Assembly (NCBI RefSeq): GCF_003722315.1
Contig: NZ_CP033580.1
Span: 867,001 to 931,000, forward strand
Direction of reading: 5' to 3'
DNA from: Thermoanaerobacter ethanolicus JW 200
GTDB lineage: Bacteria; Bacillota; Thermoanaerobacteria; Thermoanaerobacterales; Thermoanaerobacteraceae
DNA length: 64,000 bases
In this document: positions 1 through 64,000 of the stretch, piece by piece
Layout of the letters: the number at the start of each line of letters is the position of its first letter
Numbering within the stretch: position 1 is the stretch's first letter
The notes under the pieces: model-generated
What the model was told of the DNA's origin: nothing
The model's database searches: none
Seen by the model: only the letters and a program-made list of their open reading frames with translations
Program-made: the position numbers and the translations under genes

Positions 1-1214
1 TAGAAAAGATTAAAAAAGACTTTCCTATATTGAATGTTAAACCTCATGGTAAAAAGCTTATTTACCTTGACAATGCTGCCACAACTCAAAAGCCAATTGA
101 AGTCATAAAAGCTATGGATAAATATTATGAAGAATTAAACGCCAATGTATACAGAAGCCCACACTATTTAAGCGCTCTTTCCACACAGGCTTATGAAGAG
201 GCAAGAGAAAGAGTAAAAAAATTTATTAACGCAAAAAGAGAAGAATCCATAATATTTACGAGAAATACTACAGAATCAATAAACTTTATAGCATATACGT
301 GGGGAATGAAATATATAAACGAAGGGGACGAAATAATACTGACAATAGCCGAGCACCACAGCAATATGCTTCCATGGCAAATGGTAGCGGAAGCTAAAAA
401 GGCGAGACTCAAATATGTCCACCTTGATGAGAATTTTAGGCTTTCTATGAAAGACTTTAAAGAAAAAATGTCTGACAAAGTAAAATTAGTTGCTGTGCAG
501 CATATGTCAAATGTTTTGGGCATAATAAATCCTGTGGAGGAGATTACACATATTGCCCACAAATACGGCGCAAAAGTGTTAATAGATGGAGCACAAAGTG
601 TACCTCATATGCCGATTGATGTACAAAGAATAGGCTGTGACTTTTTTGCTTTTTCTGGTCACAAGATGCTCGGACCTATGGGAATCGGTGTACTTTATAT
701 AAAAGAGGACTTGCTTTCTGATGTGCCTCCTTTTTTAAGAGGTGGAGAGATGATAGACGAAGTCTTTGAAGACCGTGCAACTTTTCCTCCCCCACCTCTT
801 AAATTTGAAGCAGGTACTCCCAACGTAAAAGGGGCTTGTGTGCTTGTTTCTGCAATAGATTATATAGAAAAAATTGGGCTTTCCAATATTCATAATCACG
901 AAGGCGAGCTTTTGGAGTATGGCCTTCAGAAAATGAAAGAATTAGACTTTGTAAAATTGTATGGCCCCAACGATGCGAAGGAAAGGGGAGGCTTAATTTC
1001 CTTCAATGTAGAAGGTGTCCATCCTCACGACGTTGCTACAATACTAGACGAAGAAGGAATTGCTGTAAGAAGTGGGCACCACTGTTGTCTGCCTTTAATG
1101 AGGTACTTAGGTGTTCCTGCCACTGTAAGAGCAAGCTTTTACCTCTACAACGACTTTGACGATATTGACGCACTTGTTGAAGGACTTAAAAAAGTTAGGA
1201 AGTGGTTTAAATGA
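1..1214 (+). CDS. sufS: Cysteine desulfurase SufS, 5' end outside the window
   Basis: PLP-dependent cysteine desulfurase that takes sulfur from cysteine for Fe-S cluster assembly. The reading frame is open from base 3, and the residues before the first internal start (EKIKKDFPIL) match the usual SufS N-terminus, so the true start lies upstream of the window; the TTG at 30 is not the start. Seen: the YLDNAATTQKP block, the PLP-lysine motif SGHKMLGPMG, and the active-site cysteine loop RSGHHCCLP near the C-terminus. The next gene, sufU, overlaps by 4 bases (ATGA), which indicates translational coupling. Family assignment is very secure; only the N-terminus is missing. Confidence 0.95.
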   Translation, partial: EKIKKDFPILNVKPHGKKLIYLDNAATTQKPIEVIKAMDKYYEELNANVYRSPHYLSALSTQAYEEARERVKKFINAKREESIIFTRNTTESINFIAYTWGMKYINEGDEIILTIAEHHSNMLPWQMVAEAKKARLKYVHLDENFRLSMKDFKEKMSDKVKLVAVQHMSNVLGIINPVEEITHIAHKYGAKVLIDGAQSVPHMPIDVQRIGCDFFAFSGHKMLGPMGIGVLYIKEDLLSDVPPFLRGGEMIDEVFEDRATFPPPPLKFEAGTPNVKGACVLVSAIDYIEKIGLSNIHNHEGELLEYGLQKMKELDFVKLYGPNDAKERGGLISFNVEGVHPHDVATILDEEGIAVRSGHHCCLPLMRYLGVPATVRASFYLYNDFDDIDALVEGLKKVRKWFK

Positions 1215-1624
1215 GCGATTTGAATCAGCTTTATTCTGAGGTTATAATGGAACATTACGAAAACTCTCCCCATGAAAAAGAACTTAAAGATGCTACCCAC
1301 AAAGAAAGAGGTTACAATCCTCTTTGCGGCGACAATATTACTCTTTATTTAAAAATGAATGGTGACATTATAGAAGATGCTTCTTTCACGGGCCATGGGT
1401 GTGCCATAAGCCAAGCCTCAACCTCTATGATGATAGACCTTATAAAAGGGAAAGACAAAAAAGAAGCTTTAAGGCTTGTGCAACAATTTATAGACATGAT
1501 GCACAAAAAAGATGTAAATCTTGATGAATTAGGTGATGCTCAAGTACTGCAGGGAGTATCTGACTTTCCTGCCCGCGTAAAATGTGCTTTACTTGCGTGG
1601 AAAACGCTTCAGGAAATTTTGTAA
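1211..1624 (+). CDS. sufU: Fe-S assembly protein SufU (IscU-like)
   Basis: 137-residue IscU/SufU-fold protein that accepts sulfur from SufS. The zinc/cluster-binding cysteines are visible as NPLCGDN, GHGCAISQAS and ARVKCALLAW, the C-x(n)-C-x(n)-C spacing of SufU. It starts inside the sufS stop codon. In Firmicutes SufU acts as the sulfur-transfer partner of SufS (family knowledge). No terminator is obvious in the 276 bases that follow. Confidence 0.93.
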   Translation: MSDLNQLYSEVIMEHYENSPHEKELKDATHKERGYNPLCGDNITLYLKMNGDIIEDASFTGHGCAISQASTSMMIDLIKGKDKKEALRLVQQFIDMMHKKDVNLDELGDAQVLQGVSDFPARVKCALLAWKTLQEIL

Positions 1625-1900
1625 AAAAGAGATAAAAGTTTGATAATGTTCTTTTGACATGAATGCGAATATTTTTAAAATATGCCTCTTCCTATTTGAA
1701 GTCTAACGATTCTCAGGATAATAGTATAACTTTTTTTAAAAAGCCAGCATATTTTAAAAATTTGTGTTGATACTTATTATTATCTATGCTAATATACTAG
1801 ACATGAACAGTAATACATTAAAATAGTTTAAATTTAGCGAAAGAATGATATTTTTAAAGCATTAAGTTAATTACAAAATATTAAGATAGGGAGAGGCAAA

Positions 1901-2698
1901 ATGAAAAAGGGAATTTTTTTAATTGCAATTGCCTTTTTATTATTATTTAATTCCATAGCTTTTTCTGCACCTGATGTTCCATCTAAACCTATTCAGTTTA
2001 AATATGTATATGATTATGCGGGGCTTATGTCTCAAAATGATATAGAAGAGATCGAAAAAGTAGGGAAAGCTTTAGATGATGCCACAAAGGCACAAATAAT
2101 AGTTGTTACAGTTGACAGCATTGGAGATTACCCAATTGAGGAATATTCTCTTAGCCTTTTTAGAAAATGGGGAATAGGAGACAAGGAGAAAAACAACGGT
2201 GTTCTCCTTTTAGTGGTAAAAGACAGACTTTTAAAAGGTCAGGCTGGAAAAGTGAGAATTGATGTAGGTTATGGCTTGGAAGGGGCAATACCGGATTCTG
2301 TTGCAGGAAGGATTTTAGACGATTTTGTTTTAACTTCTTGGGCAAAAGGCGAGTACTCTAAAGGCATATACGCCGGTTATATGGCTATAGTCTCAAGGGT
2401 TGCAAAAGAGTACAATATAGACCTTCAGGGATTGGATGCTTCCAAATACAGTGTCAATACAAGTAGCAATGATAGTGGTATATCATGGGAAGATATTGCT
2501 GTAGTGATTATACTTATTTTAATATTTATTATCTTTGGAAGAGGAGGAAGAAATATAAGAAGGGACTGGTGGGGTCCAGGAAGCTTTGGCTCAGGAGGAT
2601 TTGGAGGCTTTAGAGGTGGTGGCTTCGGCGGTGGAGGTTTTGGTGGCGGGGGAGGCTTCGGCGGAGGTTCTGCCGGAGGCGGAGGAGCTAGCCGCTAA
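1901..2698 (+). CDS. Secreted/membrane TPM-domain protein (YgcG family)
   Basis: 265 residues. A signal peptide (Lys-Lys then about 18 hydrophobic residues, cleavage near FSAPD) is followed by a TPM domain (about 30-165; VYDYAGLMSQNDIEEIEK and GYGLEGAIPD are typical). A membrane segment follows at about 197-215, and the C-terminal tail is a Gly-rich GGFGGGG repeat ending in GGGASR. The start is preceded by GGGAGAGG. TPM proteins are extracytoplasmic and often linked to photosystem or cell-envelope maintenance, but the bacterial function is unclear. It appears to be a single-gene unit closed by a strong terminator. Confidence 0.85.
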   Translation: MKKGIFLIAIAFLLLFNSIAFSAPDVPSKPIQFKYVYDYAGLMSQNDIEEIEKVGKALDDATKAQIIVVTVDSIGDYPIEEYSLSLFRKWGIGDKEKNNGVLLLVVKDRLLKGQAGKVRIDVGYGLEGAIPDSVAGRILDDFVLTSWAKGEYSKGIYAGYMAIVSRVAKEYNIDLQGLDASKYSVNTSSNDSGISWEDIAVVIILILIFIIFGRGGRNIRRDWWGPGSFGSGGFGGFRGGGFGGGGFGGGGGFGGGSAGGGGASR

Positions 2699-2720
2699 AC
2701 TAGATATCTTAGTTTTTATC

Positions 2721-2760
2721 AAACTGAGGGAACTTTAGAAACACCCTCAGTTTGTTTTTT
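2721..2760. terminator. Bidirectional intrinsic terminator
   Basis: The inverted repeat AAACTGAGGG / CCCTCAGTTT with a 12-base loop is followed by a T run. It lies between the convergent TPM-domain gene and the Uma2 gene, whose stop codon sits in the T run, so it probably serves both strands. Confidence 0.85.
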
Positions 2761-3331
2761 AAATTCTCTCAAATACAGGTTTTAACTCAATTACAAGGTT
2801 ATCAAATATACTAACTTTTACTTTATCCTCTTCAGAATACATTTGAGGCCTTCCATAACGTCCTTCTTCAAGTGTGAATACCATAACCACCTTTTCATCG
2901 GGTTCTACAATCCAATATTCTTTTACCCCTGCTTTTTCGTATAAATTAAACTTTTCTATTTTATCTTTTTGACCAGTTGAAGGAGAAACTACTTCTATAA
3001 TCAATTCTGGAACTCCATAATAACCTGTCTTTTTAAGTCTTGAATTATCACATATAATGATTATATCAGGCTGTACTACATTGGTAGTTTCTTCATCTTT
3101 TTCATTTGCTTCTGGTATTCGCAAATCGAAAGGAGCAGTAAATACTCTGCAAGATTTATCCTGCAGATAGTTTGCAAATTGCCTTGCTAGTTCTAACAAT
3201 ACTGCTTGATGTTGCCATGTTGGAGCTGCTTGTAGATAGGGAACACCATTAATAATTTCCCATCTTTCTTCTTCAGACCAGGTTAAATAGTCGGCATAAG
3301 TATATTTTTTATTTTTTTCGGGCAATGGCAT
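2759..3331 (-). CDS. Uma2-family (DUF820) putative restriction-endonuclease-like protein
   Basis: 190 residues of the Uma2/DUF820 family with a PD-(D/E)XK nuclease fold: EIINGVPYL, then QPDIIIIC, then PELIIEVVSPST with a downstream Lys and GVKEYWIVEPD. These match the family's catalytic core (E, D, ExK-like). Function is unknown; such genes are multi-copy in cyanobacteria and some Firmicutes. Its ATG lies 7 bases from the right end of an IS607-family element, so the native SD has been split and only AGGG remains before the start. Expression may now depend on the element. The sequence upstream of the element does not belong to this gene (see findings). Confidence 0.85.
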   Translation of the reverse strand: MPLPEKNKKYTYADYLTWSEEERWEIINGVPYLQAAPTWQHQAVLLELARQFANYLQDKSCRVFTAPFDLRIPEANEKDEETTNVVQPDIIIICDNSRLKKTGYYGVPELIIEVVSPSTGQKDKIEKFNLYEKAGVKEYWIVEPDEKVVMVFTLEEGRYGRPQMYSEEDKVKVSIFDNLVIELKPVFERI

Positions 3332-3338
3332 AAAATAC

Positions 3339-3475
3339 CCTGGTTACCCAAACTGTACAAAAGTGTACAGTTTAGATAGCTGGGGTATTTATAGTCCGCC
3401 TTTCAGGCTTTCCCAGCCCCAGCAGGCGGTATTTGGGAAAGCCATAGCCCCTGCCCCAAGAAGCAGGAACTCACG
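3339..3475 (-). ncRNA. Candidate TnpB guide RNA scaffold (omega/reRNA) of IS607 copy 1
   Basis: The segment between the tnpB stop and the element's right end is conserved in all three copies. On the minus strand it contains CCTGC/GCAGG, GGCTTTCCC/GGGAAAGCC, CCGCC/GGCGG crossing the previous stem (pseudoknot), and a terminal hairpin AAACTGTACA/TGTACAGTTT with a changed loop in this copy. In known TnpB systems the guide RNA comes from this 3' end and the guide is the flanking DNA. Here that would be the Uma2 5' end. The structure is seen; the RNA itself is inferred. Confidence 0.6.
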
Positions 3476-4928
3476 TCCTTACGGGTCTCCCCACTTGCCC
3501 CGAATGTAATACACCCTTCAGGGCAGAGACATCTCTTAATACCCTCTCAGGGGAGAGTGGCGTTACCACCGCTACCTTGAGAACTCGCCAGAAATCATAG
3601 GTACTAAAACTTGTTCCATCCAGAGGTTCTAGCACCCTTCCTGGCTTACTCTCAAGGCTTTGTAAAAATTCTATTGCTTTGTTTATTTCTCTTAAATGTT
3701 TTTTCTTTAAATGCTTATTTCTAACTGTTTTCTTTACATGTTCTTTTAATTCTTCTAATTCATCTACAGTCAATGCGTTGAGAAACTTTATATAATTATC
3801 TGGTATCTTTTCTTGCAGTCCCAACCCTCTTCTTGCTATTACATAGGCTGCTGCTATATCTTTCGTTATCATGTATTGCGGTGCATATTTTAACATCCCT
3901 ATTATTGAGGTGTAAGAAGGATTGACTTCTATTACTTCTATCCTTTCTCTTCTTGCTAATGTTTTTATTTTTGAAAGAAGTGATTTATAGCTAAAATTAT
4001 GTCTTATCCTTCTTGATTTTCTCCCTGAAAAGTCCCCTCTTTTGCCTTTGTCTTTTATTTCTAATTCTTCAATTACAATTGCTTTTCCTTTCTCTTTTGC
4101 TATTTTTACTATTTCATGAGCATACTGCCATCTGAAATATTCTCTTTTGTCTTTATTTCCACTTGCAAGCTCTGGCATTGACATATTCCCATAGCTTATT
4201 AGATTCCCTTTTTCATTTGTCTCTGCCCATGATATGTTGTCTGGATATGCATTTATATCTATCCCTATTGCTCCTTTTTCTTTTGTTATTTTTATTTCTG
4301 GATATTCTTCTTCAATAGCAAAATAAGCGTATATATTGCCATTTTTAAGTTTTAATTCTACAGAGTATGGCATGTTTGATTTGGCAATTTCCTGAAGTAT
4401 CTCTTCTCTGTTTTTATTCTTCTTCCATCCCACCTGTATCTTCGCATATACGTACTTTCTTTCCCCTACATTTATCCTTAAAAAAGTGCCATTTTTTCTT
4501 ACTTCTATTCTTGTGTTGAGATTTCCTTTTTTGCTTTTATCCCCTCTTGAATAGAGATTCCCTTTTCTTTTCTCATGCCACCTAATTTTTAATTTTTTAT
4601 ATGCTTTCCCGTTTATATGGCGTTTTTGTAGTTTTTTAAATAATTTTCTTCCTCCAAAGATTACTTTCTTCGGATTACTCCCTAATTCTTTAGAGGATTC
4701 TAATGTGCTTCTTGCTTTCATTATTGCATCATCTGCATATCTTGAGTTTAAGTTAAATGTTCCCTGAAGGTCTCTTTTTAATGTGTTTCTATCATAGCCT
4801 TCTAAGAGTCTCTTATATGCAAATCTCATACAAGAAGACCATCTTCTCATTAAGTCTAATACTATTTGTTTGTCTTCTTGATTTAGAAAAATGAGTTTAG
4901 CCTGTATTACTATCATGCTTTTTGCCAC
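3471..4928 (-). CDS. tnpB: TnpB, RNA-guided nuclease family protein of IS607 element copy 1
   Basis: About 485 residues from a GTG; an ATG four codons in (MIVIQAKLIF) is the more likely start. The RuvC-like catalytic residues can be picked out: Asp in GAIGIDINAYPD (about 224), Glu in AIVIEELEIKDK (about 291) and Asp in MITKDIAAAYVIARRG (about 361). The usual TnpB zinc finger between the last two (CxxC...CxxC) is absent, and the protein has only one cysteine, near the N-terminus. Nearly identical to the copy at 35.3 kb, except that the last 40 residues diverge through indels. It overlaps the recombinase reading frame by about 32 bases. Confidence 0.88.
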   Translation of the reverse strand: MAKSMIVIQAKLIFLNQEDKQIVLDLMRRWSSCMRFAYKRLLEGYDRNTLKRDLQGTFNLNSRYADDAIMKARSTLESSKELGSNPKKVIFGGRKLFKKLQKRHINGKAYKKLKIRWHEKRKGNLYSRGDKSKKGNLNTRIEVRKNGTFLRINVGERKYVYAKIQVGWKKNKNREEILQEIAKSNMPYSVELKLKNGNIYAYFAIEEEYPEIKITKEKGAIGIDINAYPDNISWAETNEKGNLISYGNMSMPELASGNKDKREYFRWQYAHEIVKIAKEKGKAIVIEELEIKDKGKRGDFSGRKSRRIRHNFSYKSLLSKIKTLARRERIEVIEVNPSYTSIIGMLKYAPQYMITKDIAAAYVIARRGLGLQEKIPDNYIKFLNALTVDELEELKEHVKKTVRNKHLKKKHLREINKAIEFLQSLESKPGRVLEPLDGTSFSTYDFWRVLKVAVVTPLSPERVLRDVSALKGVLHSGQVGRPVRT

Positions 4929-5497
4929 CCCGTTGTCCGTAAATTCTTGCTGCGAAAGATGTTACTATTGCTATTAAGTCTTCTGCTAGTTCTTTATTTG
5001 CATCTTCTTCGTTTTCTTTCCCATTTAAAACTATAAGCTCCACTCCAAAGCTTTCCATGAAAAATTTGAGATATTCAAAACCAAACCTCGCAAGTCTATC
5101 AGGATATTCTATTACAACTTTTTCAACTTCTCCTCTTTTTATCTTGTTCAAAAGCTTTAATAAACCTCTCCTGTTTTCATTTACCCCACTTGCTATCTCA
5201 TGTATGACTTCATACTGCCATCCTTGGGAATTAGCGTATTCTTCAAGCCTTCTAATTTGATTCTTAAGATATTCTTCTTGTTTCTTTGTGGACACTCTTG
5301 CATACAAAATTACTTTAGGTTTCGGTTTTTCTTCCAGCATGCCTAATAACTTCTCTATATCTTCTTTTTTGTACCTTCTTCTTCCTTTTGGTGTTCCAAC
5401 TGGGGTTATTAATCCTTCCTTTTCCCAGTTTATTAATGTAATTCTGCTTATATCATATAGCTATTTAACCTTTTTTATAGTTAATAACATTCATCAT
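4897..5497 (-). pseudogene. tnpA: IS607 serine recombinase (tnpA), broken in the HTH part
   Basis: The serine-recombinase catalytic part is intact, from an internal ATG at 5340 (147 residues): VILYARVSTKKQ with the nucleophilic serine, then a YPDRLARFG block. The MerR-like DNA-binding domain upstream (5340-5497) is disconnected. Compared with the copy at 52.7 kb there is one extra G after the AAAAAA tract and a TAG in place of a GAA codon, so translation from the ATG at 5497 stops after about nine residues. The same two lesions occur in copy 2. Only an HTH-less recombinase could be made. Confidence 0.85.
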
Positions 5498-5547
5498 CAC
5501 CCAATTAAAATTATATCATTTTTTACTACTAATTCCAACTGTTTTGA

Positions 5548-5772
5548 CCTCCTTATGGTGAAAGGATGGGGGAATTAAAGGAAGTAGAAAAACTTTATAA
5601 AGAAATGGGAAAAGTTTTCAAAAAACTTGATACGTGGTCTTTTTATATACTGACTTCCCATGAAAGATTTGAGAAACTCTTTGGAAGAGAGGCTTCTAAA
5701 AAAAGAAAGCTTTACAATGGCATGTTAAAAGCTTACTATTATCAGTATTATGGACCAAAACCAGAAAACTAA
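5548..5772 (+). pseudogene. 3' fragment of a class I SAM-dependent rRNA methyltransferase (RlmL/YpsC-like)
   Basis: An open frame starting exactly at the element boundary reads PPYGERMGE, the end of the N-P-P-Y catalytic motif of rRNA/DNA amino-methyltransferases. It continues through TWSFYILTSHERFEKLFGR and KKRKLYNG to a C-terminus YYQYYGPKPEN typical of the RlmL/YpsC family. Everything upstream of NPPY (THUMP and most of the Rossmann fold) is missing. The other side of the IS element is not the rest of this gene but the Uma2 gene, so the missing part was lost or moved. A short product could start at ATG 5566 but would lack the SAM site. Confidence 0.8.
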
Positions 5773-5845
5773 TTTTTATTGAGTTTTTTCTATGTGAGGG
5801 TTATAATAAAATATAAGATTATCGATAAAAATTGGTGGTGGAGTT

Positions 5846-6115
5846 ATGGATAATGCAGTGAGGAAGAAAGCAAAAGAATATATAGATAGATTACCAGAAG
5901 ACAAAGTAAAGGAAATTATTGATTTTATAGAATATTTAAATGAAAAAAACAAAAAAGAAATGGAAAAAGAAGACAAAGAATGGTTAAATGCGGAATTAAC
6001 AGAACTTCCGGAGTATGACTGGGGAACTGAAGGTCCACCACAGGGTCGTCCCGTCAAATATATAGAAGGAGTAGGGCTAATTATTGAAGGAGGAAGACCT
6101 GATGATGAAAAATGA
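5846..6115 (+). CDS. Antitoxin of a MazF/PemK-type module
   Basis: 89-residue, highly charged, helical protein (VRKKAKEYIDRLPEDKVKEIIDFIEYL) with an acidic linker and a C-terminal GRPVKYIEGVGLIIEGG segment, as in DUF2281-like antitoxins. The SD (GGTGG) precedes ATG 5846. Its 3' end overlaps the toxin start by 14 bases. Antitoxin role is inferred from position, size and the adjacent toxin. Confidence 0.8.
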   Translation: MDNAVRKKAKEYIDRLPEDKVKEIIDFIEYLNEKNKKEMEKEDKEWLNAELTELPEYDWGTEGPPQGRPVKYIEGVGLIIEGGRPDDEK

Positions 6116-6470
6116 TATAAAACCGGGAGACGTCCTCCTTCTTTCTTTTCCTACTCATATTCCAAAAGGGCATGAACAGGAAGGCAAAAGGCCGGTTGTT
6201 GTAGTAGCAGTACCAAAAGGACCTATGAGGTATCCGCTTATAATAGTAGTTCCATTAACGACACGAGATGGAGAATGGGCAAATCAAAATCTTAATTTGT
6301 ACTATAGGATACCGGCAGGAAATGGTGGATTGCCAAAAGATTCAATTGCATTATTAGACCAAATACGTGCTGTAGATGTTGAGCGCATTGAATCGCTCAT
6401 TGGTTCTCTTAGAGGAGATATCCTTGACTCTATTATAAGAAACTTGATACATATTTTTCAAGGCAAATAG
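6102..6470 (+). CDS. MazF/PemK-family mRNA interferase toxin
   Basis: About 122 residues from ATG 6102 (SD GGAGG at 6089-6093), starting MMKNDIKPGDVLLLSFPTH. The PemK/MazF signatures are GDVLLLSFP, GHEQEGKRPVVVV, PLTTRD, PAGNGGLPKDSIALLDQIRAVD. Members cleave RNA at specific short sequences and are neutralised by the upstream antitoxin. Longer in-frame starts exist but would run further into the antitoxin gene. Confidence 0.87.
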   Translation: MMKNDIKPGDVLLLSFPTHIPKGHEQEGKRPVVVVAVPKGPMRYPLIIVVPLTTRDGEWANQNLNLYYRIPAGNGGLPKDSIALLDQIRAVDVERIESLIGSLRGDILDSIIRNLIHIFQGK

Positions 6471-6541
6471 GTAGCCATGAATAAGGGAATTGACTTAAAT
6501 GATAAGTAGATGTAATATATAAGTGTACAAGTGAATACAAA

Positions 6542-6717
6542 AAATCTTATGGTCTTGAGAAGTTAAAAGGGAAAGCGGTGAAAATCCGCTGCAGCCCCCG
6601 CTACTGTGAGCGAGGATGAAGCCCTAATAAAGCCACTGCTTGGCACTCAAGAGATGTGCCGGGTGGGAAGGCAGGGTGGAAGATGAATCGCGAGCCAGGA
6701 GACCTGCCATAAGATTT
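6542..6717 (+). ncRNA. Cobalamin riboswitch
   Basis: Contains the conserved AdoCbl-riboswitch core: AAGGGAAAGCGGTGAAAATC, then CCGCTGCAGCCCCCGC, TACTGTGA, AAGCCACTG, GGGAAGGCA and the B12 box GAGCCAGGAGACCTGCC (6692-6708). P1 is visible as AAATCTTATGG (6542-6552) pairing with CCATAAGATTT (6707-6717). It precedes btuF and the long cobalamin gene run, with an intrinsic terminator at 6779-6808 as the expression platform. B12 binding would be expected to favour termination (family knowledge). Confidence 0.95.
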
Positions 6718-6778
6718 CGGAAGTTCGCCTTCGGAGGGAAGGTGGAATGGAATTTTTATGCTTAATTTTGGCAAAAAA

Positions 6779-6808
6779 GGTCTACCTCCGTGGGGTAGGT
6801 CTTTTTTT
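6779..6808 (+). terminator. Riboswitch expression-platform terminator
   Basis: GGTCTACC pairs with GGTAGGTC (two wobble pairs) around a short loop, followed by TTTTTTT. It lies between the cobalamin riboswitch and btuF. A weaker hairpin (CGCCTTC/GAAGGTG) just upstream at about 6726-6745 could belong to the alternative fold. Confidence 0.8.
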
Positions 6809-6841
6809 GATACTTGAAAAATTTAAATTAGGAGGGTACTT

Positions 6842-7789
6842 ATGAGAAGATTTAAAGGTTTACTTGCTTTATTGGTAGTCTTTGCTTTAATGTTTTCACT
6901 GGCTGCTTGTTCAACAAACAATGCTACAAAGCCACAAGATACATCTCAAACAGCAACTGAAACTGTAAAAACACAGTTTCCTTTAAAAGTTACAGACTTT
7001 TTAGGAAGAGAAGTAACTATAGAGAAAGAACCCCAAAGGATAGTTTCTCTTGCACCTTCTACAACAGAGCTTATATATGCTTTAGGAGCAGGAAATAAAG
7101 TAGTGGGTGTTACAGACTTTGACAATTATCCACCTGAGGTCAAGGATGTACCCAAAGTGGGGGGGTTTAAAGGGCCAAATGTAGAAGCGATTACTGCTCA
7201 AAAGCCTGATATAATATTTGCTTCCACTCTTTCCGGTAAAGAGCAAATGGAATCTTTAGAAAAAATGGGTATACCCGTCGTGATGCTAGAGGCTAAAGAC
7301 ATTGACCAGATATACCAATCTATAAAAATAATAGGCCAAATAACAGGTACTGAGAAAAAAGGTGAAGAAATAATCAAAGAAATGCAGGACAAAATAAAAG
7401 AAATAAACGACAAAGTCAAAAACCTTCCGAAAGTCAGCGTATTTTATCTTGTCTCTCTTGACGGAAACTGGACATCTGGAAAAGGGACTTTTATTGATGA
7501 GCTCATAAACCTTGCAGGTGGCAAAAATGTTGCAGAGGATGTAAATGGTTGGGCGCAGTACAGCGTAGAAGAATTAGTCAAGAAAAATCCTGATGTGATA
7601 ATAACATCTCCTCATGCAGGGGATGTAAAAGACATCAAAAATATGGCAGGATACAAAGATACAAACGCTGTTAAAAATGACAAAGTATTTGTGATAAGCA
7701 ATGACGACATAATATCAAGAGCTTCTAATAGAATTGTTTTAGGACTTGAAGAAATCGCAAAATTCTTACATCCGGAGGCATTTAAGTAA
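6842..7789 (+). CDS. btuF: Cobalamin ABC transporter substrate-binding lipoprotein BtuF
   Basis: 315 residues with a lipoprotein signal peptide ending in the lipobox LAAC (Cys about 23). A type III substrate-binding fold follows (PQRIVSLAPSTTELIYALGAG, DIIFASTLSG). GGAGGG lies just before ATG 6842. Directly downstream of a cobalamin riboswitch and followed by BtuC and BtuD, so B12 or cobinamide is the likely ligand rather than iron. It binds ligand outside the membrane and hands it to the permease. Confidence 0.9.
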   Translation: MRRFKGLLALLVVFALMFSLAACSTNNATKPQDTSQTATETVKTQFPLKVTDFLGREVTIEKEPQRIVSLAPSTTELIYALGAGNKVVGVTDFDNYPPEVKDVPKVGGFKGPNVEAITAQKPDIIFASTLSGKEQMESLEKMGIPVVMLEAKDIDQIYQSIKIIGQITGTEKKGEEIIKEMQDKIKEINDKVKNLPKVSVFYLVSLDGNWTSGKGTFIDELINLAGGKNVAEDVNGWAQYSVEELVKKNPDVIITSPHAGDVKDIKNMAGYKDTNAVKNDKVFVISNDDIISRASNRIVLGLEEIAKFLHPEAFK

Positions 7790-7790
7790 A

Positions 7791-8783
7791 GTGGGAGTAA
7801 AAAAAGGGATATATTTTGGTACAGCCTTTTCACTGCTTGTCTTTACCATGATTTTATCAATTTCTGCAGGGGCGGTAAAAATACCCCTGCAGGAGATTTT
7901 AAATGTTTTTTTGGGCGGTGGCAGTGAAACCTCTAGGACAATAATCCTTAATTTAAGACTTCCAAGAGCTATTGAATCTGCGATTGTAGGTATGGGACTT
8001 TCTGTTGTTGGGACATTTTTTCAAGGACTTTTGAGAAATCCAATGGCAGACCCTTATGTATTGGGTGTATCATCAGGAGCGGCTTTTGGAGCTACTATTG
8101 CGATAATATTAGGGTTTGGAATATTTGGACTGAGTTTTATGGCATTTATTACTTCTTTAATGACTGTGTTTTTTGTGTACACTATCTCTAGAACTGGCAC
8201 AAGAGTATCCATGACCACAATGTTATTGGCAGGTATAGCTATAAGTGCTTTTATGTCTGCAATTATATCTCTCATGATGCTTTTAAACCATGATGAGTTT
8301 TCTCGAATTGTTTTTTGGACTATGGGAGGATTTAGCCTCATAAATTGGAATAGTGTGGTCTTTACTACTCCTATAATAGTAATTGGCTCTTTTGTGATGT
8401 ATGTATTTTCAAGGGATGTAAATGCGATATTGACAGGAGAAGAAGTTGCCGAACATTTAGGTGTCAACACAGAACTAGTCAAGAAAATAATTCTTATTAC
8501 AGGGTCTTTGGTGACTGCAACTGCTGTGTCAGTTGGTGGAATTATAGGTTTTGTGGGACTTATTGTGCCTCATATATCAAGGCTTATTGTAGGACCTGAC
8601 AATAGAATTCTTGTACCTTTTAGTGCTATATCAGGAGCGATATTTTTAACTTTTGCAGACTTATTAGCACGAATTATTTTAAAGCCAATGGAAATTCCAA
8701 TTGGGATAATTACAGCAGCATTTGGAGGACCATTCTTTTTATATCTGTTAATAAAGAGCAAACAAAAAAGTGAAGGAATGTGA
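7791..8783 (+). CDS. btuC: Cobalamin ABC transporter permease BtuC (FecCD family)
   Basis: Polytopic permease of the BtuC/FecCD family with about ten hydrophobic segments; NLRLPRAIESAIVGMGLSV and GFVGLIVPHISRL are family signatures. Start is uncertain: GTG 7791, one base after the btuF stop, lies 12 bases after a GGAGG at 7774-7778, while in-frame TTG 7746 lies inside btuF. It overlaps the next reading frame slightly. Forms the channel of the btuFCD importer. Confidence 0.9.
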   Translation: MGVKKGIYFGTAFSLLVFTMILSISAGAVKIPLQEILNVFLGGGSETSRTIILNLRLPRAIESAIVGMGLSVVGTFFQGLLRNPMADPYVLGVSSGAAFGATIAIILGFGIFGLSFMAFITSLMTVFFVYTISRTGTRVSMTTMLLAGIAISAFMSAIISLMMLLNHDEFSRIVFWTMGGFSLINWNSVVFTTPIIVIGSFVMYVFSRDVNAILTGEEVAEHLGVNTELVKKIILITGSLVTATAVSVGGIIGFVGLIVPHISRLIVGPDNRILVPFSAISGAIFLTFADLLARIILKPMEIPIGIITAAFGGPFFLYLLIKSKQKSEGM

Positions 8784-8787
8784 TGAT

Positions 8788-9588
8788 ATGGCCATTTTAC
8801 AGGTAGATAAATTACATTTTTCTTATGGAGAAAGGGAAGTTTTAAGAGGGATAGATTTCACCATAAATAAAAATATGGTGATAGGGATAATTGGTGCAAA
8901 TGGAAGTGGCAAGACTACTCTTTTAAAAAATATATCAGGGTATTTGACGTCAACTTATGGTAATGTCTTTGTGTTAGGGAAAAATATCAAAGACTTTACT
9001 ATAAAAGAAAAGGCAAAATATATAGGTTATGTGCCTCAAGATATAGTTTACGACTTTGAATTTAGCTGTTATGACGTAGTAATGATGGGAAGAATTCCTT
9101 ATCTTAAAAGGTTTCAGTCGGAGAAAAAAGAGGACAGAGATATTGTAAGAGAGTGCATGGAAATTACAAATACATGGCAGTTTAAAGACAAAAGCATAAA
9201 AGAGTTAAGCGGCGGTGAAAGGCAAAGAGTGTATATAGCGAGGGCATTAGCACAAAAAGCTCGAATTTTACTCATGGATGAGCCAGTTTCTCACCTTGAT
9301 ATAAAATACCAAGTTGAAATACTGTCTCTTGTAAAAGATTTATCCTTAAAAGGGATACTTGTAATTATTGTGCTTCACGATATTAACCTCGCTTCACAGT
9401 TTTGTGATGAGATTTTCATAATGAAAGAAGGCAAAATAATAGCATCTGGGTCTCCCGGAAATGTTTTAACATTGAACAACATAAAATCAGCCTTTTCAAT
9501 AGATGTGGAAGTGTTTGAAAATCCCATCACCCATACTCCTTACGTCATTCCATCGCTAAATGGAAAGGAGCAACTCAAAGTTGTGTAA
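8788..9588 (+). CDS. btuD: Cobalamin ABC transporter ATPase BtuD
   Basis: About 266 residues from ATG 8788. Walker A GANGSGKTTLL, signature LSGGERQRVYIARAL, Walker B RILLMDEPVSHLD and the switch His in VLHDINLA are all present. It energises BtuC. GGA upstream at 8775 and the context within btuFCD support the start chosen; a longer GTG start at 8770 would overlap btuC. Confidence 0.92.
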   Translation: MAILQVDKLHFSYGEREVLRGIDFTINKNMVIGIIGANGSGKTTLLKNISGYLTSTYGNVFVLGKNIKDFTIKEKAKYIGYVPQDIVYDFEFSCYDVVMMGRIPYLKRFQSEKKEDRDIVRECMEITNTWQFKDKSIKELSGGERQRVYIARALAQKARILLMDEPVSHLDIKYQVEILSLVKDLSLKGILVIIVLHDINLASQFCDEIFIMKEGKIIASGSPGNVLTLNNIKSAFSIDVEVFENPITHTPYVIPSLNGKEQLKVV

Positions 9589-10963
9589 AGCTGTAATGAT
9601 TGCAGGCACCCATTCAGGGGCCGGTAAAACTACTGTAAGCCTTGGGCTTATGGGAGTGCTGTCAAAAAGGTATAAAGTTCAGCCTTTTAAAGTAGGTCCA
9701 GATTATATAGATGCTGCTTATCAGCGATATGTCACAGGGAATTTTTCCTGCAATCTCGACTTGTACATGTTGGGGGAACAAAACCTTAAATCGCTTTTTT
9801 ACAAAAATGCCTGCAATGCTGACATTTCTATAATTGAAGGTGTTATGGGAATGTACGATGGGATTGATACTACAAAAAAGGGGAGCAGTGCTGACATTGC
9901 GAAAATTTTAGATATTCCTGTGATTTTAGTTGTAGATGCTTCTTCTATGGCGACAAGTGTATCAGCTTTAATAATGGGTTATATGCACTATGACAGGGAA
10001 GTAAAAATTAAAGGGGTGATATTAAATAAAGTTGGAAGTGAAAAACACTATGCCCTTTTGAAAGAATGCATAACAAGAGATTTAGGTATTGAGGTTTTTG
10101 GCTATCTTCCAAAGGATCCAAAATTAGATTTGCCAGAAAGACACTTAGGCCTTGTACCGATATATGAGATGCCAGAAATTAAACACAAGTTTGATACCTT
10201 ATATGATTATATTGAAAAATACATTGATATAGAAAAAATTCTTAATGTAAGTGTAATTGACTGTTCAAATACATTTAGAAACACGATTGGTGAGGGCCAT
10301 GATTTAAAAAGGGTAAAAATAGGGTATGCGTTTGATGAGGCTTTTAATTTTTATTACAAAGAGAGTTTGGAATTTTTTGAAGAAATGGGAGCAGAGCTTG
10401 TACCCTTTAGTCCTCTTAAAGATTATAAATTACCAGATGAAATATCGGGTTTGTACATAGGGGGAGGATTTCCAGAGGTTTTCGCGGAGAGGCTTAATAA
10501 AAACAAAAAAATGTTGAAATCGGTTAAAGATGCAATAGATTCAGGTATGCCTGCATATGCAGAGTGTGGCGGCTTTATGTATCTCACAAAAAGCATAACA
10601 GATTTACAAGGAAATACTTTTGAAATGGCAGGAATTTACGATTTTGAAACTGTCATGACAAAAAGGCTTCAGAGATTTGGCTATGTTGAGGCAGAAGTTA
10701 TTGAAGATAACATCCTTTTTAGAAAAGGGGATAAAATAAAAGGGCATGAGTTTCACCACTCAATAATAAAAGGTTTTTCACAGAAAACCTCATACGTTGT
10801 GCATAAACCGGGAAAAGAAAATGCTTGGGAATGTGGATTTGTGCATAAAAATTGCCTGGCGACGTATGTTCACATAAATTTATACACATATAAAGAGGCT
10901 GTCAAGAGGTTTGTTGACAAATGTGTTCAATACCGAAACTCAAATGCTTTTCAGGAGGATTAA
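9581..10963 (+). CDS. cbiA: Cobyrinate a,c-diamide synthase CbiA (CobB)
   Basis: ATP- and glutamine-dependent amidation of the a and c side chains of cobyrinate. The N-terminal P-loop is [15 protein letters not shown] and the C-terminal class I amidotransferase domain has the nucleophile in [11 protein letters not shown] and a late HEFHHS. Start chosen at TTG 9581, 11 bases after AAAGGAG, overlapping the btuD stop; ATG 9560 is in frame but has no SD at a good distance. It would act on ring material made or imported upstream. Confidence 0.9.
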
Positions 10964-10964
10964 T

Positions 10965-12488
10965 ATGGCACTTAAATTGATGATACAAGGGACCGCATCG
11001 TCTGTTGGCAAAAGCTTGTTGGTTGCCGCTTTTTGCAGAATTTTCAAGCAGGATGGTTACAGAGTAGCCCCTTTTAAGTCTCAAAATATGGCTTTGAATT
11101 CCTATATAACCGATGAAGGACTAGAAATAGGAAGAGCACAAGCTATGCAGGCGGAAGCGGCAGGAGTTAAGCCTTCTTATCACATGAATCCAATACTTCT
11201 AAAGCCCAGTTCTGATAAAAAAAGCCAAGTTGTTTTAAGAGGCAAAGTTTATAAAAACATGTCTGCAGCCGAATACCACCAATTTAAGCCACAGCTTTTA
11301 AAGTTTATTAAAGAGGACTTTGATTTTCTTGCAAGTCAAAATGACATTGTTGTAATAGAAGGAGCTGGAAGTCCTGCAGAAATAAATTTAAGGGATAGAG
11401 ATGTCGTAAACATGGGTATGGCAGAGATGGTAAATGCACCAGTACTTCTTGTAGGAGATATTGATAAAGGCGGTGTATTTGCTTCAATAGCTGGCACTTT
11501 GCTCCTTTTAAAAGAAAATGAGAGAAATCGCATTGAAGGTGTACTTATAAACAAGTTTAGAGGAGACATTGAAATATTAAAGCCGGGTTTGGAGATGTTA
11601 GAAAACATTGTACACAAAAAGGTTTTAGGTGTTGTCCCTTATATGGATGTGCACATTGATGAAGAGGATGGGGCGACGGAGAGATTTTATCGTAGGAATA
11701 CAGAAGGAGATATAGAGATTGCAGTTATAAATCTTCCCCACATATCGAATTTTACGGATTTTGAACCTCTTGCTAAAGTTCCCGGAATAAAGCTTCGCTA
11801 TGTGAATAAAGGGGAAAGGATTGGAGATTGTGATGTTGTTATAATTCCGGGAACAAAAAACACAATTGGAGATTTGCAAGCATTAAAAGAATATAGGATT
11901 GATAAGGAAATTTTTGAAATGAGAAAAAAAGGTAAATTTATAGTCGGCATTTGTGGAGGATACCAAATGCTGGGAAAAGTCATTAAAGACCCGGGAAGAA
12001 TTGAAAGTACAACTTCAGAAATTGAGGGACTGGGACTTTTGGATATAGAGACTGTAATTGAAAATGAAAAGACAACAACCCAAATTAAGGCGGTTATTCG
12101 CAATAATTTACCATCAATATTATCACCTCTTAGAAATATTGCTGTAGAGGGATATGAAATACACATGGGGCAAAGTCGAATTTTGGGAGATTGTCAGCCT
12201 TTTTCAGTAATAACTCATAGAAATGGAGAAAAAATCGAAGTCTATGACGGTTGTATAAGCGATGATGGAAAAGTGTTTGGAACTTACATACACGGAATTT
12301 TTGAAAACAGAGAGTTTGTCAGGGAATTTATAAATATTGTGAGAAAATCAAAAGGACTTTCTCCTATAAAGGAAATTATTGATTACAAAGAATTTAAAGA
12401 AAGAGAATATGATAAGCTTGCAGATATTGTGAGAAAAAGTATCGACATGAAAGAAGTCTATGAAATTATGGAGAGGTATAAAGATTAA
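10965..12488 (+). CDS. cbiP: Cobyric acid synthase CbiP (CobQ)
   Basis: About 507 residues. Amidates the b, d, e and g side chains. N-terminal P-loop-like [17 protein letters not shown], central VVIPGTKNT, C-terminal glutamine amidotransferase with nucleophile in GICGGYQML and a His in [11 protein letters not shown]-like context (FGTYIHGIF). The ATG follows AGGAGG by six bases and begins one base after the cbiA stop. Confidence 0.92.
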
Positions 12489-13426
12489 TGGAAGTGGTAT
12501 TAGCCTACTTATTGGATTTGTTGATAGGAGACCCTGAAGGATATCCTCATCCTGTAAGAATTATAGGGAGAGTGGTATCACATTTAGAGAGTATACTTAG
12601 AAAATATGCTAAAAGTGACAGAGATTTAAAAATAGCAGGTTTTATACTGTGTGGACTTACAGTAACTTTGGCATTTGCAGCAACATATGTACTACTTTAT
12701 ATTGCAGGACTTATACATCCATATTTAAAGTATGCTTTAGATGTTTTAATTATATATACCTGCCTTGCTACAAAAGACCTTGGTAAAGCTGCTGGAAGAG
12801 TATACGAAGCGTTGATAAAGGGTGATATAGTTGAAGCAAGAAAAAGATTATCTTATATAGTCAGTAGGGATACAGATAGGCTTGATGTTGAGAATATCTC
12901 CAGAGGAGCGATAGAAACAGTTGCAGAGAATATATCAGACGGTATAATAGCCTCTATGTTTTACGCGTTTATAGGAGGTGCGCCGCTGGCTATCTTTTAT
13001 AAGGCAGCAAGCACTCTTGATTCTATGGTAGGCTATAGAAATGAAAAGTACCTCGATTTAGGATTTGCTTCTGCAAAACTTGACGACATATTAAATTTTA
13101 TCCCTGCTCGCATAACAGGTTTTTTGATTGTTATAGCTGCTTTTCTCTTAGGCTATGATTATAAAAATAGTTGGAGGATTTTTTTAAGAGATAGGTTGAA
13201 ACATCAAAGTCCAAACAGTGCTCACGGAGAAGCAGCAGTTGCCGGTGCTTTAAATATACAACTGGGAGGTCTTAATTATTATTTTGGAAAGCCTGAAATT
13301 AAACCAACTCTTGGGGATGGAAAAGAAAAAATTACCCCCCAACATATAAAAGACAGCATCAAAATAATGTACATGACTTCATTTTTGGGGCTTGTAGTAT
13401 TTTATATAGGGAGGAGATTGATGTGA
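12488..13426 (+). CDS. cbiB: Adenosylcobinamide-phosphate synthase CbiB (CobD of aerobic nomenclature)
   Basis: 312-residue integral membrane protein. N-terminal LLDLLIGDPEGYPHPVRIIG, central ENISDGIIASMFYA and SPNSAHGEAAVAGALNIQLGG are CbiB signatures. Attaches the aminopropanol (phosphate) arm to cobyric acid; the substrate comes from the CobD enzyme encoded downstream. Its ATG overlaps the cbiP stop codon. Confidence 0.93.
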   Translation: MEVVLAYLLDLLIGDPEGYPHPVRIIGRVVSHLESILRKYAKSDRDLKIAGFILCGLTVTLAFAATYVLLYIAGLIHPYLKYALDVLIIYTCLATKDLGKAAGRVYEALIKGDIVEARKRLSYIVSRDTDRLDVENISRGAIETVAENISDGIIASMFYAFIGGAPLAIFYKAASTLDSMVGYRNEKYLDLGFASAKLDDILNFIPARITGFLIVIAAFLLGYDYKNSWRIFLRDRLKHQSPNSAHGEAAVAGALNIQLGGLNYYFGKPEIKPTLGDGKEKITPQHIKDSIKIMYMTSFLGLVVFYIGRRLM

Positions 13427-13908
13427 AAGAAAAAGCAAATACATTAAAAAATGTAAAGACTCTTACTCTTGTTGCTATGCTTATAGCCTTAAGTGCAGTA
13501 GGTGCTCTCATAAAAGTTTTTAACACAGTTGCTTTCGATTCAATGCCAGGATACTTTGCCGCATTATACCTTGGAGGTTGGTATGGAGCCCTTGTGATAA
13601 GTTTAGGGCATATGCTTACAGCAATTACTTCTGGATTTCCTTTAGGGCTTACAAATCACATATACATAGCAGTGCAAATGGCATTATATGCCTATTTGTT
13701 TAGATTTTTTTATCGAAAATTTAACATCTATATTGCAGTAATTGTTGCTACCATCTTAAATGGAACTGTTGCAACCCTTTTGTTTGTGCCCATATTCGGA
13801 GGGGGATTTTTTGCGGCATGGGTACTTCCCCTAACAATTGCGTCATTTGCAAATGTATTTCTTGCAGCGTTAATTTACAAAGCGATACCGAAAAGGAGTA
13901 GAGAATAA
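13423..13908 (+). CDS. cblT: ECF-type S component, probably the alpha-ribazole transporter CblT
   Basis: 161 residues with five to six hydrophobic segments and the ECF S-component feel (LVAMLIALSAVGALIKV near the N-terminus). Starts at GTG 13423 inside the cbiB stop (ATGTGA), after GGGAGG. Position directly before a CblS-type kinase gene and inside a B12-regulated run supports CblT, which imports alpha-ribazole for lower-ligand salvage. No ECF energising genes (ATPases, T protein) are in the window, so they would be shared from elsewhere. The substrate is inferred from context. Confidence 0.75.
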   Translation: MKEKANTLKNVKTLTLVAMLIALSAVGALIKVFNTVAFDSMPGYFAALYLGGWYGALVISLGHMLTAITSGFPLGLTNHIYIAVQMALYAYLFRFFYRKFNIYIAVIVATILNGTVATLLFVPIFGGGFFAAWVLPLTIASFANVFLAALIYKAIPKRSRE

Positions 13909-13911
13909 AAA

Positions 13912-14643
13912 GTGATTGAAAGATACAGAGATTTAGTGATAATTTATGAAAATGATGCAGCATATGTGATATCTTGTGACAGCCTTGGAGCAATAGGGAA
14001 TAAAGAGCATGATGTGTTAAAAGTTGATGAAGAGATTGTAGGAAGGACTACTGTAAAAGTGGCTCTTTCGGAAGTACTATGTGTAGGAGCAAAACCCTTA
14101 GTCATATCCGATACTTTATCCGTTGAAATGAATCCAACAGGGCAAAAAATTTTAAGAGGCATAAAAAGCGAGCTTGAAGAGAACGGACTTTCAGACGTAG
14201 TTTTTACAGGAAGTACTGAAGAAAATTTTCCCACATCTATGACAGGTATAGGAATCACTGTAATAGCAAAAGCAAATATTGGAGACTTAAAAATAAAAAA
14301 AGTCAAAACAGGTATGCATGTTTCTATTTTAGGTTATCCACGTGTAGGAAATGAAGTTTTAAGCTCAAACGATGTGCTTACATTGAAAGACTACGTAAAA
14401 ATTTCCAACTCAAAAGAAATAGTGGAAGCAATACCTGTGGGTTCAAAAGGGATAAAATATGAAATTGGCATATTAGAGAAGATATCAGGATTAAAGGTGG
14501 AGGCGAATTTTCCACAACATCTTGATGTATTAAAATCAGGGGGGCCTTCTACCTGCTGCCTTGTAGTCCACAGTGAGGAAGATACAGCCTCTATTAAAGG
14601 ACTGACAGATAAACCCTTAACATATGTCGGAGTGCTGATTTAG
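13912..14643 (+). CDS. cblS: Alpha-ribazole kinase CblS (AIR synthase-related)
   Basis: 243-residue AIR-synthase/ThiL-like protein (KVALSEVLCVGAKPLVISDTL, GGPSTCC). In B12 salvage CblS phosphorylates alpha-ribazole to alpha-ribazole-5'-phosphate for CobS, replacing the CobT route. No cobT gene is seen in the window, which fits. Starts with GTG 13912 after AAAAGGAG. Also possible: a generic AIR synthase paralogue; context favours CblS. Confidence 0.78.
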   Translation: MIERYRDLVIIYENDAAYVISCDSLGAIGNKEHDVLKVDEEIVGRTTVKVALSEVLCVGAKPLVISDTLSVEMNPTGQKILRGIKSELEENGLSDVVFTGSTEENFPTSMTGIGITVIAKANIGDLKIKKVKTGMHVSILGYPRVGNEVLSSNDVLTLKDYVKISNSKEIVEAIPVGSKGIKYEIGILEKISGLKVEANFPQHLDVLKSGGPSTCCLVVHSEEDTASIKGLTDKPLTYVGVLI

Positions 14644-14666
14644 CGTAAATGAAAGAAGGTGTTTCA

Positions 14667-15752
14667 ATGAAGCCTTATGAGCATGGCGGAAATGTTTATG
14701 ACTATGAAGGAGAAATAATTGATTTTAGTTCAAATATAAATCCTCTTGGGGTTCCGGAATGGATTTTTGATATTATCAAAAAAGTTGATTTAACAAAATA
14801 TCCGGATATAAAATATCGAAAACTTAAAGAGGCTATTTCACAGCATGTGGGGTATTCACAAGAAAATATAATTGTTGGGAATGGTGCGACAGAGCTCATA
14901 CATCTTTTTGTGAGAGCATTTAAGGTGAAAAGACCCCTCATTCCGTCTCCTGCTTTTTTGGAATATGAAAGGGTAGTCTACATAAACGGTGGTGAACCGA
15001 TATATTTCAGGCTGGAAGAAGACTATGGGTTTAAAGTAAATCTCGCAAAGCTTCTTTCACAAATGGAAGAGGCGGATTCTTTAATCATTGGGAATCCTAA
15101 CAATCCTACAGGACAAGCCATAATTAGAGAGGAAATAGGAATTTTATTAAAAAAAGCGGAGATTTTGAATATACCTGTCATGATAGATGAAGCTTTTATT
15201 GAATTTATGAAAGACTATAAAAATTATGAAGCTTTACCTCTTGCAAAAGAGCATGATAAATTGTTTGTTGTAAGAGCTGTTACAAAATTTTTTGGCATGC
15301 CAGGGTTGAGATTGGGGTATGGGATTGGAAGTCCTTCTTTGATACAAAAGTTAGAAGAATACAAAGAGCCTTGGACAGTCAATGCTCTTGCAGATGCTGT
15401 GGGGAGAGAAATATTTAAAGATGAAGCTTATATAGAAAAAACAAGGGAATATGTAAATAAAGAAATAGAGTATATGCTTTATGCTTTAAGAAAAATTGAT
15501 TATTTAGTTGCTTTTGATACAAAAGTAAATTTTATATTGTTAAAGTTAAGAACAGGAAGGGTAAATGACCTTAAACAAATACTTTTAAAAAAAGGAATTC
15601 TCATAAGAGATGCTTCTAATTTTAGGTATCTTGATAAAAGCTTTTTTAGAGTTGCTATAAAAAGACATGAAGACAATGAAAAATTGATACAGGCTTTGAA
15701 AGAAATAGATATAAAAGATTTAGTAGAAGATAAAGAAAGGGTTGTAATATAA
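14667..15752 (+). CDS. cobD: L-threonine-O-3-phosphate decarboxylase CobD
   Basis: Class I/II PLP aminotransferase fold, about 361 residues. HGGNVYD and DFSSNINPLG open the protein, GNPNNPTGQ and the lysine in VRAVTKFFGMPGLRLGYG form the active site. Makes aminopropanol phosphate for CbiB. ATG 14667 follows AAGGTG at a good distance; ATG 14649 is in frame but weaker. The last codons overlap the start of cobU. Confidence 0.92.
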   Translation: MKPYEHGGNVYDYEGEIIDFSSNINPLGVPEWIFDIIKKVDLTKYPDIKYRKLKEAISQHVGYSQENIIVGNGATELIHLFVRAFKVKRPLIPSPAFLEYERVVYINGGEPIYFRLEEDYGFKVNLAKLLSQMEEADSLIIGNPNNPTGQAIIREEIGILLKKAEILNIPVMIDEAFIEFMKDYKNYEALPLAKEHDKLFVVRAVTKFFGMPGLRLGYGIGSPSLIQKLEEYKEPWTVNALADAVGREIFKDEAYIEKTREYVNKEIEYMLYALRKIDYLVAFDTKVNFILLKLRTGRVNDLKQILLKKGILIRDASNFRYLDKSFFRVAIKRHEDNEKLIQALKEIDIKDLVEDKERVVI

Positions 15753-16306
15753 TGAGCCTTGTTATGATCACAGGTGGTGCAAGGTCTGGCAAAAGTGAAT
15801 TTGCTGAAAAATTGGCTTTAGAAAAAGGAGGAAACAGTGTCCTTTATATAGCTACTTCTATTCCTTTTGACGAAGAAATGAAGGAAAGAGTCAAAAGGCA
15901 TAAAGAGAGAAGATCTTCTGCTTGGCAGACGAAAGAGGTCTATAAAAATCTATACAGTGTAATTGCAGAAAGCAGTGCGAAAGTCGCATTGATTGACTGC
16001 CTTACAGTTATGATTACAAACCTATTAATGGAAGTTGACTTAACATGGGAGAATGCAGGAATGGAGGAGATTGATAATATAGAAAATCAGATTGCTGATG
16101 AAGTAGATGAAATATTGACTGCTAAGAAAGATTTTAAGGGGGATATAATTCTTGTGACAAATGAAGTGGGAATGGGATTAGTGCCCGAATACAAACTGGG
16201 CAGGATATTTAGAGATATAGCAGGCAGGATGAATAAAAAAGTGGCAGATGCTGCAGATGAAGTTTATTTAATGGTTTCAGGAATACCTCTTAAAATAAAG
16301 GGATAA
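15752..16306 (+). CDS. cobU: Adenosylcobinamide kinase / GMP guanylyltransferase CobU
   Basis: 184 residues. P-loop GGARSGKSEFAE at the N-terminus, VALIDCLTVMITNL and ILVTNEVGMGLVPEYKLGR are CobU signatures. Converts adenosylcobinamide to its phosphate and then to AdoCbi-GDP. Overlaps the cobD stop (TAATG), so probably translationally coupled. Confidence 0.95.
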   Translation: MSLVMITGGARSGKSEFAEKLALEKGGNSVLYIATSIPFDEEMKERVKRHKERRSSAWQTKEVYKNLYSVIAESSAKVALIDCLTVMITNLLMEVDLTWENAGMEEIDNIENQIADEVDEILTAKKDFKGDIILVTNEVGMGLVPEYKLGRIFRDIAGRMNKKVADAADEVYLMVSGIPLKIKG

Positions 16307-16328
16307 TTGAAAGGGATGCAATATCTTT

Positions 16329-17081
16329 ATGGAAGAAATTAAAAGATTGGTACTTGCGATGCAATTTATGACACGCCTTCCTATACCAATAGAAATTGAT
16401 GTTGAAAAAAGAGAGTTTTATAGAATAGCATCTTATTTTCCAATAGTCGGAATTGTTATAGGAGGTATCCTTTCACTTTTGTATATTGCTTTAAAGGATT
16501 TCTTTTCCCGGGAAATTGTAATGACTTTTATTGTAGCTTTTTCTTATGTTTTAATAGGAGCAATGCATATTGACGGGCTTGCAGATACTTTTGATGGACT
16601 TTTTAGCAATAAGGATAAAAGTAAAATGCTGGAGATAATGAGAGACTCGAGACTTGGCACTAATGGAGTCTTAGCTGCAATTTTTATGGTTGTTTTAAAA
16701 ATATTATTTCTCACCAATATACACGAAAATATTACTTTAACAGCACTTTTAATTACCCCAATTATTGGGAGATTGTCAATTGTGTTTTCTATGATGATAA
16801 GTAAATCTGCAAGAGGTGGAGAAGGCCTTGGAGGACTCATGCTGGGTAAAGTAGGGATAAGGGAATTTGCCATTGCTTTTGTTATTTCAATTGCTACAAG
16901 CTATTTTATACTGCCTTTAGCGGTTTTTGTAAAAATACTTACTATATCGCTTTTTGTTACTTATATTGTATCAAAGTATATTTCGCTGAGAATAGGTGGT
17001 ATGACTGGGGATACTTTAGGTGCAGTAAATGAATTGGCAGAGCTTACTGCACTCATTTGCTTTGTAAGTGTGTCATTATAA
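16329..17081 (+). CDS. cobS: Adenosylcobinamide-GDP ribazoletransferase CobS
   Basis: 250-residue membrane protein with six or more hydrophobic segments. MQFMTRLPIPI, GAMHIDGLADTFDGLFS and RDSRLGTNGV are the diagnostic CobS motifs. It joins AdoCbi-GDP with alpha-ribazole (phosphate) to finish the nucleotide loop. Together with CobU and CblS it completes salvage. Confidence 0.95.
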   Translation: MEEIKRLVLAMQFMTRLPIPIEIDVEKREFYRIASYFPIVGIVIGGILSLLYIALKDFFSREIVMTFIVAFSYVLIGAMHIDGLADTFDGLFSNKDKSKMLEIMRDSRLGTNGVLAAIFMVVLKILFLTNIHENITLTALLITPIIGRLSIVFSMMISKSARGGEGLGGLMLGKVGIREFAIAFVISIATSYFILPLAVFVKILTISLFVTYIVSKYISLRIGGMTGDTLGAVNELAELTALICFVSVSL

Positions 17082-17097
17082 AAAAGGAGAGATTTTT

Positions 17098-17484
17098 ATG
17101 GGAAAAGGATTATTAATAATAGCACATGGAAGTCGTGTTGAAGAGACTAAAGATGTAGTTACTATGGTTGTAGAAAAAATAAAGAGCCTAAAAAATACCA
17201 AAGATGTAAAGGCAGGTTTTATGGAATTTAACGAGCCTGATATATCTACTTCCATAAGAGAATTTGTCGAAGAAGGAATTTACGATATCATAGCAGTTCC
17301 TATGTTTTTATTTGAAGGAAACCATGTGTTACATGATATACCTGAGGTTTTTGGAAAAGAAAAAGAAAAATATCCGGGTTTAAAGATTAAGTTTGCAAGG
17401 TCTATAGGGTATGATGACAGGATCGTAGGCCCACAAGCAAAGGAGAAGGAAGTATTGCTTATGAGATTGCAAAGCCTTATATAA
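17098..17484 (+). pseudogene. cbiX: Sirohydrochlorin cobaltochelatase CbiX (short type), C-terminus lost in a fusion
   Basis: MGKGLLIIAHGSRVEETKD and the AVPMFLFEGNHVLHDIPE His/Glu region identify short CbiX. After IGYDDRIV (about 17425) the normal ending is missing and the sequence runs out of frame into cbiL, giving an alien tail ending QSLI. About 108 native residues remain. The metal-binding His residues are present, so some activity cannot be excluded. ATG 17098 follows AAAGGAGA. Confidence 0.82.
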
Positions 17485-18005
17485 AAGGCGATGTAGTATT
17501 TATGGAATTTCCCATGACCTACTCAAAAGAAGACCTCAAAACAAAGTGGGAAGAAAATGTTAAAAAAATCAAAGAGTTGCTTGATGAGGGGAAAGACGTA
17601 GCTTTTATAACAATAGGAGACCCCATGATTTACAGTACCTACATATACATTTTAAAAGGAATTGAGGATTACGAAGTAGAGACGATTCCTGGAATTACCT
17701 CCTATAGTGCAGCCGCCTCAAGGTTAAATATCCCAATTGCGGAGGGAAACGAGACTTTTGCAGTGATTTCATCAGGAGATGTAACGGAAATTTCAAAAGC
17801 TCTTGATATGTTTGATAACGTGGTATTAATGAAAATTTCGAGAAGATACGAGGAAATAGTAAATCTTCTAAAAGAAAAAAGCTTCAAAGGATACCTTGTG
17901 ATAAAGTGCGGCCATAAAGAGGAAAAAATATCCTACCACCTTGATAGATATATAGGGAAAAAGATAGATTATTTGTCACTCATTATTGCAAAGAAGGTGA
18001 AGTAG
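17428..18005 (+). pseudogene. cbiL: Cobalt-precorrin-2 C20-methyltransferase CbiL, N-terminus deleted
   Basis: The CbiL frame begins near 17428 with PTSKGEGSIAYEIAKPYIKGD and is open to 18005 (FITIGDPMIYSTYIYI, PGITSYSAAASRLNIPI). The first 35 or so residues, including the GxGPGD SAM-binding loop, are missing because a deletion fused cbiX to cbiL. An internal ATG at 17502 could give 167 residues without that loop. Probably inactive. Confidence 0.82.
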
Positions 18006-18007
18006 CT

Positions 18008-18763
18008 GTGGTTTATTTTATTGGTGCAGGACCAGGTGACCCTGAACTTATAACATTAAAGGGGATGAAAATAATACAGGCTTGTGATGTCATCATATAC
18101 GCAGGGTCACTTGTCAATAAAGAGATATTGAAATACGCAAAACCAGAGGCTGAAATTTACGATAGCGCTTTAGTGAATCTTGATGAAATAATTGAGCTTA
18201 TGGTAAAATCTTATAATGAGGGGAAAGATGTAGCGAGAATACACACAGGAGACCCTGCTATTTACGGTGCCATACATGAACAGATTAGAAGGCTGGAAGA
18301 AGAAAATATAGATTATGAAGTAATTCCCGGTGTTAGTTCTTTTTTGGCAGCAGCGGCAGTTTTGAAAAAAGAGCTGACGATTCCTGAAATAACCCAGACG
18401 GTTATTATAACACGAATAGGCGGAAGGACAAAAGTACCTCCAAAAGAAGACTTAAAAGATTTATCCCGCCACAAAGCTACAATGGCGATATTTTTAAGCG
18501 TGCAGGACATTGACAAAGTTGTTTTAGAGTTGAAAGAGGGTTATGAAGAGACTACACCTGTATCAGTTGTGTACAAAGCTACTTGGGAAGACCAAGTGAT
18601 TGTTACAGGTACTCTCAATGACATTTCACAAAAGGTCAAATCAAAGGGAATAAATAAAACAGCCATGATACTTGTAGGAGATTTTTTAAAAGATGTAACG
18701 TCTTATTCAAAGCTTTATGATAAGGAATTTTCTCATAGCTTCAGGAAGAAGGAAGATTTATGA
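18008..18763 (+). CDS. cbiF: Cobalt-precorrin-4 C11-methyltransferase CbiF
   Basis: 251 residues, apparently complete. [19 protein letters not shown] carries the SAM-binding GxGPGD, followed by [22 protein letters not shown] and [13 protein letters not shown]. Starts with GTG 18008 two bases after the cbiL stop. It is the only intact ring-contraction-branch gene here and has no intact partners in the window. Confidence 0.93.
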
Positions 18764-19455
18764 GAATAGCGATAATCGCTCTTACAAAAAACGCATCAAA
18801 GTTGGCAAATGAGATTGGCCAAAAATTAAAAGGGGATGTGTATGTAAAAGAAAAATACACAATCCCTGAAGGCTACGCAATAGAAGGAGATTTTATAGAC
18901 TTTGTCCATAAAATATTCAGAAAATATCAAGGGTTGGTCTTTGCAATGGCTACAGGGATTGTGGTAAGGGCAATTGCAGGGGTTGTGAAGGATAAATTTA
19001 CTGACCCTGCTGTTGTGGTAGTAGACGAAAAGGGAAGTTTGCCATAAGCCTTTTGTCCGGACATGTGAGAGGTGCAAACAGGCTTGCGCTCAAAGTGGCT
19101 TCTATAATTGGAGCGCAGCCTGTCATAACAACTGCAACAGATGTAGAGGGAGTCATATCCCTTGACGTTATTGCTAAGGACTACGGGTACCAAATTGAAA
19201 ATAAAGAAGATTTAAAAAAAGGTTAGCGCCGCCTTTGTAAATGGAGAAAATGTACGTTTTATCCTTGATGAAGATGTAGAGAAAATACCTTTGCTAAAAG
19301 ATTATGTAAAAAACGAAGATGACCGTCAAGTTGACGCTTTTGTTTACATAACTGACAAAGAAATAAAAAAACCGTTAGAAAAACCTTATGTCATATTAAG
19401 GCCTAAAAATATAGTTATTGGTTTAGGATGCAAAAAAGGAATAGCTTTTGAGAAT
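18760..19455 (+). pseudogene. cbiG: Cobalt-precorrin-5A hydrolase CbiG, frameshifted and truncated
   Basis: N-terminal [20 protein letters not shown] is followed by VFAMATGIVVRAIAG, then a one-base loss near 19033 (KGSLP-stop instead of KGKFAISLLSGHVRGANRL). A one-base gain near 19222 follows. The frame is then readable again to RPKNIVIGLGCKKGI near 19440, where the CbiG C-terminal domain breaks off and CbiJ sequence begins. Three lesions in 700 bases argue for a genuine pseudogene. Confidence 0.85.
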
Positions 19456-20101
19456 TTGTTCCTCTTAGTGGGGGAATTAAAGTTCACAAAGGGGCACTGG
19501 ATGAACTAAGCCTCATTGATTTTATTTATAAAAACAACATAGACATTGTAGTTGATGCAACGCATCTTTTTGCAAAAGATATAAGCATAAATGCTATAAA
19601 TGCCTATAACAAAACTGGCATCAAGTATATAAGGTATGAAAGAAAAAACCTATATTACTACAATGCCATTGTAGTTGAAAGTTTTGAAGAGGCAGCAGAA
19701 GAAAATACGGCAGCATTTTTTTGACTGTAGGTAGTAAAAACCTCGAAAAATTTAGGGTTCTCTGGGAAATAGGAAAAAAGGTGACGGCAAGAGTGCTTCC
19801 TTTAAGTAGCGTCATAAAAAAGTGTGAAGATTTGGGATTAAAACCCAAAGATATAATAGCGATGGAAGGCCCTTTTACCAAAGAGCTTAATTATCAAATG
19901 TTTAAAGAAAGAAATGCGGAAGTGGTTGTGGCAAAAGAAAGTGGCATTGTGGAAGGAGTATTAGAAAAATTTGAAGCTGCTAAAATGCTGGGTATTCCTG
20001 TAATTTTAATAAAAAGGCCTGATATAAATTATCCTGTTGTAGTAACAGATGTTGATAGTCTCATAAATGAGGTGACAAAAAGTGGACATAAACAATATTA
20101 A
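19456..20101 (+). pseudogene. cbiJ: Cobalt-precorrin-6A reductase CbiJ, N-terminus deleted and frameshifted
   Basis: VHKGALDELSLIDFIYKNNI, then DATHLFAKDISINAINAY (family DATHPFA, Pro changed to Leu), then YIRYERKN is CbiJ. A frameshift in the T run near 19720 separates it from the intact C-terminal part TVGSKNLEKFRV...AMEGPFTKELN (19721-20101). The N-terminal NADH-binding start and the whole of cbiH, which usually lies between cbiG and cbiJ in such clusters, are absent. It overlaps the hemA start. Confidence 0.83.
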
Positions 20102-21269
20102 AATGGTGGGAGTAGATAAGGATACTCCTTTAGAATTGAGAGAAAAAGTTTCTTTTAAAGATATTGGAGAGGCATTAATAAAATTAAAAGAGTTGGGACT
20201 GGAGGAGGTTGTAATACTTTCCACCTGTCACAGAAGTGAAATTTACTTCTATTCACAAAAAATATCCACGGATGAAGTAAAAGATTTTTTCATAAATTAC
20301 TTTGGCTTAAAAGAAGATTTCATAAAATATTTAAGGCAAATTTACGGACTTGATGCAGTGGAACACATTTTTAGAGTTGCCTGTGGACTTGAATCTATGG
20401 TAGTAGGTGAAGACCAAATATTGTCACAGGTGAAGGAGGCTATAGATACCGCACAGACTTTCAACTCTTCCGGAAAGATACTTTTTAAACTCTTTAGAGA
20501 TGCAGTAACTCTTGGGAAAAAAGCTCGTACAGATACGGGTATAAAAGATCTGGCTTTGTCTATAAGCTATATTGCAGTTAAATTTGTTCAAGAAGTATTT
20601 GAGGATATAAAAGGCAAAAAGGCTTTTGTGATAGGTCTTGGCGAGATGGGGCAAAATGCTATGAAAAATCTCATAGATAAGGGTGCTGATGTATTTGTTA
20701 CAAACAGGACTTTTTCAAAAACCATCCAATTAAAGGAGCAAATTCCAGAGATACATGTTGTGCCTTATGAACAAAAATATCTTTACATTGCCAGTAGTGA
20801 TATTGTAATAAGTGCCACAAATGCTCCTCATTATACGATAAGTTATGAAAAGTTCAAAGAAGTTTACAATGGAAGAAAAATTTGCATGGTAGATATAGCT
20901 CTTCCTAGGGATATAGACCCAAGAATAGGACAAATAGAAGGGGTAAGTCTTTATACTATTGACGATTTAAAAAAGACAGCGGAGGAAAACAAAAAAGAGA
21001 GGCTTTTACTCATTCCCGTTATTGAAAAAATGGTGAAAGAGGAAGTGGATAAATTTGAAAAATGGTACAAAACACTTGAAATAGAGCCTTATATAAAAGA
21101 AGTAAGTAGATATGCCAATGAAGTTTATAACACAGAATTTCAAAGAATTGTAAATAAATTGACTGACGTATCTGAAAAAGACAAGGAAAATATAAAAATC
21201 GCTTTAAAAAGAGTTGCAAATAAAATGGCTAATAAAATGATAACGTACCTTAAAGAAAACGCCTATTAG
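20082..21269 (+). CDS. hemA: Glutamyl-tRNA reductase HemA
   Basis: 395 residues; first step of C5-pathway tetrapyrrole synthesis. Active-site Cys in VVILSTCHRSEIY, then EHIFRVACGLESMVVGEDQI, and an NADPH-binding VIGLGEMGQNA. The GTG start at 20082 lies inside the cbiJ remnant after GAGGTG. The N-terminus MVGVDKDTPLELREK fits the family with the Ile-Lys prefix. Followed directly by hemC. Confidence 0.94.
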   Translation: MDINNIKMVGVDKDTPLELREKVSFKDIGEALIKLKELGLEEVVILSTCHRSEIYFYSQKISTDEVKDFFINYFGLKEDFIKYLRQIYGLDAVEHIFRVACGLESMVVGEDQILSQVKEAIDTAQTFNSSGKILFKLFRDAVTLGKKARTDTGIKDLALSISYIAVKFVQEVFEDIKGKKAFVIGLGEMGQNAMKNLIDKGADVFVTNRTFSKTIQLKEQIPEIHVVPYEQKYLYIASSDIVISATNAPHYTISYEKFKEVYNGRKICMVDIALPRDIDPRIGQIEGVSLYTIDDLKKTAEENKKERLLLIPVIEKMVKEEVDKFEKWYKTLEIEPYIKEVSRYANEVYNTEFQRIVNKLTDVSEKDKENIKIALKRVANKMANKMITYLKENAY

Positions 21270-21284
21270 AATCTGGAGGTAAAG

Positions 21285-22184
21285 ATGAAAAAAGTTATAA
21301 AAGTCGGCACAAGGTCAAGTGAATTGGCTTTAAAGCAAACTGCAATGGTTATAAATGAAATAAAAAAGTTTAGGCAGGATTTTGAATTTGAAATAGTAAA
21401 GATAACCACACAAGGGGATGCATTAATTGACAAACCTGTTAGTGAAATAGGGGGAAAAGGGGTTTTTGTAAAAGAAATAGAAAGTGCATTGCTCAAAGGC
21501 GAAATTGACATGGCAGTCCACAGCATGAAGGACATGCCTTATGAAATACCTAAAGGGCTCAAACTCATGGCAGTTTTAAAAAGAGAAGACCCAAAGGATG
21601 TGTTTGTTTCAAGAGATGGTACGCAATTTATGGATTTAAAAGAAGGGGCTAAAATTGGGACCAGCAGTTTAAGAAGGCAAGTGCAGCTTAAAGCTTTAAA
21701 GCCAGACATACAGATTGTTCCAATAAGAGGTAATGTGAGGACGAGGCTCAAAAAAATGGAAGAACTAAACCTTGACGGCATTGTTTTGTCAGCGGCGGGT
21801 TTGCACAGGTTAGGATTGGAGAATATTATTACTGAGTATTTTCCACCTGATGTAGTTGTACCAGCACCTTGTCAGGGAATTCTTTCAGTAGAAATTGCAG
21901 AAAGTTTTGATAATATATTTCAAGAGTTTTATCCCTACATTGTTGATAGAAAAACATTTTTTGAGGCTTCTGTTGAAAGGGAACTTCTAAAAGCCTTTGG
22001 AGTTAATTGTAGACAGCCTTTTGGTGCCTATGCCCAATACAGAAAAGAGGAAGACGAAGAAAAAATAAACATAAAAGTTGCTTATCAAAAAGAGAATAAG
22101 CTTTTAAAAAGTGAAGCGACTGGCTTAATTGAAGAAACCGATAAAATGATAGAAAAGCTTATTGAAGAATTTGGAGGTATATGA
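21285..22184 (+). CDS. hemC: Porphobilinogen deaminase HemC
   Basis: 299 residues. GTRSSELALKQT, GGKGVFVKEIE, AVHSMKDMP, GTSSLRRQ and the dipyrromethane-cofactor cysteine in FGVNCRQPFGAY are all present. ATG follows TGGAGG. Its end overlaps the next start (ATGATG), suggesting coupling. Confidence 0.96.
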   Translation: MKKVIKVGTRSSELALKQTAMVINEIKKFRQDFEFEIVKITTQGDALIDKPVSEIGGKGVFVKEIESALLKGEIDMAVHSMKDMPYEIPKGLKLMAVLKREDPKDVFVSRDGTQFMDLKEGAKIGTSSLRRQVQLKALKPDIQIVPIRGNVRTRLKKMEELNLDGIVLSAAGLHRLGLENIITEYFPPDVVVPAPCQGILSVEIAESFDNIFQEFYPYIVDRKTFFEASVERELLKAFGVNCRQPFGAYAQYRKEEDEEKINIKVAYQKENKLLKSEATGLIEETDKMIEKLIEEFGGI

Positions 22185-23677
22185 TGTCAGGGATTGTATA
22201 TTTGATCGGAGCAGGACCTGGAGATATTGGGCTTTTAACATTGAGAGCAGTCGAACTAATAAAAAATGCAGATGTGCTGGTGTATGATAGGCTCATTAAT
22301 GAAGATATTTTAAAAATGGCAAAAAAGGATGCAGAGCTTATTGATGTTGGGAAGTTTCCGGATAATCACAAAGTACCTCAAAGTAAAATAAACGAAATAA
22401 TTGCGGAAAAGGCCCTTTCTGGCAAAAAAGTAGCGAGAATTAAAGGAGGAGACCCATTTGTATTCGGAAGAGGTGGCGAAGAGGCCGAATATCTTTCACA
22501 AAAAAGAATACCTTATGAGGTAGTGCCAGGCATAACATCTGCAGTGGCTGTCCTATCCTATGCAGGAATTCCTGTAACTCATAGAGATTTAAGCTCTTCA
22601 TTTCACGTAATAACGGGTCATGAATGGGAAGGGAAAGATAAAAACCTCGATTGGGAGGTTATATCAAAACTCAAGGGGACACTTGTATTTCTCATGGGGA
22701 TAAAAAATATAGAAAAAATTGTGCAAAAACTTCTCAATTACGGCAAAGATCCTCATACACCAGCAGCAGTAGTAATGGAAGGCACTACTCCAAAGCAAAA
22801 AGTTGTAACTGGGAAACTCATTGATATTCCAAGTCTCGTCCGAAAAGAAGGAATAAAAAATCCGGGAGTTTTTGCTGTAGGAGATGTTGTGGCATTAAGG
22901 GATAGATTAAAATGGTACGAAAACAAAAAGCTTTTTGGAAAAAGGATTTTGCTTACAAGGACCTATGAACAGTCACAGCAGATGAAAAAAATTTTGAGTG
23001 AAGAGGGAGCAGATGTTGTTGTTTGTCCTACTATTAAAATCACGCCGTTTTTAGATAATATAGTAAAGTTTTTAGAAGAAATACATAAATTCGATTATGC
23101 TGTATTTACAAGTGTAAATGGCGTTTGGAGTTTTATTGAAGCTTCCCGAGAAAAAAGGTTTGATTTAAGAAATTTAAGTATTAAAGTAGTAGCGATAGGA
23201 AGTAAGACTGCGGAAGCTTTAGAAAATATTTTTATATATCCAGATATAATTCCTGAGGAGTACACCTCATACTCTTTAGCAAATGCACTTAAAAAACATG
23301 TTGAAGGAAAAAACATAGCGCTTTTGACTTCTCAGATAGGCGGGGATATATTAATGGAAAGTCTAGAAAATTGTGCTAACGTACAAAAAATTGTCGCATA
23401 TAAAAATGAACCAAATTATGAAATAAAGGGAAATCTTATAAGTAAACTCCGCAAAGGAATAGATATTGCTGTATTTACAAGTTCCTCTACTTTTAATTAT
23501 ATGCATCAATTAATAGGAGACGAAATAAATCTTCTAAAAAACTCTAAAATAGCTGCAATAGGACCTGTAACAAAGAAAGCTATAGAGGATAAAGGATTTA
23601 ATGTAGACATAATGCCAAGTGAATACACAACGGAAAAACTTATTGAAGAAATATTAAAAAACTATCAAAACCAATAG
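22181..23677 (+). CDS. cobA-hemD: Uroporphyrinogen-III C-methyltransferase / uroporphyrinogen-III synthase fusion (CobA-HemD)
   Basis: 498 residues with two domains. Residues about 1-245 are the SAM-dependent SUMT ([48 protein letters not shown]). Residues about 250-498 are HemD ([39 protein letters not shown]). It makes uroporphyrinogen III and then precorrin-2, the branch point to siroheme and cobalamin. The fusion is common in clostridia and related Firmicutes. Confidence 0.95.
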
Positions 23678-23691
23678 AAAGAGGAGATAAA

Positions 23692-24666
23692 ATGGATTTG
23701 GTAAAAAGGCCAAGAAGGCTTAGGATGAACAGCATTTTAAGGGATATGATAAGAGAAACTTCTTTAGATGTAGGTGACCTTATATATCCTCTTTTTGTTG
23801 TGCCAGGAGATAATATAAAAGAAGAGATAGATTCAATGCCGGGTGTTTACCATTTTTCTATAGATTTGCTTATAGAAGAAGTTAAAGAAGTGCGTGACGT
23901 TGGAATTCCTGCTATTTTACTTTTTGGTGTGCCTTCATATAAAGATGAATTGGGGTCAGAGGCTTACAGCGAGGAAGGTATCGTTCAAAAAGCCGTAAGA
24001 GAAATAAAAGAAAAAGTGCCAGAAATTGTAGTAATAACAGATGTATGTATGTGTGGGTATACAATTCATGGACACTGTGGCATTGTTGAAAATGGCCAAG
24101 TTCTAAATGACAAAACAGTGGACTACATTGCTAAAATAGCCTTGTCCCATGTTGAGGCAGGGGCGGATATTGTAGCGCCTTCTGACATGATGGATGGAAG
24201 AGTAGCTGCCATAAGAAAGCTTTTAGATAGTAAAGGATTTGTAAATACACCTATTATGGCTTACAGTGCTAAATACGCTTCCTCTTTTTATGGACCTTTT
24301 AGAGAAGCAGCCCATTCTGCTCCACAATTTGGCGACAGAAAGTCTTATCAAATGGACTATGGAAACTCCAATGAAGCCTTAAGAGAAATAGCTCTTGACA
24401 TTGAAGAAGGAGCAGATATTGTCATGGTAAAGCCGGCACTTTCTTATCTTGACATTATAAGGCGGGTAAAGGATAATTTCAACATTCCTATTGCTGCTTA
24501 TAATGTAAGTGGAGAATATTCAATGGTAAAGGCGGCAGCTAAGATGGGTTGGATTGATGAAAAATCTACAGTCTTAGAAATACTCACTTCAATTAAAAGA
24601 GCAGGGGCAGACATAGTTATAACCTACTTTGCAAAGGATGTTGCAAAATGGCTTATTACCCTGTAA
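23692..24666 (+). CDS. hemB: Porphobilinogen synthase HemB
   Basis: 324 residues. Catalytic lysines in [18 protein letters not shown] and [11 protein letters not shown]; zinc-type cysteines in [19 protein letters not shown] follows GAGGAG. The last 19 bases overlap the next gene. Confidence 0.96.
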
Positions 24667-25220
24667 TGCTTAATATAAAAAACAAAAAATGCCTTGTTGT
24701 AGGTGGTGGCAAAGTTGCTCTTAGAAAAATTTTATCTCTTGTTGAAGGAGAAGCTTTAGTTACTGCCATTTCTCCTTCTTTTGATGAAGGAATAATTGAG
24801 CTTGCAGCAAAAGAAAAAGTGGAACTTATAAGACGTGAGTATCAACAAGGGGATGTAAGGGGATTTTGTGTTGCGATTGCTGCTACAGATGATGAGAAGG
24901 TAAATAAACTTGTGGCGTCAGATGGAGAAAAATACAATGTGCTTGTAAATGTGGTTGATGATAAAGACCTTTCTTCTTTTATTGTACCTGCCATTGTAAA
25001 AAGGGGAGACTTAATTATTTCTATATCTACAAGTGGCAAAAGTCCACTTCTTTCGAGAATGATAAAAGAAAAATTGGAGTCAATTTTCAATGATGACTAT
25101 GAAAAACTATTACAAAAACTATATCAGAAGAGGATGGAATTAAAGGAAAAAGATTTTGCTGAAGAAGAGAAAATGGCTATTTACAGAAAAATTATTGAAA
25201 AAAGCGGGCTGTTAAAATAA
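24648..25220 (+). CDS. Precorrin-2 dehydrogenase / sirohydrochlorin ferrochelatase-like protein (CysG N-terminal type)
   Basis: 190 residues, N-terminal [27 protein letters not shown] is the NAD-binding start of the SirC/CysG-N/Met8 family, then [27 protein letters not shown]. Oxidises precorrin-2 to sirohydrochlorin, needed for siroheme and for the anaerobic B12 route. With the ring genes decayed, siroheme is the likely use. It overlaps hemB. Confidence 0.9.
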
Positions 25221-25613
25221 TTTTACGTTAAGCCTTGAGAAATGTTTTTTATCAAAAGTAAATACTTTTTTGTCTCCTGAATTTATCGCATGGGCAGCTA
25301 TATACGCATCAATAAAATCAACATTATTTTCTTTATAGCTGTTTAGAGATAGAATTAATGTGTCCCGTTCTTCTGCTTCCACAGCTTCAGAACATATAAA
25401 GGTAATAAGCGTATCAGATATTTGATCCTTTGATATCTTGTAGAAAGACTCAAGTGTCCATACTACTTCTGCAATAGTGAGAGGAGATACGAGAAGTTTT
25501 AATTCTCCGCTGTCCGCTTTTTTCATAATTTCATACGCTTTTGCATAAAATTCTTCATTGTCCTTTAAAAGGTATCTCAAAATGACATTGGCGTCAATCC
25601 ATATTTTCTCCAT
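25212..25613 (-). CDS. PIN-domain ribonuclease toxin (VapC-like)
   Basis: 133 residues. PIN acidic residues: IDANVILRYLL (Asp 7), LTIAEVVWTLE (Glu), NVDFIDAYIAAHA (Asp) and VFTFDKKHFSRL (Asp). Antisense to the flanking hem genes and overlapping the AbrB-type partner upstream. Toxin role inferred from family and pairing. Confidence 0.87.
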   Translation of the reverse strand: MEKIWIDANVILRYLLKDNEEFYAKAYEIMKKADSGELKLLVSPLTIAEVVWTLESFYKISKDQISDTLITFICSEAVEAEERDTLILSLNSYKENNVDFIDAYIAAHAINSGDKKVFTFDKKHFSRLNVKLF

Positions 25614-25878
25614 TGTTATTTCTCCTTACTCTTTTATTTACCCAAATTTCTTTTGTATTTTCTGTTTCTTCATCAATGCTTTTGAATTTTACTTGAGATT
25701 TTAACGTTCCACCTAATTGTGAAAGTTTTTTCTTTTTTATTAATTTCAACACTATTTCTTTGTTGTCTTGTACTATAAAGATGACGTTATCTCCTATATC
25801 AGCGCCAATTGCTTTTCTGATTTCTGCAGGCAATTGAATTTGCCCTTTGCCTGTAATTGTAGACGTAGCATGTATCAT
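25594..25878 (-). CDS. AbrB/SpoVT-type antitoxin
   Basis: 94 residues. The N-terminal swapped-hairpin domain reads STITGKGQIQLPAEIRKAIGADIGDNV, typical of AbrB/MazE antitoxins. The C-terminal half is basic and would contact the PIN toxin. GGAGGTG precedes the start, with TATAAT about 45 bases upstream on the minus strand. Overlaps the toxin gene by 20 bases. Confidence 0.88.
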   Translation of the reverse strand: MIHATSTITGKGQIQLPAEIRKAIGADIGDNVIFIVQDNKEIVLKLIKKKKLSQLGGTLKSQVKFKSIDEETENTKEIWVNKRVRRNNNGENMD

Positions 25879-26000
25879 TTTTTCACCTCCACATATCTTT
25901 TACTTAGATTATAATACATGATTTATTATTTTTCAATTACTTATGATTTATTCATGAAATTTAAACAGAGAATGATAAAAATTTAGGAAGAGGTGATTCT

Positions 26001-27290
26001 GTGAAAACTGATAAATCGCAAAAGCTTTTTGAAAAGGCTAAAAAACTTATGCCGGGTGGTGTCAATAGCCCTGTAAGGGCTTTTAAATCAGTAGGAGCTA
26101 CTCCTGTTTTTATAAAAAAGGGGCAAGGAAGTCATATTTGGGATGAAGATGGCAATGAATACATAGACTACGTTCTTTCATGGGGACCGCTAATACTTGG
26201 GCATTCACATCCACAGGTGGTAGAAGCTATTAAAAAGCAGGCACAACTTGGGACCAGTTTTGGAGCCTGCACAGAGTTAGAAGTTAAGATGGCAGAAAAA
26301 GTAATTGAGGCTGTTCCATCTGTAGAAGTTGTCAGAATGGTAAATTCAGGCACAGAAGCCACTATGAGTGCTATAAGATTGGCAAGGGGATATACGGGCA
26401 GAGACATCATTGTAAAATTTGAAGGATGTTATCACGGACATTCTGACAGCTTACTTATAAAAGCAGGCTCAGGGGCACTTACTTTTGGAATGCCTGATTC
26501 AAAGGGCGTGACAAAAGAGGTAGCAAAAAACACAATTATAGCGAGATACAATGACATCAAAATGGTAGAAGATATTTTTAAAGTTTATGGTGAAAATATC
26601 GCTGGTGTCATTGTAGAACCTGTTGCCGGAAACATGGGTACTGTTTTGCCTGATGAAGAGTTTTTAAAGGGATTGAGAGAGATTACTACAAAGTATAAAT
26701 CACTTTTAATTTTTGATGAAGTGATGACAGGTTTTAGAGTGTCTTATTCAGGGGCACAAGGACTTTACAACATTATGCCTGATATTACTACGCTTGGTAA
26801 AATTATTGGTGGAGGTCTTCCTGTTGGTGCCTATGGAGGAAGAGAAGAGATTATGAGAATGGTTTCTCCTGATGGACCGGTGTATCAAGCAGGGACTTTG
26901 TCTGGCAATCCTCTAGCAATGATAGCAGGCTTTGAGACTTTAAAAATATTATCTGAAACTTCCGATATTTATGAAGAGTTAGACAAGAAAGCAGAAAAAT
27001 TGTGTAAAGGGCTAAAAGAAAGCATGGTTCAAAATGGAATTGATGTTACAATAAATAGAATAGGCAGCATGATGTGCATGTTTTTTAATAAACACGAAGT
27101 AAAAGACTATGAGTCTGCGCTAAAATCAAATACTACTTTGTACGCTAAATATTTTAGAGAGATGCTTAAAAGGGGAATATACATGCCGCCTTCGCAATTT
27201 GAAACCTTCTTTTTGTCAACTGCTCACACAGATGAAGACATTGAAAAAACGATTGAAACAAGTTTTGAAGTGGCGAAAATTATAAGTTAG
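26001..27290 (+). CDS. hemL: Glutamate-1-semialdehyde 2,1-aminomutase HemL
   Basis: 429 residues, PLP enzyme completing 5-aminolevulinate synthesis with Hem[36 protein letters not shown] and the PLP lysine in [17 protein letters not shown] are visible. Starts with GTG 26001 after AGAGGTG. Separated from the rest of the hem genes by the PIN/AbrB pair, so it may have its own promoter. Confidence 0.95.
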
Positions 27291-27329
27291 CAATTAGAAT
27301 AAAGGCATCTTCACATTTATTGACAACTA

Positions 27330-27560
27330 TTTGCAAAATGCTCGCTCTCAGACTCCGGCGGGGTTCCGGCCACATTCGACATCCTTGTCTCAGGTGGCCG
27401 CTTCCGCCATCCGTGGCTCCAGCCTCGCCTACGTCTTTCGAGCTTGCTAAGTTTCCCGGCACTCAAGTAAGTATGATTGTTTTTCTATTTTTGCTTTATA
27501 AACTTTCTTACTTGAGTGCCGGGCTGCTTTGTCGCGAGTCGCATTACTTCACAAAATGCC
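27330..27560. repeat. GC-rich intergenic palindromic module
   Basis: In an AT-rich genome this stretch is strikingly GC-rich. It holds a perfect 17-base inverted repeat, CCCGGCACTCAAGTAAG (27455-27471) and CTTACTTGAGTGCCGGG (27507-27523), 35 bases apart. An imperfect pair lies upstream (GGCGGGGTTCCGGCCAC near 27357 against GTGGCCGCTTCCGCC near 27393). No gene was recognised on either strand. It may be a MITE-like or structured intergenic repeat. Confidence 0.6.
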
Positions 27561-27584
27561 AATCTTGCAAAATAGTTTGTTTAC

Positions 27585-27620
27585 AGTTTTAAGCTGCTGA
27601 AAACTCAGCAGCTTAAAACT
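27585..27620. terminator. Bidirectional terminator between hemL and the slipin gene
   Basis: AGTTTTAAGCTGCTG and CAGCAGCTTAAAACT form a 15-bp stem around AAAACT. The A/T-rich ends suit termination in both directions, and it lies between convergent genes. Confidence 0.85.
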
Positions 27621-28392
27621 ATTCATTTTTACTTTCTTTTTGTCCTTGAGGGAAAAATTGCTGAAAAATATCTAAAGACATTGGGAAAACTACTATGTTT
27701 GACCTGTCATTAGCTATTTCTCTTAAAGTTTGAAGATACCTAAGTTGCAGAGAAACGGGTTGTGAGGCTATGATGCGGGCAGCTTCAGCAAGTTTTGCCG
27801 CTGCTTGATATTCTCCATCAGCATTTATAATTTTAGCACGGCGTTCCCTTTCTGCTTCTGCTTGTGCTGCCATGGCCCTTTGCATGCTTTGTGGTAGTTC
27901 TACATCCCTTATTTCCACAAGATTCACTTTTACTCCCCATGGCTCTGTTCCCTCATCTATAATCTCGCGAAGCCTCTTGTTTATTTCTTCTCTGTGAGAT
28001 AATAATTCGTCTAAGTCAGACTGACCTAAAACGCTTCTTAGTGTAGTTTGTGCCAGCTGAGATGTTGCTCTTATGTGGTCTAAAACTTTTATAACAGCGT
28101 TGGCAGGGTCTATTACTCTGAAGTATACTACTGCATTTACTTTAACAGTAACGTTGTCTCTTGTAATTGCCTCTTGTGTTGGTACTTCCATTGTTATGAC
28201 TCTCAAATCTACTTTTTGCATTCTCTCTATTATAGGAATCAAGAAAAATATTCCTGGTCCTCTTACACCTACGTAGCGCCCGAGACGAAAAATTACGCCC
28301 CTTTCGTATTCCTGTACTATTCTAATGGATGCGGAAATTAAACTTATAAGGATTATTAATAAGGTGAATAGAAATGCAAAACTCTCAATCAT
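27619..28392 (-). CDS. Slipin / stomatin-like SPFH membrane protein
   Basis: 257 residues. One N-terminal membrane segment, then the SPFH domain ([39 protein letters not shown]) and a coiled-coil tail rich in Ala/Glu ([26 protein letters not shown]). Paired with an NfeD protease upstream, overlapping by 8 bases. In other species the pair organises membrane microdomains. Confidence 0.92.
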
Positions 28393-29713
28393 TTTTTTTA
28401 CTGCCTCCCTCTTTTATTTTTTCAACTTTAACTGTCAAACCCTCTACTGCTGTAATGACCACCTTTTCGCCTTTTGCAATATACTCTTTAGATTCTGCCT
28501 GCCACCTTTCTCCTTCTACCAAGACTATGCCATTTGGATTAATATCACTTACTGCAATACCTATTTCACCAATTAGACCTTCTACTCCTGTGACTACTTT
28601 TCTCTTTTGAGCTTTTATAACAGCAGCTAAGAGGAAAGAAACAAAAGCTGCCATGAAAAAGGCTGTTGCGAAAACTACTCCTTTGTTTATAGTGAGTCCC
28701 ATTTGGTTTCCACTAAATAACATTAAAGAGCCAAGTACGAAGGAAGTTATACCGCCCACTGCTAAAATTCCATGGCTTACCACAAAGGCCTCAGATGCCA
28801 AAAGCACAAGCCCTAATATGACAAGAAGCATTCCACTTAATTGAGCATTTAATGTTCCAAGTGTGTAGAGGCCTAAAAGTAAGCTTATTCCTCCTGCCAC
28901 ACCGGGAAAGATAGCCCCAGGATGATAAAGCTCCAATACAATGCCCAAGATACCAGCGCTCATGAGAAGATAAGCAATATTTGGATCGCTTATTGCAAAG
29001 AGAAATTTTTGAGCTGAAGACATTGGGAAGTATTTGATTGGACCATCAGTTTGCAAAGTTGTAATTGTGCCGTCAAAATTTTTGACTGTAAGGCCGTTTA
29101 TTTTTTTTAGAAGGTCATTTAAATTAGTAGCTTTAAAATCGACTAAATGGGCATTTAATGCTTCTGTGTCAGTAAAAGATTTGCTTTCAATAACTGCCAT
29201 TTCAGCATTTTTGGGGTCTCTCCCTCTGTTTTCTGCGATGCTTCTTATCCAGGCAGCAGCGTCATGAGTGAGTTTTTGCCTTTGTACATCTGATAAAGCA
29301 GAGTCGTCTTCCATTGACACAGGATGGGCGGCGCCTATTCTACTTCCAGGAGCCATTGCAGCGACATTTGCTGAAAGTGTTATGAAAGTACCAGCAGAGC
29401 CCGCCCAAGCTCCTGCGGGGGAGACATATACTACCACAGGAATATGAGAATTTAGTATTTTTGTGACGATTTTTTGAGTAGTAGAATACAAACCGCCAGG
29501 AGTAGAAAGTTCTATGACTATACAACTTGCACCATTTTTTTCTGCTTCCTGCAAGCCACTTTCAATGTAATCTGCGACAACTGGTACAATAGGGCCATCA
29601 ATGGATAGTACATAAACGGGGCTTTGGGGCGGAACTGCTTTTAAAGAAGAAAGTGGCAGTATAACAAAAATTAACAAGATTATAAATAGTAAAATTTTCC
29701 TTAATTTAAACAC
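28385..29713 (-). CDS. NfeD-family membrane-bound serine protease
   Basis: 442 residues. Signal/anchor at the N-terminus; ClpP-like domain with [11 protein letters not shown], the serine in [13 protein letters not shown] and a lysine in [14 protein letters not shown]; four or five membrane segments at about 235-365; C-terminal OB-fold NfeD domain. Family members cleave stomatin-type partners, in line with the slipin gene that follows. Confidence 0.92.
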
Positions 29714-29905
29714 TTTTTGTTCCCCCCTTTAATAACATTTTAACATAACTGAAAAATTTTATATAGTATTTTATGTGATTGGCAGAAATTTTTTTGAAGG
29801 ATTTTTTATAAAAATGTAGAATTTAATTTATGTGTTTATTGATTTATATATTCGACAAAAAACTCAAAAACCTTTTTTATTTTTAACCTAAAAGGAGGAA
29901 ATTTA

Positions 29906-30616
29906 ATGGCGTTTTTTAGAGTTGAAACAGAAGAAGACATAAAAAATTTAAATTTTCTCGAAAGAATTTACGGAATTCTATTTAAACCTTCTATTACAAT
30001 AAAAAACTTAATGTATCAACCTAAATTAGTTTATCCAGCTATAGTTAAAATTGTCGGGATAGTGTTTCTTTATATCTTACGTTATCCTGTATATGAAAGA
30101 CATATACGTGAACTTTTAAAAATGAGGTTATCGCAACCAGACGCAGGATTTACGCCACAGGAAATAGATTTAGCTATTAAGTTGGCGCCAAGATCTGTAA
30201 TAACTTCTACGCTTATAAATAATACACTTTCGTGGATTTTTATCGTGTTAGCTCTTTATGCTGTAATCAAATGGGTATTTAGAGGAAAAGCGGATGTAGT
30301 ACAATTATTTTCAATTACTGGTTATGCCTATACTCCTGTTTTAATATATTTTCTAATATGCTTTATTGCATCCTTTTTTACAGGACAGCTTTTAGTGGAT
30401 ATGTCACCTGCATTGTTGTTTCCTTCGTTAAAAGGAACTACAATATATGGCTTTTTGAGAAGTATTGATCCCTTCATGGTGTGGCAGTTTATAATCATAG
30501 GTATAGGAATCAAGATGACAAGTGAACTTAAAAAAAGTGATGTATATTGGGTAACTGTTTTTGTGTTTCTAATTAGTATATTTATAAATATTGATTATTA
30601 TAAACTGCTGGATTGA
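29906..30616 (+). CDS. Yip1-family membrane protein
   Basis: 236 residues, about five membrane segments. NFLERIYGILFKPSITIKNL at the N-terminus and the central SITGYAYTPVLIYFL fit the YIP1 family. Good SD AAAGGAGG. Function unknown in bacteria. Confidence 0.75.
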   Translation: MAFFRVETEEDIKNLNFLERIYGILFKPSITIKNLMYQPKLVYPAIVKIVGIVFLYILRYPVYERHIRELLKMRLSQPDAGFTPQEIDLAIKLAPRSVITSTLINNTLSWIFIVLALYAVIKWVFRGKADVVQLFSITGYAYTPVLIYFLICFIASFFTGQLLVDMSPALLFPSLKGTTIYGFLRSIDPFMVWQFIIIGIGIKMTSELKKSDVYWVTVFVFLISIFINIDYYKLLD

Positions 30617-30716
30617 TATGCAAGAAATGACAGGAGGAAAGCTCGAAATCACTGACAAAAGCCCTATTTTTACGCAGCATGCTAACAAATTTATTCTTAG
30701 GGGTGAAGAAACTTAA

Positions 30717-31235
30717 ATGAAAAATAAGAGAAAAGTAGAAGTTATTGATTATCAATCAGATTGGAAGAAAAAATTTGAAGATGAAGCAGAAATATTAAGG
30801 GAAATATTGAAAGATATAATCGTTGATATTCACCATATTGGTAGTACAGCTATTCCGAATATAAAAGCTAAACCGATAATTGATATTTTAATTGAGGTTA
30901 AAGAAATAGATAAAGTAGACCAATTTAATGACAAGCTAATTCAACAAGGCTATATTCCTTTAGGAGAAAACGGAATCCCAAATCGGAGATTTTTCATAAA
31001 AGGGGATGAGATTAATCGTACACATCATGTTCATATTTTTCAAACTGGAAATCCCGAAATTGCACGTCATATTCGATTTAGGGATTATCTAATAAATCAT
31101 CCAGATGAGGCAAAAGCCTATTCTGACTTGAAAGACGAATTAGCCAAAAAGTATCCCTATAATATTGAGGAATATATTAAAGGGAAGGATCACTTTATCA
31201 AAGAGATTGATCAAAAGGCAACGAAAGAACGATAG
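30717..31235 (+). CDS. GrpB-family protein (UPF0157)
   Basis: 172 residues. VEVIDYQSDWKKKFEDE, IHHIGSTAIPNIKAKPIIDI and HHVHIFQTGNPEIARHIRFRDYL are the family signatures; the fold resembles nucleotidyltransferases. ATG 30717. Followed by a strong terminator. Confidence 0.88.
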   Translation: MKNKRKVEVIDYQSDWKKKFEDEAEILREILKDIIVDIHHIGSTAIPNIKAKPIIDILIEVKEIDKVDQFNDKLIQQGYIPLGENGIPNRRFFIKGDEINRTHHVHIFQTGNPEIARHIRFRDYLINHPDEAKAYSDLKDELAKKYPYNIEEYIKGKDHFIKEIDQKATKER

Positions 31236-31267
31236 ACAAGGGGACGGTTCCCTTGTCTATCCTTTTT
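31231..31267. terminator. Terminator after the GrpB-family gene, shared with icd
   Basis: GATAGACAAGGG pairs with CCCTTGTCTATC around GGACGGTT-type loop bases, followed by CTTTTT. It lies between convergent genes. Confidence 0.85.
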
Positions 31268-32477
31268 ATAATATTTCTTCTAATGTCTTTTTAATTTCAA
31301 TGAGGAAACTTTCTGTATTTACAACAGTTTTATTTGGCAAGTCAGAAAGCATAGCTAAGTCTTTTGTCATTATGCCCTTTTCAATTGTCTGAAGGGATGC
31401 TTTTTCAAGTTTATCTGCGAAGTTTACAAGGTCTTCTATTCCGTCAAGTTCTCCTCTCTTTTTCAAAGCACCTGTCCATGCGAAAATTGTAGCAATAGAA
31501 TTTGTAGAAGTTTCTTCTCCTTTAAGGTATTTATAATAATGCCTTGTAACTGTTCCATGAGCTGCTTCAAATTCGTATTTACCATCAGGAGATACCAGTA
31601 CAGAAGTCATCATGGCGAGGCTTCCAAATGCTGTTGCTACCATATCTGACATCACATCGCCGTCATAATTTTTGCATGCCCAAATCATTCCGCCTTCAGA
31701 CCTTACAATTCGAGCTACGGCATCGTCAATAAGGGTATAAAAATATTCAATTCCTGCTTCTTCAAATTTTTCTTTATATTCATTTTCATATATTTCCTGG
31801 AATATGTCTTTAAATCTGTGGTCATATATTTTTGATATGGTGTCTTTGGTCGCAAACCACAAATCCTGCTTGGTGTCTAAGGCATAGTTAAAACATGCTC
31901 TTGCAAAACTCTTTATTGATTCATCAGTGTTGTGCATGCCGAGGATAACTCCAGGACCTTCAAATTCATGTATTGTCTGCTTTGACACTTCACCACTTTT
32001 TGATACGAAAACAAGTTCTGCTTTTCCTTTATTTTCGACTCTGTATTCCACATCTTTATAAATGTCTCCATAGGCATGCCTTGCAATTGTAATGGGCTTT
32101 TTCCATGTTTTTACGAGAGGTTTGATACTTTCTACAATAATAGGTGTGCGAAAAACTGTTCCGTCAAGTATTGCTCTGATTGTACCATTAGGGCTTTTCC
32201 ACATTTTTTTAAGATTGTATTCTTCAACTCTCTGGGCATTGGGAGTAATTGTTGCACATTTTACACCAACACCATATTTTTTGATGGCATATGCCGCATC
32301 AACTGTGACTTGGTCCTCTGTTTCGTCTCTGTTTTTAATTCCAAGGTCATAATATTCCGTTTTGAGGTCTATATAGGGCTCTAAAAGTATTTCTTTTATC
32401 AATTTCCATATGATTCTTGTCATTTCGTCCCCGTCCATTTCAACGAGGGGAACCTTCATTTGAATTTTATCAGCCAT
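31266..32477 (-). CDS. icd: NADP-dependent isocitrate dehydrogenase, eukaryote-like type
   Basis: 403 residues. [48 protein letters not shown] and [17 protein letters not shown] are characteristic of the dimeric eukaryote-like NADP-IDH subfamily, not the E. coli Icd type. Oxidises isocitrate to 2-oxoglutarate. In a fermentative anaerobe it supplies glutamate and NADPH. Single gene with SD GGAGAG on the minus strand. Confidence 0.93.
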
Positions 32478-32708
32478 TTATTTCTCTCCTTTGTTTAAAA
32501 TATAACAAAAACTTCGAAAATTTATCAATACAAATTGATAAAGCATAACTTGAATATTATTATATAGGATAAGTCATATTTTCGCAACAGAAAAATTATT
32601 TTATCCTTTTCGTTCCAAATTCCACAAATTTAATTTTAAATATTGTATAATATTTTATGGAATTAATAAATTTTTAAAAATGTTTATAGCATTTTGTGGG
32701 TATTAAAA

Positions 32709-32831
32709 ATGGACTTTTTATGTCCACAAAAGGAATTACTTTCTTCTTATAAACGATGCAGTAAAATGGGTATCGACACTTCAATAACTGCACCATTAAT
32801 AATGCTAAAATCAAGCAGGTTTAGAAAATGA
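32709..32831 (+). pseudogene. 5' fragment of the GAF-LuxR regulator
   Basis: MDFLCPQKELLSSYKRCSKMG closely follows the N-terminus of the intact regulator at 41463 (MNFSCPQEELSFSYKQCIEIG), and both are preceded by similar TTCGTTCCAAATT...ATTGTATAATATT promoter sequence. It stops after 40 codons and the rest is missing. The interval 32478-32708 otherwise holds only the icd upstream region and this duplicated promoter. Confidence 0.75.
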
Positions 32832-32876
32832 TGTAATTATACTTTCGATAGACAATAACAAGGAAGGATAAAAGAT

Positions 32877-33519
32877 TTGCTTACTGTTAAAAATTTATAC
32901 AAAAAATACAATAAAAGCAAGGTTATAGTTTTAAACAATATATCTATGGATATAAATAAAGGGGAAATAGTAGGACTTCTCGGCCCGAATGGAGCAGGGA
33001 AAACCACTTTACTCAAAATAATATGCGGTTTAACAATTCCTGATTCAGGTGAAGTTATTATGAAGTTATTATATCTAATATCAAAATGGAAGACAAAACT
33101 CGATTAAAAATAATGAAAAAATAGGCGTAGTACTTGAAGGCAACAAGAATTTATACTGGGCTATTTCTGTCCTTGATAATTACTATTATTTTGGAAGTAT
33201 AAAGGGGAAAACAATGGGAGAATTAAAGAAAAATATAGAAAAATATGCAGACGTTCTAAAAACGAAAGAATTATTAACACGAAAAGTAAACACTCTTTCA
33301 ATGGGTCAAAAAGAAAGGGTAACAATAACTGCTTCTTTACTTCACGAACCGGAGCTTTTAATTTTGGATGAACCTTCCAATGGATTAGATATAGAATCAC
33401 GTATCTTACTTACCAGTGCTATTAAGACTTTGAGAGAGGAGATGAAGATAACAGTATTGATTGCTTCCCATGATACTGACTTTTTAAGAAAAACAGCTGA
33501 TTCCTCCTTTTGGGGTATA
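32877..33519 (+). pseudogene. ABC transporter ATPase gene, frameshifted
   Basis: The first frame gives Walker A ([19 protein letters not shown]) up to SGEVIM. The 11-base tandem duplication GAAGTTATTAT (33051-33072) then breaks it, and a lost A near 33118 breaks it again. The remaining frame carries VLEGNKNLYWAISV, the signature LSMGQKERVTI, Walker B ELLILDEPSNGLD and the switch His. NatA/BcrA-type exporter ATPase. Confidence 0.85.
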
Positions 33520-33842
33520 TGATGTATGCCATGGGACTTATTTTGGGAGGACTTTCTCTAATAGCAAAAAGAATTAATCAATTGACGCTACTTATACAAA
33601 TCCTGCTTCTTTTTATAACAGACACATTAACTAAAACATCTCCTTCCAGCGCAATTAGTTGCATTATACCACTTACAGTGGGAAATGATATAGCGAGAAA
33701 ATCAGTAAGTAATATTGCTATTTCTTACAATGAGTGGTTGATACTTATACTTGTGAGTATGCTGTGGTTTATAGTTGGTTCGGTAGTTTTTGGTATGAGT
33801 AGTAGGTATGCTAGAAAAAATGGTTTATTGGGTACATATTAG
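33510..33842 (+). pseudogene. 3' remnant of an ABC-2 type permease
   Basis: 110 codons with three or four hydrophobic segments, ending SSRYARKNGLLGTY. It begins at the end of the broken ATPase gene and lacks the N-terminal half of a normal ABC-2 permease (about 240 residues). The same C-terminal sequence occurs again at 59965-60019. Confidence 0.65.
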
Positions 33843-33887
33843 CTTCCTTGGGACTGTGGAGAAATCGCCATTGTGAGCACGAGTTAA

Positions 33888-34571
33888 TTAATACCTATCT
33901 CTAAGGAACAACCTATTTAACAACACACCACTGATAAATCCTCCTATGTGCGCCCACCAGGCTATTCCACCAACCGTTGTACCACCAATGACAGAGTAGA
34001 CCGTGCCGGAATAGAGCTGGGTCAGGAACCATAGGAAGAGATAGACTACGGCGTGTATTGGGAGGAAGACTGGAACCAGGAAAAAGGTTGGTACCAGGGT
34101 GATTATCCTTGCCGACGGGAATAATATGAAGTAAGCACCCATAACGCCTGCAATAGCTCCAGAAGCCCCTACCACCGGCACTGGTGAGATGGGATTAAAA
34201 ACCAGGTGAAATACACCTGCGATTACCCCACTAAGGATGTAGAAAATGAGGAATCTTATATGACCCATTCTATCTTCAACATTATCTCCGAACAGCCAAA
34301 GTATCCACATGTTGCTAATTAGGTGAAATGTGTTACCGTGAAGAAACATACTGGTGATAAAAGGGTATAAGTCGCTGCCGGAAAACGGTACACCGGATAT
34401 AACCAGTTTTGTAATTTTTGCCGGTATAAGCCCGTATTTGTAAACAAACCCGGCAAAAGTGCTGTATGAAGCACTTGAAAGAGTGAAGAAGATGATCGAA
34501 TTTATTATTATGAGCAGGAGCGTAATGAGGGGTGGTCGTCTGCTTGGTATATTATCCCTGATTGGAAACAT
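33888..34571 (-). CDS. Rhomboid-family intramembrane serine protease
   Basis: 227 residues, six membrane segments. Catalytic Ser in VVGASGAIAGVMGAYF and His in AWWAHIGGFISG; HLISNMWILWLFGDNVEDRMGH is the conserved L1/TM2 region. The start MFPIRDNIPSRRPP is typical. A decayed duplicate of its 5' part is found at 60025-60150. Confidence 0.93.
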   Translation of the reverse strand: MFPIRDNIPSRRPPLITLLLIIINSIIFFTLSSASYSTFAGFVYKYGLIPAKITKLVISGVPFSGSDLYPFITSMFLHGNTFHLISNMWILWLFGDNVEDRMGHIRFLIFYILSGVIAGVFHLVFNPISPVPVVGASGAIAGVMGAYFILFPSARIITLVPTFFLVPVFLPIHAVVYLFLWFLTQLYSGTVYSVIGGTTVGGIAWWAHIGGFISGVLLNRLFLRDRY

Positions 34572-34772
34572 CTTTAACCCTCCACTTTTTTTATTCTACC
34601 TTTGCAGGAAAACCGAGTTCCGTATCAAATCAAAATTATATTAAGATTATAGCACAAGTAATTCTGAAAAAGTAATATTGTAATGATTAAGTAAATTTAT
34701 TAAGTGCCAGGAAAAGAGGAGGTCAAAACAGTTGGAATTAGTAGTAAAAAATGATATAATTTTAATTGGGTG

Positions 34773-35373
34773 ATGATGAATGTTATTAACTATAAAAAAG
34801 GTTAAATAGCTATATGATATAAGCAGAATTACATTAATAAACTGGGAAAAGGAAGGATTAATAACCCCAGTTGGAACACCAAAAGGAAGAAGAAGGTACA
34901 AAAAAGAAGATATAGAGAAGTTATTAGGCATGCTGGAAGAAAAACCGAAACCTAAAGTAATTTTGTATGCAAGAGTGTCCACAAAGAAACAAGAAGAATA
35001 TCTTAAGAATCAAATTAGAAGGCTTGAAGAATACGCTAATTCCCAAGGATGGCAGTATGAAGTCATACATGAGATAGCAAGTGGGGTAAATGAAAACAGG
35101 AGAGGTTTATTAAAGCTTTTGAACAAGATAAAAAGAGGAGAAGTTGAAAAAGTTGTAATAGAATATCCTGATAGACTTGCGAGGTTTGGTTTTGAATATC
35201 TCAAATTTTTCATGGAAAGCTTTGGAGTGGAGCTTATAGTTTTAAATGGGAAAGAAAACGAAGAAGATGCAAATAAAGAACTAGCAGAAGACTTAATAGC
35301 AATAGTAACATCTTTCGCAGCAAGAATTTACGGACAACGGGGTGGCAAAAAGCATGATAGTAATACAGGCTAA
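34773..35373 (+). pseudogene. tnpA: IS607 serine recombinase (tnpA), HTH part broken, copy 2
   Basis: Same state as copy 1: a frameshift (extra G after AAAAAA) and TAG early in the MerR-like HTH, then an intact 147-residue catalytic domain from ATG 34930 with ARVSTKKQEEYL. The catalytic domain sequence is identical to copy 1. Confidence 0.85.
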
Positions 35374-36790
35374 ACTCATTTTTCTAAATCAAGAAGACAA
35401 ACAAATAGTATTAGACTTAATGAGAAGATGGTCTTCTTGTATGAGATTTGCATATAAGAGACTCTTAGAAGGCTATGATAGAAACACATTAAAAAGAGAC
35501 CTTCAGGGAACATTTGATTTAAACTCAAGATATGTAGATGATGCAATAATGAAAGCAAGAAGCACATTAGAATCCTCTAAAGAATTAGGGAGTAATCCGA
35601 AGAAAGTAATCTTTGGAGGAAGAAAATTATTTAAAAAACTACAAAAACGCCATATAAACGGGAAAGCATATAAAAAATTAAAAATTAGGTGGCATGAGAA
35701 AAGAAAAGGGAATCTCTATTCAAGAGGGGATAAAAGCAAAAAAGGAAATCTCAACACAAGAATAGAAGTAAGAAAAAATGGCACTTTTTTAAGGATAAAT
35801 GTAGGGGAAAGAAAGTACGTATATGCGAAGATACAGGTGGGATGGAAGAAGAATAAAAACAGAGAAGAGATACTTCAGGAAATTGCCAAATCAAACATGC
35901 CATACTCTGTAGAATTAAAACTTAAAAATGGCAATATATACGCTTATTTTGCTATTGAAGAAGAATATCCAGAAATAAAAATAACAAAAGAAAAAGGAGC
36001 AATAGGGATAGATATAAATGCATATCCAGACAACATATCATGGGCAGAGACAAATGAAAAAGGGAATCTAATAAGCTATGGGAATATGTCAATGCCAGAG
36101 CTTGCAAGTGGAAATAAAGACAAAAGAGAATATTTCAGATGGCAGTATGCTCATGAAATAGTAAAAATAGCAAAAGAGAAAGGAAAAGCAATTGTAATTG
36201 AAGAATTAGAAATAAAAGACAAAGGCAAAAGAGGGGACTTTTCAGGGAGAAAATCAAGAAGGATAAGACATAATTTTAGCTATAAATCACTTCTTTCAAA
36301 AATAAAAACATTAGCAAGAAGAGAAAGGATAGAAGTAATAGAAGTCAATCCTTCTTACACCTCAATAATAGGGATGTTAAAATATGCACCGCAATACATG
36401 ATAACGAAAGATATAGCAGCAGCCTATGTAATAGCAAGAAGGGGGTTGGGACTACAAGAAAAGATACCAGATAATTATATAAAGTTTCTCAACACATTGA
36501 CTGAAAAGGAATTAGAAGAATTAAAAGAGCATATAAAAAACACAGTCAAAAACAGACATTTAAAGAAAAAGCATTTGAGAGAAATAGACAAAGCAATAGA
36601 ATTTTTACAAAGCCTTGAGAGTGAGTCAGAAAGGGTACTGAAACCTCTGGATGGAACAAGTTTTAGTACCTATGATTTCTGGCAAGTTCTCAAGGTAGCG
36701 GTGGTGACTCCATTCTCTCCTGAGAAGGTACCAAGAGACTTCTCTACCCTGATAGGATTACTAATTCAGGGCAAGTGGGGAGACCCGTGA
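35342..36790 (+). CDS. tnpB: TnpB, IS607 element copy 2
   Basis: 482 residues from GTG 35342 (ATG 35354 more likely). Catalytic Asp/Glu/Asp as in copy 1 (GIDINAYPD, VIEELEIKD, TKDIAAAY), no zinc-finger cysteines. The C-terminal 40 residues (STYDFWQVLKVAVVTPFSPEK, ending GKWGDP) overlap the conserved structured 3' end and may exist only because the RNA sequence is constrained. Intact and the best candidate for an active nuclease here. Confidence 0.88.
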   Translation: MAKSMIVIQAKLIFLNQEDKQIVLDLMRRWSSCMRFAYKRLLEGYDRNTLKRDLQGTFDLNSRYVDDAIMKARSTLESSKELGSNPKKVIFGGRKLFKKLQKRHINGKAYKKLKIRWHEKRKGNLYSRGDKSKKGNLNTRIEVRKNGTFLRINVGERKYVYAKIQVGWKKNKNREEILQEIAKSNMPYSVELKLKNGNIYAYFAIEEEYPEIKITKEKGAIGIDINAYPDNISWAETNEKGNLISYGNMSMPELASGNKDKREYFRWQYAHEIVKIAKEKGKAIVIEELEIKDKGKRGDFSGRKSRRIRHNFSYKSLLSKIKTLARRERIEVIEVNPSYTSIIGMLKYAPQYMITKDIAAAYVIARRGLGLQEKIPDNYIKFLNTLTEKELEELKEHIKNTVKNRHLKKKHLREIDKAIEFLQSLESESERVLKPLDGTSFSTYDFWQVLKVAVVTPFSPEKVPRDFSTLIGLLIQGKWGDP

Positions 36791-36930
36791 GGGCGCAAGT
36801 TCCTGCTTCTTGGGGCAGGGGCTATGGCTTTCCCAAAAACCGCCTGCTGGGGCTGGGAAAGCCTGAAGGGCGGACTACAAATACCCCAGCTATCTAAACT
36901 GTACATTTTTGTACAGTTTGGGTGACCAGG
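36790..36930 (+). ncRNA. Candidate TnpB guide RNA scaffold, copy 2
   Basis: Hairpin CCTGC/GCAGG (36802-36818), GGCTTTCCC (36826-36834) with GGGAAAGCC (36855-36863), CCGCC (36840-36844) with GGCGG (36869-36873) crossing it, a further possible GCTGGGG (36846-36852)/CCCCAGC (36884-36890) pairing, and the end hairpin AAACTGTACA/TGTACAGTTT. The guide would start at 36931, the 5' end of the ABC ATPase gene. Expression is inferred. Confidence 0.6.
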
Positions 36931-36936
36931 ATACAA

Positions 36937-37993
36937 ATGAGAGTTATTGAGGTTAAGAATTTAACAAAAGTTTATTGCGCTTATGAAGGGAAAAGTCTTG
37001 GAAGGATTTTTAAAAGACTATGGAGTAGGGAAGGTGTAAAAGAAGTTAAAGCATTAGGCGGTATTTTGGCGCAGGAATAGGGAAGATTGGCTTGAAGGTG
37101 TAAAAGAAGTTAAAGCATTAGATAATGTCAGCTTTTCTATTGATTTGGGTGAAAGTGTAGGGCTAATTGGAGTAAATGGGGCTGGAAAATCCACAATCAT
37201 AAAAATTTTAACAGGGATTTTAGAGCCTACAGAGGGTGTGGTCAGAGTATTTGGCAATATTCCTTCAAAACATAGAATGAAAAACAATTATAGAATTGGG
37301 GCAGTATTTGGACAAAGAACCCAGTTAAGATGGGACCTGCCAGCTTATGAGTCTTACAGCTTGCTGAAGGAAATTTATAATGTAGATGATAAAGTTTTTA
37401 AAGAAAGGCTTGATTATTTTTCTGAAGTGCTTGATATAAAAGAAATTATGCATAGACCAGTAAGGACATTGAGTTTAGGTGAAAAGATGAGGGCTGAGTT
37501 ATGCGCTGCTTTTCTACACGGGCCGGAGATTGTGTTTTTAGATGAGCCTACCATAGGTTTAGATGTTTTTAGCAAAGAGGCCTTACTTCATTTTTTAAAA
37601 GAAATCAAGAAAGAGAAGAAAGTTACAATTATTCTCACTACCCACGATTTATCTGACATTGAGGAGGTAAGTGATAGAATAATAATTTTGGATAGAGGTA
37701 AGATTCTCCTTGATGCTTCAAAAGATGAAGTTTTAAACACATTAGAAGTTGGAAGCCAAATCATCTTTACACTGAAAAACAAAGAAGCAGTAATACCACA
37801 AAGTGTAAAAAGTTTGCTTTTTAGTATATCTAAAAACTTTTTAAAGGTTGACAACGTTTCTAAAGATTTAGTGCCTCAAGTGCTTACAGATGTATTTAGT
37901 TACAATACTGTGTTAGGAGTAGAAATAAAATATCCTGACTTTAAAGATATTGTAAAACAAATTTGTCTTCAAAATAAAGATAGGGGCAGGTAA
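36937..37993 (+). pseudogene. ABC transporter ATPase (NatA-like, DUF990-permease partner), disrupted by a 64-bp duplication
   Basis: MRVIEVKNLTKVY opens the gene at 36937, 6 bases after the IS607 end. After EGVKEVKAL a 64-base insertion bounded by a 27-base direct repeat (37030-37056 and 37094-37120) shifts the frame and gives a stop. The rest is intact: Walker A GVNGAGKSTIIKILTG, signature TLSLGEKMRAELCAAFL, Walker B EIVFLDEPTIGLD. A product from TTG 37145 would lack the first beta-strands. Followed by two permease genes. Confidence 0.85.
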
Positions 37994-37994
37994 A

Positions 37995-38801
37995 ATGGAG
38001 ACAATCTCTACAAAGGCAAAATTGGGTTTTAAATTGATAAAAATAGGGTTTGAAAGCCAATACATTTACAGATTAGGTACCTTTTTTAGTTTTTTATCTG
38101 GTCTGCTTTACCTAATTATGCAGTATTTTTTGTGGCGGGCTATATATCATTCCGGCGATATAAAACAGTATAGTTTTAATGATATTATTTTTTATATCTT
38201 TTTAGCCCAGATTATAAGTTACGTGTTTCCAACGGATGTAAGTAGTAAAATAGCTTTTCATGTTAGAACAGGAGACATCATTCATTTACTTTTAAAACCA
38301 GTTAAAATTGAAACACAGCTATTTTATGAATCTCTGGGCAAAAGTGCATATAGGTTATTAATAAATGGGGGATTCATCTTTATAGTTCTGTTGGTTCTTC
38401 TTCCTTATAAATTAGAACTGACAGTTTTAAGATTTTTTCAATTTGCACTTATACTTTTACTGTCATATGTTTTTGTGTTCTTTTTTGAACTGCTGATGGG
38501 GATTATAGCTTTTTATACCACCAGTACTTGGGGAATACAAAGCTTTAAATATGTCATAGTGGGAATATTTTCAGGAAGATTGATGCCAATATCTCTCTAT
38601 CCTCCTGTTTTTAGAAAGATAGTTGATTGGCTTCCTTTTAGAATAATTTATTTTACACCCATAGAGTTTATTATGAATAAAGCCAATTATGATTTTTGTA
38701 ATGTAGTAAAATATCAAACTGTATCAATTGCTTTATTGCTTTTATTGTATGTTCTTGTCTATAGAAATGCCTTAAAGAAAATAAAGGTACAAGGTGGTTA
38801 A
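37995..38801 (+). CDS. ABC-2 family permease (DUF990 type), first subunit
   Basis: 268 residues with six hydrophobic segments; FHVRTGDIIHLLLKPV and SLGKSAYRLL fit the paired DUF990-like permeases that work with NatA-type ATPases. ATG 37995, one base after the ATPase stop. Substrate unknown. Its partners on both sides are disrupted, so the transporter is probably dead. Confidence 0.82.
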   Translation: METISTKAKLGFKLIKIGFESQYIYRLGTFFSFLSGLLYLIMQYFLWRAIYHSGDIKQYSFNDIIFYIFLAQIISYVFPTDVSSKIAFHVRTGDIIHLLLKPVKIETQLFYESLGKSAYRLLINGGFIFIVLLVLLPYKLELTVLRFFQFALILLLSYVFVFFFELLMGIIAFYTTSTWGIQSFKYVIVGIFSGRLMPISLYPPVFRKIVDWLPFRIIYFTPIEFIMNKANYDFCNVVKYQTVSIALLLLLYVLVYRNALKKIKVQGG

Positions 38802-38980
38802 TATATGAAAAATATGCTTTTGAGGTACATAAAGCTTTATATTCACTTTACAAAGATAAATATAAGCTCTTTTATGGAATACGATGCTGATTTTCTTTTT
38901 GGAATTGTTGCCTTGATTTTAAAGAACTTGATAAACCTTTTAATAATCTTTTTTATATTTCACCTTATTGACAATATTAA

Positions 38981-40627
38981 TAGGCTTGTGCAAAATTCAA
39001 AAGCCTTCATTTAAGCGATTCTGAAGACATACTTTTTTTCTATCACTCTTGAATTTTTTATCTTTTATGTAGGATTTCACCTCCCATTTGTCGAATTATT
39101 ATATATACAGCATGAAAATATTTCTTAAGGAGGAGGAAATCCTACATGTACCAGCTTCAATTACTTTTAAATATACCTGAACTCTTTACTTCCCAGTCTA
39201 AAATAGACTTTTATTCTTCTATGTTTAAAAATCTTGATCTGTCTTCAATACCTGAATTCCCTTCCTCTAGTCCTGGCCGTAAGGGTTACTCTCATCATGC
39301 AATGTTTAGAGCTTTTATTGTTATGCAAGCTGAAAGATTCGGTACAATTTCTGACCTCCTGGATTATCTCCGCAATAATCTTATCATTGCTCATCTTTGT
39401 GGCTTTAACATTTTTAAACCTCTTCCTTCTTATTGGACTTTCCGCCGTTTTATTAATGAGTTCTCTCATGATTATTTAACCACTATCTTTCAAAATCAAG
39501 TCAATATCCTCAAAAATATGGGTATTATCTCTGGTGAGTTTATTTCCATGGACTCTACCCCTATTAAAGCTAACACTAAGTTAAATAACCCTAAGTCTTT
39601 TTCTAAAAATAAATTCTCTAAAGATAATCAGCCTAAGTCTGATAAGGATTGTAAATTAGGCGTTTATTCTGCTTCTAATGATTCTTCTAATAAACGTTAT
39701 AAGTTTTATTGGGGCTATAAAAATCATATTATTGTTGATGCTATCTCTGGATTACCTATCGCTGAAACTACTACTCCTGCTGATGTCCCTGATTTTGATG
39801 TCGCTTTGTCTTTACTTGCTGATACTAATAATTGGTTTAAACTGACTGGTACTAATTTTATCGCTGATAAAGGTTATGACGTTAAGAAACTCTATAATTA
39901 TGTTAGAGATACTCTCCATGGTCATTGTTTTATTCCTCTTAACAAGCGTAATTCTAAAAATCCCCCTCTGACTGATGATGGTTATATGGTTTGTGAAGCA
40001 GGTATTAAAATGCTCAAAGACGGCAAGCAATATTTTGATGGTTTTATTAAGCAAAAATTTGTTTGCAAGTTCTGCAATTCTAAAGATGACTCTGCTTGCC
40101 CTATTCAGCATCCTAAATATTTTAATGGCAAAAAGCATAGAGGCTGTACTAAGTATGCTATTATATCTTCTGATTATAGGTCCTCTATTAATAGAGACTC
40201 CCTATATTTTAAGGCTGTCTATAAATTGAGGATTGAATCAGAAAGATATAATTCCCGCTTTAAAGCTCTAGATTTTGAAAAAGCTTATGTCAGAAATATT
40301 AATTCTGTCAGCAACCTTAATATTTTTGGCCATATTACTTTGCTTACTGTCGCTATTGTAGCTATTAAACTGGGTAAATTTGATGAGTTTAAGTCCCTTG
40401 TTGGTCTGATGCAATCGGCTTAACTTTTGCTGAATTTGGTTCATGCCATTTTTTAACATTTGACTTCTACAGGATATTTATGCCCTTTTTTAGCTCCTCT
40501 TTTTGTCTTTTCTTTTCCTTTACCACTTTCTTTATGTTCGATTGTCAGTCCTAATTACTATATATTGTATGTCATACATATTTTGGCTTTTGTTCGTGAT
40601 TATTTTTATTAATTTTGCACATCCCTA
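38981..40627 (+). mobile_element. DDE insertion sequence (1647 bp) in an ABC permease gene
   Basis: Ends are TAGGCTTGTGCAAAAT and, inverted, TAGGGATGTGCAAAAT: 16-base imperfect terminal inverted repeats. A 10-base direct repeat ACAATATTAA flanks it (38971-38980 and 40628-40637), the target duplication. One transposase gene. Decayed partial copies lie at 42395-43003 and 44752-45280. Confidence 0.9.
39146..40423 (+). CDS. DDE transposase (IS4/IS5/IS1182-like)
   Basis: 425 residues. N-terminal helical domain (YSHHAMFRAFIVMQAERFGT), first Asp in GEFISMDSTPIKA, second Asp in GTNFIADKGYDVKKLY, and RIESERYNSRFKALDFEKAY with the Glu. A cysteine cluster (FVCKFCNSKDDSACP) lies between, as in IS1182-type enzymes. 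Codon use is richer in CTT/TCT than the neighbours, suggesting a foreign origin. Exact IS family not assigned. Confidence 0.85.
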   Translation: MYQLQLLLNIPELFTSQSKIDFYSSMFKNLDLSSIPEFPSSSPGRKGYSHHAMFRAFIVMQAERFGTISDLLDYLRNNLIIAHLCGFNIFKPLPSYWTFRRFINEFSHDYLTTIFQNQVNILKNMGIISGEFISMDSTPIKANTKLNNPKSFSKNKFSKDNQPKSDKDCKLGVYSASNDSSNKRYKFYWGYKNHIIVDAISGLPIAETTTPADVPDFDVALSLLADTNNWFKLTGTNFIADKGYDVKKLYNYVRDTLHGHCFIPLNKRNSKNPPLTDDGYMVCEAGIKMLKDGKQYFDGFIKQKFVCKFCNSKDDSACPIQHPKYFNGKKHRGCTKYAIISSDYRSSINRDSLYFKAVYKLRIESERYNSRFKALDFEKAYVRNINSVSNLNIFGHITLLTVAIVAIKLGKFDEFKSLVGLMQSA

Positions 40628-41462
40628 ACAATATTAAAGGATGGGACTTCAATCAAATTTTATTTTTATACGGTTTTTCAAGTACAAGTTTTGCAATTTG
40701 GCACTGCTTTTTTATAAATACTATTTCACTGCCTTTCTATACGAGGACAGGTTTATTAGATAGTTTTTTATTAAAACCGGTTGATGTCATATTTCAGATA
40801 ATGGCAGACTCTTTTGATGAAGATGGTATAGGAGATTTAATATTTGGCATAATTGTTCTTATAATTGCCATTGTTAGGCTGAAAATAGTGTCAATAAAAT
40901 TAATCTTTTTGCCTGTATTACTTCTTTCAGGAAGTTTAATATATGCTTCCTTGGGACTAATATCTTCTTCAATTTCTTTTTTTACAATTGGCGAAACAGG
41001 TTTATCCAACCTTGTAATGGATTTTTTTGAATTTTCAAAATATCCAATCACAATATACAACGATATCCTCAAAATTGTTTTTACAGTTTTGATTCCAATT
41101 GGTTTTACAGCTTTTTATCCCAGTTTGTTTTATATAGCAAATTATAAATATGGTTTGGTGCTAGTATTAATAACTCCTGTAGTTTCGATCCTCTTTTTCT
41201 TAATTTCATACAAAGTTTGGAACTTGGCTTTAAGGCATTATTCAAGTGCTGGCAATTAAGCAGAAATTTTTCAATTTGACTTTGTCTACAGCCTAAGAGG
41301 AGAGTATTCTCCTCGATTTTTTTATAATTACCAATTGTAAAATATTAGGCGAAAAATGCATTTTCGTTCCCCAAAATGACACTTTCGTTCCAAATTTCAC
41401 AAATTTTGCTCTAAATATTGTATAATATTAAAAAATGGTTCAATCTTTTTGGGGGTATAAAA

Positions 41463-42245
41463 ATGAATTTTTCATGTCCGCAAGAGGAACTAAGTTTTTC
41501 ATATAAACAATGTATAGAAATTGGTATTGACCCTTCAATAATTTTCCCATTGATTTTATTAAATCAAGAAGATTTGCAAAAGAGAATACATACAAATAAA
41601 GAACTCATAGAAGCTTTTCATATGAGTGTAGAAGAGGAGTGGGTAAAAGGTGAGTATCTATTTTTGCTCAGTGATATTGAAGGATATTTGTTGGATGTAA
41701 AATGCAGCACAAAAGAGAAAAAGTGTATAAAAGATTCAGGCTTTGAACGGGGAGTATCCTTTAGAGAAGAAAGCTGTGGTACAAATGCGATTTCAATGGC
41801 AATGCGATTAAAGAGGGTAGTGTATGTAAGACCTCAGGAGCACTACTGTAAGATATTCAAAAAATGGCACTGCATTGCTTCACCTATAATAGTAGAAAAT
41901 GGGGAAATAGTAGGCTATGTGGATATATCAACTATTGATAAAAAGATTGCGGATGAAGTATCAATGGTAATAAAACTGCTAGCTGAGAAAATAGCAACTG
42001 AGTATGAAAAGATAGTAAAAGAAAAAGAGCTAAATAAGATAAAGATAAAATTAAATGACAGCCAGACAAAAATACTGGCATTAGAGGCAAAAGGATACAG
42101 AGAATCAGATATAGCAAAAGTTCTTGGAATAGGGGTTGTGACTGTGAAATATCACAAGAGAAAAATAGTAGAGAAGCTTGAGGTAAAAAATCTCAAAGAG
42201 GCAGTAGTGAAGGCTATTAAATTAGGTTTGATAGATATGGACTAA
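41463..42245 (+). CDS. GAF-domain transcriptional regulator with LuxR-type HTH
   Basis: 260 residues. The N-terminal and middle part resembles the sensory GAF region of AcoR/sigma-54 activators (GVSFREESCGTNAISMAMRL, HYCKIFKKWHCIASPI, GYVDISTI) but there is no AAA+ domain. A helix (EVSMVIKLLAEKIATEYEKI) leads to a C-terminal LuxR HTH (LNDSQTKILALEAKGYRESD, VTVKYHKRKIVEKL). Start at ATG 41463 after GGGGGT; upstream lies TATAAT. Probably an activator for the ACTATACT-NN-AGTATAGT sites just downstream. The only intact copy of four. Confidence 0.83.
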   Translation: MNFSCPQEELSFSYKQCIEIGIDPSIIFPLILLNQEDLQKRIHTNKELIEAFHMSVEEEWVKGEYLFLLSDIEGYLLDVKCSTKEKKCIKDSGFERGVSFREESCGTNAISMAMRLKRVVYVRPQEHYCKIFKKWHCIASPIIVENGEIVGYVDISTIDKKIADEVSMVIKLLAEKIATEYEKIVKEKELNKIKIKLNDSQTKILALEAKGYRESDIAKVLGIGVVTVKYHKRKIVEKLEVKNLKEAVVKAIKLGLIDMD

Positions 42246-42253
42246 AATTTAGG

Positions 42254-42390
42254 GCTATACTTTAGTATAATTATTTTGCTTATTTATGTAAACCTTAACT
42301 GGAAATGTAATAAAAACTATACTAAAGTATAGTAGACATTGGAAAATTTGTATGTTACAATAGCTGTAGAAAAGTTTGGTAGATTAGGAG
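42254..42390 (+). promoter_or_regulatory. Operator pair and promoter after the GAF-LuxR gene
   Basis: GCTATACTTTAGTATAAT (42254-42271) and ACTATACTAAAGTATAGT (42316-42333) are inverted repeats with 8-base arms and a 2-base centre, 62 bases apart. The second abuts a promoter: TAGACA, 17 bases, TACAAT. An SD-like TTAGGAGGG follows at about 42387, but the gene it served has been replaced by an IS remnant. Confidence 0.75.
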
Positions 42391-42394
42391 GGAT

Positions 42395-43003
42395 ATAAAC
42401 AATAATATGTTTTTTAATAGGGGTAGTAGAATCCATAGAGACAAACTCACTGAAGATAACGCCCATATTTTTGAGGATATTGACCTGGTTTTGAAAGATA
42501 GAGGTCAAATAATCATGAGAGAACTCATTAATAAAAAGGCGGAAAGTCCAATAAGAAGGAAGAGGTTTAAGGATGTTAAAGCCACAAAGATGAGCAATGA
42601 TAAGATTATTGCGGAGATAATCTAAGAGGTCAGAAATTGTACCGAATCTTAAATCTTAATGGCAATAAAAGCTCTGAAAAGTGCATGATGAGAATAATCC
42701 TTACGGCCAGGACTAGAGGAAGGGAATTCAGGTATTGAAGATAGGTCAAGATTTTTAAACATAGAAGAATGGAAATCAATTTTAGACTGAGAAGGTAAAG
42801 AGTTCAGGTATATTTAAAAGCAATTGAAGCTGATACATGTAGGATTTTCTCCTTCTTAAAAAATTTTTTTATAGTGTATATATAATAATTCGACAAATGG
42901 GAGGTGAAATCCTACATAAAAGATAAAAAATTCAAGAGTGATAGGAAAAAAGTATATCTGTAGAATGGCTTAAATGAAGGCTTTTGAATTTTGCACAAGT
43001 CTA
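42395..43003 (-). mobile_element. Decayed 5' part of the DDE insertion sequence
   Basis: On the minus strand it carries the left IS end (TAGACTTGTGCAAAATTC, ending at 43003) and a transposase 5' half full of stops and indels, up to VNILKNMGVIFSEFVSMDS. Together with the operator region it accounts for the interval 42246-43030. Confidence 0.85.
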
Positions 43004-43030
43004 ATATCAGAAAGGATAGGAGGTGAGAAA

Positions 43031-43195
43031 ATGACATATGTAAAACCCACAATTCAAACACTAGGCTCTAAAAACATCAGCTTAAATGGGATAATACAAC
43101 CTATAGGAAATTGGTCATATTTTTTAATTTTCCTACCACATATAGTAGTTGTTGAAACATATGCCGTAGCAGTGACTTCCTACAACTATCAATAA
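43031..43195 (+). CDS. Precursor-like peptide 1 with YxxPxIxxLG leader
   Basis: 54 residues starting MTYVKPTIQTLGSKN; SD GGAGGTG five bases before the ATG. The C-terminal half is hydrophobic (SYFLIFLPHIVVVETYAVAVTSYNYQ). It shares the leader motif T-Y-V-x-P-x-I-x-x-L-G with the peptide at 46944. That motif resembles the YxxPxL recognised by RRE domains in lasso-type leaders. It starts 28 bases after an IS end. No cysteines. RiPP role is inferred. Confidence 0.65.
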   Translation: MTYVKPTIQTLGSKNISLNGIIQPIGNWSYFLIFLPHIVVVETYAVAVTSYNYQ

Positions 43196-43393
43196 AATTT
43201 ACAGGCACATTTATAAGTTGTAAGGAGAAAATCTAATGCAAAATTTGTAGTAAAATTATGTTTTAAAAAATTATGGAACTGATGTAACACGTTGTTCATT
43301 GATATAAAGAAGACACGAAAAAATTTAGAATATTTGTTACTATCTTGACCCGTAAATCTAATAGCAAGCGATTGATTACTAACATTGATACCG

Positions 43394-43522
43394 ATGATCA
43401 AAGTATTCGGCATTGAAAAAATAACAAGTGGTTCCATGAGTCCGGCCTTAATTGATAGTAGTATAGTAGTAATCACCGTGAAAAAACAAAAATTAGTTAT
43501 AACTCTTAAAAAACACAGATAG
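43394..43522 (+). pseudogene. Remnant of an S26 signal-peptidase-like protease
   Basis: A 42-codon open stretch reads VFGIEKITSGSMSPALIDSS. SGSMxPxL is the catalytic-serine motif of S26 (LepB/SipW-like) peptidases, normally near the N-terminus. The catalytic Lys region and everything after is missing or has stops. S26-type peptidases occur in some RiPP clusters. The interval 43196-43754 otherwise shows no gene. Confidence 0.5.
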
Positions 43523-43754
43523 ATAAAATCCAATTAACAGGGAATCTTCTGATAAATATTGGATTTATAAAAGTAAGGTGTTAGAATGAAACAAAATAAC
43601 AAGAATTCCAAAAATAAAATTCAATAAAATAATAGTAAAAAGTCATTGCTATTATTCCAAAAATATTATTTTAAGATAAGTGTATAAAAACATAATAATA
43701 TTAAAATTTTAATTTAAGAATAAGAAATTTTACAAAAATATAAGGGGGAAAGAT

Positions 43755-44654
43755 ATGGTCAGGTATAATGTGATGCATGCTATTCCAATATTCAATAAAG
43801 AAAGTTTAGAATATTTAAGAGAAGAAAAAAATGGGTACATAACAATAATTCTAAAAAACCATCCGGAATTGCGCGAACTTATAATTAATCCAACAGCGGT
43901 AGAAATACTAAAAAAATGTGACGGAGAAAATACAATGGAAGATATACATAATTACTTATGCGATAAATATGATAGTATAGACAGTAAACAAATAGCAAAT
44001 GATGTACTACAAGTATTATCAAATTTTACAAAAGTAGGGCTTATTAGTTGGAAAGGGGAGAAAAACCCATTTATGAGTATTTATGAAGAAATGTTAGATG
44101 GTATTAGATTACGAATAGCAGAAGAGACAGATATAAAAAGTATAATTAAAATGGTAGAAGTAATAAAATCAAAAAAAGGTGATGAAAGCATCTTATGTTA
44201 TATAAACCCCTATAAAAAAATTGATATTGAATATCAAGAAGTAGCAATTAGACAAAAACTATTTGCTTTTACAGAGGAATTTGTTTTAGTTAGTAAAGAT
44301 AATAATGATATAGGTTTAATTAGTTTTGCAATTCCTATTGATTATAAAAGTAGTGCGTGGTCAATCAATTTAATATACATACCCATTGAAGTATTTGATA
44401 AAGCATTTAAATATGCAATTACTAAGATACCTTTAATATCTGTAAGGAGAATCACCAAAATAAAATTTCATTGGATAGAGGGCACAATAGACAAAAGAGT
44501 ATTAGACTGTTTTGCAAAATGTGGATTTAGTTTTGAAGGAACTTTTAGAAAAGAAATTAATTTGGAGAATGTGAGAGTATATGCATATTATATTAATGAG
44601 GAGAATTGTAAAGAACAAAAACCAAATTATACCGAGAATATGGTAATTATATGA
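43755..44654 (+). CDS. PqqD-like (RRE) domain fused to a GNAT-like acetyltransferase domain
   Basis: 299 residues. Residues about 8-100 form a PqqD-like winged helix (GYITIILKNHPELRELIINPTAVEILKKCDGENTMEDI...KVGLISW), the usual RiPP recognition element. Residues about 115-290 look like a GNAT fold (IRLRIAEETDIKSIIKMVEVI, then RVLDCFAKCGFSFEGTFRKEI, the typical late GNAT helix-strand). Positioned between precursor 1 and a radical SAM gene. The RRE probably grips the YxxPxI leader; acetylation of the peptide is a guess. GGGGGAAAG precedes the ATG. Confidence 0.72.
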   Translation: MVRYNVMHAIPIFNKESLEYLREEKNGYITIILKNHPELRELIINPTAVEILKKCDGENTMEDIHNYLCDKYDSIDSKQIANDVLQVLSNFTKVGLISWKGEKNPFMSIYEEMLDGIRLRIAEETDIKSIIKMVEVIKSKKGDESILCYINPYKKIDIEYQEVAIRQKLFAFTEEFVLVSKDNNDIGLISFAIPIDYKSSAWSINLIYIPIEVFDKAFKYAITKIPLISVRRITKIKFHWIEGTIDKRVLDCFAKCGFSFEGTFRKEINLENVRVYAYYINEENCKEQKPNYTENMVII

Positions 44655-44751
44655 GTTTTAGAAAATGGATTTAAACATATTGAAAATTAGAGAAAAACAA
44701 AAAATACTAAAAAGGAATAAATTATACAAAAACTAAATTAGGCTAAAAAAT

Positions 44752-45280
44752 TTAAGCCGATTGTATCAGACCAACAAGAAAAAGACTTAAACTTTGGACA
44801 CAAAAAAGCTCATATAATCAAAAGTATTAAAATTGCTGGCAAAATTAACATTCCTCATATAAGCTTTTTCAAAGTCTAAAGGTTTAAAACGGTAATTATA
44901 TCTTTCTGACTCAATTCTCAGGCTATAAACAGCTTTAAAATATGTGGAATCTCTGTTAATAGAGGATTTATAGGCAGAAGATAAGACGATATATATGATA
45001 CAGCTTCTACGCTTTTTGCCATTAAAATATCTAGGATTACTTGATAAGGCGAGTCGGATCATTTTCAGAATCGCAGAACCTACAAATAAATTTTTGCTTG
45101 AGAAAGCCGTCAAAATACTGATTGCCATCTTTAAGCATTTTAATACTGGTTTCACAAACAATATAACCATCATCAGTCAATGTGAGATTTTTTGGAATTG
45201 CGCTCGTTGAAAGGGACAAAGCAGTGACGTTGTAATGTATTTCTAACAAAATTATAGGGTTCTTTATCAGCGATAAAACT
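44752..45280 (-). mobile_element. Decayed 3' part of the DDE insertion sequence
   Basis: Minus-strand remnant matching the transposase C-terminal half (ESERYNYRFKPLDFEKAYMRN, PRYFNGKKRRS) and ending at the GTTGGTCTGATACAATCGGC 3' segment at 44752. Many frameshifts. Fills most of 44655-45408; the rest shows no gene. Confidence 0.82.
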
Positions 45281-45408
45281 ATGTTCTATGTTAAATCCCT
45301 TAAATGAACTTTGTAAAACATGGGACTTAGTATATGTCGTCCTACATAACACGATTTCTAGTTGCTTTTTTAAATAATTGCTAAATCATAAGAGAGGAGT
45401 AAACATGA

Positions 45409-46452
45409 ATGAAGGAAGATAATAAGATTGCATTAGAGCATGTAAAAATTTTAAGAGGACCTACGCAAGTAGCTGTTGATATTACGAATAAATGTAATTT
45501 TAGGTGTTTACATTGTTATAATTTAAGTGGTGAAAATTGTATCATAGATGAAGAACTATCAGATAATGAGTTTATTGAATTAATAAATGATATTGCGCAA
45601 ATGAAAGTTTACAATGTATGTTTTTGTGGTGGCGAGCCTTTATTGAGGAAGGAGCTTATTTATCAATGTGCAGAAATTTTACGTAAAAATAATGTGCCTA
45701 ATGTATCTTTGGTCACTAATGGATTTTTATTAAGTGAAGAAGTTGCAAAAAATCTATATGAAGCAGGGGTTAATAGAGTCCAAATAAGCCTTGATGGTGC
45801 TGATGCTAAAACTCATGAGAAATTACGGAAAATGAAAGGTGCTTATGAAAAAGCAATTCAAGCTATAAATAACTTAAGGAAAATAGGCTTTAAAGATATT
45901 GATGTTGCATTTTGTCCTACGAAATTTAATATTAACCAAATAAAAGATATCCATAATTTATGCTTAAAATTAGGAGTATCACAGTTACGAATACAACCAT
46001 TAATGTATTTAGGACGTGCTACTAGGAATCTTGATATTGTTCCCTCTCAGCTTCAATATAGAGATTTAGTTAGAGAGATATATGATATACAAAATAGTGG
46101 AAAGCCACCACAAATAGAATGGGGGGATCCTGTAGACCATCTGATACGTTTCCGCACGTTAAGTAAACATTGCATTAATTTTGTTTCAATAAAAGCAAAT
46201 GGCAGTATTATTGTATCACCATATTTACCATTAACTGTAGGTAATATCAGGAAACATAGATTTGGAGAATATTGGGAAGCAGGTTTAGCTAGAATTTGGG
46301 AACTAGATATTGTCAATGAGTTAGCTAGTAAAATAACTTCAATCTCTGACTTTAACAAGAAATACAGTGATATTCCCATTGTTTGGGAAGAAAAAGATAT
46401 TGAAATTGATATAATTGATAATTATAGAATTGAAAACCATTCTTTAGGTTAA
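45409..46452 (+). CDS. Radical SAM peptide-modifying enzyme (PqqE/SkfB-like)
   Basis: 347 residues. The 4Fe-4S SAM motif CNFRCLHC is near residue 28-35, with FCGGEPLLRKEL and VTNGFLLSEE next. The C-terminal region has a SPASM-like layout (FVSIKANGSIIVSPYLPLTVGNI) but only one cysteine (HCINF), so auxiliary clusters seem absent. SD GAGGAG; an ATG at 45405 opens only a five-codon frame, and the real start is ATG 45409. Probably modifies the peptides at 43031 or 46944. Confidence 0.85.
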   Translation: MKEDNKIALEHVKILRGPTQVAVDITNKCNFRCLHCYNLSGENCIIDEELSDNEFIELINDIAQMKVYNVCFCGGEPLLRKELIYQCAEILRKNNVPNVSLVTNGFLLSEEVAKNLYEAGVNRVQISLDGADAKTHEKLRKMKGAYEKAIQAINNLRKIGFKDIDVAFCPTKFNINQIKDIHNLCLKLGVSQLRIQPLMYLGRATRNLDIVPSQLQYRDLVREIYDIQNSGKPPQIEWGDPVDHLIRFRTLSKHCINFVSIKANGSIIVSPYLPLTVGNIRKHRFGEYWEAGLARIWELDIVNELASKITSISDFNKKYSDIPIVWEEKDIEIDIIDNYRIENHSLG

Positions 46453-46943
46453 CATAAATATAGACATTACAAGATCAATTTTCATTCCTGATTGTGCTTG
46501 GCAAGAATAGAGAGTTAATTATTGCGTGAAATTTTCCAAGATATCCGAAATAATGTAAATAACAAAACAGAATCAATAAAAAATTGTACTCCGTAAGCCT
46601 GAAAAAGCCATACATATAATAAAACTTTTAATCTGGCTTTTAGAATGTTCAATATTACAAAAGAGTAAAACGAAAAACAAAAAGAGAAGAGGGATGAGCA
46701 GCATGGATTGAGACATCATAGAGAAAAGCTTTATCAGTGTCAAAGATAACTTCACAGTTACGTATCTATCAATGACATGTGTGGATTTTTGATTTTAGTT
46801 TCGGCAGTTACTACTTTTTACATTAATGGAAGCGAGCTTTCTTTTTCCTCAAGTCTTTTTATATCCAGCATTGTAAGGTTTGACATCCCCTAAAAGATGG
46901 GGTTTATCCGACATAACATGGAATATTTAGGAAAGGAGTGAAT
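46453..46943. other. Gap without a recognisable gene
   Basis: AT-rich sequence between the radical SAM gene and precursor 2. A small inverted pair CCCC/GGGG lies near 46889-46904. A hydrophobic open stretch on the minus strand (46573-46755) has no SD or recognisable motif. It may hold decayed IS sequence. Confidence 0.4.
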
Positions 46944-47165
46944 ATGGTGAGTAATTCTAATACTTATGTTACTCCCTCAATAACACCCCTTGGCGGCGGT
47001 CATGCTGCTGAACCAGAGGGAATTGTAGCTCTTGCTGTCGCAGCTGTTCTGGCTGCTACAGTTTGGGACGTTGTAGGTGTAGTTAATTACGTTGCTGCAT
47101 ATTTGGTACAAACTGTGGTAGCTGTTACTACTTGGGTTAAAGCGATTGAACCTTCCACAAAATAA
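46944..47165 (+). CDS. Precursor-like peptide 2, hydrophobic bacteriocin-type
   Basis: 73 residues from ATG 46944 (SD AAAGGAG). The leader has TYVTPSITPLGGG, then HAAEPEG, followed by a very hydrophobic Ala/Val-rich core with aromatic residues (AVLAATVWDVVGVVNYVAAYL) and end TTWVKAIEPSTK. GGG could be a cleavage site. No cysteine. Shares the leader motif with the peptide at 43031; an SdpI-like immunity gene follows. The membrane-active peptide role is inferred. Confidence 0.72.
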   Translation: MVSNSNTYVTPSITPLGGGHAAEPEGIVALAVAAVLAATVWDVVGVVNYVAAYLVQTVVAVTTWVKAIEPSTK

Positions 47166-47196
47166 TAAAATCAATTAGTTTGATAAATTGTACAAA

Positions 47197-47243
47197 TTTA
47201 GAAGAAATTCTTGCTTATTGTATGGGCAAGAATTTCTTCTAAA
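47197..47243 (+). terminator. Strong hairpin after precursor 2
   Basis: TTTAGAAGAAATTCTTGC and GCAAGAATTTCTTCTAAA form a perfect 18-bp stem with an 11-base loop. Only a weak T tract follows, so it may be a partial terminator or an mRNA-stabilising 3' hairpin that favours high precursor levels. The rest of 47166-47516 shows no gene. Confidence 0.75.
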
Positions 47244-47516
47244 ATTTTAGATGATAAGAAGTTCAGTCTTTCCCGAGTGGTAATGCTGCTTTACCAGTAT
47301 TCCACAGAGGTGAGTTCAAAATTACCTCAGTGAACTAAAAGGGACCTTCCACTTTTAAGTTTATTAGAGACAAAGGACCATTTAAATAAAAATGAGAAAT
47401 TTAATTATGGGATTGTTTTACCAGGGTAAAAATGGTTTTTTAAGGATTTAATTTGTGTGTTTATTATTAAATTTTTAATGTGGATTACAATCGGATTATA
47501 AGGAAGGTGTTAATAT

Positions 47517-48377
47517 ATGAATGATTTTATAGGGAGATTATTTCTAACTTTTGGTATTCCATTATTCTTTTTGTTAATAGGGGTGGTATTAAAGTATTTT
47601 CCTCCAAAAAAAATAAATTACTTTTATGGCTATAGAACTGAATTTGCTACAAAAAATGAAGATGTTTTCAAAGAAGCAAATAGATACTCTGCCAATTTAT
47701 TCATTTTGCTTTCGATATTGTTATTTGTAATTAATGTAATAATGTTCATTTTTAATGTATCTTCAGCTATAATGGGAATATCCTTTGGTATTTATATAAT
47801 TCCTTTATTTATATCTATAATTTATCTTACAGAAAAACATTTGCACAAAATATTTGATGAAAATGGGGTAAGGCGAGATTATAATAGTAATAGAAGTTAT
47901 AAAGTAAAAGAAGTAGGAGATTTAAATCATATAAATTCAAAAAATGCCATTAAAACTGAAAAAAAATATGTTATCTATTTGTCACTGTTAATTTTTGCTA
48001 TATCTACAATAATTAATTTAATTTTATATATCAAATTACCACCACAGGTGTATATTCACTTTGGATTGACAGGAAACCCAGATGAGTGGGTTATTGAGAA
48101 AACTATAGCAATAGTGGTAGATGAAATTATATTGATATTAGGATGGTTAGGTGTTTTTCTACCCTATTATTGGATATTTCAAATAAGAAAAAATAGATTT
48201 TTAATAATATTCCTCTTACTGATATATTCTTTTCTTGAATTGGTGATATTTGATACATTATATTACAACATATATAAAATGCATATAATAAATTTTGTTA
48301 CATTAGTAGTTTTTTTACTAGTATCTTTTTTGTTAGTTGTAATTGGTATATTGCATGAAAATAAAAAAGTTAGATAA
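47517..48377 (+). CDS. SdpI/DUF1648-family membrane protein, probable immunity protein
   Basis: 286 residues with about seven membrane segments. The N-terminal half has the SdpI pattern (PPKKINYFYGYRTEFATKNEDVFKEANRYS) and the second half the DUF1648 pattern (LPPQVYIHFGLTGNPDEW). Domain order is the reverse of B. subtilis SdpI, which protects against the SdpC toxin. Located right after the hydrophobic peptide gene, so self-immunity is plausible. GGAAGGTG precedes the ATG. Confidence 0.8.
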   Translation: MNDFIGRLFLTFGIPLFFLLIGVVLKYFPPKKINYFYGYRTEFATKNEDVFKEANRYSANLFILLSILLFVINVIMFIFNVSSAIMGISFGIYIIPLFISIIYLTEKHLHKIFDENGVRRDYNSNRSYKVKEVGDLNHINSKNAIKTEKKYVIYLSLLIFAISTIINLILYIKLPPQVYIHFGLTGNPDEWVIEKTIAIVVDEIILILGWLGVFLPYYWIFQIRKNRFLIIFLLLIYSFLELVIFDTLYYNIYKMHIINFVTLVVFLLVSFLLVVIGILHENKKVR

Positions 48378-48418
48378 AAGTAATAAAGTTAAGTCCATAC
48401 AATTATGTAAAAAGAGAT

Positions 48419-48496
48419 GAGCCGTTTCCAGCCCTCTGGTCAGAATAGAAATAGGAACAAACCAAAAATCTCAATTGGAGGGATGAGAAACGGCTC
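48419..48496. repeat. Inverted repeat GAGCCGTTTC / GAAACGGCTC
   Basis: Perfect 10-base arms at 48419-48428 and 48487-48496, extended by CCCTC/GAGGG inside. It could be a hairpin or the end of a lost IS. A short open frame runs over it (48417-48650) without recognisable similarity; I do not call it a gene. Confidence 0.45.
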
Positions 48497-48874
48497 AATA
48501 CAATATTATCATAGAAGGAGTTTAGTTACTACGGTTGGAACTTTTACCCTGTTTACAATTTCTGAGCTTTGTAAAAATCTTAATCCTTTTATTACGGTAT
48601 GGAATTCAAGATTTTTAAGAGAAATATTTTCCCTTTATTATAATTCATAATCCGGTATTCCTCTAATAAAGCTTTGTTAATGGGACAAGATGAAAAATGG
48701 GGTTAAGGAAGAAAGTATTTAGATATAACTGAATATTTCAAGTGGAAAAAATTCAAAAAAGCTAAGGACGAGGTTTGTTTTTTAATAAAATAACCTTTAT
48801 CACCACTGTTAGTTTTTAGCAACGCGGAGGAGTCCTGGTGTCAAAGACCGATAAAAGCCTGGAGATAGAATGAG

Positions 48875-49042
48875 TTGAAAAGTAGAGAGAGTAATCAAAT
48901 TCTAACTAGAGGGATTTTACATAAAAATTCGGACTTGACCATCTACATGCCTTATATTGCTATTGGATTAGGAATAATTACTTTTGCTTTTTATAAATTT
49001 TTGATTTATTTTGGAACTAAAAGATATTATGAAATTAGTTAG
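48875..49042 (+). pseudogene. C-terminal fragment of a membrane protein, probably an ABC-2 permease
   Basis: 55 codons ending with a hydrophobic helix (YIAIGLGIITFAFYKFLIYFG) and TKRYYEIS. No SD and no N-terminal part. It lies just before the start of the ABC exporter gene. Function not identifiable beyond a membrane helix. Confidence 0.45.
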
Positions 49043-49185
49043 TACAAAATCTTATATTTGATTTGGAGGTTGACTATGAAAAAAGAGGAGTATAAACATA
49101 TATATTTAGTACTAAAGCCTTACTTAATAAAGGAGCATTCCTGTAATGAATAAAAAATAAGGAAGAATGAACTTTGAAAAAATAA

Positions 49186-49256
49186 GTACCTCCTGATAAA
49201 ATACAGAGTGTAAGTTCTAGAACTTACCTCGAATTATCAAAATAAACAGGAGGTAC
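49186..49256 (+). promoter_or_regulatory. Stem-loop that sequesters the transposase ribosome binding site
   Basis: GTACCTCCTG (49186-49195) pairs with CAGGAGGTAC (49247-49256), which contains the AGGAGG SD of the IS110 transposase (ATG 49262). Inside the loop is the perfect palindrome GTAAGTTCTAGAACTTAC (49210-49227). Transcripts entering from outside would hide the SD, a known way for IS elements to limit transposase made from read-through. Confidence 0.75.
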
Positions 49257-49261
49257 CTAAA

Positions 49262-50545
49262 ATGAAGTATACACAAAATGAAAAGATTTTGCAAGTAACA
49301 GAAGACACATTAATTGCGGGAGTAGACATAGCAAAAGAAAGCCATTATGCCAGAGCATTTGACTACAGAGGAGTAGAATATGGGAAATACCTAAGATTTG
49401 AAAACAATAGAGAAGGTATGACAAAATTTTTTAGATGGGCAAAAGAGTTGATGGAGAGACATAAGAAAAACAAACTAATAGTAGGGATAGAACCGACAGG
49501 GCAATATTGGCTATGTTTTGCCCAATACCTTAAAGACAATAACATAAAGGTAGTATTGGTTAATCCATTTCATGTAAAGAGGAGCAAAGAATTAGATGAC
49601 AATTCTCCCACAAAAAGCGATAAAAAAGACCCAAAAACAATAGCAATGCTAGTAAAAGATGGGAGATATGTAGAGCCGACAATACCTGAAGGAGTATATG
49701 CAGAATTAAGGGTAGCGATGGACATAAAAGACAGGTTGAACAAACAAATAGGGATGACAAAAAATCAAATAACAAGATGGATGGACATATACTTTCCGGA
49801 GTTTAACACCGTATTTTCAGACTGGGAAGGGAAAGCAGCACTTATCACATTAAGAGAATTTCCAACGCCTGAGAAGATAGCAAAAAAGAGTGCTGAAGAA
49901 ATAATATCGATATGGAAGAAAGAAGTACAAAGAGGGGTAGGAGAAAAAAGGGCTATAAAGCTGATAGAAACTGCTAAGGAGAGCATAGGGAAGAAGCAGG
50001 GCATAAAGATGGCGGAATACGAGATAAAGACTCTCATTGAACAATACGAATTTCTCAAAAAACAAATTGAAGAAATAGAGAAGAAGATAGAAGAATTAAT
50101 AGTTGAGATACCAGGGGTTAAAGAACTACTAGAAATCAAAGGGATAGGAGTAAATACAGTAGCAGGTTTTATTGCAGAAGTAGGAGATATTGAGAAATAT
50201 GAACATCCAAAACAGATACAAAAACTAGGAGGATTAAACCTAGTAGAGAATAGCTCTGGTAAACATAAAGGAGAAACGACAATAAGTAAAAGAGGGAGGA
50301 AGCGATTGAGGAGAGTACTATTTAATGCAGTAATGGCCTTGGTTGCAAAAAACGAAGAGTTTCGTGAACTACACAAATATTACACTACCAGAGCGCAAAA
50401 CCCGCTAAAAAAGAAGCAATCACTAATAGTATTGTGCAACAAACTGATAAGGGTATTTTATGTCATATTAAAAAAAGGAGTAAAATATGACCCAATCAAG
50501 ATGATGAAGGACATAAAGAGGCCAGCCTTACAGGAAGCTGCATAA
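49262..50545 (+). CDS. IS110-family transposase (DEDD recombinase)
   Basis: 427 residues. N-terminal RuvC-like DEDD domain (LIAGVDIAKESHYARAFD, IVGIEPTGQYW, SDKKDPKTIAML) and C-terminal Transposase_20 domain (LLEIKGIGVNTVAGFIAEVG, NSSGKHKGETTISKRGRKRLR with the conserved serine). A coiled-coil lies between. IS110 enzymes act with a bridge RNA encoded in the element. Confidence 0.95.
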   Translation: MKYTQNEKILQVTEDTLIAGVDIAKESHYARAFDYRGVEYGKYLRFENNREGMTKFFRWAKELMERHKKNKLIVGIEPTGQYWLCFAQYLKDNNIKVVLVNPFHVKRSKELDDNSPTKSDKKDPKTIAMLVKDGRYVEPTIPEGVYAELRVAMDIKDRLNKQIGMTKNQITRWMDIYFPEFNTVFSDWEGKAALITLREFPTPEKIAKKSAEEIISIWKKEVQRGVGEKRAIKLIETAKESIGKKQGIKMAEYEIKTLIEQYEFLKKQIEEIEKKIEELIVEIPGVKELLEIKGIGVNTVAGFIAEVGDIEKYEHPKQIQKLGGLNLVENSSGKHKGETTISKRGRKRLRRVLFNAVMALVAKNEEFRELHKYYTTRAQNPLKKKQSLIVLCNKLIRVFYVILKKGVKYDPIKMMKDIKRPALQEAA

Positions 50546-51060
50546 AAAGTGCTAACATACTATCAAATCAATTAAGGGTTAATCATCTTCTCTTCAGCTT
50601 TAAATTACTCACATCTAAAAAGCTGACCCTTAAGAAGAATTAATTTTTAGGGAAAACGAAAGTGTGAACGACGTGACATAAAAGGTAAAGTAAGGAATAA
50701 AACAAAAACAACTAGTCAAGATGGTATATTGACAACAAGAGCGGGAATTGTCATACAAGAATAATCACCATACGGGCAAAGACCCTGCAATGGAGCAGAA
50801 ATGACATCCACCTCATGGCAGGTAGAACGAAGGAATTAAGGACTAAGATCCAGTAAGACATGGGAGGGTAAACCCCATGAGATAAGTGGAGCTATCCCGC
50901 CATAATATGGAAATAGGATATGAGGTTTATTAAACTTACCTATTTAATGGTTAGATAAGTAAGAAATGATAATATAAGCCATGAGATGCTCTTGTTGTGA
51001 TGAGAAAATTAAAGAAAAACTAAGATATTAAGAGAAAATAAAAGATAATAGAGGGAGGTA
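50546..51060 (+). ncRNA. Noncoding tail of the IS110 element, candidate bridge-RNA region
   Basis: No gene. TTAAGGGT (50571) and ACCCTTAA (50627) form an inverted repeat just after the transposase. Further on CATGGG...CCCATG (about 50859-50880) makes a hairpin. IS110-type enzymes use a bridge RNA from one noncoding end, and this is the longer one. The segment 50799-51059 is repeated at 56533-56790 without a transposase. RNA role is inferred. Confidence 0.4.
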
Positions 51061-52764
51061 ATAGGATTTTTTATAATAATCTTATCGACGATTATATCTT
51101 TATTGAATCCGTATATCATTAAATTGATCATAGATGTAGCAATAGCAAAAAAGGATACATATAATTTAGTAAAATATACAACAGTTTTTACTGGTGTTTA
51201 TGCGTTAGGAGTTATCTTAAACATTATTCAATCTTACATTTTTACATATATTGGAGAAAAAGTATTATATGATTTAAGATTGAATTTATATAAAAGTGTT
51301 ATGGATAAAGAAATTACTTTTTTTAACGAAAAACAAACAGGTGAAGTCATGTCAAGAATCCTAAACGAATTACCTGATGTTGTAAATTTATTTGTTGGGA
51401 CATTTATAAATATAATTACACAGGTAGCGACATTGGTTATAGCGTTTACAATAATGTTTACTATAAATAAAGAGATAACGATAATCTCAATATTAGTAAC
51501 TCCTCTTATTTATATTGTTTTGAGATATTATAATCCAATATTTAGAAACATAAATCTAGGATTCATGCAGATTAATTCAAAAATTAATAATGTATTACAT
51601 GAGAATATTTCCAACATAAAAGTAATAAAATACTTGAATACATACAAATTTGCTCAAAGAAGATTTTCAATTGTGCTTCATGAATACATAAATAAAAGGT
51701 TTGATAGTATTTATATAAGTAGCATAAGCAATACATTACTCTCTTTTTTATTTTTTATTCCTTCCATAGTTTTGCTTTTATATGGTGGTTACCAAGTAAT
51801 ACTAGGGAAATTAACGATAGGGGGGCTTGTTGCATTATCTTCATATATTAATCAGTTATTTCAACCAATAAAATCGTTGTCAAATATAAATATTGAGTTA
51901 CAAAAATCAAAAGTAGCATTAAAAAGATATTTTGAACTTATAGAAAAAAGTGAAAGTAAAAAAGATGATAATATAAAAATATCAAAAATAAAGAATGGTA
52001 TCACGTTAAACAATGTAACTTTTTCATATCAAAAAGATACTAGTATAATCGAGAATTTAAGTTTGAAATTAGAAGTTGGTAAAACCATAAGGATTTTAGG
52101 ACCTAATGGCAAAGGGAAAACAACGTTAATTGATATAATATGTGGCTTATTAACTCCCCAGTCTGGGATTATAAAATATGATGGTATAGATGTGAAAAAT
52201 ATTAATATATCTTCATTAAAAAGACTTATAGGAGTTGTACCACAAAATGTATCTCTATTTAGTGATACAATAAGGAATAATATTAAGATGGGGAGAGATA
52301 TTGATGATGAAAAAATAATAGGCTTAGTTAAAAAACTTGGCTTTGATGATTTGATTAACGATAAAACTTTAAATCTTAACAGTATAATTACAAATAATGG
52401 AGATAACTTATCAGAAGGTCAAAAAAGAAAAATTACGATACTAAGAGCTTTGGCTCAAGATCCTCAAGTCATCATATTAGATGAAGCATTAACATTTTTG
52501 GATAATTACTCAAAAAATAATTTTTGCAAATACTTAAATAAAATCAAAGAAGATAGGATTATTGTAATGATCTCTCATGAAAATATACCGTATATTGATT
52601 TTGATATGGAACTATGGATTTAACCAATCACTAAGAGATTTAAACTCATCAAATTTACCTAAGCTTTTTAATTTGGAGATAGAATTATTTAAAAGTGATA
52701 ATAATTTATTGGGGAGGTAAAAACAGTTGAAATTAGTAGTAAAAAATGATGTAATTTCAATTGG

Positions 52765-53155
52765 ATGACAATAAATGTTATTAACTATAAAAAAGTCAAA
52801 GAACTGTATGATATAAGCAGAATTACATTAATAAACTGGGAAAAAGAAGGATTAATAACCCCAGTTAGAACACCAAAAGGAAAAAGAAGGTACAAAAAAG
52901 AAGATATAGAGAAGTTATTAGGCATGCTGGAAGAAAAACCAAAACCTAAAGTAATTTTGTATGCAAGAGTATCCACAAAGAAACAAGAAGAATATCTTAA
53001 GAATCAAATTAGAAGGCTTGAAGAATACGCCAATTCCCAAGGATGGCAGTATGAAGTCATACATGAGATAGCAAGTGGAGTAAATGAAATAAAGAACTCG
53101 CAGAAGACTTAATAGCAATAGTAACATCTTTCGCAGCAAGAATTTACGGACAAAA
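52765..53155 (+). pseudogene. tnpA: IS607 serine recombinase (tnpA), copy 3, internal deletion
   Basis: MTINVINYKKVKELYDISRI starts an intact MerR-like HTH (ITLINWEKEGLITPVRTPKG), joined to VILYARVSTKKQEEYL. After ASGVNE a deletion of about 180 bases relative to copies 1 and 2 shifts the frame to a stop at 53112. This copy shows what the full-length N-terminus looks like. Confidence 0.85.
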
Positions 53156-53157
53156 AG

Positions 53158-54483
53158 GTGGTAAAAAGCATGATAGTGATACAGGCTAAACTCATTTTTC
53201 TAACTCAAGAAGACAAACAAATAGTATTAGATTTAATGAGAAGATGGTCTTCATGCATGAGATTTACATACGAAAGACTCTTACAAGGTTATGATAGACA
53301 CATACTAAAAAGAGAGCTTCAAGGGATTTTTAACTTAAACTCAAGATACGTAGATGATGCAATAATGAAAGCAAAAAGCACATTAGAATCCTCTAAAGAA
53401 TTAGGGAATAATCCAAAGAAAGTAATTTTTGGAAGAAGAGACTTGTTTGAAAAACTTCAAAAGCGCCATATAAATGGGAAAGAATATCAAAAGCTAAAAA
53501 CAAAGTGGCAAGAAAAAAGAAAAGGAAATCTGTATTCAAGAGGAGATAAAAGCAAAAAAGGAAATCTCAACACAAGAATAGAAGTAAAAGAAAATGGCAC
53601 TTTCTTAAGGATAAATGTAGGGGAAAGAAAATATGTATATACCAAAATAAAAGCAGGCTATAAAAAGAATAAAAGCAGAGAAGAACTCCTTCAGGAAATC
53701 GCCGAATCAAACATACCCTACTCTGTAGAATTAAAACTCAAAAATGGCAGTATATACGCCTATTTTGCTATTGAAGAAGAATATCCGGAAGTAAAGATAA
53801 CAAAAGAAAAAGGAGTCATAGGAATAGACATAAACGCATATCCAGACAACATATCATGGGTAGAAGTAGATGAAAAAGGGAATCTAATAGGCTATGGGAA
53901 TATACCAATGCCAGAGCTTGCAAGTGGAAATAAAGACAAAAGAGAATACTTCAGATGGCACTATGCTCATGAAATAGTAAAAATAGCAAAACAGAAAAGA
54001 AAAGCAATTGTAATTGAGGGATTAGAAATAAAAGACAAAGGCAAAAGAGGAGACTTTTCAGGGAGAAAATCAAGAAGAATAAGACATAATTTCAGTTATA
54101 AATCAATTCTTTCAAAAATAAAAACACTGGCAAAAAGAGAAGGGATAGAAGTAATAGAAGTCAATCCTTATTACACCTCAATAATAGGGATGTTAAAATA
54201 TGCACCGCAATACATGATAACGAAAGATATAGCAGCGGCCTATGTAATAGCAAGAAGGGGATTAGGACTACAAGAAAAGATACCAGATAATTATATAAAG
54301 TTTCTCAACGCATTGACTGTAGATGAATTAGAAGAATTAAAAGAACATGTAAAGAAAACAGTTAGAAATAAGCATTTAAAGAAAAAACATTTAAGAGAAA
54401 TAAACAAAGCAATAGAATTTTTACAAAGCCTTGAGAGTAAGCCAGGAAGGGTGCTAGAAACCTCTGGATGGAACAAGTTTTAG
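53158..54483 (+). CDS. tnpB: TnpB, IS607 element copy 3, C-terminus altered
   Basis: 441 residues from GTG 53158 (ATG 53170 likely). Catalytic GVIGIDINAYPD, IVIEGLEIKDKG and TKDIAAAYVIARRG are kept. One extra A near 54457 (GCTAGAAACCTCTGG) shifts the frame, so it ends ETSGWNKF instead of continuing about 40 residues. As that tail is variable between copies, the nuclease may still be functional. Confidence 0.83.
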   Translation: MVKSMIVIQAKLIFLTQEDKQIVLDLMRRWSSCMRFTYERLLQGYDRHILKRELQGIFNLNSRYVDDAIMKAKSTLESSKELGNNPKKVIFGRRDLFEKLQKRHINGKEYQKLKTKWQEKRKGNLYSRGDKSKKGNLNTRIEVKENGTFLRINVGERKYVYTKIKAGYKKNKSREELLQEIAESNIPYSVELKLKNGSIYAYFAIEEEYPEVKITKEKGVIGIDINAYPDNISWVEVDEKGNLIGYGNIPMPELASGNKDKREYFRWHYAHEIVKIAKQKRKAIVIEGLEIKDKGKRGDFSGRKSRRIRHNFSYKSILSKIKTLAKREGIEVIEVNPYYTSIIGMLKYAPQYMITKDIAAAYVIARRGLGLQEKIPDNYIKFLNALTVDELEELKEHVKKTVRNKHLKKKHLREINKAIEFLQSLESKPGRVLETSGWNKF

Positions 54484-54599
54484 TACCTATGATTTCTGGC
54501 AAGTTCTCAAGGTAGCGGTGGTGACACCACTCTCTCCTGAGAAGGTACCAAGAGACTTCTCTGTCCTGAAGGAATTATTAATTCAGGGCAAGTGGGGAG

Positions 54600-54747
54600 A
54601 CCCGTAAGGGCGCAAGTTCCTGCTTCTTGGGGCAGGGGCTATGACTTTCCCAAAAACCGCCTGCTGGGGCTGGGAAAGTCTGAAGGGCGGACTATAAATA
54701 CCCCAGCTATCTAAACTGTACATTTTTGTACAGTTTGGGTAACCAGG
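54600..54747 (+). ncRNA. Candidate TnpB guide RNA scaffold, copy 3, with compensatory change
   Basis: Same layout as copy 2, but the long stem reads GACTTTCCC/GGGAAAGTC instead of GGCTTTCCC/GGGAAAGCC: a G-C pair replaced by A-T on both sides. The crossing CCGCC/GGCGG pairing and the terminal hairpin are kept. The guide would be the 5' end of the ABC ATPase gene at 54754. Confidence 0.62.
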
Positions 54748-54753
54748 TACACG

Positions 54754-55566
54754 ATGAAAATAATTGAAGTAAAAAAACTTAAAAAATCAATAAATGGGAA
54801 TCCTGTTTTAAAAGATGTAAACCTGATGGTTTTTAAAGGAGAGATTTACGGTTTTTTAGGGAGGAATGGTGCAGGCAAAACAACGACGTTACGTATAATA
54901 CTCGGTTTACTTAAAAGAGATGGTGGAGAAATAAAAATATTTGGAGAAAATTTGTCCAGAGGACATTTTAAAAAAATAGGAGTTATGTTTGAGTATGAGA
55001 CTTTAAACCTGGAGTGGACAGTATTGGATAACCTGAGACAAACATGTTATATATATGGAATTGAGGAAAGGGAAATATATAAGTATCTTGATATAATTGA
55101 ATTTTCCAGAAGTGATGTATATAAAAAAGTGAAACAACTTTCTAAAGGGATGAAAAGGAAAGTTTCTTTAATTAATGCTATCTTGCCGGAGCCGGAATTA
55201 TTAATTCTTGATGAACCTACATCCGGTTTAGATCCAGAAATGCAGCTTACCATAAGAGAGATTCTATTAAAGTTTAAATTGCAAGGCAAAACTATACTTT
55301 TTAGTTCTCACAATTTAAATGAAGTACAAAAAATAAGCGACAGAATAGGATTAATAAAAGAAGGAGAAACATTGCTAGAAACTCAAATTAAAAAAGAGCT
55401 GTATTTAGTAGAGGGTAATTATCCTGAACTTTTGGATAATAAAGTAAAAGACAAGAATCTTTATGTAGTTGATGAAAAAGTAATTAAAGAGTTTAATATC
55501 CAAAAGTATCAAGCTATCAAAGACATTGAAGAATTATATATAAAGATTATGGGGATGGAGGCGTAA
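54754..55566 (+). CDS. ABC transporter ATPase (BcrA/NatA-like, probable self-resistance)
   Basis: 270 residues. Walker A GRNGAGKTTTLRIILGLL, signature QLSKGMKRKVSLINAI, Walker B ELLILDEPTSGLDPEM, switch His in FSSHNLNEVQK. The ATG is 6 bases from an IS607 end; the native SD has been split and only CCAGG remains. Coupled with the permease that follows. BcrA-type pairs often give resistance to peptide antibiotics. Confidence 0.9.
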   Translation: MKIIEVKKLKKSINGNPVLKDVNLMVFKGEIYGFLGRNGAGKTTTLRIILGLLKRDGGEIKIFGENLSRGHFKKIGVMFEYETLNLEWTVLDNLRQTCYIYGIEEREIYKYLDIIEFSRSDVYKKVKQLSKGMKRKVSLINAILPEPELLILDEPTSGLDPEMQLTIREILLKFKLQGKTILFSSHNLNEVQKISDRIGLIKEGETLLETQIKKELYLVEGNYPELLDNKVKDKNLYVVDEKVIKEFNIQKYQAIKDIEELYIKIMGMEA

Positions 55567-55568
55567 AA

Positions 55569-56222
55569 ATGCTAAAACTTATAAGATTAGAAGTTGTTAA
55601 TTTTTTAAAAGTGTCAATATTCCCTTTTATCCTTTTAAATTTGGTTGTAGCAATTGTTGTAAAAAATATGAAAAATGTTTTTGATTTATTGAGTTCTTCT
55701 TCTGATATTTGCACTTTTTATATTTTATTTCTTATGATTATAATTTCGTATGCAGCTGCTTTTATGACGACTATAAATTTTGAAAAAGAAAAATTAAGTA
55801 ATCTCTATCATAGATATTTTGTTTTGCCTCTACCACCAGGGATAATTTTTGCAATTAAACTCTTTCCTTCTATCATCTGTAGTATGTGTGTAGTATTAAT
55901 TTGGGGAATAGTTATGTTTTTAATGTTTCACCCTGTTACATTAATTACTTTTATTATGGCGTTATGTAATGCCTTGATTTTTGTGATTGGAAGTATTTTA
56001 TTAATCTTCTATTTTGATCTTACTTTAAAGAATGTTTCAATTGTATATGGAATTAAATTCATTTTAATATTTGTGCTTTCATACCTCCCCAATTTTATAG
56101 TTTCCCAGAATGTTTCTATAAAAGTTGTAAATTATAGTATTATTATTTTCACCTTTTTACTCTTTATTACGGGTATTATTTTTGTTAATAATGTTGATTC
56201 TGAAAAAGTAATACTATCATGA
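55569..56222 (+). CDS. ABC-2 type permease, partner of the preceding ATPase
   Basis: 217 residues, six hydrophobic segments; INFEKEKLSNLYHRYFVLPLPPG is the amphipathic loop typical of small ABC-2 permeases. ATG 55569, two bases after the ATPase stop, with SD GGAGG inside the ATPase end. Substrate unknown. Confidence 0.8.
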   Translation: MLKLIRLEVVNFLKVSIFPFILLNLVVAIVVKNMKNVFDLLSSSSDICTFYILFLMIIISYAAAFMTTINFEKEKLSNLYHRYFVLPLPPGIIFAIKLFPSIICSMCVVLIWGIVMFLMFHPVTLITFIMALCNALIFVIGSILLIFYFDLTLKNVSIVYGIKFILIFVLSYLPNFIVSQNVSIKVVNYSIIIFTFLLFITGIIFVNNVDSEKVILS

Positions 56223-56226
56223 TTAT

Positions 56227-56538
56227 ATGGATAATATTGATGCGAGGCAAAATGAAGATTATTTTACTCTTTTTGGAATTTATGCATGCAAAATATATAG
56301 TGATGAGAAAGGGAAAGATAGTAAGATATGTATATATCAGAAAATTGTGGATGAAGTATCAATGGTAATAAAACTGCTAGCTGAGAAAATAGCAAGTGAA
56401 TATGAAAAGATAGTAAAAGAAAAAGAGCTAAAAGAGATAAAGATAAAATTAAATGACAGGCAGACAAAAATACTGGCATTAGAGGCAAAGGGATACAGAG
56501 AATTAGACATAGCAGAAGCTCTGGGGATAGATAAATGA
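56227..56538 (+). pseudogene. Fragment of the GAF-LuxR regulator
   Basis: From about 56340 it matches the regulator helix (VDEVSMVIKLLAEKIASEYEKI) and the first part of the HTH (LNDRQTKILALEAKGYRELDIAEALGI), then breaks at GID where the 50.8-kb-type repeat starts. The preceding codons are unrelated. No recognition helix, so it cannot bind DNA like the intact protein. Confidence 0.78.
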
Positions 56539-56790
56539 CATCCACTTCATGACAGAAAGAATTAAGAACTAAGTTCCAGTAAAACATGGGAAGGTAAACT
56601 ACATGAGATATGTGTTAAAGCATTTTGCTATAATATGGAAATATGATATAGGGCTTATTAAACACATCCATTTAATGGTTAAATAAGTAATAAATTATAA
56701 TATAAGCTATAAGGTGTTCTAGTTGTGATGAGAAATTTAAAAAAACTAAGATATAAGAAAAAATAAAAGGATAACAGAAGGAGGGAGGTG
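56533..56790 (+). repeat. Second copy of the IS110-associated noncoding repeat
   Basis: About 255 bases similar to 50799-51059 (shared AAATGACATCCAC start, TTTAATGGTTA, GTTGTGATGAGAAA, GGGAGGT end). It joins a broken regulator gene to the SD of a small peptide gene. Probably the remnant of an IS end. Confidence 0.75.
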
Positions 56791-56792
56791 AC

Positions 56793-56981
56793 GTGATCGA
56801 GTATTTGATTGACCACTAAATTCTAGGAATTCTAAAGATATTGTAAAACCGGATTCTGTACAAGTGGATCCAGGACCAGTAATGGGGTGTTCAATTTATT
56901 ATTGCCCTTTGGACTGGATGTGTGGTGGCAAGGTAAAAGTGCGATCCTTATTGTGCATCATACTGTTATTACAGCTGGTAA
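56793..56981 (+). pseudogene. Cys-rich RiPP precursor peptide, frameshifted
   Basis: SD GGAGGGAGG precedes GTG 56793 (VIEYLID-stop). In the next frame runs NSRNSKDIVKPDSVQVDPGP, then VMGCSIYYCPLDWMCGGKVK, and in a third frame CDPYCASYCYYSW-stop. Two single-base corrections (near 56110 of the series, i.e. about 56112, and about 56938) would give one peptide of about 62 residues with six cysteines in the core. It sits upstream of a SPASM radical SAM remnant, as for sacti- or ranthipeptides. A terminator follows. Confidence 0.55.
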
Positions 56982-57015
56982 ATTTTAAAAAATAGAAATT
57001 ACGATAAAGTGTTAT

Positions 57016-57042
57016 TGCGGTATAGATACCGCATATTTTTTA
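57016..57042 (+). terminator. Terminator after the Cys-rich peptide gene
   Basis: TGCGGTA / TACCGCA with a TAGA loop, followed by TATTTTTT. It separates the peptide gene from the protease gene and may allow more precursor than enzyme mRNA. Confidence 0.85.
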
Positions 57043-57060
57043 CAAGAATGGGTGGTTAGA

Positions 57061-57981
57061 GTGATAAATAGATTAACTAAATTAATCTTAATATTTCTTA
57101 TATTTAATACAGGCTTTGTATATGGAACACGATTTATAATTGGAAATATACTGCGAATTATCTTTAAAATTTTTGATATTCACAATCCCCCTATTATAGG
57201 AATGATCAGTACTTTAACATATAATTATACATCACAATTTTTGTTGTTATTTATAATACTGTATTTATTGAAAAAATTTGATTATATGAAATATGTCAAA
57301 ATTTCTTTAAAAGCGTTTTTAAAATTGATAGTTTTTACAATATTACTGGTAGGAATTACAAAATGTTTGTTGGATATATTTCATATATACAATTTTACTA
57401 TTTGGACTGGCATAGAGGAGAAGTCGTTATATTGGGTTAGTTGGGTAGATTATGTAGGGGCAATATTATTTATTTTTTTATTTGTGTTTGTTGCCCTAAC
57501 GGAAGAATACTTATTTAGAGTTATTATTTATCATAAAGTATCAGAAATAATTAGTCTGAAGAATAAAGTTTTACATGCAATAATTGCTGTTTTATTGACA
57601 AATATATTATTTGCGATGGGACATTGGCCTTCTCATGGTTACAAATTATTACCGTATTTATATTTAACTTTATGGGGAATATATTTTAGTTATTTGTATT
57701 TGCGGACAAAAAACATATATACAGCCTGTGTAATGCACTTCATATTAAATGCTGGAATTATAGTAACATGGCCTCTTAAGAATCTTTCACTTATTTTAAA
57801 TGCAGGTGAGATTTTTTATATTATTGTCTCTATATTTTTAATAGAAGCATATAAAATTTTTAAATATTTCAATAGAAACAACAAAACTCTAAATAAATTA
57901 TCAGAGAGAAATATTGAAACAGGTGAAAACCAGACCTTTTATGAAATTAATAAAAATGAGTTTTGGAAAAGGATGTTTTAA
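57061..57981 (+). CDS. CPBP-family intramembrane metalloprotease (CAAX-like)
   Basis: About 306 residues, seven or eight membrane segments. The three active-site motifs are present: EEYLFRVIIY (EExxxR), ILFAMGHWPSHG (His) and CVMHFILNAG (HxxxN). GTG 57061 follows GGTGG; GTG 57052 is an alternative. Such proteases serve in bacteriocin maturation or immunity, which fits its place between a peptide gene and a radical SAM remnant. Confidence 0.85.
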   Translation: MINRLTKLILIFLIFNTGFVYGTRFIIGNILRIIFKIFDIHNPPIIGMISTLTYNYTSQFLLLFIILYLLKKFDYMKYVKISLKAFLKLIVFTILLVGITKCLLDIFHIYNFTIWTGIEEKSLYWVSWVDYVGAILFIFLFVFVALTEEYLFRVIIYHKVSEIISLKNKVLHAIIAVLLTNILFAMGHWPSHGYKLLPYLYLTLWGIYFSYLYLRTKNIYTACVMHFILNAGIIVTWPLKNLSLILNAGEIFYIIVSIFLIEAYKIFKYFNRNNKTLNKLSERNIETGENQTFYEINKNEFWKRMF

Positions 57982-58047
57982 GGGAAAAGTAAGTTTCTAA
58001 AGCAATATCAATTTTAATCCGCTATTGATAACAAATTTGGAGGTATA

Positions 58048-58684
58048 TGATTATAAGTAATGATTGAGGGCATAAAAATGTTTTTGAATTTGTTGATTTA
58101 CCTTCTCAACAGAATTTTTTTTATTTTGATAATACTATTTAATTTATTTGGCTTCTGATATAACAACTGTAAAATTGTTAAGCGATTTGGGAGTTACTTC
58201 AGTTAAATTTGCACGCTTGAAACCTTGGGATTGGGGGCAACAATTGTCAAACATTATACCAAATAAGGAGGAAATAAAGAAAGTTAACGAAAAAATTTGG
58301 AATATAGAAGGAAAATATAAAGGCATTAAAATAATGGGAGATGTACCCAAGTCTATTGAAGACCAAAAGGTTCCAGGTTGCAATATAAACGTCGGTTTTG
58401 AAATTCAACCTGATGGGAATGTGCTTCCATGCCGGATTTTCGAGCAAAGAGTAGATGATAAAATAATTCTAGGCAACATAAAATCACAAGATATTTTTGA
58501 AATATGGAATAGTGAGAAAGCAAAAAGGATAAGAAGTTATTCCAAGAGATTAAGCAAAAGATTTCTGTGTACTAAATGTGAATTTGCTCGCTTCTGTTCT
58601 ACAAATTATTGTATTGCTGGAAATTTCATAAAATTTGGTAAATTTATTCCTTCAGAGGAGGATTTAAATAAATGCAAAATTTAA
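58048..58684 (+). pseudogene. SPASM radical SAM maturase, core deleted
   Basis: GGAGG and an ATG at 58048 start a decayed N-terminus (VFEFVDLPSQQNFFYFDNTI in a frame with stops), then the SAM barrel with its CxxxCxxC is missing. The frame from TTG 58148 resumes with LLSDLGVTSVKFARLKPW and a full SPASM domain: GCNINVGFEIQPDGNVLPCR, then CTKCEFARFCSTNYC. Without the SAM cluster it cannot be active. Partner of the broken Cys-rich peptide. Confidence 0.8.
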
Positions 58685-59871
58685 AAAGGAATGAACGATT
58701 TTTCTTGACAGTAACATTGTTTTCAAGTTTTTTTACATCTTTAATGGCACCATTTTGGGTAATATATTTTAATAAAATTAATTTAGATTTTTCACAAATT
58801 TCACTCCTCATAATAATAAACCACATAGCGGTCACATTATTTGAAATACCTACGGGTGCTTTTGCTGATACATATAGCCGTAAATTTTCTGTTCTTTTAT
58901 CTTTATTGATTGGCAGTTTAACTTCTATTGGGATATATTTCAACACCTCTTTTACAGTTTTATTATTTTTATATTTCTTATCAGGAGTTGGAGCAACTCT
59001 TAATTCTGGAGCCTTTGAATCTTGGTTTGCTGATTCGTTTCTTTTGGGTCAAAAAGAAATAGACCTGACAAAATACTGGGGACGTCTTACAAGTTTTAAC
59101 TATTTAGGTAGTACGATAGGATTTTTAGGAGGCAGCGTTTTAGTACGTTATAATATCTTTAGAGAAATCTGGCTAATAGAAGGTATAGGGATTTTTTTGG
59201 TTTTTATTTACGTATTTTTAGCGGGCAAAGAAGCTAAATTACAGAAAAAAACGGACGAATACAGTTACAGAGAGTATTTTAATAAAATTGCTAAAGGAAC
59301 TGTGTATCTATTTAAACACAGGATTTTGTTATCCATTACAGTCGGGTCTTTTTTCTTCTTTTTTTCGTCAGGAATCATGTCAATGTTGTGGCAGCCCTAT
59401 TTCGAAAGGGCAGGCATACCTGTAGAATTGTTTGGTATTATTTTAGCATTAACGATGGTACTTAGTATTTTTGTGCCCCGTTATGCTGACAGGATAGCTG
59501 AAAGATTTAAAGGGGCAGCTCGCACACTAATGATTGTCAGTATTACATCTGCATTGTTTATATTTATGATGTATGCGATTCCCAAGTATTCATTTATACC
59601 TTATATTATTTATACAGCAGTATATTCTGCACACACTCCGATTTTTATGGCTTATTTTAATAAGTTAATACCTTCTTCAGAGCGTGCAACGATTATTTCA
59701 ATATATAGTTTGTTTATTAGTGTTTCTACAATTCTATGTACTTACTCCTTTGGAATCTTAAGTGACAAAAAGGGGCTTTATGCTGCACTTTTCTTATCTT
59801 TAATTACAGCTTTAATTTCTAGTATACCTTTTAAAAGGGCAATAGGATTAGAAAAAGAGCTGTGCCTTTGA
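58672..59871 (+). CDS. MFS transporter
   Basis: 399 residues, about twelve membrane segments. FEIPTGAFADTYSRKFSVLL is the conserved loop 2-3 motif of the major facilitator superfamily. The ATG overlaps the end of the SPASM fragment by 13 bases (SD GAGGA). Probably exports the RiPP of this locus or gives resistance to it. Confidence 0.88.
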   Translation: MQNLKRNERFFLTVTLFSSFFTSLMAPFWVIYFNKINLDFSQISLLIIINHIAVTLFEIPTGAFADTYSRKFSVLLSLLIGSLTSIGIYFNTSFTVLLFLYFLSGVGATLNSGAFESWFADSFLLGQKEIDLTKYWGRLTSFNYLGSTIGFLGGSVLVRYNIFREIWLIEGIGIFLVFIYVFLAGKEAKLQKKTDEYSYREYFNKIAKGTVYLFKHRILLSITVGSFFFFFSSGIMSMLWQPYFERAGIPVELFGIILALTMVLSIFVPRYADRIAERFKGAARTLMIVSITSALFIFMMYAIPKYSFIPYIIYTAVYSAHTPIFMAYFNKLIPSSERATIISIYSLFISVSTILCTYSFGILSDKKGLYAALFLSLITALISSIPFKRAIGLEKELCL

Positions 59872-59879
59872 GTACTTTA

Positions 59880-60150
59880 GACAATAGAGGAAGAACTGGT
59901 GGAAGTCTTGAAAAAAGCAGGACTATTGGGTGGTTTAAATATCTGCCAGAGGGCTTTGAGGTAGTTTTTGACGTGAGTAGTAGGTACGCCAGAAAAAATG
60001 GATTATTGGGTACATATTAATAAAGCGGTACACCGGGTATAAACAGTTTTATGATTTTTACTGCTATAAATCCGTATTTTTAAACAAATGCAGCAAAAGT
60101 GTTGTATGAAGCACTTGAAAGAGTAAAGAAGATGAGCGAATTTATTATCA
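59880..60150. pseudogene. Mosaic of remnants: ABC permease tail and rhomboid 5' end
   Basis: On the plus strand FDVSSRYARKNGLLGTY-stop (59968-60019) matches the end of the permease remnant at 33842. It is followed by sequence matching the rhomboid gene (34380-34515), here minus-strand coding and full of changes. The same order as at 33.8-34.5 kb, so a decayed segmental duplicate. No functional gene. Confidence 0.75.
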
Positions 60151-60480
60151 TGGTTATGTTGATATATCAACTATTAATAAAAAAATCACAAATGAAGTAT
60201 CAATGGTAATAAAACTGCTGGCTGAGAAAATAGCAGTTGAATATGAAAAGATATTGAAAGAAAAAGAGATAAAGATAAAATTAAATGACAACCAGATAAA
60301 AATACTGGTATTGGAGGCAAAGAAATACAGAGAATTAGACATAGCAGAAGCTCTTGGAATAGGGGTTGTGACTGTGAAATATCACAAGAGAAAGATATTA
60401 GAAAAACTTGGAGTAAAAAATATCAAAGAGGCAGTGATAAAAGCAGAAGTTAGGTTTAATAGATGTAGATTAAAATTTGA
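60150..60480 (+). pseudogene. 3' fragment of the GAF-LuxR regulator
   Basis: VDISTI-like sequence then EVSMVIKLLAEKIAVEYEKI and a complete LuxR HTH (LNDNQIKILVLEAKKYRELD, VTVKYHKRKILEKL). The GAF part is absent and the last codons are frameshifted (LGLIDVD in another frame). A 96-codon HTH-only product from GTG/ATG 60203 is conceivable and could compete for operators. Confidence 0.78.
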
Positions 60481-60481
60481 G

Positions 60482-60600
60482 ACTATACTTTAGTATAGTT
60501 TTTTTCTTATTTATGTAAACATTAACTGGAAATGTAATAAAGACTATACTAAAGTATAGTAGACAAAGTATAAATTTGGATATTATAATGGTAGTAGGAA
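60482..60600 (+). promoter_or_regulatory. Operator pair and promoter of the 60.6-kb membrane gene
   Basis: ACTATACTTTAGTATAGT (60482-60499) followed by a T run, which can also act as a terminator, and ACTATACTAAAGTATAGT (60543-60560). The second overlaps the -35 of a promoter: TAGACA, 18 bases, TATAAT. Same layout as at 42254-42390. Confidence 0.8.
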
Positions 60601-60630
60601 AAGTTTAGTATAAAAGAGGTGAGGTATATT

Positions 60631-60993
60631 ATGAAAAATTTAAATGTTAACAAGAAAGAGAATGAAGTGATGGAAAGTGAAAATAAAAAAGATATAAAAA
60701 GAATGTTAAAAACGATCTATTTTCTCATCGCCGAGGGAGGGTTAGTGTGTCTTTTGGCAGTAGGGTTTAATACATTGAAGATGGAATATAATTTTGTGTA
60801 TGGAATACTGCTTGCGATTTTATCTTTTCCTGTTTTTGCAGGTGTTGTGTATTATCCTCTTAGGAAATATGCCAGTGAAAATTTGCGGTTTATTAACGCT
60901 TCCGTTGACGGATTTATTTCTGATTTAATATTGGTACTATCTTTCCTTTTTTTCGTACTGACATTTAAGATTCCACTATTAAAATTGGGTTAA
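60631..60993 (+). CDS. Small membrane protein of unknown function
   Basis: 120 residues; a charged N-terminus of about 28 residues then four hydrophobic segments. ATG 60631 follows AGAGGTGAGG. No family recognised. Its promoter carries the GAF-LuxR operator, so it is the likely first target of that regulator. Confidence 0.7.
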   Translation: MKNLNVNKKENEVMESENKKDIKRMLKTIYFLIAEGGLVCLLAVGFNTLKMEYNFVYGILLAILSFPVFAGVVYYPLRKYASENLRFINASVDGFISDLILVLSFLFFVLTFKIPLLKLG

Positions 60994-61052
60994 AAATATA
61001 TAGGAGGCAGTATGCATGTCTAAAAATCTGAGATGACAAGATAATGTAATAT

Positions 61053-61135
61053 AAATGGGCGTAGCTCTTGACAGACTTTTTGGCATTTATATATGTGGTG
61101 CCATTTTTTATTTTATGGTAGGCTTACGCCCATTT
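61053..61135. terminator. Nested terminator hairpins between the membrane gene and pfkB
   Basis: Outer arms AAATGGGCGTA (61053-61063) and TACGCCCATTT (61125-61135); inner hairpin TGGCA/TGCCA (61081-61103) with a T run. Convergent genes lie on both sides. Confidence 0.8.
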
Positions 61136-61138
61136 AAG

Positions 61139-62056
61139 TTATATCCTTTTTACAATAGCTTTATCAAGAAGATTTATTACGTCCTTTATCTTGCACAAGG
61201 TTGTTCCTTCATTCATTACTGAAGCAGAACTGCTGGCTACTGCCCACTTTAATGCCTCTTCTACTGACTCATCTCTTTTATAAACAAATCCTGCAAGAAA
61301 AGAGTCTCCAGCTCCTACGGCGCTTTTTACTTTTACTTCTATTGGCTCTATTTTGTATGTTTCTTTATCTACATAAGCAATAGCACCCTCTTTTCCAAGG
61401 GTTACAAGCACATCATTTATACCATATTTTTCACTTATTTCTTTTGCAGCAGAAGGTACTTCCTCCTTTTTTAAATCTCTTCCTAATAATCTTGATAGCT
61501 CAAATAAATTGGGCTTTATGCCAAAAGGATGTGCTTTTACAGCCTCTTTAAGATTATCCCCATCGGTATCAACATATACCCTAAGGCCTATGTCATTACA
61601 TAGTTTTACAATATCAAAATAAACTGATGAAGGTAAACCTTCAGGCAAACTTCCAGAAGCTATAAGAGTATCTCCTCTTCTTGTTATTGCTTTTATCATG
61701 TCTATGATAAGGTCGTATTCTAAGCTTGTAAGCGGTGCACCAGGTAGGCTCATTCTATACTGGCCTTTTAAAGTTTGTATTATAATATTCATGCGTGTTT
61801 CTTTCTCTATTCTTATTGCTGAATACAGTACTCTTTCTTTTTCCAGAAGAATTTGTATCTTATTTCCATTATTGCCTCCTAAAGGGCATATGGCAATGGA
61901 ATTTCCGCCAATTTCTTTTATAACCCTTGACACATCAATACCTTTTCCTGCAGCATAATCTTCAATTCTATATACTCTTATTGTGTCTTCAAGTATAAGG
62001 TCATTGACATATAAATATCTATCTAAACTTGGGTTTAGTGTCAGCGTGAAAATCAA
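61139..62056 (-). CDS. PfkB-family sugar kinase, probably 1-phosphofructokinase
   Basis: 305 residues. MIFTLTLNPSLDRYLYV, AGKGIDVSRVIKEIGG, the G-G-N-N-G region and the catalytic SAVGAGDSFLAGF are PfkB motifs typical of the FruK/LacC group. No fructose PTS genes are next to it, so the exact substrate is open. SD GGAGGAG on the minus strand. Looks like ordinary chromosome inside the accessory region. Confidence 0.85.
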   Translation of the reverse strand: MIFTLTLNPSLDRYLYVNDLILEDTIRVYRIEDYAAGKGIDVSRVIKEIGGNSIAICPLGGNNGNKIQILLEKERVLYSAIRIEKETRMNIIIQTLKGQYRMSLPGAPLTSLEYDLIIDMIKAITRRGDTLIASGSLPEGLPSSVYFDIVKLCNDIGLRVYVDTDGDNLKEAVKAHPFGIKPNLFELSRLLGRDLKKEEVPSAAKEISEKYGINDVLVTLGKEGAIAYVDKETYKIEPIEVKVKSAVGAGDSFLAGFVYKRDESVEEALKWAVASSSASVMNEGTTLCKIKDVINLLDKAIVKRI

Positions 62057-62136
62057 ATTTATCTCCTCCTTATGTATACTCTTTTTTCCATTATAAACTA
62101 TTAAAAGATGAGTTACAAGGTATTATAGTTTGAAAT

Positions 62137-62185
62137 ACTATATGAAAGTATAGTGGATTTTATAGGAAGCAAATGTTATAATTAT
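62137..62185 (+). promoter_or_regulatory. Operator and promoter of the DUF1648 genes
   Basis: ACTATATGAAAGTATAGT (62137-62154) matches the operator in 16 of 18 positions by type and overlaps a promoter: TGGATT, 17 bases, TATAAT. Same geometry as the two sites at 42.3 and 60.5 kb. Confidence 0.75.
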
Positions 62186-62286
62186 AACAAATAATTGGTA
62201 TCTGTAGTTCTTAAGGTTGGTTTGATATATAAAAAGAAAAAGCTAATTGAAGAGAAAAACGTAATATAAGAAAGGAGAAAAATTTT

Positions 62287-62616
62287 ATGCGAGCAATAAG
62301 TTTTTTAGGCAAAAATAACTGGTTATTTGCTGTTTTCACATTTATCATAAACATCATTTTTTATAAGGCATTGCCTGAGAATGTTGCTATTCAGTGGCAT
62401 TTTGATGGTAGTATTTCAAATACTGTCTCTAAAATGACATTTATTTTTATACTTCCTTTAATACAATTATTATTTTATGGATATGTGAAACTCAAGACAA
62501 AAAGTATAGGGGAAACACTTTATACGTATTTATACACTATTTTTGTTAATCTGCTTATGCTAAGTGTAGATGTAATAATTCTTATAATAAATTTAAAAAG
62601 CGTTTTGAAAAGGTAA
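62287..62616 (+). CDS. Small DUF1648-like membrane protein
   Basis: 109 residues, three membrane segments. LPENVAIQWHFDGSISNTVSK is the DUF1648 pattern also seen at the N-terminus of SdpI-type immunity proteins. ATG 62287 follows AAAGGAG. Under a GAF-LuxR-type operator, so perhaps part of a peptide-immunity response. Confidence 0.8.
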   Translation: MRAISFLGKNNWLFAVFTFIINIIFYKALPENVAIQWHFDGSISNTVSKMTFIFILPLIQLLFYGYVKLKTKSIGETLYTYLYTIFVNLLMLSVDVIILIINLKSVLKR

Positions 62617-62683
62617 TTGTAAGTTTAACTTTTTGAAAACATTTTATAGTAAAAATAAGTAAATAAAGGAGGATAGTACTAAA

Positions 62684-63007
62684 ATGTCAAGAAGAGTAAT
62701 AAAATATTTTTATAAATGTGGCTATATTTTTCCAGTTATAACCTTTATTATAAATATTTTTGCATATAAGTATCTACCTGAAAGTATACCACTTCAAAGG
62801 GATGCTTTTGGAAATATAAATTATGCTGTATCTAAGTTGGAATTTATATTTTTTATACCTGTATTGCAGTTGTTTTCTTATATTGCAATAAAATATCCTC
62901 AAGCAAAAGGGAAAAGGAAAATTTCTCATGGGATATATGATATTGCAGCAGGGGTTATACTTTTACTTTTTGACATTTTTCTATTGTATGTTTTTATACG
63001 AAAATAG
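62684..63007 (+). CDS. Second small DUF1648-like membrane protein
   Basis: 107 residues, paralogue of the previous gene: LPESIPLQRDAFGNINYAVSK in place of the motif, three membrane segments. SD AAAGGAGG. The two genes are probably co-transcribed from the promoter at 62.15 kb. Confidence 0.78.
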   Translation: MSRRVIKYFYKCGYIFPVITFIINIFAYKYLPESIPLQRDAFGNINYAVSKLEFIFFIPVLQLFSYIAIKYPQAKGKRKISHGIYDIAAGVILLLFDIFLLYVFIRK

Positions 63008-63187
63008 TACCCTTTCTGATTATAAATAGTTAGAACTGTTAGAAGGCAACCTGATAGAGATATGTTAAAACTATGTTAAATTTTGCTACGCTTTGGAAAT
63101 AAAAGAAGGATTTTAAGGAATTTTGTAGAATTTATAGTATTGTGTAAAAAATTTCTTGTCTAATAACTTCCAAATGGAGGTAATTTT

Positions 63188-63664
63188 ATGGGATTAAAAA
63201 TTAGAGAAGCTATTATTTCGGACTATGAAAATTTATTATTACTAGTGAAGGAAGTGCATGAGATTCATTATAAAGCTAGGCCAGATTATTACAAAGATAC
63301 CGATATTCCACTGGACAAAGAAGATTTTATAAATAAGTTGTCTCACACAGAGTATAAAATTATGGTTGCAGAAAATGAAAACGATGAGATAGCAGGGTAT
63401 ATAATTTATAAAATAAAAAAGATTGAAGAGCATCCGCTTCTTGTTGACAGAGTAGTAGTATATATAGAAGATTTATGCGTAGCAGGAAGATTTAAAAGAA
63501 AAGGTATTGGAAAGAAACTTTTAGAAAGTGCTATTGAATATGGGAAAGAAATTAATGCTTCTTCAATTGAATTGACTGTATGGGCTTTTAATGAAAAAGC
63601 AATAAAATTTTATGAATCCCTGTCTTTCAAGCCTCAAAGTATAAAAATGGAAATGATTTTATAA
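63188..63664 (+). CDS. GNAT-family N-acetyltransferase
   Basis: 158 residues. LKIREAIISDYENLLLLVKEV opens the fold; VYIEDLCVAGRFKRKGIGKKLLE is the acetyl-CoA-binding motif A; AFNEKAIKFYESLSFKPQS closes it. Substrate unknown. SD GGAGG. Confidence 0.9.
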   Translation: MGLKIREAIISDYENLLLLVKEVHEIHYKARPDYYKDTDIPLDKEDFINKLSHTEYKIMVAENENDEIAGYIIYKIKKIEEHPLLVDRVVVYIEDLCVAGRFKRKGIGKKLLESAIEYGKEINASSIELTVWAFNEKAIKFYESLSFKPQSIKMEMIL

Positions 63665-63683
63665 TCTAAAAGGGGTGCTTTAA

Positions 63684-64000
63684 ATGTTTTTTGTAATGGT
63701 ACTTGTTGATGTAATTATAGTATTTTCGTTCTTGTTTATAGCACTGAGAAAGGGAGATATACATATAAAAAACAAGATGTGGGTGTATTTGTTCATTTCT
63801 GGTTTTTTATTTCAAATAGTATTTTTATTGAGAAAGCACTGGGAAATTTATCTCTTAAGTTTAAACACTTCATTGTGGTATGTACTTACAATTGTGCAGG
63901 CGGATAATGCTTTTTGGGAGGAATTAGCCAAATTATTAGCTGTTTTGGTTGTAGTATACTTTCTTGATAAGAATATGATGGTACAATTTAAAGATTTAAA
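63684..64000 (+). CDS. Membrane protein, 3' end outside the window (PrsW-like?)
   Basis: At least 105 codons from ATG 63684 (SD AAAGGGGTG), four or more hydrophobic segments. ADNAFWEELAKLLAV resembles the EExxK-type motif of PrsW proteases, but the second motif would be beyond the window. Unassigned otherwise. Confidence 0.55.
   Translation, partial: MFFVMVLVDVIIVFSFLFIALRKGDIHIKNKMWVYLFISGFLFQIVFLLRKHWEIYLLSLNTSLWYVLTIVQADNAFWEELAKLLAVLVVVYFLDKNMMVQFKDL

Follow-up and report, generated by a model that had tools for sequence, protein, structure and literature searches.

Closest described systems

By profile score, the described systems closest to the locus are Clo7bot (TIGR04333/TIGR04334) and TIGR04463, in which a short Cys-rich precursor lies beside a radical SAM/SPASM gene, as it does in the uninterrupted relative of the locus, found in the genome G015. 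They give the best scores with the G015 maturase and with the relatives of this maturase; nevertheless, the maturases considered here stay well below both cut-offs and the precursors match no precursor model. A Cys-rich core and a radical SAM enzyme with a SPASM domain are also shared with the PapB ranthipeptides (NF047865) and SCIFF peptides (TIGR03974 maturase; structure 5wgg), to which the similarity of the maturase is weaker but clear, while the G015 maturase falls below the cut-offs and the precursor has no SCIFF precursor match. The skf sactipeptide cluster likewise comprises a precursor, a radical SAM gene, a putative protease, and ABC export/resistance genes (PMC8172795), but its precursor is unrelated, its gene order differs, and the G015 maturase has neither TIGR04403 (SkfB) among its top matches nor SkfB among its PDB matches at 1e-5. 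A thuricin-like sactipeptide cluster has been listed for Thermoanaerobacter mathranii in a genome-mining paper (PMC4289311). In the literature outside subscription journals, no paper found describes the precursor presented here.

The window, i.e., the whole 64 kb stretch of DNA analysed (G000:C1:867001-931000), comes from a closed genome of 2.91 Mb and very probably carries a RiPP precursor gene that has become a pseudogene and belongs to an uncurated subgroup of the radical SAM/Cys-rich systems; its proposed history is given below. On the sequence comparisons available, the pseudogene fits best as a decayed representative of a broad, largely uncurated set near Clo7bot/TIGR04463.

Table 1. Features of the precursor locus, its surroundings in the window, and the paralogous system of the same genome
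Feature	Position	Strand	Remarks
Intact IS110-type element	~49136-51046		Trims 5' end of exporter gene; ends in the same letters as the remnant at 56602..56788
ABC exporter	51046..52623	+	60% identity to exporter of the G015 cluster, same family; 5' end removed by intact IS110
ABC ATPase and permease (immunity-type pair)	54754..56222	+	Open frames; TIGR03740-like, below cut-off
Decayed right end of IS110-family element	56602..56788	+	Abuts precursor gene; seven further copies in the genome, 82% identity
Precursor, piece 1	56793..56813	+	Frame 0; (V)IEYLID, start of leader; aligns with MEYLIET (G004) and MEYIMK (G015)
Precursor, piece 2	56816..56932	+	Frame 2; LNSRNSKDIVKPDSVQVDPGPVMGCSIYYCPLDWMCGGK, i.e., leader remainder DIVKPDSVQVDPGP and first core half GCSIYYCPLDWMCGG
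Precursor, piece 3	56937..56981	+	Frame 0; KCDPYCASYCYYSW (56937-56978), then TAA stop
Terminator-like hairpin	57016..57033	+	After the precursor, ahead of the CPBP gene; TATTTTTT follows
CPBP/CAAX-type membrane protease gene	57052..57981	+	Intact; PF02517, E 3e-17
SPASM-domain tail from another radical SAM enzyme	58148..58684	+	Best matches are other radical SAM families
Intact paralogous system	L110:10073-15757 = G000:C1:348072-353756		Maturase, precursor, S41 peptidases, ABC exporter

The broken precursor gene and its relatives

As the first-pass annotation proposed, the gene is broken by two frameshifts, and all the pieces described there are present (Table 1); they had been assigned to three frames, whereas only two are used (0, 2, 0). 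The window precursor has a GTG at 56793, while the homologues have an ATG, one codon further on. The middle piece is 61-69% identical to the uninterrupted product of G015 and, at the DNA level, 88% identical to a copy in G004, and the third piece aligns with CDPYCASYYYF of G004 and CTFCGSWCAYRG of G015. A tblastn search of the window with the G015 product finds the middle piece at E 3e-12, the next best match having E 0.02, and in a whole-genome search the middle piece has a single counterpart, a gene of the family-mate G015 (E 2.1e-10). The terminator that had been proposed after the peptide corresponds to a terminator-like hairpin (one found, against 0.2 expected from shuffled sequences). 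In this way, a precursor missed by gene callers can be recovered from its decayed frame and linked to an uninterrupted relative.

The G015 homologue, MEYIMKPNDIVKPESVQPSPGGGCSVYYCPLDWVDGGIGSGDCTFCGSWCAYRG, is a single uninterrupted frame (60 codons) with GGAAGGAGGTG in front, and its 54-residue precursor consists of the leader MEYIMKPNDIVKPESVQ and the core GGGCSVYYCPLDW...C..C...C. It sits between a radical SAM/SPASM maturase gene and a gene for a CPBP (CAAX-type) membrane protease, and has what is expected of a RiPP precursor in such a radical SAM/SPASM system: a short ORF, a leader, a Cys-rich core, and an adjacent radical SAM/SPASM gene; in the window the radical SAM gene is missing and the ORF is broken. 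The idea of a peptide gene, which was to be given up if no genome held an intact homologue, survives with this finding. Also upheld is its description as a Cys-rich, RiPP-like peptide with a leader, the latter comprising DIVKP[DE]SVQ. Of the core pattern put forward, C-x4-C-x5-C-x5-C-x3-C-x3-C, the Cys-rich character stands, but six cysteines do not define the type, the intact G015 core having five, with Asp at the third Cys position and the end C-x2-C-x3-C; the spacing is partly distorted by the second frameshift, and G004 gives x6 between the third and fourth cysteines. The core had been said to fit no named class, and the precursor indeed matches no named precursor family. For Clo7bot precursors (TIGR04333, 31 bits), the tested precursors gave no match and nothing over the cut-off was found in the genomes of the window, G004, and G015, in a search whose control matches weakly in most genomes. 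Judging from the class of the maturase, the living window-type peptide was probably thioether-bridged.

The second copy, in the congener G004 (MAG record DULG01000088.1), is 88% identical to the window at the DNA level and has no read-through; it leaves the frame at a different place and its last Cys codon is altered. Over the leader and the first core half, six substitutions in the shared frame separate the window from G004: four are silent, and the other two fall in one codon (Met/Val). Because these differences are mostly silent and the breaks independent, the precursor gene appears to have been under selection once and then lost independently in the two genomes, the pattern being suggestive rather than proof.

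This precursor type was seen in three genomes only. No homologue was found in the same-species genome G061, in other members of the order, or in plasmid and viral-contig collections, and no convincing one among 398 genomes of the phylum, a draw that did not contain G015, so that absence from it speaks only for a sample. A GTDB-wide pattern scan matched the G004 record alone, and little was seen in a class search around G337 (15 genomes only). Weak matches at L036 and L037, in unrelated genomic contexts, are attributed to chance, as are the sub-threshold matches of the phylum search, which are very short or contain stops.

The CPBP gene: immunity or processing

The CPBP gene lies directly 3' of the precursor, and its product has 44% identity to the CPBP protein of G015, whose gene follows the precursor there. 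Its translation contains EEYLFR and FAMGH, in agreement with the EExxxR and FxxxH motifs (as defined in PMC9298176) of a CPBP protein with an Rce1-like domain. At bacteriocin loci, CAAX proteases have variously been described as conferring immunity, as processing enzymes, or as receptors (PMC9298176). In Thermoanaerobacterium-type genomes the CPBP genes have kept open frames, and pairwise Ka/Ks values of 0.20-0.45 show them to be under purifying selection; in G009, G012, G013, and G016 the first CPBP gene is open and neither a maturase (E 1e-25) nor a precursor is detectable, in G014 only a truncated maturase is found, and in G017 the first CPBP gene itself is broken. An immunity role is favoured because the CPBP genes persist under purifying selection with no detectable precursor or maturase. 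It is this persistence that speaks against CPBP being instead the leader-processing protease of the system, a real possibility but not the preferred one, to which the conserved catalytic motifs (EEYLFR, FxxxH), the processing role among those reported for CAAX proteases (PMC9298176), and the putative protease SkfC of the skf sactipeptide cluster (PMC8172795) lend weight. The persistence of CPBP may also reflect an unrelated housekeeping role. The locus is a case in which the possible retention of immunity genes, once the producer genes are gone, can be put to the test.

Nature of the frameshifts

The lesions of the window precursor are single-base shifts, and the G015 maturase likewise has one frameshift, in an A-run, both of which would suit a gene that is intact in the organism and disrupted only by sequencing or assembly errors. 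Such errors are an improbable explanation, however, since several one-base differences from G004 are bunched in ca. 130 bp next to an open CPBP frame of 930 bp, the G004 copy is broken elsewhere in the gene, and the window precursor adjoins an IS end and has another codon where the homologues start. Programmed recoding, with the peptide made from three pieces, would account for the net frame being restored at the end of the gene, but deserves next to no credence in view of the one-frame product of G015, the different break in G004, and the stops close to each frameshift junction in the window. That Cys codons came together by chance in non-coding DNA, for which nothing speaks beyond the short length of the precursor, is refuted by the uninterrupted homologue in G015, matched at E 2e-10 to 3e-12 and located in the same synteny.

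Insertion sequences and the proposed history of the pseudogene

The first-pass annotation had recognized a perfect Shine-Dalgarno sequence before the peptide. GGAGGGAGG does exist, at 56780-56788, but a right-end alignment places it at the conserved right end of an IS110-type element, intact copies of which end identically, and it is no sign of this gene. The transposase of the full copies belongs to PF01548/PF02371 and their right end matches the remnant, in keeping with its assignment to the IS110 family. The remnant divides the precursor gene from anything upstream. IS110 insertion into the ribosome-binding region combined with upstream loss is the simplest history of the pseudogene: the element would have landed in the Shine-Dalgarno region, no maturase would have been left upstream, and the frame would have decayed, probably in this order, with CPBP still intact.

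Two other elements of the window, the IS110-type one at 49136-51046 and an IS607-type one (MerR-resolvase and TnpB-like) at 52720-54745, both lie at GGAGG ribosome-binding-like sites, which are empty in G007.

The living system of the G015 type most likely operates like other Cys-rich RiPPs with SPASM-type enzymes: the radical SAM enzyme encoded next to the precursor would recognize its leader and, as the class of the maturase suggests, install Cys-derived thioether cross-links in the core; the peptide would presumably exit via the ABC exporter, with the leader removed, and CPBP would serve as an immunity protein (more likely) or a processing protein. The gene order in G015 is radical SAM/SPASM maturase, precursor, CPBP, an IS21-type element, a second CPBP, and ABC exporter.

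Neighbouring genes

The ABC exporter located ca. 4 kb upstream of the window precursor presumably belongs with it; G007 carries a full-length exporter copy and the empty insertion site. The window and G007 are collinear on either flank, but G007 has neither the block comprising the precursor and CPBP (56532-58165) nor the IS607-type element. The ABC ATPase/permease pair is 97% collinear in G007, and because it is collinear there with the exporter, its link to the precursor is uncertain. As both occur in G007 without the precursor, the exporter and the ABC pair may serve another peptide.

The SPASM remnant downstream had been taken for that of the maturase of the peptide. It comes from a different enzyme: compared with the SPASM half of the G015 maturase it gives a meaningless E of 0.15, and its matches to other radical SAM families together with this value rule it out as the partner of the precursor. 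The fragment recurs at 97-98% in G007, G008, and G004, where the gene is broken or truncated as well. No matching maturase is present within the window, the only radical SAM match being a 30% one at 45409.

A separate RiPP-like cluster occupies 42974-47165 of the window. It comprises a protein that has a PqqD domain and is much extended at its C-terminus (43755-44654), a radical SAM gene (45409-46452), and two small hydrophobic ORFs (42974-43195 and 46938-47165) with the leaders YVKPTIQTLGS / YVTPSITPLGGG; a related PqqD-radical SAM pair is carried by G007. Another possible RiPP cluster, in which no precursor was found, adjoins the same broken SPASM gene in G004 (L040:1195-6845) and codes for a Lon-type protease domain protein (178 aa), two radical SAM/SPASM proteins, and an ABC pair.

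The G015 maturase and its wider family

Because the G015 maturase is frameshifted, none of the clusters seen with exactly this precursor type is fully intact, and the G015 cluster may itself be damaged or mis-sequenced. The two halves of the maturase match TIGR04463, Clo7bot, and PapB-type maturases, all under the cut-off (217 and 72 bits against 600 for TIGR04334, 233 and 52 bits against 525 for TIGR04463). Among solved structures, the closest to it in sequence is 5wgg, the SCIFF maturase CteB.

In many genomes the relatives of this maturase are flanked by Cys-rich precursors starting with M-x-[YWF]-[ILV], a recurrence that is a description rather than a test because the precursors were picked partly by this start. 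MEYLIEGY... is found in several Thermoanaerobacter-type genomes, including that of the window, and other starts are MTYLIEGNS..., MEWIVKPSK..., MSWLVTPSN..., and MVWLIAPSP.... Seven of these precursors gave no meaningful match to NCBIfam models, and the maturases are all below the NCBIfam equivalog cut-offs. The motif C-[AG]-S-[WY]-C recurs in the precursors of G015, the window, and G003. Tentatively, G015 and its relatives could form a new Thermoanaerobacterales subgroup of thioether peptides (leader M-x-[YWF]-[ILV]...DIVKP[DE]SVQ, core C-x4-C-PLDW, Cys/Asp exchange at one position) with dedicated CPBP immunity genes that outlive the producer genes as orphan resistance, although this is more than we would expect to hold in full.

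The locus indicates that heat-loving anaerobes have an uncurated group of Cys-rich radical SAM peptides, of which the window genome has an intact example elsewhere (L110 in Table 1). The maturase of this paralogous system (14432-15757) is intact, with 39% identity to that of G015, and scores 392 bits against the TIGR04334 cut-off of 600 and 316 bits against the TIGR04463 cut-off of 525; its precursor (14151-14339), MEYLIEGYNKEIGN..., is matched by no NCBIfam model. In G145 (L107:6427-7612), four to five tandem Cys-rich precursors (NDAGCPWLCY...CVCD...) lie ahead of a TIGR04463-like maturase.
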